40,687 bases of DNA from a virus. The stretch spans positions 1-40,687 of the IMG/VR virus record IMGVR_UViG_3300025418_000660; one strand, given 5' to 3'. The notes beneath the pieces were generated by a model. The model ran no database searches. It was given only the letters and a program-made list of their open reading frames with translations, and was not told the DNA's origin. The position numbers and the translations under genes are program-made. Of the stretch, positions 1-40,687 are shown in pieces. Within the stretch, counting starts at the first letter, position 1, and each line of letters begins with the position of its first letter.

Positions 1-446
1 TCTGGATCATCCATAACTGTTTGCGGGTCTTCAAAGAAGTCGTTTGCAAACTTGCTATAGTTTGCCTTACCAGTTAATTGGATTGGTCCTCTACCTCTAT
101 ACTTCCAACCTTCACCTGATGATTCAGGACCGTTTCCCATCCTATTTTCATAGATACGGTTAGCGATCTTTTCAGGTTGACGATGGTAGTTTGCTGCATC
201 GCCATGAAAGTGTGTAGGGAAGAGTTTAACCAGTGCGTCTGAAGAGTAGTTTAGGTTCTCAGTCAACTTTGTAAAATCTAATGACTCATGTGCACATTGA
301 GCAATGAATGCTGTTACCCTTTGTGCAGTAGTTACTTCAAATTGAGGCAACTGTGTAACCATAGCGTTAAACCAATCATGCACGTTATGGTTACGTGTGA
401 TGATCTGACCTAACTTCTCTTCAGTGAAATCGAAATTAAAACTCAT
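1..446 (-). CDS. GH19 chitinase-like endolysin (3' end outside window)
   Basis: Peptidoglycan-degrading lysozyme of the glycoside hydrolase 19 (chitinase-like) type, expected to release virions at the end of infection. The ATG lies at 446-444 and the frame stays open to base 1, so about 148 residues of the N-terminal part are visible. Family signs are AFIAQCAHES (candidate catalytic Glu at residue 54) and GWKYRGRGPIQLTGKANY, the usual GH19 substrate-cleft block. The start overlaps the stop of the upstream small membrane protein (TAATG), which suggests translational coupling and a holin-endolysin pair. No signal peptide is seen, as expected for a holin-dependent lysin. The C-terminus and any second catalytic residue lie outside the window. 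Confidence 0.88.
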   Translation of the reverse strand, partial: MSFNFDFTEEKLGQIITRNHNVHDWFNAMVTQLPQFEVTTAQRVTAFIAQCAHESLDFTKLTENLNYSSDALVKLFPTHFHGDAANYHRQPEKIANRIYENRMGNGPESSGEGWKYRGRGPIQLTGKANYSKFANDFFEDPQTVMDDP

Positions 447-688
447 TATTGAGCTGTAGGTGTATCAGTAGGTTGAGCTGCTGGAGCTGCAACTGGTGCT
501 GCGTCAACTGCTGGAGCTGGAGCTGCTTTGTGTGTAAAGATGCCTTTTAAAGCATTCCATGCACCAACTACTGCACCGATAACTGTGTGTACAAGACCAA
601 CAACTTTTGCAATTACTAATTCGATTAAAGTTGCAAACTTGCTTTCTACGTATGCGCCTGCTAAAAATGCTAATGCTAATGTTAACAT
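446..688 (-). CDS. Small two-segment membrane protein, holin candidate
   Basis: An 80-residue protein with two hydrophobic stretches (about residues 2-14 and 20-44) and a polar, Ala/Pro-rich tail from about 55 onward. Size, membrane topology and one-base stop/start overlap with the endolysin fit a holin, but no holin family is recognised by sequence. It has a good Shine-Dalgarno (AAGGAG) before the ATG. The Ala/Pro-rich tail could be a periplasmic or cytoplasmic linker. Holin function is inferred from context only; another small envelope protein is possible. Confidence 0.6.
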   Translation of the reverse strand: MLTLALAFLAGAYVESKFATLIELVIAKVVGLVHTVIGAVVGAWNALKGIFTHKAAPAPAVDAAPVAAPAAQPTDTPTAQ

Positions 689-748
689 GTGTTTCTCCTT
701 TATTAACTTGTCGATCTTATATTGCTATGGGGTCGACAGACCCATATT

Positions 749-994
749 TTAAAAATAACTGCTTGTTTCTTTAAGACGGCTACCTGCTGTCTTTTCATCG
801 ATACGTTGTAACACTTCTTTGAATCCTTGATCTGGTCTATGTAGACCTAATCTAACCGGATCTATAAGAGCATTCATACCTAACATTGACTCGATGTTAG
901 GGTTTTCTTTTAAGTATTCCTCTTTTGCGGCGATACTCATCATCTTTTCAAACACCTCACCGGTATCTTTATTACGAAAATCATACAATGGCAT
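749..994 (-). CDS. Conserved small phage protein, FmdB-like N-terminus
   Basis: An 81-residue soluble protein starting MPLYDFRNKDTGEVFE. This start is like that of FmdB-type zinc-ribbon proteins and of a small conserved protein common in T4-like marine phages. The cysteine pairs of a true zinc ribbon are absent, so metal binding is unlikely. An AGGAG Shine-Dalgarno sits 7 nt before the ATG and an exact TATAAATA box lies just upstream, so it is probably a late gene. Role unknown. Confidence 0.75.
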   Translation of the reverse strand: MPLYDFRNKDTGEVFEKMMSIAAKEEYLKENPNIESMLGMNALIDPVRLGLHRPDQGFKEVLQRIDEKTAGSRLKETSSYF

Positions 995-1550
995 AGTTTT
1001 CTCCTGTAGTTTTATTTATAAACTCCGGGACTGACCTTTTCTTCCAAGAGAACATCCTTTGCTTCTCACCATTGTAGTAGTTACGATATGACTGTACTCC
1101 ATCACCCGGTACTTTATATTGATCAGGCATGGCTGGAGTAGGATCCGTAAATTCTCCGTGTGGTAGATTATTAGGAAACCATTTTAATTTATCTACCAAA
1201 CCAATCTCTTGACACTTATGAACCTTACCGTATCGATATGTATACTCGGTACATAATGCTTTAAGTAAACACCATAACCAATAATAGTTGTCTCTATTTT
1301 GTCTGCACCATACAGCTGATGGATGGTTAACATGTGTTGCACTATACAATACTTCGTTGCGATCATCAGATAATATCCAACGTTTTACGTTACGACCAGT
1401 TGCTGTCTTACCCATAGTTTGGTCGCCGTCGAGTATACGATGCGCCGTAGACAATAGTTGACAAGATTCAAGTATCATCTTGACACAGTGTTTATCTACA
1501 TGGTATTCTGCGGCTTTGGTAGGGTTACGAGATAGGTAAAATATATTCAT
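981..1550 (-). CDS. Conserved phage protein of unknown function
   Basis: About 189 residues from the ATG at 1550 (MNIFYLSRNPTKAAEYHVDK); a TTG two codons upstream is possible but less likely. It is rich in His, Cys, Trp and Tyr (HVDKHCVKMILES, NHPSAVWCRQNRDNYYW), a pattern I associate with a widespread uncharacterised phage family, but I cannot name a function. It overlaps the upstream metalloprotease gene by about 26 nt and the next gene by 14 nt. Conserved His/Cys residues might bind metal or act catalytically; this is speculation. Confidence 0.75.
   Translation of the reverse strand: MNIFYLSRNPTKAAEYHVDKHCVKMILESCQLLSTAHRILDGDQTMGKTATGRNVKRWILSDDRNEVLYSATHVNHPSAVWCRQNRDNYYWLWCLLKALCTEYTYRYGKVHKCQEIGLVDKLKWFPNNLPHGEFTDPTPAMPDQYKVPGDGVQSYRNYYNGEKQRMFSWKKRSVPEFINKTTGENYAIV
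1013..1020 (-). promoter_or_regulatory. T4-type late promoter box
   Basis: Exact TATAAATA on the minus strand, 18 nt before the ATG of the FmdB-like gene at 994. It matches the T4 gp55-dependent late promoter consensus and lies inside the 3' end of the preceding gene. Confidence 0.6.
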
Positions 1551-2061
1551 CTTCAATTTTAGGTAAGAAGCGCGGGTGATTTATTAACCACTTCTTAATC
1601 TTCAATGCACCTTTTTGTTCAAGTTTATAAGCTTCAATTTCCCATGGTTGACGACGGTATATGTATCTATGCTTATCGTCCTCATAAGTTAAGTATTTAA
1701 TCCTAACGTCATACTTTAGTTGACCAGATATAAATTGTCTGGCATGAACTAACTCATGTGCTATAGTCTTGCATAAGTTAATAGTATTCTTTGCGTTTAA
1801 CTCGATAATGATATCATCATCATATTCTTGATCTGTAGTACCAAGTAACTCTTCAGACTTAAAGTTTTTAAACAGGAAAGTGTACTTTATGTCTTTAGAT
1901 TTTTTAGGATATTTTTTGGATATGTCTTTGATCAGGGTCTTTTCAGCTGCAAGGCATTGCTTAACAAACGTAGTAAGCCTGCGCGCAGAAAGCTTCCGTA
2001 CAGCAGGTGTACAGTAGACCGAAATCTTATCTGTTTTATGAAGTAATATTTGTCTTATCAT
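1525..2061 (-). CDS. SprT-like zinc metalloprotease-fold protein
   Basis: About 178 residues. It carries a zincin signature, TIAHELVHARQF (HExxH), with a downstream Glu in RRQPWEIEAYKLE as a likely third zinc ligand, as in SprT/Spartan-like proteins. Such phage proteins might cleave DNA-protein crosslinks or other substrates; the actual substrate is unknown. I chose the ATG at 2061 (MIRQILLHKTDK), not an upstream one at 2106, because a sigma70-like promoter lies between them with its -10 ending 7 nt before this ATG. No Shine-Dalgarno is present, so the message may be leaderless. It overlaps the next gene by about 26 nt. Confidence 0.75.
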   Translation of the reverse strand: MIRQILLHKTDKISVYCTPAVRKLSARRLTTFVKQCLAAEKTLIKDISKKYPKKSKDIKYTFLFKNFKSEELLGTTDQEYDDDIIIELNAKNTINLCKTIAHELVHARQFISGQLKYDVRIKYLTYEDDKHRYIYRRQPWEIEAYKLEQKGALKIKKWLINHPRFLPKIEDEYILPIS

Positions 2062-2068
2062 ACTATAT

Positions 2069-2097
2069 AATATACCACAACTCCTAATTAATGTACA
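2069..2097 (-). promoter_or_regulatory. Sigma70-like promoter, leaderless type
   Basis: Minus strand -35 TGTACA (2097-2092), 17-bp spacer beginning TTAATT, and -10 TATATT (2074-2069). The ATG of the metalloprotease gene begins 7 nt after the -10, so the transcript would start at or next to the start codon. It belongs to a set of seven such promoters in the window. Confidence 0.7.
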
Positions 2098-2190
2098 TGC
2101 TAACATAAGTTGTTGATTATAAAGACAATTTAAAACTCACCTGGACTCACGAGTATCCAGACCTATAGCTTACTATCTATTTATGTAAAA

Positions 2191-2610
2191 CTATGCTCCA
2201 GGAGCTTCAGGTGCGATGAATCCTGCTGCCTCTACAACCTTACGAGTGATCTTTTTGTATAGCTTAGGAAGCTTTTGATCCTTGATAGCTATGATAAGCT
2301 TAGCCTCAGATGGATGTACTGACTCCAACAGAGATATGAATAACGCTTCACGCTTGATAGGTTTTAAGTCTTTCCTAAGGAACACATAGAAACGTCTAAG
2401 TTCCTGTGTAAGGATAGCTGGACTCATTCCAATGGGTGCAGCATCTGGTCTATACGGAGGTTCATCCTCAGGAAGTAGGAACTTCTTCTCAGGTAGGAAA
2501 GCATACTCAAATATGATCTTGAGTGCTGAGTTACCTTTATATTTTGTTCCTAATAGCTTGGGATCTGCATTGATCTCATCTAATATTTCGGGTAAAAATC
2601 TAATTGCCAT
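2191..2610 (-). CDS. Conserved T4-like marine phage protein, unknown function
   Basis: About 139 residues, mostly alpha-helical, with a Pro-rich central loop (DEPPYRPDAAPIG) and an Ala/Pro-rich end. I recognise the general type from T4-like cyanophages, where it sits beside the RNase H gene, but its role is not known. The start is placed at 2610 (MAIRFLPEILDEIN), with GAGGA 7 nt upstream, and not at an upstream ATG that would overlap the RNase H end further. It follows RNase H directly, so the two are probably cotranscribed. Confidence 0.7.
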   Translation of the reverse strand: MAIRFLPEILDEINADPKLLGTKYKGNSALKIIFEYAFLPEKKFLLPEDEPPYRPDAAPIGMSPAILTQELRRFYVFLRKDLKPIKREALFISLLESVHPSEAKLIIAIKDQKLPKLYKKITRKVVEAAGFIAPEAPGA

Positions 2611-2611
2611 T

Positions 2612-3505
2612 TTAAAAGTCCTCAATTGAGTCGAGTAATAATCGACATTTGTTTTTTATAAGGTAATTCATCACAGAATTCTTGTCACCTAGTGGGACAG
2701 TCTTCTCATATATATCTATAATACTTTTAGCTAGATCCTCGGGGATATAGTCAAAATTAACGAGAGTCTGGTTACGTTGATAGTTACGTCTCTCTTCGTC
2801 ATTCTTACAAGCATCGATACCCTTCTCAAAGAATTCAGGTAAACGCTTTGCTGAGAATGGTTTTTGTCGATCACCCGATACGAACACATCGTCGTTACTT
2901 AGGATGTTTGGTATACCATCACCTGAGTCACCCTTAACTATGTGTGTTATCGTATATTCTTGTATGTCCTTCTGAGATCCTTCTACGAACTTACGTTGCA
3001 TAGGTGACCACTGACGGACGTTCTTGTTACGTTGTAGCTGTATGAAATCCTTATCAGATGATACTATTAACACCTTTTGTGGTTCAGAGAATAGTCCTTG
3101 CTCCACTAATAAGTTTTCTTGTGTATACTCTGTTAGTACTGCAATGATATCATCTGCCTCCGCAGTGTCAATCAATAATAATTTATATGGAAAATAGTTT
3201 AATAAGTCTGTACGTAGCTCTGCAAGCGTATCAAATATGAAACCCCAATCAAGGTCGGACTTATCTCTGTTTGCCTTACGGTGTGCTTTATAATGAGGGA
3301 ATATAGACTTACGCCAATAGTTACGACCATCACATGCGATGACCACCTCCCCATAGTCTTTGTACTTCTTCTTATAAGACTGGATAGTAGATAGTGTCGT
3401 ATGTCTGATTAGGTTCTTGATCTCTTCAGGAGTTTGATTCTTTATATCCTTCTGAAAGGGTAAGATGTTACTTAATGCGATTTGACTGTAGTCTAAGATT
3501 ATAAT
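2612..3505 (-). CDS. rnh: RNase H / flap endonuclease (T4 Rnh-like), apparent ATT start
   Basis: 5'-nuclease that removes RNA primers and flaps during lagging-strand synthesis. Acidic FEN-type motifs are visible: LDYSQIAL near the N-terminus, VIACDGRNYWRK, TAEADDIIAVL, IVSSDKDFIQL and VKGDSGDGIPN, followed by NFDYIPEDLA near the C-terminus as in T4 Rnh. No ATG, GTG or TTG gives the full protein: the first GTG (3346) would remove about 53 residues including the first metal-binding Asp. The frame is open back to a stop at 3520. AAGGAG (3519-3514) lies 8 nt before ATT at 3505-3503, giving 297 residues, close to T4 Rnh (about 305). The start overlaps the stop of the upstream gene. Confidence 0.85.
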   Translation of the reverse strand: MIILDYSQIALSNILPFQKDIKNQTPEEIKNLIRHTTLSTIQSYKKKYKDYGEVVIACDGRNYWRKSIFPHYKAHRKANRDKSDLDWGFIFDTLAELRTDLLNYFPYKLLLIDTAEADDIIAVLTEYTQENLLVEQGLFSEPQKVLIVSSDKDFIQLQRNKNVRQWSPMQRKFVEGSQKDIQEYTITHIVKGDSGDGIPNILSNDDVFVSGDRQKPFSAKRLPEFFEKGIDACKNDEERRNYQRNQTLVNFDYIPEDLAKSIIDIYEKTVPLGDKNSVMNYLIKNKCRLLLDSIEDF

Positions 3506-3769
3506 TTTGTTTTCTCCTTAATAAGAGTCCATCCTATAGTGTTGGCTCTTTTTTCACGTATTTTTATATTTCCATAATCTCTAAATTTTGAAGATATACT
3601 GCCTACTGGATATCCAACGCATCTTCTTAGGTGAGTTCTTCTTCTTGTTTGATACGATCTCAGGGATATCCACATCACTCTCATATACTGAGGTGACTTG
3701 ATCTGAGTTGATAGCGATTTGTTTTGTTGCATTGCCATCGAATGCATTTTCAAATAATACGACTGGCAT
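3499..3769 (-). CDS. Small conserved protein split across two frames (frameshift)
   Basis: Reading starts at ATG 3769 (TAATG overlap with the previous gene) as MPVVLFENAFDGNATK and stops at 3581 after 62 residues. The +1 frame is open to 3499 and encodes RRCVGYPVGSISSKFRDYG then IKIREKRANTIGWTLIK, which looks like real protein, while the tail of the first frame is Lys-rich and unconvincing. The natural product is probably the first half of frame one joined to the second half of frame two. The likely join is near a purine run with three AAG repeats (3635-3650 on the plus strand). This could be a programmed +1 shift, a mutation or a sequence error. The stop overlaps the RNase H start. Function unknown. 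Confidence 0.5.
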
Positions 3770-4863
3770 TAGAACGCTCCCAATAAAATAGTTTCTTCGT
3801 TGATCCGACCATTTGGAACTGTTGGCTTGGTCGTTAAAGCCTTTGCTGCTGTATTCAAATTCTTTTTACTTATAGATAAGTCTTTGAAGAACTTCTCAGG
3901 ATTCCTAAGTGTCCATGACCATGACTTAGCTACACTGTAATTAATTATAGTTGTACCCTTAACTGATAATAAGTCTGAGTCATCAGCTATATAAGCCACA
4001 AGTTTTCTATACTTGATATTATATGCCCATAACTCCTTAGCACCAACGATGTCTGTAGGATTACATGACTTAAGATTCAATAGATCGTGCTTAAACATAT
4101 ACTTAAGTTTCTTAACTAATACTGCAGGAGGCTTAACCTTAACTACCCTTGGCTTCTTAACAGTAACTTGATGTTGAGCACAGTCATCTACAATAGATTG
4201 GATCGCAGCTCTAAACTTTTTAAGTTCTGTCTTAGTAAGGAATGAATAGCCTTCTGTAAGTTGTTCATCTGTACCAGTCAATGCTTCATCTATCTCATCA
4301 ACGTTAAGCTTATAGTAGTCACCGATACGTTTAGCGACCATGCCTGACACGTTGTTAGATAACAAGTGTGCTTTAGTATTGAAGTCCCACGTTTTAGAAT
4401 GGATAAACTTATCAATAGCATAGTCGATGTCCTCAGAGGCAGCACGAGCTGCATCAGTCACACGTTGATCTATAGAGATGACTGGTGCCTTAGGACGATC
4501 GTCTACTATAGGTTGATTATAAGAATAGCACTCGTATAATGAGTCAAGCTTATCTTGTATACCCTTTTGATCCTTATCAGATAGATGCTCACCTTTATTG
4601 AGTATAGTAATAAGAGATCCTAATGATAGGAACTCATAATCTGGCGCCTTTGATAAGACATCATAATATTTCTTATTAGTCTTCTTAAGATAATTATGTA
4701 CGGCCTTAGCACGTTCACTGTTATCCATATTAAGATTATAGTATCCTAAAGCTTTCATCAAAGATGTGCGATACTCGTCCTGTGTTACCACAGGAGCACC
4801 CGCACCTATACCTTTAGCGATAGCCTTTTCTTGCCATTCTTTTGTAGGTTTTTTAGTTTTCAT
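3769..4863 (-). CDS. Conserved T4-like phage protein, unknown function
   Basis: A 364-residue, Lys-rich, mostly helical protein (MKTKKPTKEWQEKAIAKGIG) without transmembrane segments. I recognise it as a type of protein found next to dsbA and rnh in T4-like marine phages, but no function is known to me. Its centre contains a basic stretch (VTVKKPRVVKVKPPAVLVKK) that could bind nucleic acid. The ATG is 6 nt from the -10 of a sigma70-like promoter and has no Shine-Dalgarno, so it is probably made from a leaderless transcript. Confidence 0.78.
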   Translation of the reverse strand: MKTKKPTKEWQEKAIAKGIGAGAPVVTQDEYRTSLMKALGYYNLNMDNSERAKAVHNYLKKTNKKYYDVLSKAPDYEFLSLGSLITILNKGEHLSDKDQKGIQDKLDSLYECYSYNQPIVDDRPKAPVISIDQRVTDAARAASEDIDYAIDKFIHSKTWDFNTKAHLLSNNVSGMVAKRIGDYYKLNVDEIDEALTGTDEQLTEGYSFLTKTELKKFRAAIQSIVDDCAQHQVTVKKPRVVKVKPPAVLVKKLKYMFKHDLLNLKSCNPTDIVGAKELWAYNIKYRKLVAYIADDSDLLSVKGTTIINYSVAKSWSWTLRNPEKFFKDLSISKKNLNTAAKALTTKPTVPNGRINEETILLGAF

Positions 4864-4869
4864 ATTGGC

Positions 4870-4898
4870 AGTATACCATAATTAATTATTAATGTACA
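4870..4898 (-). promoter_or_regulatory. Sigma70-like promoter, leaderless type
   Basis: Minus strand TGTACA (4898-4893), 17-bp spacer, TATACT (4875-4870). The ATG of the 364-residue gene lies 6 nt downstream of the -10. Confidence 0.75.
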
Positions 4899-4899
4899 A

Positions 4900-5157
4900 T
4901 TATTCAGCTTCTTGGTTTGTAACTGTTTGATAGATCGTCTCAAACTCATCGTTCAAAGCTACCTCTTCATTAAAGTTTTGCTTATGATACGTATTAGCAA
5001 GCTTAGCAAGTGTCTTCTTAGGGATCTTAAACTCGTCATAAAGGTTCTTAAGTACTTCTCTTACGAAGTCCTTCTCAGCCTCAACGCGTGTCATTGAATC
5101 GGAGATCTCGTTAAGAGCCCCTTTGATTTTCTTTTTGTCTTCTTCAAGTAACTGCAT
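4900..5157 (-). CDS. dsbA: DsbA-like dsDNA-binding protein
   Basis: An 85-residue helical, charged protein resembling the T4 DsbA group, a small double-stranded DNA-binding protein linked to late transcription. The pattern KNLYDEFKIPKKTLAKLA followed by NTYHKQNF and an acidic C-terminus matches the family order (helix, conserved YHK, acidic end). Length is close to T4 DsbA (89). It directly follows the SH3-like small gene with a one-base stop/start overlap and precedes the promoter of the 364-residue gene. The assignment is by pattern and context. Confidence 0.68.
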   Translation of the reverse strand: MQLLEEDKKKIKGALNEISDSMTRVEAEKDFVREVLKNLYDEFKIPKKTLAKLANTYHKQNFNEEVALNDEFETIYQTVTNQEAE

Positions 5158-5411
5158 TATTTGACACCTTTCACATTTTTAATTGAATCCCAGCGGAATG
5201 ATCTCCACTCTTGCTTTTCTAGATCAAACACTCGTAGAGCGTCATCACTGAATTTTGTATTTTCTGACTTAGGCTTTTTGTCTTCAGGTATAGAGGCTTC
5301 AGCTAAAGTACACCACATGTCTCTATCAGTACCATCCTTTTTAGTAAAGGTAATCAATACACCTGATGACTTAATCATCGCAGTCAGTGCTTCTCTTGTT
5401 TCTTTGTCCAT
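5157..5411 (-). CDS. Small SH3-like phage protein (DUF2693-like)
   Basis: An 84-residue protein with VLITFTKKDGTDRDMWCTL and EKQEWRSFRWDSIKNVK, the two halves of a small beta-barrel protein common in T4-like phages (I associate it with DUF2693/SH3-fold proteins). Role unknown. It has a good Shine-Dalgarno (AAGGAG) and lies just downstream of a large inverted repeat (5430-5496) that could control it. Its stop overlaps the start of the DsbA-like gene. Confidence 0.72.
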   Translation of the reverse strand: MDKETREALTAMIKSSGVLITFTKKDGTDRDMWCTLAEASIPEDKKPKSENTKFSDDALRVFDLEKQEWRSFRWDSIKNVKGVK

Positions 5412-5429
5412 AATATCTCCTTAATAATT

Positions 5430-5496
5430 TTTTAAAGTGCACTAGGTAAAATAGAGGTACCCTTAGTTTGACCCCTCTAATGCACTTTAAAAAAGA
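5430..5496 (-). promoter_or_regulatory. 14-bp perfect inverted repeat upstream of the SH3-like gene
   Basis: TTTTTTAAAGTGCA at 5430-5443 is perfectly complementary to 5483-5496. The 39-nt loop contains a smaller stem (TAGAGG/CCTCTA). In the minus-strand RNA the hairpin ends about 8 nt before the AAGGAG of the SH3-like gene. Its 5' arm starts with the U-run that follows the next structure (5495-5588), so the two could compete or act as a terminator/leader switch. Confidence 0.65.
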
Positions 5497-5588
5497 CTCT
5501 CGGCACTACCGTTGCAACAGTAGCTGACCCATCGGAAGCAATTCCATGGAAGTGTCCGCATATATTTTATTGATTGGCTGAGAGTCTT
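5495..5588 (-). ncRNA. Predicted structured RNA ending in a U-tract
   Basis: The arms 5577-5588 and 5495-5506 (minus RNA AAGACUCUCAGC and GCCGAGAGUCUU) pair over 12 positions with one G-U wobble. They enclose about 70 nt with at least two internal hairpins: a 7-bp CUACUGU/ACGGUAG stem with a UGCA loop, and a CGGA/UCCG stem. The closing arm runs into UUUUUU, as in an intrinsic terminator. The 5' arm begins inside the stop codon of the 44-residue ORF. It may be a stable small RNA, a terminator or a leader; no known RNA family is recognised. Confidence 0.5.
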
Positions 5589-5721
5589 ATTCGTCATAGC
5601 CAGGTCCCCAGAAGTGAGGGTCGATACCACCTAGATAGTTTAGGTCTTCGTTATCATCCTCTTCAATAGGATCTGGCACTGGTGTAATGTAACCGTCTTT
5701 TTTGTCTTTGACATTTAACAT
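5587..5721 (-). CDS. Small acidic protein, 44 residues
   Basis: Starts MLNVKDKKDGYITPVPDPIE, continues with an acidic stretch (EEDDNEDLNYLGGID) and ends PHFWGPGYDE. It begins 6 nt after the -10 of a sigma70-like promoter, without a Shine-Dalgarno, so it would be read from a leaderless message. Strong acidity suggests a protein-binding or DNA-mimic role, but this is a guess. Its stop codon is part of the stem of the structured RNA that follows. Confidence 0.6.
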   Translation of the reverse strand: MLNVKDKKDGYITPVPDPIEEDDNEDLNYLGGIDPHFWGPGYDE

Positions 5722-5727
5722 GATATC

Positions 5728-5756
5728 ATTATACCCTTTTTTTGGTTTATTGTACA
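5728..5756 (-). promoter_or_regulatory. Sigma70-like promoter, leaderless type
   Basis: Minus strand TGTACA (5756-5751), 17-bp spacer, TATAAT (5733-5728); ATG of the 44-residue ORF 6 nt downstream. The spacer starts ATAAAC, so it lacks the TTAATT seen in the others. Confidence 0.75.
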
Positions 5757-5763
5757 TATATTT

Positions 5764-5952
5764 TTAAGCCTTAACACTGTCAACTGTTGCAAAGCCAGTC
5801 ACCGCTGCTTTACTGTAACCCTTAGACCAAATGCTGCCAGTCCTATTTACAGGTACTTCACTGCCTCGTGGACCATGATATGGCAACTGTTGAACCTTAC
5901 CACCATTATCTAAAAATTCTTGAACTGCTTGTTGAAATTCTTGTTCTGTCAT
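5764..5952 (-). CDS. Small hypothetical protein
   Basis: About 62 residues from ATG 5952 (MTEQEFQQAVQEFLDNGGKV), preceded by an AAGGAG Shine-Dalgarno that decides this start over an upstream one. It has an N-terminal helix and a polar C-terminal half containing HGPRGSEVPVNRTGSIW. No family recognised. It lies in a run of small early-type genes. Confidence 0.6.
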   Translation of the reverse strand: MTEQEFQQAVQEFLDNGGKVQQLPYHGPRGSEVPVNRTGSIWSKGYSKAAVTGFATVDSVKA

Positions 5953-5962
5953 AGCTTTCTCC

Positions 5963-6373
5963 TTACCAACTTGAATTATAAAATACTTCTTCGCCCCTCG
6001 CAATTGCTTCGCGAGCTTTCTTGATGAACTCTATGTCTGATGCTTTATCATCAGCATCGAACCTTGAGTCATAACCAAAGAAGAAACCTTCGGTCATAGG
6101 TAACTGGTTAGTCTTAACGCGGGCCTCAATATAATCAAGGTCTGCCTCTGTAAGTTGAAGCTCAACTCCGTTGAAGTCGATCTTTGAGTCTTCGCTGTAC
6201 TCGTCAGGATACTCGTCGATCAACCATTGTGGAACCTTAGCTCCCTTATCATGCCATAACTCTTCCATAAGACCATGAAGAGCGTTGTGTTTTCTCCAGT
6301 ATTGAAGCTCCGTTGATGGTGCTTCAGCTGCAGATTCTTTAGCGCGGCTATACGCATACATATCTAAACCCAT
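5963..6373 (-). CDS. Conserved phage protein (MGLDMYAY family)
   Basis: A 136-residue protein starting MGLDMYAYSRAKE, with YWRKHNALHGLMEELWHDKG and MTEGFFFGYDSRFD. This is a very common uncharacterised phage family (sometimes misnamed phosphoglycerate kinase in databases). It ends EVFYNSSW, a typical family C-terminus. It has a GGAG-type Shine-Dalgarno. Function unknown; usually found among early accessory genes, as here. Confidence 0.82.
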   Translation of the reverse strand: MGLDMYAYSRAKESAAEAPSTELQYWRKHNALHGLMEELWHDKGAKVPQWLIDEYPDEYSEDSKIDFNGVELQLTEADLDYIEARVKTNQLPMTEGFFFGYDSRFDADDKASDIEFIKKAREAIARGEEVFYNSSW

Positions 6374-6385
6374 AATATTCTCCTT

Positions 6386-6616
6386 TTACATAAAGTCAAT
6401 TGCGATCTCATCACCTATTGAGTGGATAGCTAGGTGATCAGGGCTATATGTCTCACCGAAGTAATTCATAAGCTGTGTAGCTCCGTTACTATTAGTCTTA
6501 ACGAATAGTGTACCACCTACAAACTCAGCTTCTACGTTGCCGAGGATACGTTGAACGTTTTCTAAGGCCAAACGTTCGAAAGCGTCATACTTTGCTTGTT
6601 GCTCAACTGTATTCAT
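6386..6616 (-). CDS. Small hypothetical protein
   Basis: A 76-residue protein (MNTVEQQAKYDAFERLALEN) with an N-terminal helix and a probable beta-rich C-terminal half. No family recognised. Its start overlaps the stop of the upstream 61-residue gene (TAATG), so the three small genes from 7043 to 6386 form an operon. Confidence 0.65.
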   Translation of the reverse strand: MNTVEQQAKYDAFERLALENVQRILGNVEAEFVGGTLFVKTNSNGATQLMNYFGETYSPDHLAIHSIGDEIAIDFM

Positions 6617-6801
6617 TATATAATCTCCGTTTCAACTTCTTCAATTTCAATGCGATCACCAATTTCAAACACACCTTCAGCTAATAATTTTTGAAGGGCT
6701 ATCTGAATATCATAACTATCTGTACTGTCAGCCATTATAGAATTTAATGGACCACCTAAACCTACAAGAGTTACGTTTGCTACTGTTTTAAATAAAGCCA
6801 T
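6616..6801 (-). CDS. Small hypothetical protein
   Basis: A 61-residue protein (MALFKTVANVTLVGLGGPLN) ending in an acidic strand (IEIEEVETEII). No family recognised. Both ends overlap neighbouring genes by single bases, supporting coupled translation. Confidence 0.6.
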   Translation of the reverse strand: MALFKTVANVTLVGLGGPLNSIMADSTDSYDIQIALQKLLAEGVFEIGDRIEIEEVETEII

Positions 6802-7043
6802 TATACAGCCTCTCTTTCGTCTCTCATTAAACTAAACATGATGTGCTTAGCGCGGTTGATATATTGACGTGCTGTCTCAACGTCTGGTTCACCGAACTCA
6901 CCTGACATTGCTTCTTGCGCATCTGATAGGATACCAGCTGCAAACATTAGCTCCATACCTGGAAAACAATCACGTTTTACCATTGCTGCTAGTTGTGCTT
7001 CTGTACATCCAAACATCTTAATTTCGCTACTTACGTCTCTCAT
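6801..7043 (-). CDS. Small hypothetical protein, first gene of an early-type operon
   Basis: An 80-residue helical protein (MRDVSSEIKMFGCTEAQLAA). No family recognised. Unlike most neighbours served by the same promoter class, it has a normal leader with an AAGGAG Shine-Dalgarno before the ATG. It is the first gene after the promoter at 7101-7073. Confidence 0.65.
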   Translation of the reverse strand: MRDVSSEIKMFGCTEAQLAAMVKRDCFPGMELMFAAGILSDAQEAMSGEFGEPDVETARQYINRAKHIMFSLMRDEREAV

Positions 7044-7072
7044 TTGTTTCTCTCCTTAATTAATATAGAACC

Positions 7073-7101
7073 ATTATACCGGAAAGTCTAATTAATGTAC
7101 A
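7073..7101 (-). promoter_or_regulatory. Sigma70-like promoter with normal leader
   Basis: Minus strand TGTACA (7101-7096), 17-bp spacer starting TTAATT, TATAAT (7078-7073). About 29 nt separate the -10 from the ATG at 7043, and the leader contains AAGGAG. Confidence 0.78.
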
Positions 7102-7132
7102 TAGGCCCCCTTAAAATAAATAAGGTATACAG

Positions 7133-7165
7133 ATCAATAACTTATGTATTATGCAAGTTATTGAT
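7133..7165 (-). repeat. 11-bp inverted repeat downstream of the cyclase gene
   Basis: ATCAATAACTT (7133-7143) is perfectly complementary to 7155-7165 with an 11-nt loop. The 187-nt gap 7044-7230 also holds an unusually GC-rich patch (about 7190-7222) in otherwise AT-rich DNA. There is no clear U-tract, so a terminator role for the cyclase transcript is only possible. No gene is seen in this gap. Confidence 0.45.
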
Positions 7166-7230
7166 TATATTGGACTTTAGTTTGGGTGTGCCCTGGAGCG
7201 CCTGGGACAGCGCGGGCTGGAGGATATATG

Positions 7231-9240
7231 CTACTTAGATTGTGCCCTAAAAGTGCCATCCCATTCAGCCGGGAGGCCCTCTTCCATACGTTCAATCATG
7301 TTCATGTAGTACTGCTTGATGGTTACGCTGTCATCTTCGACCAAACCTTTGGCCCATTTGATAGCTTTATCCCAGTTTCCACGATAGTATTCTTTTATGT
7401 ATTCATTATGCGCGTGTTTAACTGTCTCACCGATCGTGTAGATCTTAATGCCTTCAGTCTTACCTTTCACTGCGATGTTATCTAGTTCAATAACGTTGTA
7501 ATGGTCTTTAACTAGTTCTGCTGTGCGTGCACCTAAAACAAGCTTAACACCGTACGGCTTAGATTGTCCTTCAAGCCTTGACGCCAAATTGACTCCGTCA
7601 CCGAGACAAGTATAGTCAAAACGCTGGCTAGAACCCATATTACCCACAACGACATCAGCAGTGTTAATACCAAGTCCCATCCCGAAAGCCGGTACGCCTT
7701 CTTTAGCAATCTCTTGATTGAACGCATCTAAGTCTCCTAACATTGATAGTGCAGTCTTAACTGCGTTGAGAGCATGATCTTTATCATCAAGTGGAGCATT
7801 CCAAAATGCCATCTGCGCATCACCAATATACTTATCAAGTGTTCCGTTGTTCTCTATGATCTTAGCAGTCATAGCTGTCATGTAACGATTCATGATCTTA
7901 GTTAAGCCTTGTACATCCTTACCATAGTGTTCTGATATGGTTGTGAAGCCTCTTACGTCTGTAAACATGATACTTAATTCTCTTGTTTCACCACCAAGCT
8001 TTAATAACTCAGGGTTCTTTTGTAGTTTATCAACCATTGCTGGTGATAGGTATGTACCAAACTGTTTCTTGATCTGTAGTTTTTGGTTTAACTCGCTTAC
8101 AAACTTAACAGTATATGTATGAGCATATACGATAGCCAAAGCAACGATAGGAAAAATCCCATCCAAAAGAACGCCGTAATGAGAGAAAACATAACTAGAA
8201 GCGTAATACAAAAAGCCAAGAAGAAGCAAAATAGGGATAATAGCATATTTCCACCTTGATAGGATAATGATAAAGATTGATAATAATATGACTGCTAATA
8301 CTTCAGCGCCATCTGCCCAGCCAGGTCGTGATATGCTAGTACCTGATGTGAGCGTGTCTAGAACTGACGCTTGAAGGTAATGAGGAAAGAGTCCACCTCG
8401 AGCTGTTGCAACTGGGTTGTTAAGTCCCTTTGCGGTAAGCCCAACAATGACGATACCTCCGTCAAATGATTCTGGGAGGTCCATAAGACTGTGTTCAATT
8501 GGAGTCGAGCTCCAGTCGACCCAGATACGACCGATTGGGTCGGTTGTAATTTTGGAGAAGCTTGGGATTCGAACAGCTTCGATTCCTGAAACGGAAGATT
8601 TGACTTGGAAACTTGGGTCTCCGACTGCGACACGCAAAGTTTCGAGAGTAATACTTGGGTAGAGCAAGCCTCCGCTTGATACGACCATAGGGATACGACG
8701 AACAACACCATCAATTTCAGGTAAGACATTTACAACTCCTATTCCAGCAGCTTTGTTATTAAATAGTTCAATGTTAGGTTGGATCCCAGGGTAATCAATA
8801 GTGAAGTCATGAGCTGGTGATCCAATCTCAGAGACTCCCGGTCTAAATGCTTGTCTAACTTGTTTATCTGTCGATGCTACCTGAGGTAAGACGACAGGGT
8901 GTCCAGCAAGACTATCAACCAAGTTGGCATCGCGTCCAAAGCGATCAGAGTCAGGCATAAAGATATTAAAAACAACAAGACCAGCATGACGGTGATAAAG
9001 ATCCTCGATAATATTTGCATATTGACTCCTTGGAAATGGGAATTGACCAAGTCTTTCAATCGACTTATCATCGATGTTAACCACGTGGACTTGCTTGGAA
9101 ACGGTCTGTGGTTTACTAGTAATTAGTGTATCAAAGTACCTTAGTCGAACTGACTGCACAAAAGATGGGTCAGATGCTCTAATACCTACTAGCAGAGCTA
9201 ACGTTAACAGTGCAAACCAGGGTGATAATAATCTTTTCAT
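7231..9240 (-). CDS. CHASE2-domain class III adenylate/guanylate cyclase
   Basis: Membrane-bound nucleotide cyclase of 669 residues, a full bacterial-type sensor enzyme. Order: N-terminal membrane anchor (about 5-20), periplasmic CHASE2 sensor (about 25-305), two or three transmembrane segments (about 310-380), then a class III catalytic domain (about 420-610). Catalytic residues look complete: metal-binding Asp428 in FTDVRGFTT and Asp474 in LDKYIGDAQMAF, base-selecting Lys470 and Thr544, and Asn551/Arg555 in GDGVNLASRLEG. The Lys/Thr pair favours ATP, hence cAMP. It starts with an ATGA overlap after a 43-residue ORF. A complete cyclase is very unusual for a phage; in bacteria CHASE2 cyclases often sit beside FecR-domain genes, as one does here at 11215. 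Confidence 0.93.
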   Translation of the reverse strand: MKRLLSPWFALLTLALLVGIRASDPSFVQSVRLRYFDTLITSKPQTVSKQVHVVNIDDKSIERLGQFPFPRSQYANIIEDLYHRHAGLVVFNIFMPDSDRFGRDANLVDSLAGHPVVLPQVASTDKQVRQAFRPGVSEIGSPAHDFTIDYPGIQPNIELFNNKAAGIGVVNVLPEIDGVVRRIPMVVSSGGLLYPSITLETLRVAVGDPSFQVKSSVSGIEAVRIPSFSKITTDPIGRIWVDWSSTPIEHSLMDLPESFDGGIVIVGLTAKGLNNPVATARGGLFPHYLQASVLDTLTSGTSISRPGWADGAEVLAVILLSIFIIILSRWKYAIIPILLLLGFLYYASSYVFSHYGVLLDGIFPIVALAIVYAHTYTVKFVSELNQKLQIKKQFGTYLSPAMVDKLQKNPELLKLGGETRELSIMFTDVRGFTTISEHYGKDVQGLTKIMNRYMTAMTAKIIENNGTLDKYIGDAQMAFWNAPLDDKDHALNAVKTALSMLGDLDAFNQEIAKEGVPAFGMGLGINTADVVVGNMGSSQRFDYTCLGDGVNLASRLEGQSKPYGVKLVLGARTAELVKDHYNVIELDNIAVKGKTEGIKIYTIGETVKHAHNEYIKEYYRGNWDKAIKWAKGLVEDDSVTIKQYYMNMIERMEEGLPAEWDGTFRAQSK

Positions 9241-9368
9241 TTGATAGCGTGTGTCTTCTTATGTTTTAAACTCTTCTTGATTGCTTTCTTCCAAAGCTTC
9301 TCTTCTTTTTTAGGCTTATGCTTAACGCATGCCTTATACATCTTCATTATTAGTTCTTTAACTTTCAT
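9237..9368 (-). CDS. Very basic 43-residue protein
   Basis: MKVKELIMKMYKACVKHKP followed by a Lys-rich helix ending KTHAIK. It has a clear AAGGAG Shine-Dalgarno and its TGA overlaps the cyclase ATG (ATGA), so the two are translationally coupled. High Lys content suggests nucleic-acid or membrane-surface binding, but no family is recognised. Confidence 0.65.
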   Translation of the reverse strand: MKVKELIMKMYKACVKHKPKKEEKLWKKAIKKSLKHKKTHAIK

Positions 9369-9369
9369 G

Positions 9370-10260
9370 CTATGCTCCTTGTATTTTAAACTTAATATAC
9401 TCTGTTATCAAGTCAGCGACGTCAGTCTCACAATACTGTTCAAACCCTTTAAATCCTGGGTTTGAGTTAGCTTCGCATACTCTAAAGCCTCTTTTGTCGA
9501 ATAGTAAATCCACACCTGCAATATCTAGCTTAAGTACTTTTGCAGTCTCTCTAGCTATATATTCAATCTCGTCAGTTATCTCGTAGTTATGACCGGTACC
9601 ACCATTAGTGATGTTAGCTCTGAAGTCACCCTCTGGTGCTGTACGTCTCATAGCTCCTACTACTTTACCACCTATGACAAGAACCCTTAAGTCCTCACCT
9701 GGACGGTCACCAAGATATTCCTGTACTATCATCGTCTTCTTAGCGTTTAAGATATCGATGAACTCCATCATCTTTTTGTACTCTCTTATGGTCTCACAGA
9801 GGTGTACACCTTCCCCATAAGAACCTGATACCAGCTTAACGACACACGGAAAGCCTATGTTATCAGTCACTAAGTCATCGTCTATAGGCAACCTTACTAA
9901 CATCGTGTTTGGTATAGGTAACCCGTTCTTACTTAATATCTGTGATGTCCTTAGCTTATCTTTTACTATCTCGACAGCAGAGCTTGAGTTAACACACATC
10001 ACGCCTGCTTGTTCAAAGTGTCTTATCACTGCTAGCTGGAAAGGTAGTATGCCTGCACCTAACCTAACCAATAATAACTTTGGTAACTCTATCGTCTCAC
10101 CGTCGTACTTGATACCTTCACGTAGGTCTTTATCTACGATGATGTCAAAGTTATCAGGATGGCAGACACGAGCAGTTATACCTTTTGATGTAAAGCTTTC
10201 TACGAGCTTATTAGTCTCGTACTCGTTTCTTTCCTGCTTTGATAATATAATTACAGTCAT
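9370..10260 (-). CDS. RimK-like ATP-grasp ligase
   Basis: A 296-residue ATP-grasp enzyme of the RimK/alpha-L-glutamate ligase group, which adds amino acids such as glutamate to protein or small-molecule carboxylates using ATP. Visible motifs are FPCVVKLVSGSYGEGVHL (ATP-binding Lys and Gly-rich loop), MIVQEYLGDRPGEDLRVLV and VCEANSNPGFKGFE (metal-binding Glu/Asn). The length matches RimK (about 300). A phage RimK could modify a host ribosomal or other protein; the target is unknown. The ATG has no Shine-Dalgarno and is 5 nt from a -10 box, so the mRNA is probably leaderless. Confidence 0.88.
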   Translation of the reverse strand: MTVIILSKQERNEYETNKLVESFTSKGITARVCHPDNFDIIVDKDLREGIKYDGETIELPKLLLVRLGAGILPFQLAVIRHFEQAGVMCVNSSSAVEIVKDKLRTSQILSKNGLPIPNTMLVRLPIDDDLVTDNIGFPCVVKLVSGSYGEGVHLCETIREYKKMMEFIDILNAKKTMIVQEYLGDRPGEDLRVLVIGGKVVGAMRRTAPEGDFRANITNGGTGHNYEITDEIEYIARETAKVLKLDIAGVDLLFDKRGFRVCEANSNPGFKGFEQYCETDVADLITEYIKFKIQGA

Positions 10261-10265
10261 GACAC

Positions 10266-10294
10266 ATTATAACTTATTATTTAATTAATGTAAA
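10266..10294 (-). promoter_or_regulatory. Sigma70-like promoter, leaderless type
   Basis: Minus strand TTTACA (10294-10289), 17-bp spacer starting TTAATT, TATAAT (10271-10266). The RimK-like ATG begins 5 nt after the -10. Confidence 0.78.
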
Positions 10295-10295
10295 A

Positions 10296-10649
10296 TTATT
10301 CGAAGCCTTCGTTGCGTTTTACACGCCATACATAAGACATCTGTGTTCCATCTGGCCTATCATCATTGATAAGTATACGCTCACCGTTTGGTAAGTTAAA
10401 GATGATGTCGTCAAACCTAATATCATGTTTCTCTAAGAACTTTATAGTATGCTTCTTAAGATACTTTGGTCTAGCAGTGATTAAGATTATATGGTCCTTT
10501 TCAGGTATAGTATCCCAAAACTCTTTAACACCAGGCAATAACTTATCTTTACATACCGCAGACTTTAATAGGTTATATCTTAATATAGTCCCATCAAGAT
10601 CGATAAACCAAGTCTTGCGATGTTTAGACTTTAAGTTAGTTAACTTCAT
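10296..10649 (-). CDS. HAD-superfamily phosphatase-like protein
   Basis: A 117-residue protein with the HAD motifs in order: WFIDLDGTILR (nucleophile and acid Asp), LITARPKYLKK (motif II Thr) and ILINDDRPDG (motif IV). The minimal size, without a large cap, suggests a small-molecule or nucleic-acid 5'/3'-phosphatase, as in polynucleotide kinase-phosphatase domains. The substrate is unknown. It sits between the DUF4337-like and RimK-like genes and directly abuts the former. Confidence 0.82.
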   Translation of the reverse strand: MKLTNLKSKHRKTWFIDLDGTILRYNLLKSAVCKDKLLPGVKEFWDTIPEKDHIILITARPKYLKKHTIKFLEKHDIRFDDIIFNLPNGERILINDDRPDGTQMSYVWRVKRNEGFE

Positions 10650-11213
10650 TTATAGTGGTAACCATAGCCATAAACCTTGTGACATCAATACTACACCAAC
10701 CAAACATAATAGGAATGATGAGTAGAATAATGGCATTGACACTGCAAGGATAGACGCTGATAACAACACGATTGATAACTGGTAAGCTGTACCTGCATAA
10801 CCGATCCATGGAGATCTCTTCTTAGCATAGTCACGGTCAGCTTCTAACTTCTTAGCTGTATCGTACAAAGCTGGTTTTCCCTCTGGACCAAAATCATATG
10901 ACTTAGCTTTCTCTTCAAACTTCTTAGCTAGTACTGGGTTGGTTGCAGTCTGAGCTGAGATCTCATACTGTGTTTGCTTTACTGATTTAGCTTGGTAGAA
11001 GTTCCATAAGTCGTTTGCTTTGATCGTGTTGTTCATGATGAGTGAACCTAATGAACCTCCGAACCATACGTTAAATGCCAATAAAGCAGCAAATATATTA
11101 ATGATTAAACCCGCATGTGATTTAATCTTAACCTCTTTTTCTGATCTTGAAGGTCCAATGTTCTTAGTCTCTTCCTTTGTTAATGTCTTAATGACCATAT
11201 CTTCTAAAGCCAT
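10650..11213 (-). CDS. DUF4337-like membrane protein
   Basis: A 187-residue protein with an N-terminal hydrophobic segment (about 33-50), a soluble loop with DLWNFYQAKSVKQTQYE, and two C-terminal membrane segments (about 143-183). The loop motif and topology match DUF4337 proteins, which are of unknown function. It lies directly downstream of the FecR gene, with which it is probably cotranscribed. Confidence 0.72.
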   Translation of the reverse strand: MALEDMVIKTLTKEETKNIGPSRSEKEVKIKSHAGLIINIFAALLAFNVWFGGSLGSLIMNNTIKANDLWNFYQAKSVKQTQYEISAQTATNPVLAKKFEEKAKSYDFGPEGKPALYDTAKKLEADRDYAKKRSPWIGYAGTAYQLSIVLLSASILAVSMPLFYSSFLLCLVGVVLMSQGLWLWLPL

Positions 11214-11214
11214 G

Positions 11215-12279
11215 TTAGTTTCCTTTTTGATTGATGGTTATACTATTGGTCGTTTGGTCTTGATTTTTTAAATTTACCGTTACGCCATTTTGTATAATAT
11301 TTATATTGTATCCTTTATCTTTATCTATTAATACTGTAGCACTATCTTTAACTGTTCTTTGTATCATCCAATATGTTTGTTTGTCAAAAATATAAACTTG
11401 ATTTAGAGCATTATATCCTACAACAAAAGTAGCTAACAATGTATTATCAAGAGCATTTGTTAAATAGTTTGTATCAAGAGGATTAACATCTAGTTCATTG
11501 AAACCCGCATATGGGTCTTTAAATACTTTTGAATCTAATGCATTTTGTTCCAATCCTGTAAACTCTAAAGCAGAACCAGATTTATTGGCTATTTCAGCTT
11601 GTATTCTTTCAACAACTTCTTTTGGAGGTTTAACGATAAGCATATTATCAATAGCTGATTCTGATAAAGCTAATAGAACAGGTTTAAGAGGTTTAATTTC
11701 TGATGATTTTGTTACTGTAGCTTGAAATGCTTGGTTTAAAACAACTTTTCCCATAGCTGTGCTAACTTCAATTGAACCAACTGAACCATCTGGATTAGGT
11801 AATAAAATAATGAGAGATTGACCTATTTCATCTACTGTCATTGTGAATGCTGTACCACGAACAGCAACAGTTGCCGTTGGTGTATTGATTGCTACATTCT
11901 TATTATTTTCATGTGCAATATTACCTGATGCATAGCGAACAGTTCCCATTGTTACATTGAGAGCTAATTTACCTGCACCTTTTTTATTGGGGTCATAGAC
12001 AAATTCGTCTATAAGAAGTTTTGAATGTTCTGTGACTTTTACTTGAGTTTTATCTTCAAATGTAATGCCTACTATTCCATTGCCTGTTTGAACAATATCA
12101 TTACTATCTATATTTGATTTAGGTTTAGCCTCTATTACATCTTTATTTCTAGTAATAGAGGCTGGACCTTTTTGTTCAGTTATAGAACCAATTACCGCCC
12201 AACTAGTGTTGGATAACAGAAACAGAAGCGTTGTTACCAGTAAGGTTAACAATCGCACTATTTGGGTTGGTCGTACCAT
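11215..12279 (-). CDS. FecR-domain exported protein with curlin-like tail
   Basis: A 354-residue protein with a strong Sec signal peptide (residues 1-28, ending SNTSWA), then a FecR-type domain (about 35-190) including VQTGNGIVGITFEDKTQVKV and INTPTATVAVRGTAFTM, a hallmark of the family. The extreme C-terminus (INIIQNGVTVNLKNQDQT then NSITINQKGN) resembles curlin-type Q-x-G/N repeats, so it may join or nucleate the fibre made by the neighbouring gene. In bacteria FecR-domain proteins of this sort act at the envelope and are often beside CHASE2 proteins. Its first 77 nt overlap the end of the curlin gene in another frame, and there is no good Shine-Dalgarno. Confidence 0.85.
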   Translation of the reverse strand: MVRPTQIVRLLTLLVTTLLFLLSNTSWAVIGSITEQKGPASITRNKDVIEAKPKSNIDSNDIVQTGNGIVGITFEDKTQVKVTEHSKLLIDEFVYDPNKKGAGKLALNVTMGTVRYASGNIAHENNKNVAINTPTATVAVRGTAFTMTVDEIGQSLIILLPNPDGSVGSIEVSTAMGKVVLNQAFQATVTKSSEIKPLKPVLLALSESAIDNMLIVKPPKEVVERIQAEIANKSGSALEFTGLEQNALDSKVFKDPYAGFNELDVNPLDTNYLTNALDNTLLATFVVGYNALNQVYIFDKQTYWMIQRTVKDSATVLIDKDKGYNINIIQNGVTVNLKNQDQTTNSITINQKGN

Positions 12280-12910
12280 CTTGAGTCACACTTATATTAT
12301 TTGAATTACCAATGTTGTTAATACTAATACTATGGCCTGCACCAGCACCAGTACCATTTGCACCTGTTTGGCTTGTGGTGATACTGTTATTGTTACCTGC
12401 AATTGCTATAGTATCTGTAACATTTTTACTGTTTATGGTACTTGTTATCGAATTACTATTTCCTACAGTAGTGATGCTATAGTTATAATTACTCGAATCT
12501 CTCATTGTTCCTATATTCAATACAGAATTATTGTTACTACCTGAAAACGATAAATTTAAATTACCGTTATCAGTACCAAAGTTTCCGTAATTCAATACGA
12601 TACCGTTACTATTACCATCTTGAGATATTACTCCTGTAGAACCACCACCAACAAAATTACCTGTGATAGAGTTGTTCATACCGTTTTGTGTGATACCTAA
12701 ATTAATACTGTTACCATCAATCACAAATGATGGACTACCAACATTAGTAGGATCTCCTACCGTGTTGTTAGAACCTGTTTGTGTTATGGTGACTGTAGAA
12801 TTATCAGCGTTAGTTTGGTCAATATAAACACTATTACCTCCACTATCGACTGCCAAAGCACTAAATGCTAATAACAAACCCATCACAAAAGTGATAAGCT
12901 TACTTTTCAT
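12203..12910 (-). CDS. Curlin-repeat (CsgA/B-like) amyloid-type protein
   Basis: About 235 residues. Signal peptide MKSKLITFVMGLLLAFSALA, then a long array of Asn/Ser/Gly/Thr-rich imperfect repeats with the curlin spacing (SVYIDQTNADNSTVTITQTG, NSNNISVTQDG, GNNNSITTSQTG). Such repeats form amyloid fibres exported through CsgG. The start at 12910 is chosen because AAGGAG sits 7 nt upstream and the signal peptide begins there, not at an ATG 39 nt earlier. It overlaps the csgG stop by 11 nt. It is longer and less regular than E. coli CsgA (about 151 residues). The end (NASVSVIQH) is dual-coding with the FecR signal peptide. Confidence 0.87.
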   Translation of the reverse strand: MKSKLITFVMGLLLAFSALAVDSGGNSVYIDQTNADNSTVTITQTGSNNTVGDPTNVGSPSFVIDGNSINLGITQNGMNNSITGNFVGGGSTGVISQDGNSNGIVLNYGNFGTDNGNLNLSFSGSNNNSVLNIGTMRDSSNYNYSITTVGNSNSITSTINSKNVTDTIAIAGNNNSITTSQTGANGTGAGAGHSISINNIGNSNNISVTQDGTTNPNSAIVNLTGNNASVSVIQH

Positions 12911-13682
12911 TCTTTTTCTCCTTAAATTGCCACATACCTTTTTTTTCACCTTGAATAATCAATTGCTCTACCGCCAGGTCTGTAGCTGCTTTTATGGCGT
13001 GTATAGAAGCCTCTGTTTGAGATATTCCTATCTCTTGTTCAAAATTTTGTGTTCCATTATCAAAAAACTTAAATATAGCTACACCTGCTGTATAACTCAA
13101 TATGGTTTTTTGAGCGTTTACTGTTAATAGCACTTCACCTGTTTGTGTGCTAATTGCTCTTATGCTTACAGTTACAACATCTTCTTGATATTGTGTGTCT
13201 GGTCCAATTCCTAACCAACGAACACCAATACCACCTGTTCTTATGTTTGTATCGTAACTTATAATACCTCCTTCAATAATCATACCTGCATATAACATAG
13301 GTCTGATACCAGAAGGATCTTTTGCTTCATCTCTTGCTGAACGAATTAATTGTCTTTCTTTTAATAAATTATCAATACCAACTCGTTCTACTATTCTAAA
13401 CCATTTTCCGTCACCAGCATCTTCTAATGACTTTAACAATACTGTTTCACCACCTTGTGTTACAGCGGATGATAACTTAGCAATCGTAGCAGAATCTTTT
13501 CTTTGACCAGTTTTATCAGCAAAGCTATAAACAGCTACAACTACTTTACCATTAACAGGTTCAGGTAACGGAGTCTTAGCCCATTTCATTGGCATAAGCT
13601 CTGGTTCTTTTTTAATAACATTCATTGGCGGTGTGCAACCAATTACTACTATACACATAAGTGCTATTAATATTTTTTTCAT
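12900..13682 (-). CDS. csgG: CsgG-like outer-membrane curli secretion lipoprotein
   Basis: A 260-residue homologue of CsgG, the nonameric lipoprotein channel that exports curli subunits across the outer membrane. It has a lipobox signal peptide (IVVIGC, lipidated Cys16), followed by KVVVAVYSFADKTGQRKDS, AVTQGGETVLLKSLED, RLVI-like FRIVERVGIDNLLKERQLI, and GGIISYDTNIRTGG then GVRWLGIG, which match the CsgG core and transmembrane hairpin region. Length agrees with E. coli CsgG (277). It follows csgF by one base and overlaps the curlin gene, forming a compact csgF-csgG-curlin-fecR operon. Confidence 0.94.
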   Translation of the reverse strand: MKKILIALMCIVVIGCTPPMNVIKKEPELMPMKWAKTPLPEPVNGKVVVAVYSFADKTGQRKDSATIAKLSSAVTQGGETVLLKSLEDAGDGKWFRIVERVGIDNLLKERQLIRSARDEAKDPSGIRPMLYAGMIIEGGIISYDTNIRTGGIGVRWLGIGPDTQYQEDVVTVSIRAISTQTGEVLLTVNAQKTILSYTAGVAIFKFFDNGTQNFEQEIGISQTEASIHAIKAATDLAVEQLIIQGEKKGMWQFKEKKNEK

Positions 13683-13683
13683 A

Positions 13684-14121
13684 TTAGAAACTTAATGTTC
13701 CAATAGGAATACTAACTTGCGTCACATTACCATTTTGATCATTAACAGTCATGTTAATCATGTCAGCTGTTTTGGTGTATGTAATAGTATTACCTTCAAT
13801 GGTAACAGTTCCACTATTTTGTGGATTCTCACCAAACAGATTATTAATTAATTGTGTAGATAATTGAGCATAGACTCTGCTCTCAAAGTTAGTCAAGAAC
13901 TTGGCTAATATAGTATTATTAGCGGCATTTGCTGCATCGATTGCCGCCTGTTTCTGTGCTTCTGCTATTGCTTGTTTACGAGTATATTCTGTATTCTCTA
14001 TCGTTTGAACGTGAGAAGAGTATCCTATACCTGAAAAGGAAGGAGATTTAAATTGAAACGTCTGTTCTGCATAAGCGTTACTGCTTATCAGTACTACTGC
14101 TAGGATCCTGGCGAGCTTCAT
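13684..14121 (-). CDS. csgF: CsgF-like curli assembly factor
   Basis: A 145-residue protein with a signal peptide (MKLARILAVVLISSNAYA) and then QTFQFKSPSFSGIG, matching the mature CsgF N-terminus (TFQFRNPNFGG in E. coli) that inserts into and constricts the CsgG channel. The rest follows the family: central helix, then two strands ending VTQVSIPIGTL. CsgF couples export to fibre nucleation at the surface. It starts 44 nt inside the preceding membrane-protein gene. Confidence 0.9.
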   Translation of the reverse strand: MKLARILAVVLISSNAYAEQTFQFKSPSFSGIGYSSHVQTIENTEYTRKQAIAEAQKQAAIDAANAANNTILAKFLTNFESRVYAQLSTQLINNLFGENPQNSGTVTIEGNTITYTKTADMINMTVNDQNGNVTQVSIPIGTLSF

Positions 14122-14359
14122 TCTTCTCTTTCTCTCTTAAAGACAGAATAACGTTCACCTTTTGATTGAGCCTAATAAGATCGTTGTCTAACATACGAAT
14201 ACGATCTATCAGTTCAATCAATACCTTATTTGAATCACCTAAAACTGGTTTAATTTCTTCTGTTACCCACTTCCATACATAAAAGATTAGATAACCTAAT
14301 CCTCCAGCAGCAATAATGGGAAACCCATATTTGTTAATTAAAAATGCTATATCACCCAT
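14078..14359 (-). CDS. Small membrane protein with coiled-coil tail
   Basis: A 93-residue protein with one N-terminal transmembrane segment (FPIIAAGGLGYLIFYVWKWV) and a helical tail RIRMLDNDLIRLNQKVNVIL. The tail has the same pattern as the neighbouring 91- and 92-residue proteins (RVAAMNHDVIRIDTKV), so all three are paralogues. Topology resembles small phage holin-like proteins, but placement before csgF suggests an envelope role. It overlaps csgF by 44 nt. Confidence 0.7.
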   Translation of the reverse strand: MGDIAFLINKYGFPIIAAGGLGYLIFYVWKWVTEEIKPVLGDSNKVLIELIDRIRMLDNDLIRLNQKVNVILSLREKEKNEARQDPSSSTDKQ

Positions 14360-14360
14360 G

Positions 14361-14636
14361 TTAATCCCTTCGGGCGTCAGATTGTTCTGCTCTTGCTATT
14401 CTATCCAAATCAGGTGGGATACCTAAGGCATGACTTACTTTGGTATCTATACGAATGACGTCATGATTCATAGCTGCCACCCTTTTGTCAAGGGCTATGA
14501 TAATACCACTCATGCCTTTAACTCCAGATGTTACACCAGCTAAGATAAATTTAAGGGTTAAGAAAACGAAATATCCTCCAGCAAGAGCTGAGGCTATGGG
14601 AAATCCTACCTCTCCTACTAACTTAAGAAAATCCAT
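14361..14636 (-). CDS. Small membrane protein with coiled-coil tail, copy A
   Basis: A 91-residue protein with a hydrophobic segment (about 12-35), then AAMNHDVIRIDTKVSHALGI. It is nearly identical to the 92-residue protein at 15826-16104 apart from the last residues (DARRD here, NRPWWS there). The ATG is 5 nt from an exact TATAAATA and lacks a Shine-Dalgarno. Function unknown; holin-like or membrane anchor by topology. Confidence 0.75.
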   Translation of the reverse strand: MDFLKLVGEVGFPIASALAGGYFVFLTLKFILAGVTSGVKGMSGIIIALDKRVAAMNHDVIRIDTKVSHALGIPPDLDRIARAEQSDARRD

Positions 14637-14840
14637 ATAGCTATTTATATAGATTATGTCTTAGTTTGGAGTTCGTCTATCTCTTGTTCGATTGTTTTTG
14701 CAGGATGGTCTGGGATATGGTCTGCAGGCATCTTAGCGGGATGCCAAGCTTCCTCAGTTGCTGGGCTAACATACTCGTCAGGGTTAATACTATCCTCATA
14801 GTGCAAACCATGGTTGCCGTTCTGAGCTACAGTATCTATA
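14380..14840. repeat. Diverged direct repeat, copy A
   Basis: Same order and strongly similar sequence as 15848-16354: it covers most of a small membrane-protein gene, the intergenic TATAAATA, and the C-terminal part of a larger protein (EYVSPATEEAWHPAKMPADH). The copies differ by scattered substitutions and by about 45 extra bases in copy B, so the duplication is not recent. The shared sequence starts at GATTGTTCTGC. Confidence 0.85.
14642..14649 (-). promoter_or_regulatory. T4-type late promoter box, leaderless position
   Basis: Exact TATAAATA ending 5 nt before the ATG at 14636. Transcription from a T4-type late promoter would start at about the A of the ATG, and no Shine-Dalgarno is visible. 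Confidence 0.6.
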
Positions 14841-15010
14841 CGACTCTCATCCGAGTCTGCTTCTTCTGGGAGGGGTGTAGGATCTGGTTCAAGCCACTTA
14901 CGTTTACGAGGCTTTTTCTTTTTAGGAGGATCAATAGGGTAATTGAACCAAAAAATAATATAAGTTTTATGCTGTCCTTTGGCTAATAATATTAGCCGGG
15001 GTTGATTCAT
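14654..15010 (-). pseudogene. Truncated paralogue of the 400-residue membrane protein (C-terminal part)
   Basis: From about NYPIDPPKKKK onward the frame matches the C-terminal part of the product of 16123-17325 (RIDTVAQNGNHGLHYED, EYVSPATEEAWHPAKMPADH, TIEQEIDELQ). The membrane and coiled-coil parts are missing. The frame extends upstream through the oxygenase gene (open to ATG 15145), but that part looks like an out-of-frame shadow, so 15010 is a nominal start. It is best seen as the truncated arm of a duplication; it may or may not be expressed. Confidence 0.6.
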
Positions 15011-15560
15011 TTTTTTTAAAAATATGAGGCGGCATAATATCCAAAAGAAGATGGATCCTATCCACTGAGCTATTGTTGTCAACAGAGTGTTGGCGCGTGT
15101 TATTAATTTCATAACACACACCCTCTTCCATATTAAACGTTTCATTGCCTACAGAAAAATAAATTTCTTTATGTGTCTTAATAGGAATGTGCAGTCTGTG
15201 GATAGAATTCAAGTAATACCCCATATCAACATGTGGCTTCACTTTTTTTCCTGCGGGTAAATTGATGTAGAGACACTTTCCTACCTTGCCGCCCAACTTA
15301 GTTTCTAGATGTGTCACAATCGGTTTTGTAAGTGCCACAAGCTGGTCATCAATATGGTGGTGTGTTAATGGATAGCCTATGCCATCCCAAGTGGCTTCTA
15401 TATCAGTAATGAAGATATTTTTTGAGTCCCCGTGAAATAACTGATATCGCTCTTGCCTGCTCTTATTAATTTCCCACTCTTCCTGGAAGCTAGTAATTAA
15501 TGAGCGAATGGCAGAAATATCTATGTTTTCAATTATTTTAAAATTACCTTCAAAGTTCAT
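14967..15560 (-). CDS. 2OG-Fe(II) oxygenase, aspartyl/asparaginyl hydroxylase-like
   Basis: A 197-residue protein like the aspartyl/asparaginyl beta-hydroxylase family. The iron-binding pattern is visible: KPHVDMGYYLNSIHRLHIPI (His, Asp-type ligand and 2OG region) and NTRQHSVDNNSSVDRIHLLL (distal His and Arg). These enzymes hydroxylate protein or amino acid side chains using 2-oxoglutarate and O2; many marine phages carry 2OG oxygenases of unknown substrate. It lies inside an insert between two copies of a direct repeat, next to an outer-membrane protein fragment, so it was probably acquired with foreign DNA. The Shine-Dalgarno is weak (AGAGAA). Confidence 0.8.
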   Translation of the reverse strand: MNFEGNFKIIENIDISAIRSLITSFQEEWEINKSRQERYQLFHGDSKNIFITDIEATWDGIGYPLTHHHIDDQLVALTKPIVTHLETKLGGKVGKCLYINLPAGKKVKPHVDMGYYLNSIHRLHIPIKTHKEIYFSVGNETFNMEEGVCYEINNTRQHSVDNNSSVDRIHLLLDIMPPHIFKKNESTPANIISQRTA

Positions 15561-15608
15561 AATTTATTCTCTAAGGTTTAATATTAAACGAAGCGGTTTG
15601 AAAAAAAA

Positions 15609-15850
15609 TTAAAAGTGTTTAGTTAGGACAACATTTAAAGATTGCATCGTAAGGTCTGCGTTTAAATTATTAGCGCTTCTGAAATGTGAAACGTCAATAT
15701 TTGACCAATTATAATGGTACTCAGCACCCAAGCCCCATGCTTGATCTAGCTTATATTCTAGCCCCAGTTTAAAATTAGCACCAAAATTTACTGAGGTATC
15801 ACTGACATTGCCAGGATTTACAATGTTAGCTCCACCAGGGTCTGTTGGAT
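15609..15850 (-). pseudogene. C-terminal fragment of an outer-membrane beta-barrel protein
   Basis: Minus-strand reading ends at TAA 15611-15609 and encodes about 80 residues including VNFGANFKLGLEYKLDQAWG, LGAEYHYNWSNIDV and a final strand LTMQSLNVVLTKHF. Alternating aromatic/hydrophobic strands and a terminal Phe are typical of porin/opacity-type barrels. No start codon and no N-terminal part remain: the upstream end fuses with the end of the copy B membrane-protein gene at GAACAATC. It is probably a relic of host DNA. A palindrome (GTTTAATATTAAAC) follows within about 35 nt. Confidence 0.72.
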
Positions 15851-16104
15851 TGTTCTGCTCTTGCTATTCTATCCAAATCAGGTGGGATACCTAAGGCATG
15901 ACTTACTTTGGTATCTATACGAATGACGTCATGGTTCATAGCTGCCACCCTTTTGTCAAGCGCTGTGATTATACCAGACATACCTTTGACTCCAGATGTT
16001 ACACCAGCTAAGATAAATTTAAGGGTTAGGAATACGAAATAGCCACCAGCAAGAGCTGAAGCTATAGGAAATCCTACCTCTCCTACTAACTTAAGAAAAT
16101 CCAT
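15826..16104 (-). CDS. Small membrane protein with coiled-coil tail, copy B
   Basis: A 92-residue near-duplicate of the 14361-14636 product: the same membrane segment and coiled coil, but the C-terminus is replaced by NRPWWS, read from the foreign barrel fragment in another frame. The ATG is 6 nt from an exact TATAAATA and lacks a Shine-Dalgarno. This is probably the copy whose end was altered by the recombination. Confidence 0.75.
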   Translation of the reverse strand: MDFLKLVGEVGFPIASALAGGYFVFLTLKFILAGVTSGVKGMSGIITALDKRVAAMNHDVIRIDTKVSHALGIPPDLDRIARAEQSNRPWWS

Positions 16105-16354
16105 ATATGCTATTTATATGGATTAGTTCTTATTTTGCAGTTCGTCTATCTCTTGTTCTATAGTCTTATCAGGGTGTTCTGGGATATGATCTGCAGGCAT
16201 CTTAGCGGGATGCCAAGCTTCCTCAGTTGCTGGACTGACATACTCGTTGATGTTTATACCCATAGATGGCTCTTCAGGTGGAGGAGGTGGTGCTGTAGGC
16301 ACTGTATCCTCATAGTGCAACCCATCATTACCGTTTTGTGATACTACGTCTATC
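15848..16354. repeat. Diverged direct repeat, copy B
   Basis: Partner of 14380-14840. It contains the 92-residue membrane-protein gene and the intact C-terminal part of the 400-residue protein, with an additional Pro-rich segment (TAPPPPPEEPSMGI) not in copy A. Confidence 0.85.
16111..16118 (-). promoter_or_regulatory. T4-type late promoter box, leaderless position
   Basis: Exact TATAAATA ending 6 nt before the ATG at 16104; same arrangement as at 14642-14649 because it lies within the duplicated segment. Confidence 0.6.
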
Positions 16355-17325
16355 CTACCATCGTCTTCTGGCCATATGGGAGGTTCACCTATTGACCATT
16401 CATTTGGGGTATCTACGTCTTGTTTTCCTTCAGTAACACTTATGCCACCGCCAACTGTATGGTCAAAACCAGGTCTCATTATATTATGAAGAAATGGCTT
16501 TTCTATAGGATCAAGGTTGATTGGATAATTTTTCCACTTTGATAGGTCGTCTTCTACTTCAGGCTGTCTTTTTTTTAGCGACCAGTTTACAGCGACTAGC
16601 ATGAGCACTGCAAGAGGGTCAAACACTAATACGATCATGATGATGACCCAACGGACTGCTTTTTCAAGCACGTTCTGGTCTAACGTATCACCATAGATTA
16701 ATGCTGCGATGTACTTGATAGGACCAACCTCGGCCTCGATCTTACGAGCTTGAGATGCCACTGGAGCGCGTTCGCCCTGTAGCTTAACGATGGCTGCTTG
16801 AGATACAGATATCTCGTTCTGTAACTTCTTACGTTCATTAGCTTGTGAGCGTCTGATCTGTACAGCTTTGTCTGCACCAGTTTCGTCTGTAGATCTACTT
16901 AACTTCTGATCCACCTGAGCATCCATCTGAGCTAATGCTTTACGAGCGGCATCGATGTTATCACGCTGAGTCTTGATCTTTTCGTCAAAGATCTGTACTT
17001 GTGCTGATACGTCTCCAGCTGGGACTGCTTGGTCAAGATGGGCTTTTGATAAGAACCCAAAGATACCCATAGATGTAATCATCATGAGGATAATTACTGC
17101 TGTAGTAAAGTAGATCCTAAATGTATTAGGAACATCTTGCCAGTTTCTGTATAACCATGAGGCTACGACTAACTTAGATACTTCAAGTATCCCACCCATG
17201 ATGATGATTGGAACTACGGCTGCAGCAAATATAGCTGTTAAGCCTGCAATAGAGTAGAACGCAGCGATACAACTCAGCGATATTGCTGATACAAACATTA
17301 TGCTCGTCATTACTTTATCGTTCAT
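16123..17325 (-). CDS. Multi-pass membrane protein with long coiled coil
   Basis: A 400-residue protein: three N-terminal transmembrane segments (about 8-95), a long charged coiled coil (about 108-205; QVQIFDEKIKTQRDNIDAAR, RRSQANERKKLQNEISVSQ), a fourth membrane segment (about 225-250; WVIIMIVLVFDPLAVLMLVA) and a polar, Pro-rich cytoplasmic tail. Similar proteins occur in T4-like marine phages without assigned function. Its C-terminal part is duplicated at 14654-14940. It starts 4 nt inside the upstream gene. Envelope remodelling is a guess. Confidence 0.75.
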   Translation of the reverse strand: MNDKVMTSIMFVSAISLSCIAAFYSIAGLTAIFAAAVVPIIIMGGILEVSKLVVASWLYRNWQDVPNTFRIYFTTAVIILMMITSMGIFGFLSKAHLDQAVPAGDVSAQVQIFDEKIKTQRDNIDAARKALAQMDAQVDQKLSRSTDETGADKAVQIRRSQANERKKLQNEISVSQAAIVKLQGERAPVASQARKIEAEVGPIKYIAALIYGDTLDQNVLEKAVRWVIIMIVLVFDPLAVLMLVAVNWSLKKRQPEVEDDLSKWKNYPINLDPIEKPFLHNIMRPGFDHTVGGGISVTEGKQDVDTPNEWSIGEPPIWPEDDGRIDVVSQNGNDGLHYEDTVPTAPPPPPEEPSMGININEYVSPATEEAWHPAKMPADHIPEHPDKTIEQEIDELQNKN

Positions 17326-17612
17326 TTTTTCTTTGTTCTAGCTCTTGTCTCTACAATAAGAGCATCTTGTATACGGATCTTATCGTCCTGTGCCTTAATT
17401 TGTTTCTTTAAATCTTCTATACGTTCGATCAATATTAGATCTTCTGAGTTTAGGTTATTCCATCTACTCGTTGCTTCATCTATACGTTTATTTTGATAGA
17501 CGATCTGCTCATGATAATCCACCATCTGGATATAACACATGAATGATGTATATAAACATGCAGCGCATAATAACGTTAACATGAATCCAATTACTCTCAA
17601 CTTAATTCTCAT
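17322..17612 (-). CDS. Small membrane protein with coiled coil
   Basis: A 96-residue protein with one N-terminal membrane segment (about 6-27) and a long charged helix (NSEDLILIERIEDLKKQIKA). Short overlaps on both sides (11 nt with the GIY-YIG gene, 4 nt with the 400-residue gene) place it in the same operon. The topology would fit a spanin- or anchor-like protein, but no family is recognised. Confidence 0.7.
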   Translation of the reverse strand: MRIKLRVIGFMLTLLCAACLYTSFMCYIQMVDYHEQIVYQNKRIDEATSRWNNLNSEDLILIERIEDLKKQIKAQDDKIRIQDALIVETRARTKKK

Positions 17613-18033
17613 ACTTTATATGACTCCTATGTACACGACAGTTCACGATCCCATTATACCACTTATCTGGGTTTTCTAATACTTCATTTTGCATTTGTAA
17701 TTTTGCTTCAAAATAACTTGCGGTACCTTTGGATAAGCAAAACATTAGGATTTCCCGTTTGAACTTATCTTCTCCTAATGCCTTGACATCATCTATTACT
17801 TCTTTTGATGAGGACCAATATGTCCTCCAATCTGATTCTATCTTGCTGCGGATTTTCTTTTTCTTTTTGTTACCGTTTTTAAGCGTAACTGTTCTTGTAG
17901 CAGTCTTAGAAAATTTAGTGAGTTTCTTACCAATATACTTTTTATTGGTAATGCAGTTAGTAATGATATATACAAACCCAACATATTTATCGTCAATAGT
18001 CTCAACGGGCACATTGTTGTACATCCATGTCAT
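17602..18033 (-). CDS. GIY-YIG-domain nuclease-like protein
   Basis: A 143-residue protein with the GIY-YIG core GFVYIITNCITNKKYIGKKL (Y-x-I then Y-I-G) followed by a basic stretch (NGNKKKKKIRSK). It resembles the putative endonucleases of T4-like phages (Seg-type or related). The downstream conserved Arg and Glu of the nuclease fold are plausible (KREILMF, YFEAKLQMQNE). It starts with an ATGA overlap after the zinc-ribbon gene in the nrd operon, a common place for homing-type nucleases. Confidence 0.75.
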   Translation of the reverse strand: MTWMYNNVPVETIDDKYVGFVYIITNCITNKKYIGKKLTKFSKTATRTVTLKNGNKKKKKIRSKIESDWRTYWSSSKEVIDDVKALGEDKFKREILMFCLSKGTASYFEAKLQMQNEVLENPDKWYNGIVNCRVHRSHIKYEN

Positions 18034-18173
18034 TCATCATCCTCGTCTTCTTCAAATATATCTGCACCGCATACTGGACAATACACAATATCTTCAATCG
18101 TAACATCGTTAGTCTTAACGGTCACCTTGCCTGTTGACTCACAGTTCTCGCAATGAAAATATTTTGTTGCCAT
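18030..18173 (-). CDS. 47-residue zinc-ribbon protein
   Basis: Starts MATKYFHCENCES and continues to DIVYCPVCGADIFEEDEDDE. Two CxxC pairs form a clear zinc ribbon, with a very acidic end. It starts on the nrdB stop (TAATG) and its TGA overlaps the GIY-YIG start (ATGA), so it is part of the coupled operon. Role unknown; small zinc ribbons may bind nucleic acid or RNA polymerase. Confidence 0.75.
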   Translation of the reverse strand: MATKYFHCENCESTGKVTVKTNDVTIEDIVYCPVCGADIFEEDEDDE

Positions 18174-19153
18174 TATTGGGCTCCTCCCCATACATCTTCC
18201 CATGAACCTTTAAGTGCACCCTTCGCATAGTCGGTTACACGGTTCTCAAAGAAGTTACCATGAACTGGAGCATTGATCATCTCCTCAACCCATGGTAGCG
18301 GGTTCTTTTTAACTTTAAAAATACCTTTTAATCCGAGTGAGATCAAACGCCTATCAGCGATGTAACGGATGTATTGTTTAACATCTGCTGGCTCTAACTC
18401 TCTCATGTGTGTACCAGAGAATGATAAGTCAATGAACTTATCTTCAAGCTGTACCATCTTCTCAGCTATAGTATATATGCGACCCTTTAAGTCATCATTC
18501 CATATCTCGTTGTTCTCTTTGATAAATGTTTTAAATAGCTTAATCATGTTCTCAGCATGCATGGTTTCATCAACGATTGACCATGTAACGATCTGACCCA
18601 TGCCTTTCATCAAACCATGACGAGGAAAATTAAGCAACATAATAAAAGAACTAAAAAGCTGCATACCCTCCGTGAAAGCAGAGAATACTGCGATGTGTGT
18701 TGCAGTTGAAGCAAGGTCACCGTTTTTCGAACTGAGTTCCGTAACATAGTCGTGTTTGTCCTTCATTTCTTGATATTCAAGGAATTCATTATATGTAGAT
18801 TCTGGCATACCTAACGTCTCAATCAAGTGAGAGTATGCTGCGATGTGTAATGCTTCGCGAGCCGCAAAGCCCATAAGCATCATTCGAACTTCTGGTTGAG
18901 GGAAGTATGGTAGGTAGTTCTTAACATAACCGCCTGCAACGTCGATGTCACCTTGCGTAAAGAACCTAAATATATTAGTAAGGAACTGCTTCTCTTCCTT
19001 TGTTAACTTCTTCTTCCAGTCCTTAACATCTTCTGCCATAGGAACTTCTGTATGTAACCAATGTGCCTGTTCATGTTTCAACCATGCGTCATATGCCCAT
19101 GGATAATTGAATGGCTTAAAGTATTCTCTCGTATCGGTTAATTTGTCTGCCAT
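18173..19153 (-). CDS. nrdB: Ribonucleotide reductase class Ia, beta subunit
   Basis: A 326-residue radical-generating subunit that pairs with NrdA to make dNTPs. All diiron ligands can be placed by E. coli spacing: Asp69, Glu100 and His103 (AREALHIAAYSHLIE), Glu162 (FTEGMQLF), Glu196 and His199 (VDETMHAEN). The radical Tyr107 is present. The end DVWGGAQ is in the region that binds NrdA. It is separated from nrdA by four other genes but within the same chain of overlapping reading frames; its ATG overlaps the heme oxygenase stop. Confidence 0.96.
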   Translation of the reverse strand: MADKLTDTREYFKPFNYPWAYDAWLKHEQAHWLHTEVPMAEDVKDWKKKLTKEEKQFLTNIFRFFTQGDIDVAGGYVKNYLPYFPQPEVRMMLMGFAAREALHIAAYSHLIETLGMPESTYNEFLEYQEMKDKHDYVTELSSKNGDLASTATHIAVFSAFTEGMQLFSSFIMLLNFPRHGLMKGMGQIVTWSIVDETMHAENMIKLFKTFIKENNEIWNDDLKGRIYTIAEKMVQLEDKFIDLSFSGTHMRELEPADVKQYIRYIADRRLISLGLKGIFKVKKNPLPWVEEMINAPVHGNFFENRVTDYAKGALKGSWEDVWGGAQ

Positions 19154-19695
19154 TAGATGTTCAACTCTTTCTTTAGTTCGTTAAATAAATTCATACAATG
19201 ATCAAATCCTGCTATTGCTTCGTCTAATAGATCTATACTTAACTTAGAGTCTATGTATGCAATGCATGCAGGTCTATCTTCAAATGCATAAGCATGACTG
19301 GGTCCTGGTACTAACTTACCTATCATCTTACCACCGTATAAATCACCCATATGTCTTACATATACATGAGCCATGATCTGGTCTGGTCGACTATCAGCTA
19401 AAGATAATAGATGAAACATGTAATTCTTTGTACTTATATAAGGTGCCACGATAGTTCCACCTAACTCTGCAATATCAAGTGATATCTTATGAGTACGTCT
19501 AAGGTCTTCCATACCTTCAAACAGCCCATGAACTGTAGCGCATGCTTCTAGTGTAGAGTATATATGCCACATCTGTTGAAGGTATGTAAGATAGTGTTCC
19601 TTAGTTATCTTACCAGTGAACATATACTGGACAAAATCAGATCCTTCGACCTCTTTGTGTTTTGCTCGAGTATGTTCTGTAAGTATCGTTGCCAT
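19153..19695 (-). CDS. Heme oxygenase
   Basis: A 180-residue HO-1-type heme oxygenase, which opens heme to biliverdin, CO and Fe2+. Proximal His13 lies in TRAKHKEVEGSDF and the distal helix in VYVRHMGDLYGGKMIG (GDxxGG hinge with the conserved Asp). Cyanophages use heme oxygenase with bilin reductases, but no bilin reductase is in this window. Here it sits between an exported nuclease and nrdB, joined by TAATG overlaps on both sides. Supplying iron for the diiron NrdB is an attractive but unproven idea. Confidence 0.9.
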   Translation of the reverse strand: MATILTEHTRAKHKEVEGSDFVQYMFTGKITKEHYLTYLQQMWHIYSTLEACATVHGLFEGMEDLRRTHKISLDIAELGGTIVAPYISTKNYMFHLLSLADSRPDQIMAHVYVRHMGDLYGGKMIGKLVPGPSHAYAFEDRPACIAYIDSKLSIDLLDEAIAGFDHCMNLFNELKKELNI

Positions 19696-20411
19696 TACTT
19701 AGCGATTGGTAAGTTAAACTTAATACCAGTTGCTTGCTCGATTGCTGGTACAGTTGTTTGATACTTAGGCAAGTCTTTAACGGGTAATGCAGCGTTTGGC
19801 ATTAACCATGCAGTAACTTTCTTACTATTCTTTTCATAAACGATCTTATATAAACGAGTAGGGATACCTAAACCACTACCGATCTTTTGATAACCTTGAT
19901 CCCAAATACCACCAGAGATAACATAGAAGTCTGTGTTTGGTGTTGCAACCCATTGACGTTCATATGTTTCTGCTTGTTTCCAAATACCACGATTGTTGTT
20001 AGCTACTTGTGGAACCATGTTTGATAAGTTAAAACTCTCACTCATGATCGCATCGCTCTGTGTGTTGTTACCTGCTGGTGCCATATGACCGCGGTCATGT
20101 GTTTTACCAACGATAGCATAGTCAGCTAGGGATGCTGAACAGTTAGGTGTTACTAATGCATCAGGGTGAAAATTATCTTTACGTTTTGCTGGTCCACTGA
20201 TTGCTGCTTTTGTTAAATGCTCAAACACTGCTTCTGGAGCTTTAACATCACAACGATGGATTACTGCATAGTTTAAATGACATAACTCTTGGTCACCTGC
20301 TTTTGCTGTATATGTTGGTAATGCTGCTTCAAACTGACTGCAGTCTTTTAAACCTGCAAATGCTGCTGTTGTTGCTGATGCAAAAAATAATGCTGCTATA
20401 ATCTTTTTCAT
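19695..20411 (-). CDS. Exported DNA/RNA non-specific endonuclease
   Basis: A 238-residue NUC1/Serratia-type nuclease with the catalytic signature HDRGHMAPAGNN (general-base His109) and a metal-binding Asn region (NNNRGIWKQAETYE). It begins with a Sec signal peptide (MKKIIAALFFASATTAAFAG), so the mature enzyme is probably periplasmic or secreted, unusual for a phage nuclease. Four Cys residues (about 24, 44, 54, 91) could form disulfides, consistent with export. It starts with an ATGA overlap after the small gene and overlaps the heme oxygenase start. Confidence 0.9.
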   Translation of the reverse strand: MKKIIAALFFASATTAAFAGLKDCSQFEAALPTYTAKAGDQELCHLNYAVIHRCDVKAPEAVFEHLTKAAISGPAKRKDNFHPDALVTPNCSASLADYAIVGKTHDRGHMAPAGNNTQSDAIMSESFNLSNMVPQVANNNRGIWKQAETYERQWVATPNTDFYVISGGIWDQGYQKIGSGLGIPTRLYKIVYEKNSKKVTAWLMPNAALPVKDLPKYQTTVPAIEQATGIKFNLPIAK

Positions 20412-20605
20412 TTATTATCCTCGGTTTCTAAATATATATTACACTCACTTACTGTTATGTCTTTGATCTTTACCTTCTTACCATCGATCCTCACAAAGAC
20501 ATGAGGTTCAACGTACTTCTTCTTTAAAGATGCTGCATTGTTTGTTGCTAAAAAGATATTACGTCCAGCATCTTTTAATCTTTTAATCATTCCTTCGATA
20601 TGCAT
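20408..20605 (-). CDS. Small hypothetical protein
   Basis: 65 residues from ATG 20605 (MHIEGMIKRLKDAGRNIFLA), one base after the homospermidine synthase stop. A longer frame from 20710 overlaps that gene and is rejected. The C-terminal half (FVRIDGKKVKIKDITVSECN) looks like beta strands. No family recognised; it belongs to the nrd operon by overlap. Confidence 0.65.
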   Translation of the reverse strand: MHIEGMIKRLKDAGRNIFLATNNAASLKKKYVEPHVFVRIDGKKVKIKDITVSECNIYLETEDNK

Positions 20606-20606
20606 G

Positions 20607-22046
20607 TTATGTCCAGACCCTATAGTTTTCGTAAGCACATGGATTTTTTGGATCCAACTCTCTGTAGAATAAACTGTTGACATCTTTGAATGGTGTCCAT
20701 TTTGTTTCAACGAATGGGACTTTACCTAGATATGGGTCAGCATACTTCAATACGAAGTCATATGGTATTGCTTCTGGCTCCACATAACCTTCATTTGGGT
20801 TCTCAATTGCCCATATCATTGCACCTAACATTGATGCAACAACCTGTAATGATGTAGCGTTCTCTCCTGGTATTAGTCTCCTTGCTTCCTCGATAGTTAA
20901 CTGTGAACCGTGCCACATACCAAAGTCATCCCCCAATAATAGCACACCTAATTCATCCATACCACCCACGATCTCATCCTTAGCGATGCGTAGTTTAGTA
21001 TGTAGATCTAACTCTTTACCTCTCATCTCATGTACTGAAGCGATAGCTGCATCACATGGTTGATAGACGTAGTATACTGATGGCCTAAACGATTTATCTT
21101 TAGTTTCAAAGTATTCTGATATCGTTACAGCTTCTGAGTGTTGGATATGGAAGCCATTGTATTGACCACCTAATGGAACCCATGATCTTAGTAACACTGA
21201 TACACCGGGTTGGAATAGGTATGCAGTGTTACCTTGTGCTTTACCATTCTCTGGGTTAGTATCTTCGTGTGTACCCCAACCCATCTCAGCGGGAGCTCTA
21301 CCTTCTGCCCAAAAACCTTCACATGACCATGTATTTACAAACTCATTCTTTTCTTTTGGTTCACCAAGGACTTGTGTGTCACGTTCTGCAACATGTACTA
21401 CCTTAACACCAACCTTCTTCATCAACTGTGCCCAACCTTCTTTATCGGTTGGTACTACATACTTGATGCCTTTCTTTTCTGCTAACTTGAGTAACGCTCT
21501 CTTAGTAAGGTGTGTCACCAAACCAGGGTTTGCACCATGAGTTCCAACAACCGTTGCTGCACCTTTGTACTTCTCTGCCATAGCACGAACTTCTTTATGA
21601 GTATGGTATAGTGTACGTTCTGCTAGTTTAGGGATAGTCTCGTCTGGTTCATCTTCCCATCTTTCAAGAGATGTATTGATGTAATGAACACCATGTTTTA
21701 AACACCATTCAAGGATCTCAAGTGCACCGATGTTTAGTGATACATCGATAACAAACCCACCTTCATCTACATACTTTGATAGTGTAGATTCTAAGTTATT
21801 CCTTAAGATCTCTTTCTTAATGTATGTGACTGCAGACTTACCATTACGTTCTTTAAAAGTTTTTTCGTTCTCACCCTTCTCAAGCACTATAATGTTAGAT
21901 GCTTCAGATGTGATGTGTCTAAGGATTATTGGTAAGATCGCTTGACCTACAGATCCATAACCTAAGATCAAGATCTTCCTACCATCAAACTTTACATACT
22001 TCTTATTTTTATAGTCTATGAACTTACTAAAATTTTCTATTGCCAT
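20607..22046 (-). CDS. hss: Homospermidine synthase-like enzyme
   Basis: A 479-residue NAD-dependent enzyme like bacterial homospermidine synthase, which makes sym-homospermidine from putrescine (saccharopine dehydrogenase-like fold). Signs: Rossmann motif ILILGYGSVGQAILPIILRH (about 25-44), VVGTHGANPGLVTHLTKRAL, and a length that matches the family (about 475-480). Polyamines neutralise packaged DNA charge, so a phage copy could help with DNA condensation or growth. It directly follows nrdA (33-nt gap). Saccharopine dehydrogenase itself is a less likely alternative. Confidence 0.88.
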   Translation of the reverse strand: MAIENFSKFIDYKNKKYVKFDGRKILILGYGSVGQAILPIILRHITSEASNIIVLEKGENEKTFKERNGKSAVTYIKKEILRNNLESTLSKYVDEGGFVIDVSLNIGALEILEWCLKHGVHYINTSLERWEDEPDETIPKLAERTLYHTHKEVRAMAEKYKGAATVVGTHGANPGLVTHLTKRALLKLAEKKGIKYVVPTDKEGWAQLMKKVGVKVVHVAERDTQVLGEPKEKNEFVNTWSCEGFWAEGRAPAEMGWGTHEDTNPENGKAQGNTAYLFQPGVSVLLRSWVPLGGQYNGFHIQHSEAVTISEYFETKDKSFRPSVYYVYQPCDAAIASVHEMRGKELDLHTKLRIAKDEIVGGMDELGVLLLGDDFGMWHGSQLTIEEARRLIPGENATSLQVVASMLGAMIWAIENPNEGYVEPEAIPYDFVLKYADPYLGKVPFVETKWTPFKDVNSLFYRELDPKNPCAYENYRVWT

Positions 22047-22079
22047 TTTAATCCCTATATTTTGTGAATAGTGTGAAGG

Positions 22080-23864
22080 TCATCCTTCACAGGCAAGACA
22101 AGTGTCTCCGTCTGTCATTGCTTTAAGGTTGATTTCCGCTATCACTTCACGTTCAATACGTTTAGATACTTTGTCTGCCTTAGCAATCTTATCCGAACGA
22201 CAATAATACATAGTCTTTAATTTTTGTTTCCATGCCATAAAGTGTACTGCATGGACGTATTTGATGTTACTATCTGGTCTAAAGAATACGTTTAAGCTTT
22301 GTGCTTGGTCGATAAACTCTTGACGGTCTGCTGCATGCTGCACCACCCATCGTTGGTCAATCTCCATAGAAGTCTTGAACACATCCTTGGTCCAATCGTC
22401 AAGTATATCCAAATGTTGAACTGAACCATCATTCGCAATAATTGAAGACCAAACCTCATCATATTTATCACCAGCTTTCTCCTTTATAATCTTGTCAAGG
22501 TACTGGTTCTTGTGTAGATGGGATCCTGATAAGGTATCTTGTCTATACGCATTTGCTCTAAATGGTTCGATTGAGGGTGATGTATTTCCCATGAGGATCG
22601 AAGAACTAGCGTTAGGAGCAATAGCCATAAGATGACTAAAACGGTTACCCGTACCCACTGCGTCGGGTGCTTCACCTCGTTCTTTACCCAATTGCTGATT
22701 CGCTTTGTCCAAGCTTGATCTAATGTGTGCGAAGATCTGTTTATTAAGTCCCGTTGCCATTGCACTTTCCCAGGGAGTATTTCTTCGCTGAAGGAGAGCA
22801 TGCCAGCCAAGAGCACCAATGCCAATGCTCCGCTCACGAGAAGCAGAATACTTAGCACGCTTAATAGTGCTAGGAGCATTGTCAATAAAATATTGCAAGA
22901 CATTATCCAGCATTTCTGCAACATCTTTAAGAAAAAGTTTGTCATCTTTCCAATCATCATAATACTCCAAGTTTAAACTAGATAAGCAGCATACAGCTGT
23001 TCTCTTTTCATTAGTAGGTAAAATAATCTCGGAGCATAGGTTAGATTGATGTACTTTTAAACCTTTGTCCTTTAACCATTGAGGCAACTTTCTATTAGAC
23101 TCATCGATAAAGTGTAGGTATGGTTCACCTGTTTGCATACGTAATTCTAATAGCTTTTGCCATAATTCTTTTGCTGATACCACTTCCCTTACTTCACCTG
23201 AGTGTGGATCTTTTAGTTCCCAATCATCGTTAGCTTCAGGATCCTTCATACAATTTTCAATAATCTCCATGAATGCATCAGGAATATTAACACCATGATG
23301 TAAGTTCAAGCACCGCATGTTTTGGTCACCTGTTGGCTTACGCATTTCCAAGAACATCATAATGTCCGGATGACTAATGTCAAGGTAAGCAGCGTAGCTA
23401 CCCCTACGAGTACGACCTTGGCGGTATGCGAGAGAACTAGCGTCGTACATTTTAAGATGAGGCATAACACCAGTAGATTTGTCATCAGCACTACGAATAC
23501 CAAAGCCGATGCCAACACCACCCCCAAGCATAGATAGCCAATTTGTTTCAGATAAGTTTTCAACTAAACCCTCCGCGGTGTCTTCAATAAAGTTAAGGAA
23601 GCAGGAAATTGGAAGACCTCGTTTGCTGCGGCCAAATGAAAGGATAGGAGTAGCATAGGATAACCAGTGCTTGCTGCTATACTCATATAATCTTTGCGCA
23701 TGGAATTTATCTGTTGCGAAGGCTGATGATACGAATGCAAACCTCTCTTGAGGACTTACTTCATTATCTGCCATGTATGACTCTTTTAACCTAATCATTC
23801 CCAATTCATCGAACAATGAATCTCGTGAATAGTCTACCTTAATACCGTGGACTTCGTCAGTCAT
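22080..23864 (-). CDS. nrdA: Ribonucleotide reductase class Ia, alpha subunit
   Basis: A 594-residue catalytic subunit. Active-site residues are complete: Cys88 and Cys292 (redox pair; ISCFLN and AVCCLSSLNLE), radical Cys277 with Asn275/Glu279 in SNLCSEI, the Tyr pair in TMYYCRS for radical transfer, and the C-terminal CLACEG shuttle. The N-terminal ATP-cone is missing, so allosteric activity control by dATP is likely lost, a common phage trait. The start has TTGGAG upstream and a TATAAATA box at 23897-23904. The stop lies within a 7-bp hairpin (GTGAAGG/CCTTCAC). Confidence 0.97.
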   Translation of the reverse strand: MTDEVHGIKVDYSRDSLFDELGMIRLKESYMADNEVSPQERFAFVSSAFATDKFHAQRLYEYSSKHWLSYATPILSFGRSKRGLPISCFLNFIEDTAEGLVENLSETNWLSMLGGGVGIGFGIRSADDKSTGVMPHLKMYDASSLAYRQGRTRRGSYAAYLDISHPDIMMFLEMRKPTGDQNMRCLNLHHGVNIPDAFMEIIENCMKDPEANDDWELKDPHSGEVREVVSAKELWQKLLELRMQTGEPYLHFIDESNRKLPQWLKDKGLKVHQSNLCSEIILPTNEKRTAVCCLSSLNLEYYDDWKDDKLFLKDVAEMLDNVLQYFIDNAPSTIKRAKYSASRERSIGIGALGWHALLQRRNTPWESAMATGLNKQIFAHIRSSLDKANQQLGKERGEAPDAVGTGNRFSHLMAIAPNASSSILMGNTSPSIEPFRANAYRQDTLSGSHLHKNQYLDKIIKEKAGDKYDEVWSSIIANDGSVQHLDILDDWTKDVFKTSMEIDQRWVVQHAADRQEFIDQAQSLNVFFRPDSNIKYVHAVHFMAWKQKLKTMYYCRSDKIAKADKVSKRIEREVIAEINLKAMTDGDTCLACEG

Positions 23865-23896
23865 TTTAACTCCAATAATTTAATTTAACTATTTTG

Positions 23897-23904
23897 TATT
23901 TATA
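23897..23904 (-). promoter_or_regulatory. T4-type late promoter box
   Basis: Exact TATAAATA about 32 nt before the nrdA ATG, overlapping the last codons of the epimerase gene. A late-type box before a nucleotide-synthesis gene is somewhat unexpected. Confidence 0.5.
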
Positions 23905-24772
23905 CTTGGGATTCTACTCGATAGGCTGATAGGCACATATCTTTCAAACTATACTGTGGGTGTAACAGGTTGAATTGATTAGTAATTGCTAGGGATGCTG
24001 GATCACCATCTCTTCGACCTGCCATTTTTACTTGAAAATCTATACCTGTGACCTCTTTCATGGTCTTAACGACTTCTTTGACTGAGTATCCATTTCCTGT
24101 TCCAATGCATTCATACGGCGTGTTAAAAGGACCATGCTTAATAGTATCACGAATAGCGTTAACAAGATCCACAACATGAATATAGTCCCGCACGCAACTC
24201 CCATCACGTGTATCATAATCATCTCCATAAATTGACATATAATCTCTTTTACCTGCAGCTGTCTCTGCTGCTATCCTAATTAGATGTGATGCTCGACCAA
24301 CTTGTCTGTGTATACCATCAGAACCTGCAACGTTAAAGAACCTGAATATGGTATATGACCTTGATTGTTCTTTGATGACGTCTTCTGCTGCCAACTTAGA
24401 CCTTGCATAAGGTGACTGTGCATCAAATGCTCCAGCTGTAGACGCAAATATGAAGTGAGGTTCACCATTTATACGCTGCCTTAACATGTTTACAGTACCA
24501 CCGAGGTTTGCTGAGTAGTACTTAGTTGGTCTTGCAACGCTTTCTTCTACTTGGATTAACCCTGCAAGGTGTACGATGACATCATAGTCTTCATCAACCA
24601 CATGCTTTGTTACATCTTTGATAAGGATTCGTTGACAGTATCTTGTAACATCATGATTATGTTTCTTCCATTCAATATCAAGACCGGTTATCTGGTGTCC
24701 AGCTTCAAATAAAACCTTTGCTAGATGAGATCCGATATAACCTGTAACACCTGTGATTAATACTTTCAACAT
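23900..24772 (-). CDS. galE: UDP-glucose 4-epimerase-like (GalE/SDR) enzyme
   Basis: About 290 residues. Extended short-chain dehydrogenase with the NAD-binding LITGVTGYIGSHLAKVLFEA, catalytic STAGAFDAQSPYARSK (Tyr-x-x-x-Lys), DGSCVRDYIHVVDLV and a GalE-like ECIGTGNGYSVKEV. It likely interconverts UDP-sugars for surface or DNA/protein glycosylation, together with the glycosyltransferase at 26554. The start at 24772 gives an overlap with the primase stop; an ATG nine bases earlier is also possible. It is shorter than E. coli GalE (338). Confidence 0.85.
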   Translation of the reverse strand: MLKVLITGVTGYIGSHLAKVLFEAGHQITGLDIEWKKHNHDVTRYCQRILIKDVTKHVVDEDYDVIVHLAGLIQVEESVARPTKYYSANLGGTVNMLRQRINGEPHFIFASTAGAFDAQSPYARSKLAAEDVIKEQSRSYTIFRFFNVAGSDGIHRQVGRASHLIRIAAETAAGKRDYMSIYGDDYDTRDGSCVRDYIHVVDLVNAIRDTIKHGPFNTPYECIGTGNGYSVKEVVKTMKEVTGIDFQVKMAGRRDGDPASLAITNQFNLLHPQYSLKDMCLSAYRVESQV

Positions 24773-25773
24773 TTTCTCCATTCAATAAACTTAAGCTTTG
24801 CTTCCATACCTTGGAATGTATTCGTATTTATCGTATCCATGATAGACTCAATAGATTTACCATGTAACACCATCTCATTAATATCTTTATATTCTATGGT
24901 TTCTGGCCATAGGCATACTGCGTAGTCCTCATCAATTAACTTCTCAATAAAGTTACAGATTTGTATGGATCTTGGTTCATTATCCATGATAAGAGTTGCA
25001 TTATCTTTGATTGCTTGTATGAACTTAGTATCAAACCCTGCACCAGCCACAGCTATTGCATTAGGGATAAACATAGAATCTATTGGACCTTCTGTTACAT
25101 AGATCCTCTTTATATGATCCATACGATCTATACCATAAATCTTTTCTTTCTTTTCATCTAACTTAATTGTGATGTACTTGGGTTGTTCTTTACCAAGTGC
25201 TCTACCTTGAAAAGCAATGCATTTACCATCTTCATCATAGAACGGGATGATTAACCTTGGTGTATCATATGTTGTATCTGTAAAACTATATTTTAGTTTA
25301 TTGACAAACTCTTTAAACTTGGGTACATAGTAGAGATCTTTCCAACGATCTTGCGGTATCTTACGAGATATAACATATTGTAAAGCTTCTTGGTTAGATT
25401 GTAAAGGTTGTGCACCTGCCAAGATAAGGTCTGTACATATAGGCTGTGTGATCTCAGGTACGACTTCTTCGACCTTAGCATGAGGTGTGTGCTTAGAAGT
25501 ATTTTCTTTATACCGTTCTAGTACATACTCGCTATAGACAGTTGGGTCAAGGTGTTTAATGAGGTTACCAATGCTCATGGATATGCCACAGTTATGGCAC
25601 TTATACACTAACCTGTCTTTGTTCTTATAGACAAAGCCTCGAGCCTTTAACTCGTTCTTTTTGGAATCACCACATACTGGACAACTAAAGTTCCAATAGT
25701 AGTCATTTTTCTTTTTAAAGTTACGGAGTTTGTAGGAGATTTGACCTACGAATCTTGCATCAATGTATAACAT
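24766..25773 (-). CDS. DNA primase with zinc-binding and TOPRIM domains (T4 gp61-like)
   Basis: A 335-residue primase that makes RNA primers for lagging-strand synthesis. An N-terminal zinc finger uses Cys31, Cys34, Cys59 and Cys62 (SCPVCGDSK; KCHNCGIS). A TOPRIM core follows with IYVTEGPIDSMFIPNAIAVA and LIMDNEPRS, which carry the catalytic Glu and acidic residues. It corresponds to the T4 gp61/T7-type primase. The ATG has no Shine-Dalgarno and lies 6 nt from a -10, so the message is probably leaderless. Confidence 0.9.
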   Translation of the reverse strand: MLYIDARFVGQISYKLRNFKKKNDYYWNFSCPVCGDSKKNELKARGFVYKNKDRLVYKCHNCGISMSIGNLIKHLDPTVYSEYVLERYKENTSKHTPHAKVEEVVPEITQPICTDLILAGAQPLQSNQEALQYVISRKIPQDRWKDLYYVPKFKEFVNKLKYSFTDTTYDTPRLIIPFYDEDGKCIAFQGRALGKEQPKYITIKLDEKKEKIYGIDRMDHIKRIYVTEGPIDSMFIPNAIAVAGAGFDTKFIQAIKDNATLIMDNEPRSIQICNFIEKLIDEDYAVCLWPETIEYKDINEMVLHGKSIESIMDTINTNTFQGMEAKLKFIEWRKC

Positions 25774-25779
25774 AGAACC

Positions 25780-25808
25780 ATTATATAATATAACTCAATT
25801 AAAGTACA
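25780..25808 (-). promoter_or_regulatory. Sigma70-like promoter, leaderless type
   Basis: Minus strand TGTACT (25808-25803), 17-bp spacer starting TTAATT, TATAAT (25785-25780). The primase ATG is 6 nt downstream. It overlaps the last codons of the GroES-like gene. Confidence 0.72.
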
Positions 25809-26075
25809 TTAATTTTCTAATACTGCTACGATGTTCTCTTCCAAGATCATGACACGTTGGGCACCATCCACGGTTGCCAGCTGAGCTTTTGACCAGTCCA
25901 ATAGGATCTTGTCACCCACCTGCACTTCTGTCACCTCTGGGCCGATAGCCAGCACTGTACCTGTCTTTGATTCCCCATGACGGTCTGAACCCTCGATTAA
26001 TATGCCTGATGCAGTTTGGTTATCACGTTTGTTCTCTGCTACTAATACTTTCTTGCCTAATGGTCTTACTGCCAT
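25809..26075 (-). CDS. GroES-like co-chaperonin
   Basis: 88 residues from ATG 26075 (MAVRPLGKKVLVAENKRDNQ), with AAAGGA 7 nt upstream. The mobile-loop region QTASGILIEG and the end EENIVAVLEN match the GroES/Cpn10 family, and VLAIGPEVTEVQVGDKILLD is the conserved barrel. T4 supplies gp31 as a GroES replacement for capsid folding; a GroES homologue could serve the same role with host GroEL. Slightly shorter than E. coli GroES (97). Confidence 0.88.
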   Translation of the reverse strand: MAVRPLGKKVLVAENKRDNQTASGILIEGSDRHGESKTGTVLAIGPEVTEVQVGDKILLDWSKAQLATVDGAQRVMILEENIVAVLEN

Positions 26076-26079
26076 GATG

Positions 26080-26313
26080 TTATCCTTTAATGAGCCAGAT
26101 GTAGCTGGCAAATATGTTTAAGAAAAAGAAGTAAACATTTTGAATCAAGAGGGGTTTGTTTGGGTGGACCTTATGGAAATGGTGCACAAGGATACCATGA
26201 GCTATGACAAAGCCTGGGAAAGCATACTTCATGAACGGCAGTTTTAATGCCACAGATGTACCGCATAGGATGAAAAGAGTCGTGGATAACCACTTAATAT
26301 CAAAGTACTTCAT
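26080..26313 (-). CDS. Small membrane protein
   Basis: A 77-residue, strongly hydrophobic protein with about three membrane segments (LSTTLFILCGTSVALKL, FPGFVIAHGILVHHF, NVYFFFLNIFASYIWLI). No family recognised. The ATG is 5 nt after the -10 of a sigma70-like promoter and lacks a Shine-Dalgarno. It is cotranscribed with the GroES-like gene. Confidence 0.7.
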   Translation of the reverse strand: MKYFDIKWLSTTLFILCGTSVALKLPFMKYAFPGFVIAHGILVHHFHKVHPNKPLLIQNVYFFFLNIFASYIWLIKG

Positions 26314-26318
26314 AATGT

Positions 26319-26347
26319 ATTATAATATAAACGTCAATTAATGTAAA
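26319..26347 (-). promoter_or_regulatory. Sigma70-like promoter, leaderless type
   Basis: Minus strand TTTACA (26347-26342), 17-bp spacer starting TTAATT, TATAAT (26324-26319). The ATG at 26313 begins 5 nt after the -10. Confidence 0.78.
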
Positions 26348-26352
26348 ATTAA

Positions 26353-26550
26353 TTAAGCGTAGTTAGGTGTTTCTGTGCCGTTAGCGATTGTAGTAACTAA
26401 GTTATTACTTTCATCATAGATCTTAATGTTATGATGAGTGTGTTTATGCTTATGAGCGTGCTCTTTAGCTTGATCTAATGTTTCAAAGTCCATTGAATAG
26501 ACTCTTAACATAGGACCTTGCCATTTTGTTAATTTAACTTTATGTGCCAT
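26353..26550 (-). CDS. Small His-rich protein
   Basis: A 65-residue protein with a His/Lys-rich centre (KEHAHKHKHTHHNIKIYDES). The fold looks like a small alpha/beta domain (MLRVYSMDFETLDQAKEHA). The His cluster could bind metal. It has a proper Shine-Dalgarno (AGGAG) and a TATAAATA box about 38 nt upstream, so it is probably expressed late. Confidence 0.68.
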   Translation of the reverse strand: MAHKVKLTKWQGPMLRVYSMDFETLDQAKEHAHKHKHTHHNIKIYDESNNLVTTIANGTETPNYA

Positions 26551-26553
26551 GTC

Positions 26554-27603
26554 TTACTCCTGAAAATAATTTAACCAGATTTCTCTACTATTTATACAAT
26601 ATTCATTTAGTAAAGCTTGATGAACTTTTACGTTATACTCTGGATACTGATGAGCCTGATCCAGTGTGTATGCAATATTGTTACTACTTGTTGGATCAGA
26701 GTGAAAGTCCTCATGCATCCATGGTATCTCGATACTTCCTATAACTGGTACACCTTGACTAACAAAGTCAGCAGCCACAATATTAAATGTTTCAGAGAAG
26801 CTTACCTGCATACCTATATCCATTGTAGAACATAGTTGAATGAACTCTTCCCTTGGTGTCCATTCATGATTAACCAATCTATGACCACGATCATAGAGGT
26901 GTTCAAATAGTCCAATAAGGTTACTTAACACTGGACCACCATTCATTTCAAGTCTTGCCGTATTAATATGGAAGTTTAATAGTTTACCAGATTCCTCAGC
27001 AAATTTTAAAGCACCGTACGCCTGTACGAGATGACTCTTTAATGGTCTTACCGCACCAAAGCAACCAATATCTATCGTATCTTTATTTGATATGTATTCT
27101 TTTGTCTTATAGCCTGGTGGATAGTAGTTTGGTAGATATACAACCTTTTCGTTTACCTCATCGTCTGATAAACCAAAAGCTGTTTGTATATAGAACTGTA
27201 CCTCATCAAGCATTCTAGGAGCGTTGCAGGATAATATAATGTTCTTATGCATGGCGTATTCAGCTATCCAATTCATAGCTGGTCCTTCACCCGCCATAAA
27301 CGGCATCTCTGAATGGATTCTTATAATCCACTTAACGTTTGGATGAAGTTTTTGAAGGATTACAAATTTTTCTGGTACAACCCATAGTGCCTCAATGATA
27401 ACATGGGTTGGTCTAAATAGGGTTACTTCTCGATCGATCTTATTATTATCCTCAACAACAACGAGCTTTGATTCAATACCAGCTGCCTGAAGCATGTCGT
27501 CCATGAATTTTGCGGAATTATAGAGACCAGTGGATACTCCTATATGGTCGTCTTGTTTTGCGTAGAAGTTTGTTTTACGCTTTAGGATGAATAATGTTTT
27601 CAT
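26554..27603 (-). CDS. Glycosyltransferase (GT-B fold, GT4-like)
   Basis: A 349-residue protein with a GT-B layout: an N-terminal acceptor half (HIGVSTGLYNSAKFMDDM, WIIRIHSEMPFMAGEG) and a C-terminal sugar-nucleotide half with MQVSFSETFNIVAADFVSQG, the E-x7-E-like motif of GT4 enzymes. It likely transfers a sugar to phage or host surface, or to DNA/protein, possibly using UDP-sugar from the nearby GalE-like enzyme. Driven by a TATAAATA box at 27638; the Shine-Dalgarno is weak. Confidence 0.85.
   Translation of the reverse strand: MKTLFILKRKTNFYAKQDDHIGVSTGLYNSAKFMDDMLQAAGIESKLVVVEDNNKIDREVTLFRPTHVIIEALWVVPEKFVILQKLHPNVKWIIRIHSEMPFMAGEGPAMNWIAEYAMHKNIILSCNAPRMLDEVQFYIQTAFGLSDDEVNEKVVYLPNYYPPGYKTKEYISNKDTIDIGCFGAVRPLKSHLVQAYGALKFAEESGKLLNFHINTARLEMNGGPVLSNLIGLFEHLYDRGHRLVNHEWTPREEFIQLCSTMDIGMQVSFSETFNIVAADFVSQGVPVIGSIEIPWMHEDFHSDPTSSNNIAYTLDQAHQYPEYNVKVHQALLNEYCINSREIWLNYFQE
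26589..26596 (-). promoter_or_regulatory. T4-type late promoter box
   Basis: Exact TATAAATA 38 nt before the ATG of the His-rich small gene at 26550, inside the 3' end of the glycosyltransferase gene. Confidence 0.62.
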
Positions 27604-27637
27604 TGTTTAGTGTCAGTCAAGTCAGTTTTAATAATTG

Positions 27638-27645
27638 TATTTATA
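27638..27645 (-). promoter_or_regulatory. T4-type late promoter box
   Basis: Exact TATAAATA 34 nt before the glycosyltransferase ATG; overlaps the stop of the nucleotidyltransferase gene. Confidence 0.65.
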
Positions 27646-28357
27646 ACGACAGGGCTTGATCCTGTACATCTTTTTTGTATCGAGCCATCTTGTCTAAGTA
27701 ACCTTGATTACGTAGTTCCTTAAACACTAGGTTCTCGAATGAGAATTCACCACCTTTTAGGATGGCAGCGCCTCTCATGTCTCTTAGTTTATCCTTGAGG
27801 TTATTGAATGCTTCTACATCCATCTTGTTCTTGATCATATCATCGATCATATCCATATAGAACTTAATCTTCTTCTTAAGGTATGGGTTCTTTAGGAAAT
27901 CATCACCAATGAATTCTGGCTTGGCGATCCATTCATCCTTTGTCAATGAATAGACACCTTGGTCTTTAGGGTATGCTACTGACTCGTCTTGTGCATAAGG
28001 CTCAAGACCATATCCAAGGATAGTAATCTTATGGGCCATAGTCCACATGACTTTCTTATCTTGTAAGTAGTCGTCTAGTAATGGGTTATCTTTGGCAATC
28101 TCGGACTTATTAACAACCAAGTGAACATCAATATCAGATAGATCAGTATAGTTGTAGTTGGCGTTGCCGCCGAGCATGATAACTTCTTTAACTGCACTTT
28201 TAGGGATCTTAGCAAATTCTCTCCATGCTTCTGCAAACTGAAGTAGCTTGGCTCTTACTTCAGGCTTTAGTTGATATTCGTTCCAGAGTTTTGGGTTTAG
28301 TTCGGTATGGTACTGTAGTTGAAGTTTTAACTCTGATATGTACTGAGCGTATTTCAT
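27641..28357 (-). CDS. DNA polymerase beta-type nucleotidyltransferase
   Basis: A 238-residue protein with the minimal nucleotidyltransferase core MLGGNANYNYTDLSDIDVHL (Gly-rich loop, then D-x-D metal site). Members transfer nucleotides to protein, RNA or antibiotics; the substrate here is unknown. Its N-terminus, MKYAQYISE, resembles the capsid-targeting-like peptides seen in the cargo genes at 31299-40687. It starts with an ATGA overlap after the upstream coiled-coil gene. Confidence 0.8.
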   Translation of the reverse strand: MKYAQYISELKLQLQYHTELNPKLWNEYQLKPEVRAKLLQFAEAWREFAKIPKSAVKEVIMLGGNANYNYTDLSDIDVHLVVNKSEIAKDNPLLDDYLQDKKVMWTMAHKITILGYGLEPYAQDESVAYPKDQGVYSLTKDEWIAKPEFIGDDFLKNPYLKKKIKFYMDMIDDMIKNKMDVEAFNNLKDKLRDMRGAAILKGGEFSFENLVFKELRNQGYLDKMARYKKDVQDQALSL

Positions 28358-28737
28358 TTGAAAGTTTTATTAATCAACCAACCAATAACAACAGCTCCGC
28401 CGATGACTACCCAGCGCCATACTTCAAGGACTTTAACACGAGCATCGATGCCTTTAAGCTTCTCTTCTATAGCAGATTGGATCTTAGCATGACCTTCTAT
28501 GCTGTTAGCCATAGACTGGTCTAGCTTCTTATTGATCTCTTTAGCTATGTTATCTATCTTTACGTGTATGTCTCTTATGTCGTCTTCGTTACGCACAGTA
28601 TCTTTCTCTATGACATTTATTCTTGTATCATGTACAGCTAATAGTTTACTAACATTATTACTAACTTCAGTAAGCTTATCTATCGATAAATCAAGCTTCT
28701 CAACTATACGTTCTAATTGTTCGAAATCATTTGCCAT
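28354..28737 (-). CDS. Coiled-coil protein with C-terminal membrane anchor
   Basis: A 127-residue protein: a long heptad-rich helix (residues 1-100; LERIVEKLDLSIDKLTEVSN) and a C-terminal membrane segment (WRWVVIGGAVVIGWLI). Topology is like XhlA-type haemolysin/holin-associated proteins or tail-anchored lysis regulators. It overlaps the spanin-like gene upstream by 11 nt, which favours a lysis role, but this is inference. Confidence 0.7.
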   Translation of the reverse strand: MANDFEQLERIVEKLDLSIDKLTEVSNNVSKLLAVHDTRINVIEKDTVRNEDDIRDIHVKIDNIAKEINKKLDQSMANSIEGHAKIQSAIEEKLKGIDARVKVLEVWRWVVIGGAVVIGWLINKTFK

Positions 28738-29326
28738 TATAGATCTTTTCCTGTGATGTTACCCAGTCTTGTAGTGCTTTTAGTTGCTCTGATAACTGAT
28801 GGTAGTTGTTATAGTTGATGCTTATTGTTTCTCCGACGGCAGAGAGATTAACTCCGGAGGCGGATCCATCAATTCCTTTGGAGGTGTCGGGAACTTCATT
28901 TTTTGCGGCAGAATCGTGGAGCAAGACAAAAGACTTAGGCACACTGCACTTAGCATCAGACTCTTTAACATGTTGAGATAACTTCTTGATTTCATTACCC
29001 TTCTCCTTGATTACCTTTGTTTGTGTTACATATTTCGTTACAATTTGTTTTGATCTCTTATCAGCTTCAGCAACCTTACGATCCATGTCAGCCTGAAGCT
29101 TCTCAGCTTCAGCTCTCCATAACATATCCTTAGAGTATGCACCAGTAAAATAACAACCAACGCATAGTACTACTAATGATACCCATTTAAGTATGATGGC
29201 TGATAGCTTAACACCTGGGATATTACCGAGTATGGTGAATATTACAAATCCAATCCCACCTACACCCACTAACATCGTTGTTGCTTTTAATAACCATGCA
29301 TCTGGAATAAATGATAATAAGAACAT
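28727..29326 (-). CDS. Rz-like inner-membrane spanin candidate
   Basis: A 199-residue protein with N-terminal membrane segments (about 14-36 and 44-64) and a long periplasmic coiled coil (LQADMDRKVAEADKRSKQIV). The segment CSVPKSFVLLHDSAAKN is like the conserved C-terminal part of Rz-type spanins (C-x-VP...LH...A). Spanins fuse inner and outer membranes at lysis. No separate Rz1 lipoprotein is seen embedded in it; the lipoprotein at 38640 is a distant possibility. Confidence 0.68.
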   Translation of the reverse strand: MFLLSFIPDAWLLKATTMLVGVGGIGFVIFTILGNIPGVKLSAIILKWVSLVVLCVGCYFTGAYSKDMLWRAEAEKLQADMDRKVAEADKRSKQIVTKYVTQTKVIKEKGNEIKKLSQHVKESDAKCSVPKSFVLLHDSAAKNEVPDTSKGIDGSASGVNLSAVGETISINYNNYHQLSEQLKALQDWVTSQEKIYNGK

Positions 29327-29327
29327 A

Positions 29328-29915
29328 TTAAAATACCTTGTTGTTTCGGCGCGCCATACTTACTGCACCTTGATTTGTCTTCTTATACTTATCTATGTCT
29401 TTCTTCTTGAGTAATGGTGTAGTAGCTGCATCTGTAGATGTCATCACCCCTGTTGCATTAGCTGGAGCTGCACCTGCACCACCTCCACCTGAAACACCAC
29501 CACCTCCAGCACCACCATCTTCTTCAATGCTCTTGATGAACTTTTCAAGAAGGATAGTTTCCTCAGCAAAGTAAACACCCATACCCATCAAAGTATGGAA
29601 TCTTTGTTCCATCATTGATGTCGTCCTATCATTCTTTTCATAATACTCTTTGATTAGGAAGTATGCTGTAACTAAACTCTTTAGCTTATTTTCTCCACCT
29701 GGCAGTTTGTTGATTATCTTCTTCATGTTAAAGACCAATCGATGTAGGAACGTGTACGCATTTCTTTGTTCACTCGTCGTGAAAAAAGATGGCTTTATGA
29801 GATTTTTTCCTTTTTTATCGATGATGCCAAGCTTAAAGGCATCAGTCTCACTGAAGGGCTTAACCAACATGGTAAGTACTCTTAACGCTATTAAATTATC
29901 TATTACTTGTGACAT
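29328..29915 (-). CDS. Conserved phage protein, Gly-rich linker
   Basis: A 195-residue protein: helical N-terminal domain (about 1-135), then a Gly-rich linker (GGAGGGGVSGGGGAGAAPAN) and a basic tail (KKKDIDKYKKTNQGAVSM). It starts exactly at the stop of the upstream 125-residue gene. This type occurs in T4-like marine phages near structural genes; function unknown. The flexible linker and basic end suggest a virion or packaging-associated role. Confidence 0.68.
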   Translation of the reverse strand: MSQVIDNLIALRVLTMLVKPFSETDAFKLGIIDKKGKNLIKPSFFTTSEQRNAYTFLHRLVFNMKKIINKLPGGENKLKSLVTAYFLIKEYYEKNDRTTSMMEQRFHTLMGMGVYFAEETILLEKFIKSIEEDGGAGGGGVSGGGGAGAAPANATGVMTSTDAATTPLLKKKDIDKYKKTNQGAVSMARRNNKVF

Positions 29916-30292
29916 TAAATCTTCCTAAGTATTTTTATTATGTGTTCATCTAGCTTGACATCAGACATCTTTAGCTTGTGTTCTGGTAACTCATCTGGCA
30001 TCCTGTTAAGGAATATCAAAAACGTTACTAAGTAACTCCAATACTCTTCATCTATCTTAAAGAATAACATGTTTGTTGTTTGATCACCAAATAAGTTATA
30101 TAGTACTATCAAGTGGTTAAGTATTAGGTTCTCTTTAAGATCCCCTTCGCTCTTATACCTATTGAATAGCTTCTTTAAGTATAGAAACCTCTTAAGATCA
30201 TCATTAAACTCTTCCAATGAATAGCATTGGGTATTGTCATAATGATGCATCGCATAGGTTAAAAAATTATCTTCTGTCAACAATTGGTCCAT
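29915..30292 (-). CDS. Conserved phage protein, unknown function
   Basis: A 125-residue, Leu- and Tyr-rich helical protein (MDQLLTEDNFLTYAMHHYDN). It resembles a conserved unknown of T4-like cyanophages that is adjacent to the 195-residue gene there as well, by memory. It lies just after the terminator that ends the Ig-like virion gene, so it must have its own promoter or depend on read-through. None was recognised. Confidence 0.68.
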   Translation of the reverse strand: MDQLLTEDNFLTYAMHHYDNTQCYSLEEFNDDLKRFLYLKKLFNRYKSEGDLKENLILNHLIVLYNLFGDQTTNMLFFKIDEEYWSYLVTFLIFLNRMPDELPEHKLKMSDVKLDEHIIKILRKI

Positions 30293-30301
30293 ATTAAAAG
30301 A

Positions 30302-30318
30302 GGGGAGTTAACCTCCCC
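30302..30318 (-). terminator. Intrinsic terminator after the Ig-like gene
   Basis: Minus RNA GGGGAG-GUUAA-CUCCCC, a 6-bp GC-rich stem with a 5-nt loop, followed by UCUUUUAAUA. It lies 8 nt after the stop codon at 30326 and separates the Ig-like gene from the genes below it. Confidence 0.82.
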
Positions 30319-30325
30319 CACTTAG

Positions 30326-31270
30326 TTAAGCTGTTACTGTTAATGTTACTGCGTTAGAGATAGCATTTGTATTAGCTGTATCAGTACCACAGATTACACG
30401 GATCTTCATACCAGTATCACCTACAGCTAGATGGCCAGAATTAATACCTAATGTATTAGTATTATAGCCCTTCCATGCTGCACCGCTGATGTTAGTCCAT
30501 GTAGTACCACCATCAGTACTTTGTTGCCATTGGTATGTTAAGCTATTATAAGCACCAGTTGCAGCAGAAGTTACTGTGAATAATGCATCAACTCCAGCAT
30601 TTGCTGCAGCTGTAGCGTTAACCGGTTGTGCAGTAATGATTGTAGTAGCATCAAGTAATACTGAATCGTCAGCTGTACCTGTTGCACCAGAAGCACCTTT
30701 AGCTGGGTTAGCATCACCTGTTACTGATTGTGTTTGTGCTGAGCCCATAGCTATTAAGATCTCTGATTTATGACGTACGTTACCGTTAGAGTCTGTATAT
30801 GATACATACTCAACCCAACCTGGTGTCTTAAGACCACGACCACGGTTTTCAGCGTTTGAAGCTTCGTCTACGTCTTCGAAGTATAAACCTCTACCGTTGT
30901 AGTTATGGTCATTAACGTTAGCTTCACCAGTACGTTGTAGTGTTTGAACGCCAACACCAGCACCTGTTAAGTTAACTTTACCTGTAGCACCACCCGCGAT
31001 AGCATTAGCTTGTGTATCATAAAGACTGATAATACCTGATGTAGCTGTAAGACCTACATAGTAAGTTTTACCGTCTGTTAAGCCACCGATGACTGTACCA
31101 CCATTGATTGAATATACAACACCGTCGCCCTTAGCGAAGTCAGTGTTTGCACCCGTTAAATCTATTGTTTCTGCTGTAGTATTAACAGTCGTTGCACTGT
31201 TAAAGTACGCAATTCGTGCGACATACTTAGGCTTTGAAGCCTGATTGTCGTGATTTCCCCATAAAGCCAT
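30326..31270 (-). CDS. Probable virion surface protein with Ig-like domain
   Basis: A 314-residue, Thr/Ala/Gly-rich protein. The N-terminus (MALWGNHDNQASKPKYV) is typical of a structural protein seen in T4-like marine phages. The middle has beta-rich stretches (GGLTDGKTYYVGLTA) and the C-terminal 85 residues form an Ig-like domain (YQWQQSTDGGTTWTNISGA and KIRVICGTDTANTNAISNAV). It has a TATAAATA box, a strong AAGGAG and its own terminator, so it is expected to be an abundant late, single-gene product. A capsid decoration or neck/tail surface role is likely; the exact position is unknown. Confidence 0.75.
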   Translation of the reverse strand: MALWGNHDNQASKPKYVARIAYFNSATTVNTTAETIDLTGANTDFAKGDGVVYSINGGTVIGGLTDGKTYYVGLTATSGIISLYDTQANAIAGGATGKVNLTGAGVGVQTLQRTGEANVNDHNYNGRGLYFEDVDEASNAENRGRGLKTPGWVEYVSYTDSNGNVRHKSEILIAMGSAQTQSVTGDANPAKGASGATGTADDSVLLDATTIITAQPVNATAAANAGVDALFTVTSAATGAYNSLTYQWQQSTDGGTTWTNISGAAWKGYNTNTLGINSGHLAVGDTGMKIRVICGTDTANTNAISNAVTLTVTA

Positions 31271-31295
31271 TTTATTACTCCTTAATTAGATTAGT

Positions 31296-31303
31296 TATTT
31301 ATA
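31296..31303 (-). promoter_or_regulatory. T4-type late promoter box
   Basis: Exact TATAAATA 25 nt before the ATG of the Ig-like virion protein; followed by AAGGAG in the leader. Confidence 0.75.
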
Positions 31304-33413
31304 CTCTAGCACCTGACTTAGATCCCGCTGGTCTGCCACGTCCGCGTTTCTCTTTTGTTTCATCATCAGGTTTCTCATCAGTCTCATCATCTTTTTGATT
31401 AGCACCACCATACGCTGTACCTTTAACTAGATTGATATGCGGATGGCTTGTATCTGGTTTAAACTTAGGATCATACGCTGATTGACTAGCTTGTCTTAAC
31501 TTCTGAGCGTCTCTTAAGTCATCGATCTTACCTTCATCCATAACTTGTAGTGTTGCTTTGAGATATGGTGACATCTCTGCTGATACTTCTTCTTTAACAG
31601 GGTTACCAGTCTTAGGATCTAACTTAGTAACTTTACTAAAGTAATGTGAATGTTGTTTCATTGCATCTGAAGATTTTACTGGTTTAGCCATTGAATCATT
31701 TTGAGACCAACCATCTTTTGGGAAACGCATTTCATCTTCACACATTTCACCTTCATTAACACCAGCTGCTTTCATGAACTTAGCATGGTCAAAACGTGGG
31801 TTTTGTTTCTTAAAGATCTCTGCATGATGATGCGCAAGTTCTTTACGTTTCTCTGCAGATTCATGACCTTTAATAAGATCAGCAACCATTTGGAAGTCTT
31901 TACGTGTAGTAGCTTCTTCTAATTCTACTTCTACTTCTTCTTTAGCTAGTTTCTTAATAGCAGTTTTAACACCTTTGTCTCTGTTTTCAATCTTTCTTGT
32001 ATCACGACCCTTTTCTGTTTCATTATCATCTTCGTCTTCATATGGTGCATGATCTTCATGACTCCAGTCGTCTTTACGTTGATTAGAATCTTTCATAGCT
32101 TTTTGAGCGTATGAACCTAAAGTTTTCTTAGATAACTCAGCTATGAGTGCAGCCTCTTCTTTAACTGACATCATACCACGATGAGCTAAAGCTTTAGCAC
32201 GGTCCATTTCATGACCTTTTTGAACTGGTTTCTTAAAGTGTGTAGAAGCTTGCTGTGCAGTCTTATGACCAGCAAGTACTGCAAGTTCTTTACCTGAGAT
32301 ACCATGTTGTTTACCAACCGTATCATAGTCTGCAGGTGTAAACTCTTTATGACTTGAGTAACCCTTCTTAGTAGCATGATGCATCATGTCAGTATAGATG
32401 TCTTTCATCTTACCTTCATCGATCTGTACTTCTTCTTTAGTTACTTGAGCCGCAGTCTTATGACCAGCAACAATAGCAAGTTCTTTACCTGAGATACCAT
32501 GTTCTTTACCTACTGTATCATAATCAGCAGGAGTAAACTCTTTATGGCTTTTATATCCTTTTTTATCGGCGTGCATCATCATTGAAGTATAGATGTCTTT
32601 CATCTTACCTTCATCGATCTGTACTTCTTCTTTAGCTACTTTCTTAATAGCTCTCTTGATGCTGTCTTCACGGTTCCAAGCTTTACGTTGATATTTTTGT
32701 CCAGATTTTTCTAAGGCCGCTTTTAATCCAGGATTACGTTTGCGTTCAGCAGTCTTTTTAAATTCTGATGCTAATTGACCATGGATACGAGCGCTGCGCG
32801 GAGCTTTGTCTAAATATCTAAGAGCTAAGTCTTTGCTTATCTCATCGATAGCTTCTACTTCTTCTTTCATGTATGAAGATTTTTTATCGTGCGTTACATG
32901 TGTAGGCAAATCTTCTTTTTTGGCTTTACCAGTATGACCAGATCTTGAATGACCTATAGTGCCATATGGATGCTCTGGAAGATTTTTTTCTTTTTTAATT
33001 TTTAATAACGCGTCATGACCCTCTTTTGTTTTCATTCCAATATAATGAGTATTAGATTTTGTTTGATCACCATGATCGTCATGCTCATGACCAGCTTTAA
33101 CTAAAGCAATTCTAATATCTTTTGAAGTTTTACTATTATGGCCGCCAATCCACTCTGGCCGAGTGTGTTCTGGACCACCTACAAAAGCGCCTTCGTTTAA
33201 CTCTGCTTCTTCTTTTTGTACTTTAACAGGGTATGATTTACCTTGGAACTCAAACTCTTTCTTGCCCTCTTTATGAGCTGCATGAGCGGCCATACGGAGA
33301 CCAGATTCGTCTACGTCTGCCTCTGACATCTTAGCTTTACCAGCTTGTGCAGGCCAGCACTCGTCAGTCTCTTTTTTCTTAGCTTCATTGATGAAGTCGT
33401 TAAACTTTAACAT
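31299..33413 (-). CDS. Large repeat protein, probable packaged/processed head cargo (704 aa)
   Basis: 704 residues from ATG 33413; a longer frame from 33548 overlaps the upstream gene and is rejected. The start MLKFNDFINEAKKK closely follows the T4 capsid-targeting pattern MKTYQEFIAE-A. Internal sites of the (I/L)xE-(A/G) type recur: ELNEG, VQIDEG (twice), LEEA, with MDEG and VNEG as near matches. Between them lie small modules, including a tandem 65-residue unit (KMKDIYTSMMMHADKKGY...) at 32257-32635. It is rich in Lys, Glu and His, and ends in a basic AT-hook-like RGRGRPAGSK that could bind DNA. No enzyme domain is recognised. Confidence 0.72.
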   Translation of the reverse strand: MLKFNDFINEAKKKETDECWPAQAGKAKMSEADVDESGLRMAAHAAHKEGKKEFEFQGKSYPVKVQKEEAELNEGAFVGGPEHTRPEWIGGHNSKTSKDIRIALVKAGHEHDDHGDQTKSNTHYIGMKTKEGHDALLKIKKEKNLPEHPYGTIGHSRSGHTGKAKKEDLPTHVTHDKKSSYMKEEVEAIDEISKDLALRYLDKAPRSARIHGQLASEFKKTAERKRNPGLKAALEKSGQKYQRKAWNREDSIKRAIKKVAKEEVQIDEGKMKDIYTSMMMHADKKGYKSHKEFTPADYDTVGKEHGISGKELAIVAGHKTAAQVTKEEVQIDEGKMKDIYTDMMHHATKKGYSSHKEFTPADYDTVGKQHGISGKELAVLAGHKTAQQASTHFKKPVQKGHEMDRAKALAHRGMMSVKEEAALIAELSKKTLGSYAQKAMKDSNQRKDDWSHEDHAPYEDEDDNETEKGRDTRKIENRDKGVKTAIKKLAKEEVEVELEEATTRKDFQMVADLIKGHESAEKRKELAHHHAEIFKKQNPRFDHAKFMKAAGVNEGEMCEDEMRFPKDGWSQNDSMAKPVKSSDAMKQHSHYFSKVTKLDPKTGNPVKEEVSAEMSPYLKATLQVMDEGKIDDLRDAQKLRQASQSAYDPKFKPDTSHPHINLVKGTAYGGANQKDDETDEKPDDETKEKRGRGRPAGSKSGARV
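32257..32635. repeat. Tandem 195-bp repeat (65 aa) within the 704-aa gene
   Basis: Two copies, 32257-32440 and 32452-32635, encode EEVQIDEGKMKDIY...HKEFTPADYDTVGK...HGISGKELA..AGHKTA with scattered changes. The period of 195 bases keeps the frame. Each unit starts with a predicted IDE-G cleavage-type site. Confidence 0.85.
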
Positions 33414-33414
33414 A

Positions 33415-36138
33415 TTAATATCCCTCTCTTTTAAGTTTTTTAGCAGCATCAATGATGCGTTGGTTATGTTTTGAAATCTTATCTTTAATATCAGCTTTTT
33501 CTTCAGGATGATCTGCTGCTGCATGTTGTTTATGAAGCTCATGAGCATGTGTCAATGACTTACCCATATAGCCTGTCCACTTTTCATCAGTAGGCATGTT
33601 TGCTTCTGCGACTCTTTCTATGTCTGTAGTCCTGATACCAAACATCTTACGATGTTGAGATTTATGTTTACCATACTTCTTAAAGTATTTGAGGCTATCT
33701 AAGTTTTTCATATCGTCCTCAACGTTCTTTGTTAAGAAGCCTTCTTTCATACCCATCATCTTTTTCTTTTCCTCTGCATCCTTCTTAGGAGTCTCTGTGC
33801 CTTTATCAGCAGGGTTGTTTTGACCTGTAAAAGCTCTCTGTGCAACTTCTCTATTCTTAAAAAAGTTAGCAAGTACTTTATGACCTCTTGACTCTTCAAC
33901 TTCTTCCTTCTTCATGACTTTAGATTGTGTCTTAACTTGCATGGTTTTAGGTTTAACTTGTGATCCTGGAATACCATCATGATGATGGGCTTCTGTTAAT
34001 GATTTATGCGGTACAGATGTCTTTTGTGTACCATATGAACCACCATGGAAGTGTACTGTATCATTGTCACGTGTAGCTTTCCATTTACGACCTGTCTCAT
34101 CTTTAAATGAATGAGATTCACCATGTTTTAACTTAGCGATTGGCTCATGGTGTTCAGGATGTAGTGGGATCGAGAATGATTTACCGTGGTTAACAGTCTT
34201 CATTGTACCCCAATCATACTTACGTGATGACACTGTTGCTTCTTCGATATGTTCTACCTCTTCTTTTTGTGTGCCAAGCTTCTTAGTAGCACGGTCAATA
34301 CCAGCGATACGTTTGTTTGCTTTCTTAAAGTCTGCATAAGACTTCTTAGAGTGTTTCTCTGCAGCTTCCCAGTCACCAGCTCTTGTATAGTGTGATGCCC
34401 ATTCACCAGCTTCTTTACCTGCATAAGTATGGGAACCAACATCTCTTGATGCTTTAGGAATGTATCTCATAAGTGTTGACTTAGATACTTCATCGATCTG
34501 TACTGATTCACCAATAGTATGAGCTAACTTATGTCTTTTAGCAAATTTTTGTGCTTGTTCAACATGATCTGCATGTCCATGAAATTTACCTGATTTATCA
34601 ATATTATTTTTAATATGATTTAAATCGCGTGACATCACTTTAACATTAAAATTAGATTTGTTATGATCCAATTCTTTATCTACAGCATCATGAAATTTAG
34701 CAGGTTCATGAAATGTAATAGATTTTGTTTCATCGATCTGCTCTTCTTTAAGTGATCTCTCTGCACGCTCATCACCTTTAACTCTATTTGATAGCTTACG
34801 CATGTCATCTTTAGCTGTCTTCTTATAAGGACTTTGATGGATGGCATAAGCACGATTCACATCCTTAGCAGCTTTATCTCTGTAAGATTGGTATGTGCTC
34901 TTCTTTAACTCATCAAGGTTAACTACTTCTTCTTTAGTTAACTTTTGTTTAGGTGTAACTGTTTGTCCTGCAGTTGCAGCATCATAAGCTTGACGTATAG
35001 TCTTATACTTAGATGGACCACCTTCAACTGGAACTCCATTTCGTGTTGCACCGCCACCTGCCTGTACTTTAATTGGTTTAGTAGGAACCATTTTCTTTGT
35101 AATAGGATCGTATACTTTAGCTTCGTCTAACTCTACGTCTTCCTTAGCAAGTTTTTGTTTTGCCTTATAAACACCATCTGCACGATTAACATACTTCTTA
35201 TCAAGATGTTTCATTTCAGGTGTATCATCAGAGAATTTACCATGAGTCGTATCTCTAATAGATCTGAGTTTAGAATAGTTTTGTTGATACTTGTCTTCTT
35301 CCTTCTCAGCTTTCTTAACATAAGAACCTAAAGTTTTCTTTGAGATCTCGTCGATCTGTTCAACTTCTTCTTTTAATTTAGCTACTCTATGTTTGTGCAT
35401 CTTAACTATATCACCGCTAGCAGTTTTAATATGCCACATATCACCAGTACGTTCTTTTGATGAACCAACAACTGTGCCGTGTTTACCAGAATCAAGACCA
35501 GAACCAGCTAATACAGCAGCTTTATGACCAACTGCTACTTTAGCATCACGATCGATAGGGCCATGTTCATATCCTTCTTTAAAATCTTTAACTTCTTTTT
35601 TCTTTTGTGTTAAAGGGATAGGAGGATTTAAAACCTTTTTCTTGTCAACTACATCTGTACCGATACCTTTATACTCAATAGCTTCTGAAAGGTGTGCATC
35701 ACATGATTTATGTGGACACTTATTAACATGATGCATGAAGTTTTGTGCATGTTCTTTTGATGGGAATTTAAAGAATACACCTTTATCAGATCCACCTGCA
35801 TGTTCACCACCATGTTGTTTAACACCAGCCATGACATGCTCTACATCTTTTTCATGTGGTTGTTCATCGTACTTAGAACCATCAGATACATGTACTAAAT
35901 GCTCTTCTTTAGCTTCTCTCATGTCAACTTCTGCTGTAGAATTTTGTGATACTGCAGCTGACTCTTTTCTTTGTTTAGAATAGTATGCTGCGAGTGCCAT
36001 TTGTTTACGCTTTGCAGCAGACTTACCTGCAAACTTAGGATTATCTGAGTGTACAAAGTCATCTATCCACTTACCAGCTGGTGTGGACTTGGTTAAGATC
36101 TCATCTAGTCTTTGTGTTAGGTCTTTGTACGACTTCAT
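33415..36138 (-). CDS. Large modular repeat protein, probable packaged/processed head cargo (907 aa)
   Basis: A 907-residue Lys/His-rich protein of short modules separated by KEEV...(I/L)xE linkers: LSEA, LDEA, IEEA, LTEA, with VAEA and MREA as near matches, plus several QIDEISKKTLGSYVKKA-type helices. It begins MKSYKDLTQRLDEILTKST, then HSDNPKFAGKSAAKRKQMAL, a peptide typical of T4-like marine phage proteins. The pattern suggests a polyprotein cut by a gp21-like prohead protease into many small internal proteins. No enzymatic motif is seen. It ends one base before the next gene's leader and is cotranscribed with it. Confidence 0.72.
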   Translation of the reverse strand: MKSYKDLTQRLDEILTKSTPAGKWIDDFVHSDNPKFAGKSAAKRKQMALAAYYSKQRKESAAVSQNSTAEVDMREAKEEHLVHVSDGSKYDEQPHEKDVEHVMAGVKQHGGEHAGGSDKGVFFKFPSKEHAQNFMHHVNKCPHKSCDAHLSEAIEYKGIGTDVVDKKKVLNPPIPLTQKKKEVKDFKEGYEHGPIDRDAKVAVGHKAAVLAGSGLDSGKHGTVVGSSKERTGDMWHIKTASGDIVKMHKHRVAKLKEEVEQIDEISKKTLGSYVKKAEKEEDKYQQNYSKLRSIRDTTHGKFSDDTPEMKHLDKKYVNRADGVYKAKQKLAKEDVELDEAKVYDPITKKMVPTKPIKVQAGGGATRNGVPVEGGPSKYKTIRQAYDAATAGQTVTPKQKLTKEEVVNLDELKKSTYQSYRDKAAKDVNRAYAIHQSPYKKTAKDDMRKLSNRVKGDERAERSLKEEQIDETKSITFHEPAKFHDAVDKELDHNKSNFNVKVMSRDLNHIKNNIDKSGKFHGHADHVEQAQKFAKRHKLAHTIGESVQIDEVSKSTLMRYIPKASRDVGSHTYAGKEAGEWASHYTRAGDWEAAEKHSKKSYADFKKANKRIAGIDRATKKLGTQKEEVEHIEEATVSSRKYDWGTMKTVNHGKSFSIPLHPEHHEPIAKLKHGESHSFKDETGRKWKATRDNDTVHFHGGSYGTQKTSVPHKSLTEAHHHDGIPGSQVKPKTMQVKTQSKVMKKEEVEESRGHKVLANFFKNREVAQRAFTGQNNPADKGTETPKKDAEEKKKMMGMKEGFLTKNVEDDMKNLDSLKYFKKYGKHKSQHRKMFGIRTTDIERVAEANMPTDEKWTGYMGKSLTHAHELHKQHAAADHPEEKADIKDKISKHNQRIIDAAKKLKREGY

Positions 36139-36140
36139 TC

Positions 36141-36599
36141 TTATTCTCCGGGTTTCTTAATTTGTTTTAATGATGCGAGGATTTGCCATTCCCACATCTT
36201 ATGTTTATCCATACGGTCTGCTACAAAGTTAGCAAGGCCTTGTTGTTTTTCTCTTGTAGCATCATCAAATAGCTCTGTCAATACGTGTAGTATCTCTGTG
36301 TTTGCATGTAGTAAGTTAACTAACATCTCACTGATGTTTTCAGGCTTAACTTTATCTTCCTCTATAGTCTTATAGCTATGGATCTCTTCAAGGCTGATAG
36401 GTGCATACACATCAAGTTTACGCAAGTTCTCTGCAAATGGGTCTACAGCTCCATACGTATCTTCATAGATCTTTTGGAAGAACTTATGGTACTGACTAAA
36501 GAACATCCCTTCCACGTTCCAATGGTATGAATGACTCTTGAAGTACATACAAAACGTATTACCCAATGCAACCTTCAACGTAGCGATTAGCTTTTCCAT
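36141..36599 (-). CDS. Dps/ferritin-like protein
   Basis: About 152 residues from ATG 36599 (MEKLIATLKVALGN). The Dps-type first helices with SYHWNVEGMFFSQYHKFFQ and TYGAVDPFAENLRKLD match the ferroxidase His...Asp...Glu pattern of Dps (HWNV then D-x3-E). Dps binds DNA and stores iron, protecting from oxidative damage; phage versions occur in T4-like marine phages among structural genes. It lies between the 907-residue and 590-residue cargo-like genes. An upstream ATG at 36632 overlaps the previous gene and lacks a better Shine-Dalgarno. Confidence 0.85.
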   Translation of the reverse strand: MEKLIATLKVALGNTFCMYFKSHSYHWNVEGMFFSQYHKFFQKIYEDTYGAVDPFAENLRKLDVYAPISLEEIHSYKTIEEDKVKPENISEMLVNLLHANTEILHVLTELFDDATREKQQGLANFVADRMDKHKMWEWQILASLKQIKKPGE

Positions 36600-36601
36600 A
36601 T

Positions 36602-38374
36602 TTATTTTCTCTCGGTTTGCTGTCTCATCCATGAATCATAATCTAGGAGAGTATTAAGGTTTTCTTTTTTAATCTTCTTTTCAAAGAAAGCACTAAAGCC
36701 TTTGCCTTTTTGTTTATTTGGTTCATCATCTGCTGGTGGTGCCATATTAGCTGGTAGTGGTACAACCTTAGTAACCTTTTGGCCTTCTACTTCACCGTCT
36801 GCCGACTCCTGTGTATACTCGCCGTCTTTTGTGATGTAGCATTCTTTACCGTACTTCTTACCAGCTGCTCCAGCTTCTCCTCTTGATTTATGAGGGCCAG
36901 ATAAGATATCGTTTGACGCTGTACATCTTACGTAGTAACCAGCTTCGTGTTCAGGTTTGATCTGTACACCTGCTGTCTCGTTCTTTGTCATCACAGACTC
37001 AGTAGCATACATGACTTTACGTCTACGTAGATGACGGTCTGTCTCTAGTGTATGACCAACTTCGGTATGTTTATGGAACGGGTACTTTTGTAAATCATCG
37101 ATCTGTTGTGAGATGTTAGGATCTAAGACTTGCTTGATCTCTTTGTCATCAGGTATGATGCCTTGGTTCATCTTATGCAGCTTCATGAAGTCAGAGTATC
37201 TTAATACGTCTTGAGCTATGTTATAGGTATCTGATACGCCTTCCTTGATAGTCATCTTATCAAGCTCAGCTTTATGTTTTTCCCAATGTTCTTTATGAGA
37301 GTCAAAGCATCCTAGTTTCTCTAGTGATTCTCTTGACTTCTTATGAGCTTCTTGAGCATCCTTAACATGCTTGAACGTATATAGTTCTGGCTTATTAGGA
37401 TCAAAGTCATACATCTTAAGGTATGCATCAGTTGTCTTGATAGCATTTAACATGGCAACTGGGTCTGTAGCTTTGTCCATCGTTAGTTTAAAGGCTTTTG
37501 AGCCTTGTGGACAATGATGCATATTAGTTGTCGTGTAGCCTTTGTAGGAGATCTCATGACCTTCGTTGACCTCTACTTGCTCAGGCACACAGTTAGGGAC
37601 TGTCTTACCATTTTTCTTTTTAAGGCCGATAGCCTTGTAGCCTTTCCAACATGCTTTAGATAGGGACTTAGCTTCTACTAATGACACATCCTTCACCCAT
37701 TTCCTATGTAAGGTGCCAGTGTTATCAACTACGACTAGATAGTTTGATCCACGGTCCATGATCTCGTACTGATGACCAGCAGACTCAACGATGTCACCCA
37801 CATGGTAGATCTCACCTTTAAAGTACTTCTCTCTAAGTATGTCTACTGAGAACTTAACCTCTTCTTTGATTAGTTCGAGGCCTTGGACTTGTCTCATCTC
37901 GTTCATGATCCTACGAGCGTCAAGTTCACGTACCATTGATGGGAGTTGTTTCTTAAACGATGTAAAGTCACCCTTGGTGACCATTGATTTGATCTTTGAG
38001 AAGTCAACGTCATTGCCTGTGGTGACAACGTTCATTGACTCATATAGTTTAGCTTTATCCTCTGAAGCAACTACGATGACATCCTTGTACCTCTTCTTAA
38101 GAGCTGTTAGTTCAGAAGCAAAGTTTGACTCGTTCAATGCCTTAAAGTTCATTGAACCAAACATCATCTCAAGGAAGTGTAGCTTACGATCTACTGGTAG
38201 GCTGTCCTTGTCTTCTGTAACATAGATTATGTGGTCGGCAGAGTTTGACTCAACTAGCTTATGGACTAGCTTAAGAGTCATCTCAGTGACCGAGGTAGGC
38301 GGGTTAAAGCTTCCGACTGTCATGATGACGGTCTTAGAAGGCAATTCCCGTATGAGTTGTCGATAATTCTTCAT
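36602..38374 (-). CDS. Multi-domain protein with degenerate nucleotidyltransferase head, cargo-like
   Basis: A 590-residue protein. Residues 10-190 form a Rossmann-like cytidylyltransferase/NMNAT-type domain with GSFNPPTSVTEMTLKLV, but the active HxGH-type histidine region (TTGH in the 203-residue neighbour) is replaced by SVTE, so it may be inactive. Next comes a small SH3-like segment (YHVGDIVESAGHQYEIMDRG), a module LSKACWKGYKAIGLKKKNG, and helical parts. The N-terminus MKNYRQLIRE resembles the T4 capsid-targeting peptide; internal LVEA and IKEG, with VNEG as a near match, are possible prohead-protease sites. A TATAAATA box precedes the gene. Confidence 0.75.
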   Translation of the reverse strand: MKNYRQLIRELPSKTVIMTVGSFNPPTSVTEMTLKLVHKLVESNSADHIIYVTEDKDSLPVDRKLHFLEMMFGSMNFKALNESNFASELTALKKRYKDVIVVASEDKAKLYESMNVVTTGNDVDFSKIKSMVTKGDFTSFKKQLPSMVRELDARRIMNEMRQVQGLELIKEEVKFSVDILREKYFKGEIYHVGDIVESAGHQYEIMDRGSNYLVVVDNTGTLHRKWVKDVSLVEAKSLSKACWKGYKAIGLKKKNGKTVPNCVPEQVEVNEGHEISYKGYTTTNMHHCPQGSKAFKLTMDKATDPVAMLNAIKTTDAYLKMYDFDPNKPELYTFKHVKDAQEAHKKSRESLEKLGCFDSHKEHWEKHKAELDKMTIKEGVSDTYNIAQDVLRYSDFMKLHKMNQGIIPDDKEIKQVLDPNISQQIDDLQKYPFHKHTEVGHTLETDRHLRRRKVMYATESVMTKNETAGVQIKPEHEAGYYVRCTASNDILSGPHKSRGEAGAAGKKYGKECYITKDGEYTQESADGEVEGQKVTKVVPLPANMAPPADDEPNKQKGKGFSAFFEKKIKKENLNTLLDYDSWMRQQTERK

Positions 38375-38403
38375 TTAAATCCATCTATATAAAAGTATAT
38401 TAT

Positions 38404-38411
38404 TATTTATA
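38404..38411 (-). promoter_or_regulatory. T4-type late promoter box
   Basis: Exact TATAAATA 29 nt before the ATG of the 590-residue cargo-like gene, overlapping the stop of the small gene upstream. Confidence 0.65.
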
Positions 38412-38658
38412 CTACAGAAAGTATCGTTTTTGTAATATTCACGACCCATCTTGCAGTTACCTCATCTTGTGCAAGCTCTGCGTTAGCTTGGACGTTTCCA
38501 ATCTCGGTAACTAGATCCTTATACTCTGTGTCTGTAAGTATGCCATCATTATACTGCTCTGTGATGTCATGAAGCTGTTGAGCTAATGCGCCTTTGATTC
38601 CTGGCTCTGACATCGCGCTTCTTAATTCGTTTAAAACACTCATGATCTTCCTTTCCAT
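38407..38658 (-). CDS. Small helical hypothetical protein
   Basis: An 83-residue protein; a start at the internal MSVLNELRSAMSEPGIKGAL (ATG about 38643) is as likely as the listed one, because the first residues overlap the lipoprotein gene. Sequence such as LTDTEYKDLVTEIGN resembles an SHOCT-like short helix pair. No function assigned. It sits between the lipoprotein and the cargo-like gene. Confidence 0.6.
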   Translation of the reverse strand: MERKIMSVLNELRSAMSEPGIKGALAQQLHDITEQYNDGILTDTEYKDLVTEIGNVQANAELAQDEVTARWVVNITKTILSVV

Positions 38659-38996
38659 GCTGACTCAATCACTTGAAGACGAGTCCTATTAAGTTTAATG
38701 GTGGCTTCACAGTATGCTGGGCTTCCGTCTCTAGCTTTTTGTGCTGCGATGTAGAACTCAGTTACTGCCTTCTGTTGAGGGTCATCCCTCCATGCTGTAT
38801 ATACATCCAACCAACGGGCATCCTCAATAAGCTTTGCCCAGTCAACTTCTTTCTTATCATTACAAGATACCTTCTCAATATCTACTTTAAGGTCTGTAAG
38901 CTTGGCTGCTTCTGCAGTATCATGATGCTTGGGTAGTAGGTTAGTTATAGCACACCCATTCAATAGTAGTACACTTACTAATAGTAGTCTCTTCAT
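38640..38996 (-). CDS. Small lipoprotein
   Basis: A 118-residue protein with a lipobox signal peptide MKRLLLVSVLLLNGCAITNL (lipidated Cys15), then a helical, charged domain. It would sit in the inner leaflet of the outer membrane, like an o-spanin or an immunity/exclusion lipoprotein, but it is not beside the i-spanin candidate (28727). Two further Cys residues could form a disulfide. The ATG coincides with the stop of the upstream gene. Confidence 0.7.
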   Translation of the reverse strand: MKRLLLVSVLLLNGCAITNLLPKHHDTAEAAKLTDLKVDIEKVSCNDKKEVDWAKLIEDARWLDVYTAWRDDPQQKAVTEFYIAAQKARDGSPAYCEATIKLNRTRLQVIESAWKGRS

Positions 38997-39607
38997 TACT
39001 TGCTCCCTTGTTGTACGTCGTGCATTAGTTCTTTTGCATGTTTATCTGATACATGTTCTGGTACACCCTTACGAAACTCATGGAAGTTACCAGCTTTTGC
39101 ATGCTCTCTTTGTTTAGTGCCTGATACGCCTGATGTACCCTCAGAATCTGGATCTCTATGACCAGCAGAGTGTACTGTTATCTTCTTAAAGTTATAATGC
39201 CCGTGTCCGGCTTTCTTGTTATTATACCTATTTAACAGCGTCGTCATCTCCTTCTTACGGTCTGATCCTACCACAACATGTAGGTGCGTTACACCTTTCT
39301 TATGTAGATCAGCTGCATGGTGTAAGATGGTTGGATGCTCGGCAGATGATGCCTTGATATTTGTCTTTGGCGAGAAGCGTTTAAGGTGTTTAAGCTTTTG
39401 CTCTGGTGATAGTGGGTTCTTTTTCTTATCATGGCTATGTGATGTCACCACTGTATGGCCAGCTTCATGTTTATCAGCCACGTCATGGACCTTCTTGATA
39501 AGTGAAAGATGACCAGTCGTAGGAGGGTTCATACGACCATAAGTCAATACATGATGCTTAGCACCAGTATCCTCTGTGATAAAATCTTTTAGACTTAGCA
39601 ATTCCAT
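38996..39607 (-). CDS. Cytidylyltransferase-like nucleotidyltransferase
   Basis: A 203-residue protein with an intact HxGH-type signature, YGRMNPPTTGHLSLIKKV, and HLHVVVGSDRKKEMTTLLNR, as in NMNAT/cytidylyltransferase enzymes. A late TSGVSGTKQREHAKAG resembles the ISSTxxR nucleotide-binding motif (here SGTKQR). It may adenylylate or cytidylylate a small molecule or NMN; the substrate is unknown. The N-terminus MELLSLKDFITED looks like a capsid-targeting-type peptide. It is the active-looking partner of the degenerate domain at 36602. Confidence 0.82.
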   Translation of the reverse strand: MELLSLKDFITEDTGAKHHVLTYGRMNPPTTGHLSLIKKVHDVADKHEAGHTVVTSHSHDKKKNPLSPEQKLKHLKRFSPKTNIKASSAEHPTILHHAADLHKKGVTHLHVVVGSDRKKEMTTLLNRYNNKKAGHGHYNFKKITVHSAGHRDPDSEGTSGVSGTKQREHAKAGNFHEFRKGVPEHVSDKHAKELMHDVQQGSK

Positions 39608-39870
39608 TTTCTTAAAGCTAATGCCTTCCTTGTTGGTTTGCCATGTTCATCCTTCATAGGACCTTTAACTCCACCCATACGAGCGCAGAAAGACTTACGT
39701 CGTCCTGCAGCCTTACCACCCTTTTTAAGCTTGGATGGTGGCGTAGTTACAGCCATCTTTAGGTTATGACCAGGATTCTCTCTGTTATACTTATCTACAC
39801 CAGCACGGGTTAAACCACCGGTCTCTGACTTGTACTTGTCTTCTTTAAGGTACTCTTTAAACGTTAGCAT
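39595..39870 (-). CDS. Small basic conserved phage protein (DUF6321-like)
   Basis: A 91-residue, Lys/Arg-rich protein with GRRKSFCARMGGVKGPM and a C-terminal RKALALRKWNC, typical of a conserved small phage family (DUF6321 from memory). The start MLTFKEYLKEDKYK resembles the capsid-targeting pattern. Strong positive charge suggests DNA association in the head. Overlaps both neighbours by 13-14 nt. Confidence 0.78.
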   Translation of the reverse strand: MLTFKEYLKEDKYKSETGGLTRAGVDKYNRENPGHNLKMAVTTPPSKLKKGGKAAGRRKSFCARMGGVKGPMKDEHGKPTRKALALRKWNC

Positions 39871-40687
39871 TTGGTTTACGGTTCCTCATTAAGTTTGCAC
39901 GACTAAACTCAGCTCTATCTACAAGCTTTGTTGGTTCGTTCTTATGGTTAACTACATAGCCTTCTGGATGTGTCTCCTTACCTTCTATATGATGGCTTAG
40001 AGTTCCAGGATGTTGGTTCAATGTCTTTACCAATACGTTCTTTGCTTTTTGGATATGCTGATGCATCTTCAATAAGTTCTCGTATGAGCTTGCATGCTTA
40101 TTGATATGGCTGATTTCTTGCTGTGCACCGCGTTGCTTCTCTTCTGCAGCCTTTGTAGTCTTAAGCCTTGATTGGACGATCTGTGATTTGTCCATGACAT
40201 GTTGCTGTAAGCCTCTTACTGTTGGCTTTGCGTTGTTTCGTACTGTTTGGTTGATGTATGTAGCTAGATGACCAGATGCACCTTGATGTGGCTCAGTAGC
40301 AGCATACATAGTCTTCTTATGTTCGTCATGGATCTTTTGTGCAGCATCCATATGTTTATGAAACTCTTGTTGAGCTTTGTCTCCATAGTTTATGATACGT
40401 GTATCATGCTCAGCAGTCTTATGCCATACATCTGGATGCTGTCTGAACTTATGCTCGATCTCAGGGCTTGCCTTCATATCACCTATATCTCGACCATGAT
40501 ACTGCTGATGGACGACTACGCCAACCTTTGCTTTCTTAACTTTATTAGCTTCTTGTCCATGAGCTGAGTAGGTAATGGTATTTGGAGTAAACGAAGTTGA
40601 TCCGTTTGGATTATGAACCACATCATGATGACTAAACATCATGTCGCCTTGATAGACACCTTTCTTAGGAGTTACCTTTGGTAGATG
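39857..40687 (-). CDS. Large conserved phage protein, C-terminal part (5' end outside window)
   Basis: The frame is open to the right edge: LPKVTPKKGVYQGDMMFS precedes the first internal ATG, so this is only the C-terminal ~276 residues. STSFTPNTITYSAHG and a long His/Lys/Gln-rich helical region follow. I associate the order YQGD-MMF then FTPNTI with a conserved family of T4-like marine phages (DUF6267 from memory). It heads the visible cargo-like gene block. Function unknown. Confidence 0.68.
   Translation of the reverse strand, partial: HLPKVTPKKGVYQGDMMFSHHDVVHNPNGSTSFTPNTITYSAHGQEANKVKKAKVGVVVHQQYHGRDIGDMKASPEIEHKFRQHPDVWHKTAEHDTRIINYGDKAQQEFHKHMDAAQKIHDEHKKTMYAATEPHQGASGHLATYINQTVRNNAKPTVRGLQQHVMDKSQIVQSRLKTTKAAEEKQRGAQQEISHINKHASSYENLLKMHQHIQKAKNVLVKTLNQHPGTLSHHIEGKETHPEGYVVNHKNEPTKLVDRAEFSRANLMRNRKPNANV

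Follow-up and report, generated by a model that had tools for sequence, protein, structure and literature searches.

A phage-borne curli secretion gene set with a CHASE2-cyclase and an unusual insert

Gene content of the locus

The window analyzed here spans the linear virus record IMGVR_UViG_3300025418_000660 from end to end (40,687 bases). Its assignment to a T4-like phage, proposed in an initial sequence-only reading, agrees with primase and NrdA/NrdB matches inside the window and with a gp23 capsid gene on a related 160-kb contig. A 15-kb stretch of this near-twin matches the window at 97-99% in four main blocks and at 93% in one repeat. The module genes are all encoded on the minus strand at 7231-14121, and two further members of the set occupy 14078-14636 (Table 1). 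As that reading had described, csgF, csgG, a curlin-repeat gene and a FecR gene abut or overlap as an operon, DUF4337-like, RimK-like and small basic genes follow, and a complete CHASE2-class III cyclase carries both domains within a single protein; its HAD call turned out to be weak. Pfam profiles of CsgG, CsgF, curlin, FecR and CHASE2 all matched the predicted products, while neither a riboswitch nor another Rfam element matched in the window at gathering score.

Table 1. Features of the module and its insert, listed in the direction of transcription.
Feature	Position	Strand	Matches and remarks
TATAAATA, T4-type late-promoter-like sequence	14642..14649	-	just upstream of smB
smB	14361..14636	-	leads module; 91 aa; phrog_18771 2.8e-34
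smA	14078..14359	-	93 aa, smB paralogue; phrog_18771 1.9e-34
csgF	13684..14121	-	PF10614 1.5e-17, 64.4 bits (cut-off 25.8); phrog_35372
csgG, predicted lipoprotein outer-membrane secretion pore	12900..13682	-	PF03783 1e-48
Curlin-repeat putative fibre subunit	12203..12910 (GTG reading to 12949)	-	PF07012 2.5e-6, three stretches
Exported FecR-domain protein, curlin-like C-terminal strands	11215..12279	-	PF04773 4.4e-8
DUF4337 protein, insert gene 1	10650..11213	-	PF14235 6.7e-24
Small HAD-like protein, insert gene 2	10296..10649	-	PF03767 1.3e-4, below cut-off
RimK-family ATP-grasp ligase, insert gene 3	9370..10260	-	PF08443 2.9e-49; TIGR00768 9.3e-68, over cut-off
43-aa Lys-rich open frame between RimK and cyclase	9237..9368	-	overlaps cyclase start
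CHASE2 sensor + class III adenylyl cyclase	7231..9240	-	669 aa; CHASE2 5e-38; Guanylate_cyc 1.5e-18; phrog_35576 2e-281

The N-terminal half of smB is hydrophobic and is accompanied by a coiled-coil-like part and a conserved C-terminal DARRD (alignment A2); hydropathy gives two hydrophobic segments for the protein. Its paralogue smA combines a hydrophobic N-terminus with a coiled-coil-like part; the window's smA falls below the stricter hydropathy threshold, and at the laxer one exactly one segment is seen in 54 of 78 relatives. Both proteins are probably membrane-bound. Neither contains a kinase domain, and their sequence profiles retrieved nothing convincing from the PDB. Among 50,697 phage records, smA/smB occur in six, all of which also contain csgG. 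Two of these records belong to HTVC008M and four to Melnitz, so that the named phages represent two lineages only.

In 32 of 80 loci, the late-promoter-like sequence stands ahead of smB at a distance of no more than 70 nt; for the other genes of the module, this is so in 4 of 521 cases. In the remaining 48 stretches the exact sequence is absent ahead of smB. Gene starts in this count, as in the locus surveys, were set to the first start codon after a stop. Nine matches occur in the window, three of them within genes. Late expression of the module is probable for at least a part of the T4-like members.

CsgG matches the E. coli CsgG structures at 6.4e-45 and exceeds the PF03783 cut-off, and its lipid-acceptor Cys is aligned in all 90 phage rows. 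Most of the residues that form the constriction in E. coli are different here, but a phage-specific shift of the constriction was rejected, as the bacterial alphas likewise differ from E. coli. The CsgF sequence found no PDB match at E<=1. For a putative N-terminal segment that would plug CsgG, we set the pattern FxFxxPxF; the window reads TFQFKSPSF, and no more than 40 of 90 relatives show the pattern. CsgE (PF10627) was found in none of 12 records, comprising one bacterial genome and 11 phage records, among them the complete HTVC008M and Melnitz genomes and the window's 160-kb near-twin.

For the curlin gene, a start at 12910 is more likely than the GTG at 12949. The product scores 27.8 bits against PF07012 (cut-off 20.7) and contains the motif Q.G..N four times, compared with a mean of 0.17 in shuffles of the same protein. 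The CsgA equivalog was rejected (NF007470, 21.7 bits against a cut-off of 160), and we therefore call the protein curlin-like only. Its predicted model is beta-rich (pLDDT 80.9) and matches no PDB fold significantly, curli CsgA (8c50) appearing at E 1.5.

In the FecR-domain protein, a hydrophobic signal-like segment (residues 5-23) is followed by a FecR-like fold from residue 27, which suggests a periplasmic location of the domain. PF04773 matches all 33 aligned relatives at E<=1. While the sequence profile retrieved nothing convincing from the PDB, the model, of middling quality (pLDDT 74.7), superimposes with residues 58-212 on the PupR CSSD 6ovk (Z 15.7, 135 aligned, 2.5 A) and with residues 27-122 on 5ix9 (Z 10.0, 73 aligned, 2.1 A), a 'cell surface anchoring domain' which presumably retains an RTX adhesin at the cell. 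An anti-sigma regulator of the iron-citrate type is an unlikely identity, since the signal-like segment stands at the very start and no cytoplasmic anti-sigma N-terminus precedes it. Among phage FecR proteins there is a tendency towards curlin-like strands at the C-terminus: a curlin-strand profile matches 37 of 102 phage tails, albeit weakly (best i-E 0.024) and with 65 unmatched, compared with 0-2 of 102 shuffled tails over 20 rounds, none of 102 FecR bodies and none of 24 bacterial FecR tails. Of three patterns compared with shuffles in the tail of the window's FecR, a single one is in excess (p 0.008).

At the sequence level, the cyclase retains the residues needed for cAMP synthesis. Across 109 cyclases, D428, K470, D474 and R555 (window numbering) are invariant, and T544 and N551 are kept in 100 and 106, respectively. 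We take the two Asp to bind metal and Lys and Thr to specify adenine; Asn and Arg are presumably further class III residues.

As regards the insert, the HAD-like protein bears DLDGT close to its start, presumably HAD motif I, and matches phrog_1238 'phosphoheptose isomerase' (1.9e-9) and a 'polynucleotide kinase' PHROG (2.3e-5). A DUF4337 gene between FecR and cyclase is found in few strains. The gap between these two genes amounts to 1975 bp in the window's type and to at most 60 bp in 64 of 111 phage loci, a count biased by loci fetched via FecR or cyclase and by some contigs taken twice. This fits the earlier proposal that a whole matrix/signalling module on a T4-like phage, itself supported here, was later split by other genes.

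Distribution in phages and bacteria

The initial reading knew the combination of fibre subunit, putative anchor and cyclase from no other phage. It has precedents: a search of other phage genomes recovered the same gene set, which is annotated in Pelagibacter phage HTVC008M (NC_020484) and Methylophilales phage Melnitz (MZ577097), and PMC9599517 (2022) already describes a pelagiphage T8SS (curli) module in myo- and podophages. What the window contributes is one more member of this kind, distinguished by its uncommon insert. Both named phages carry the seven genes in the window's order, with identities to the window of 37-39% (cyclase), 41-47% (CsgG) and 38-40% (FecR). Unlike the window, they have a second curlin-like gene between FecR and cyclase, and no DUF4337, HAD or RimK match in this interval. 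A second curlin-like gene is also present in a number of relatives.

The module published in PMC9599517 resembles the window in csgF, csgG, CsgA/B, FecR and adenylate cyclase, which in the window stand in the same order on one strand, and in that csgF is preceded by one or two genes. The window differs by the DUF4337, HAD-like, RimK-like and tiny basic genes in the FecR-cyclase gap and by having no second curlin gene. The leading genes are termed 'histidine kinases' in the paper, whereas in the loci examined here they encode small proteins without a kinase domain; HATPase_c had no match in 11 phage records, compared with 17 matches in the bacterial genome searched. From position and number we infer that smA and smB are the genes so termed.

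In a survey via FecR or cyclase, biased by this route and by repeated contigs, 69 of 73 loci were complete. Anchoring on CsgG or smB was chosen to lessen this bias, the places taken being those most similar to the window. With CsgG as anchor, 80 places were listed, 66 fetched anew for examination and 42 flanked by enough sequence; with smB, the corresponding numbers are 80, 78 and 25. All seven genes are present in the 42 CsgG-anchored loci (3 kb or more of flank on either side; from the best 80 of 92 confirmed places). Among the 25 smB-anchored loci (5 kb or more on either side; best 80 of 495 confirmed places), smA, the curli genes and FecR are always present and the cyclase in 22. On sequence grounds, smB, smA, csgF, csgG, curlin, FecR and CHASE2-cyclase thus form one conserved seven-gene set among the loci examined. 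Two short contigs titled Flavobacteriaceae MAG (L162/L163) show the phage-style smB-smA pair and were counted as phage-like.

In 25 other curli-bearing stretches, no FecR or cyclase match was found; one stretch with a weaker CsgF match below the cut-off (G293) stands outside these 25. The single bacterial copy of the curli-FecR-cyclase set that we found lies among metabolic genes on a 705-kb MAG contig of Hyphomonas sp. TMED17 (L164). It shares with the window the order csgF-csgG-curlin-FecR-CHASE2 cyclase, FecR and cyclase overlapping, but has no smA/smB match, its FecR is devoid of the curlin-like tail of phage FecR, and its curlin-like protein is longer (504 aa) and is not matched by the Pfam curlin profile at E<=0.01. 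In the CsgG tree, L164 adjoins the phage locus L161 inside the phage clade, and a clade of the 23 phage-like rows without L164 is rejected (p-AU 0.0165); in a quick cyclase tree it forms a long branch beside 13 phage rows (SH-aLRT 90). With one bacterial locus so placed, we claim no direction of transfer, and the bacterial donor implied by the initial reading was not adopted.

FecR and CHASE2 genes had also been said to be frequent neighbours in bacteria. This holds for 9 of the 20 FecR loci that were fetched (19 genomes contributed the 20 stretches, being the top of 37 matching among 299 genomes), in which FecR adjoins a CHASE2 cyclase as in the window. A TPR/outer-membrane-barrel gene stands beside FecR in 18 of these 20 loci, which belong to the order of Hyphomonas, and in all nine with CHASE2 and cyclase domains. 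The barrel is absent in two, one of which has CHASE2 with a SpoIIE domain instead of a cyclase. The barrel profile, for which nine of the sequences that it matches had served as input, had no match in phage loci or curli-only loci. In contrast to the window, the FecR-CHASE2-barrel loci possess a barrel of another family where the phage has CsgG, and the fetched stretches contain no CsgG, CsgF or curlin match.

A possible route from pore to cyclic AMP, and its alternatives

Our preferred reading, to which we assign a probability of roughly 0.4, is that the phage expresses a type VIII (curli) pore and fibre late in infection and that FecR relays their state to a cAMP cyclase; both the signal and its effect are deduced. 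One phage unit would thus couple a CsgG outer-membrane curli pore to a cyclic-AMP sensor. FecR, with its presumably periplasmic cell-surface-signalling domain and its curlin-like tail, would bind fibre or pore from inside, seeding or tethering the fibre, and inform the CHASE2 domain of the pore's state, whereupon the cyclase would raise cAMP in the infected cell; smA and smB may be partners in the membrane that serve this module exclusively. Evidence for this reading comes from the domain matches, the constant gene set, the promoter-like sequence at smB, the tails and modelled fold of FecR, the conserved cyclase residues and the barrel beside the bacterial FecR genes. Evidence against it comes from the weak FecR tail matches and the middling FecR model, the CsgF pattern in fewer than half of the relatives, the differing CsgG constriction, the curlin model with no significant PDB match, the stretches lacking the exact promoter sequence and its matches within genes, the FecR loci lacking the barrel, the two lineages to which smA/smB are limited among named phages, and Melnitz, for which clumping was not seen. 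The phage could benefit from a changed surface of the infected cell (fibre coat, aggregation, superinfection exclusion) or from the timing of cell opening. A phage-encoded cAMP receptor was discarded as a candidate: no cAMP-binding family matched in nine large phage contigs, which may be fragments, and the effector would therefore be the host's or an unrecognised one.

FecR and cyclase of the module look like the rear part of a bacterial system that leads from a pore to cAMP. As described in two papers, S. meliloti CHASE2 cyclases respond via the outer-membrane barrel NsrA (PMC13001267), and CyaD1 without CHASE2 produces cAMP constitutively (PMC5498481). Because the bacterial FecR/CHASE2-cyclase pair adjoins a TPR/outer-membrane barrel, the curli pore would take the place of that barrel. 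A bolder version, which we regard as rather doubtful, holds that phages rebuilt the whole triad, with the curli pore for the barrel, curlin-like strands on FecR and a dedicated small phage pair, such that contact with fibre or pore signals across both membranes to cAMP late in infection. The module would then be a surface sense organ made by the phage and not just a fibre secretor.

A tentative alternative, already put forward in PMC7029224 and PMC9599517, is that the module simply makes fibres: surface amyloid would aggregate hosts ('sibling capture') or block other phages, with FecR and cyclase regulating its production. The curlin gene and the second curlin-like gene of relatives speak for it; however, cultures did not clump according to the paper on Melnitz, the CsgE gate is missing from all 12 records, though fibres are possible without it, and a plain iron regulator is unlikely because FecR has no anti-sigma part and a curlin-like tail is common to its relatives. 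It is unlikely that the module serves as a lysis or egress device, in which the CsgG pore or holin-like smA/smB would time the opening of the cell. The late-promoter sequence at smB, the small, probably membrane-bound paralogues and the pinholin idea in PMC9004378 are in line with this, but the one holin profile match is weak (phrog_4898, E=0.053), the confinement of smA/smB to csgG-bearing records of the phage collection, seen in two lineages, would be odd for a general holin, and fibre, FecR and cyclase are left unexplained.

The results narrow the published curli module to seven genes in the loci examined, with lead genes devoid of a kinase domain, and they make cAMP in infected cells as well as FecR-CsgG and FecR-CHASE2 contacts directly measurable in two cultured phages. 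That the cyclase acts in counter-defence or metabolic hijack through its nucleotide product, with the curli genes as passengers, is highly improbable: its best PADLOC match is a Pycsar cyclase (1.3e-24), which may reflect just the common class III domain, whereas the Lys and Thr that specify adenine have been retained, the CHASE2 sensor is present in full, and cyclase and curli genes stay together in every CsgG-anchored locus counted above.

Layout and phage identity of the module

In IMG/VR the window is a linear virus record of 40,687 bases. It carries T4-like primase and NrdA/NrdB genes. A 15-kb stretch of a 160-kb contig, which bears a gp23 capsid gene, was compared with it and agrees at 97-99% over its four main blocks. 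The gene set pointed out in the sequence-only reading was confirmed in place; its coordinates are listed together with those of smA and smB, the genes of two small paralogous proteins heading the module.

Genes of the module in the window
Gene	Position	Strand	Transcription order
smB	14361-14636	minus	first
smA	14078-14359	minus	second
csgF	13684-14121	minus	third
csgG	12900-13682	minus	fourth
curlin	12203-12910	minus	fifth
FecR protein	11215-12279	minus	sixth
DUF4337	10650-11213	minus	after FecR
HAD-like	10296-10649	minus	after DUF4337
RimK-like	9370-10260	minus	after HAD-like
43-aa Lys-rich frame	9237-9368	minus	after RimK-like
CHASE2-cyclase	7231-9240	minus	last

Between the NrdB and NrdA genes lies a saccharopine-dehydrogenase-like protein (20607-22046, minus strand; Pfam 1e-24 and 2.4e-23) with no PHROG match at E<=0.001, and close to nrdB a DNA/RNA non-specific endonuclease (19695-20411, minus strand; PF01223, 2.4e-37).

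The same reading had taken the combination to be unknown from other phages. This fails, since the set is present in Pelagibacter phage HTVC008M and Methylophilales phage Melnitz and is described in three papers. By tblastn, cyclase (90-99% of length), FecR protein and CsgG co-occur in six of 50,697 phage records, which represent HTVC008M plus four Melnitz strains; their annotated module gene order is that of the window, from which their second curlin-like gene is absent. csgF, csgG and three further genes were reported in 2020 (PMC7029224), Melnitz with a curli-type set in 2022 (PMC9004378), and csgF, csgG, CsgA/B, FecR, cyclase and a 'histidine kinase' in myo- and podophages, also in 2022 (PMC9599517). 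The module combination is already published, and the window is a further member carrying an unusual insert. A seventh csgG record, Salmonella phage OR851715.1, is an unannotated 1,499-base fragment, half of it filled by a csgG relative (36.5% identity), and is possibly host DNA.

The seven-gene set, its insert and its upstream sequences

Among the CsgG-anchored viral loci that resemble the window most (3 kb or more of flank on each side; drawn from the best 80 of 92 confirmed places), 42 of 42 contain all seven of smB, smA, csgF, csgG, curlin, FecR and cyclase. The smB-anchored loci with the greatest likeness to it (5 kb or more of flank on each side; best 80 of 495) contain smA, csgF, csgG, curlin and FecR in 25/25 cases and the cyclase in 22/25. 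A wider set of 73 loci, fetched via FecR or cyclase, is complete in 69, lacks the cyclase in three and smA in one. Within the phages collection, smA and smB are confined to six records of two lineages, each with csgG, and their linkage to the module is kept even where, as in some loci, they lie on the opposite strand past the cyclase.

Best Pfam matches of smA and smB are weak and all below cut-offs, and their profile matches in PDB are weak and mainly to coiled coils. At a lax threshold, exactly one hydropathy segment is found in 54/78 smA and 35/77 smB proteins, which suggests membrane segments; smA of the window passes no strict threshold. One or two 'histidine kinases' are placed at the smA/smB position by PMC9599517. 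Position and number suggest that these are smA and smB. HATPase_c, which has 17 matches in a bacterial genome searched alongside, has none in the 11 phage records, a group that includes HTVC008M and Melnitz. The 45 kb examined of MW574966, one genome of that paper, hold no curli annotation.

A second smB copy with altered C-terminus (15826-16104, minus strand) forms a 260-nt direct repeat with the first, 95% identical and 1468 nt apart; an aspartyl/asparaginyl beta-hydroxylase (14967-15560, minus strand; PF05118, 9.8e-15) lies between them. The near-identical contig L004 has two copies and L006, the 15-kb stretch of the 160-kb contig, has one, a difference that likely arose via recombination.

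Among the compared loci, only close relatives have all three of the DUF4337, HAD-like and RimK-like genes in the interval from FecR to the cyclase (L004, L006, L008, L009, L011, plus L084-L087, which derive from the same contigs); L013/L091 carry DUF4337 and HAD only, and certain other loci one insert gene. All three are missing from L007, a relative with 90.6% DNA identity over the smA-to-FecR segment, whose cyclase gene gives a 74% alignment of 1,084 bp only, and the FecR-cyclase gap is at most 60 bp in 64 of 111 phage loci. On these sequence comparisons, the insert therefore appears to have been gained late and at strain level.

Of 80 distinct stretches ahead of smB, 32 carry the T4 late-promoter sequence TATAAATA in the 70 nt before the gene. 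The corresponding counts are 0/75 for smA, 1/81 for csgF, 0/83 for csgG, 1/78 for curlin, 0/86 for FecR, 0/22 for the second curlin and 2/96 for the cyclase. The window holds nine matches, all on the minus strand (six intergenic, three within genes); at least nine, both strands counted, occur in 4 of 100 window shuffles. The form TATAAAT is used by PMC9004378. The pattern points to probable late expression of the module in some T4-like members at least.

FecR protein and cyclase

The FecR family is matched by 33/33 aligned relatives at E<=1. Q351, on the last strand, is invariant (33/33), and Q330 is found in at least 90%; a strand-and-Gln pattern ends 90 of 102 FecR proteins, two of the remaining 12 being cut by a contig end. 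A curlin-strand profile from 232 windows of phage curlin proteins matches, at a lax threshold, 37/102 FecR tails, as against 0/102 FecR bodies, 0 to 2/102 shuffled tails (20 rounds) and 0/24 bacterial tails, including that of Hyphomonas sp. TMED17. In the AlphaFold model (mean pLDDT 74.7), residues 58-212 resemble the cell-surface-signalling domain of PupR (Z 15.7; 135 residues aligned at 2.5 A). Residues 27-122 resemble 5ix9, a structure whose title is 'cell surface anchoring domain' (Z 10.0; 73 residues aligned at 2.1 A). The cytoplasmic anti-sigma part is absent. The protein is better explained as an adaptor or a tether than as an iron regulator, the role given in the literature.

CHASE2 and cyclase domains are both complete. 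In class III adenylyl cyclases, adenine is selected by Lys and Thr. D428, K470, D474 and R555 are conserved in 109/109 phage cyclases, N551 in 106 and T544 in 100 (six Ser, three Asp). A search of nine large phage contigs gave no match to a cNMP-binding family, so there is no obvious cAMP receptor of phage origin. Positions 8001-9000, within the cyclase gene, show positive GC and AT skew, nearly all other kilobases being negative.

Bacterial counterparts and a candidate signalling route

A pattern scan of 84,980 species, one genome each, gave 57 candidate stretches and six loci confirmed with FecR alignment. In Hyphomonas sp. TMED17 (L164), csgF-csgG-curlin-FecR-cyclase stand in phage order on a 705-kb contig, flanked by metabolic genes and, unlike the phage module, without smA or smB. 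csgF occurs in 21/105 genomes of its family, the 25 other curli-bearing stretches examined from family and class contain neither FecR nor cyclase, and TMED17 alone among 29 genomes of its genus has a FecR match. In the CsgG tree L164 groups with phage L161 within the phage clade, and holding the phage-like rows together without L164 is rejected (p-AU 0.0165).

FecR loci from the taxonomic order of TMED17 (L240-L259) have a TPR/outer-membrane-barrel gene adjoining FecR, often with a CHASE2 cyclase. A CHASE2-cyclase neighbour is present in 9/20 fetched loci and a homologous barrel gene in 18/20, including all nine with the cyclase. L243 and L244 give weaker cyclase-profile matches; in L243, CHASE2 stands with SpoIIE. 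Weak scores assign seven of nine examined to SlipAM, BBP2_2 or Porin_10 and two to TPR only. The barrel profile, built from nine of the 18 matches (the other nine lying outside it), has no match in phage loci or curli-only loci. Barrel, FecR and CHASE2 cyclase look like a distinct signalling triad, of which literature searches found no earlier description.

By analogy, the periplasmic FecR protein may read an outer-membrane pore and talk to the CHASE2 domain, and the phage curli pore would take the place of the bacterial barrel; what is shown reaches as far as gene content, residues and folds. Among the papers listed by literature searches, which covered a minority of subscription journals, none proposes this substitution in its title or the opening of its abstract. 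New here are the seven-gene description, the late-promoter pattern, the barrel/FecR/CHASE2 comparison and the reasons to question both an iron-regulator role for FecR and the 'histidine kinase' label. Candidate outputs would be a fibre coat, aggregation, the exclusion of superinfecting phages or the timing of lysis; PMC9004378 reports no clumping in Melnitz cultures. CHASE2 cyclases of S. meliloti are reported to answer an outside protein via the outer-membrane barrel NsrA (PMC13001267), and CyaD1 without CHASE2 to give constitutive cAMP (PMC5498481). In Burkholderia, a biofilm operon has FecR-domain proteins next to histidine kinases that carry CHASE2 (PMC5192318).
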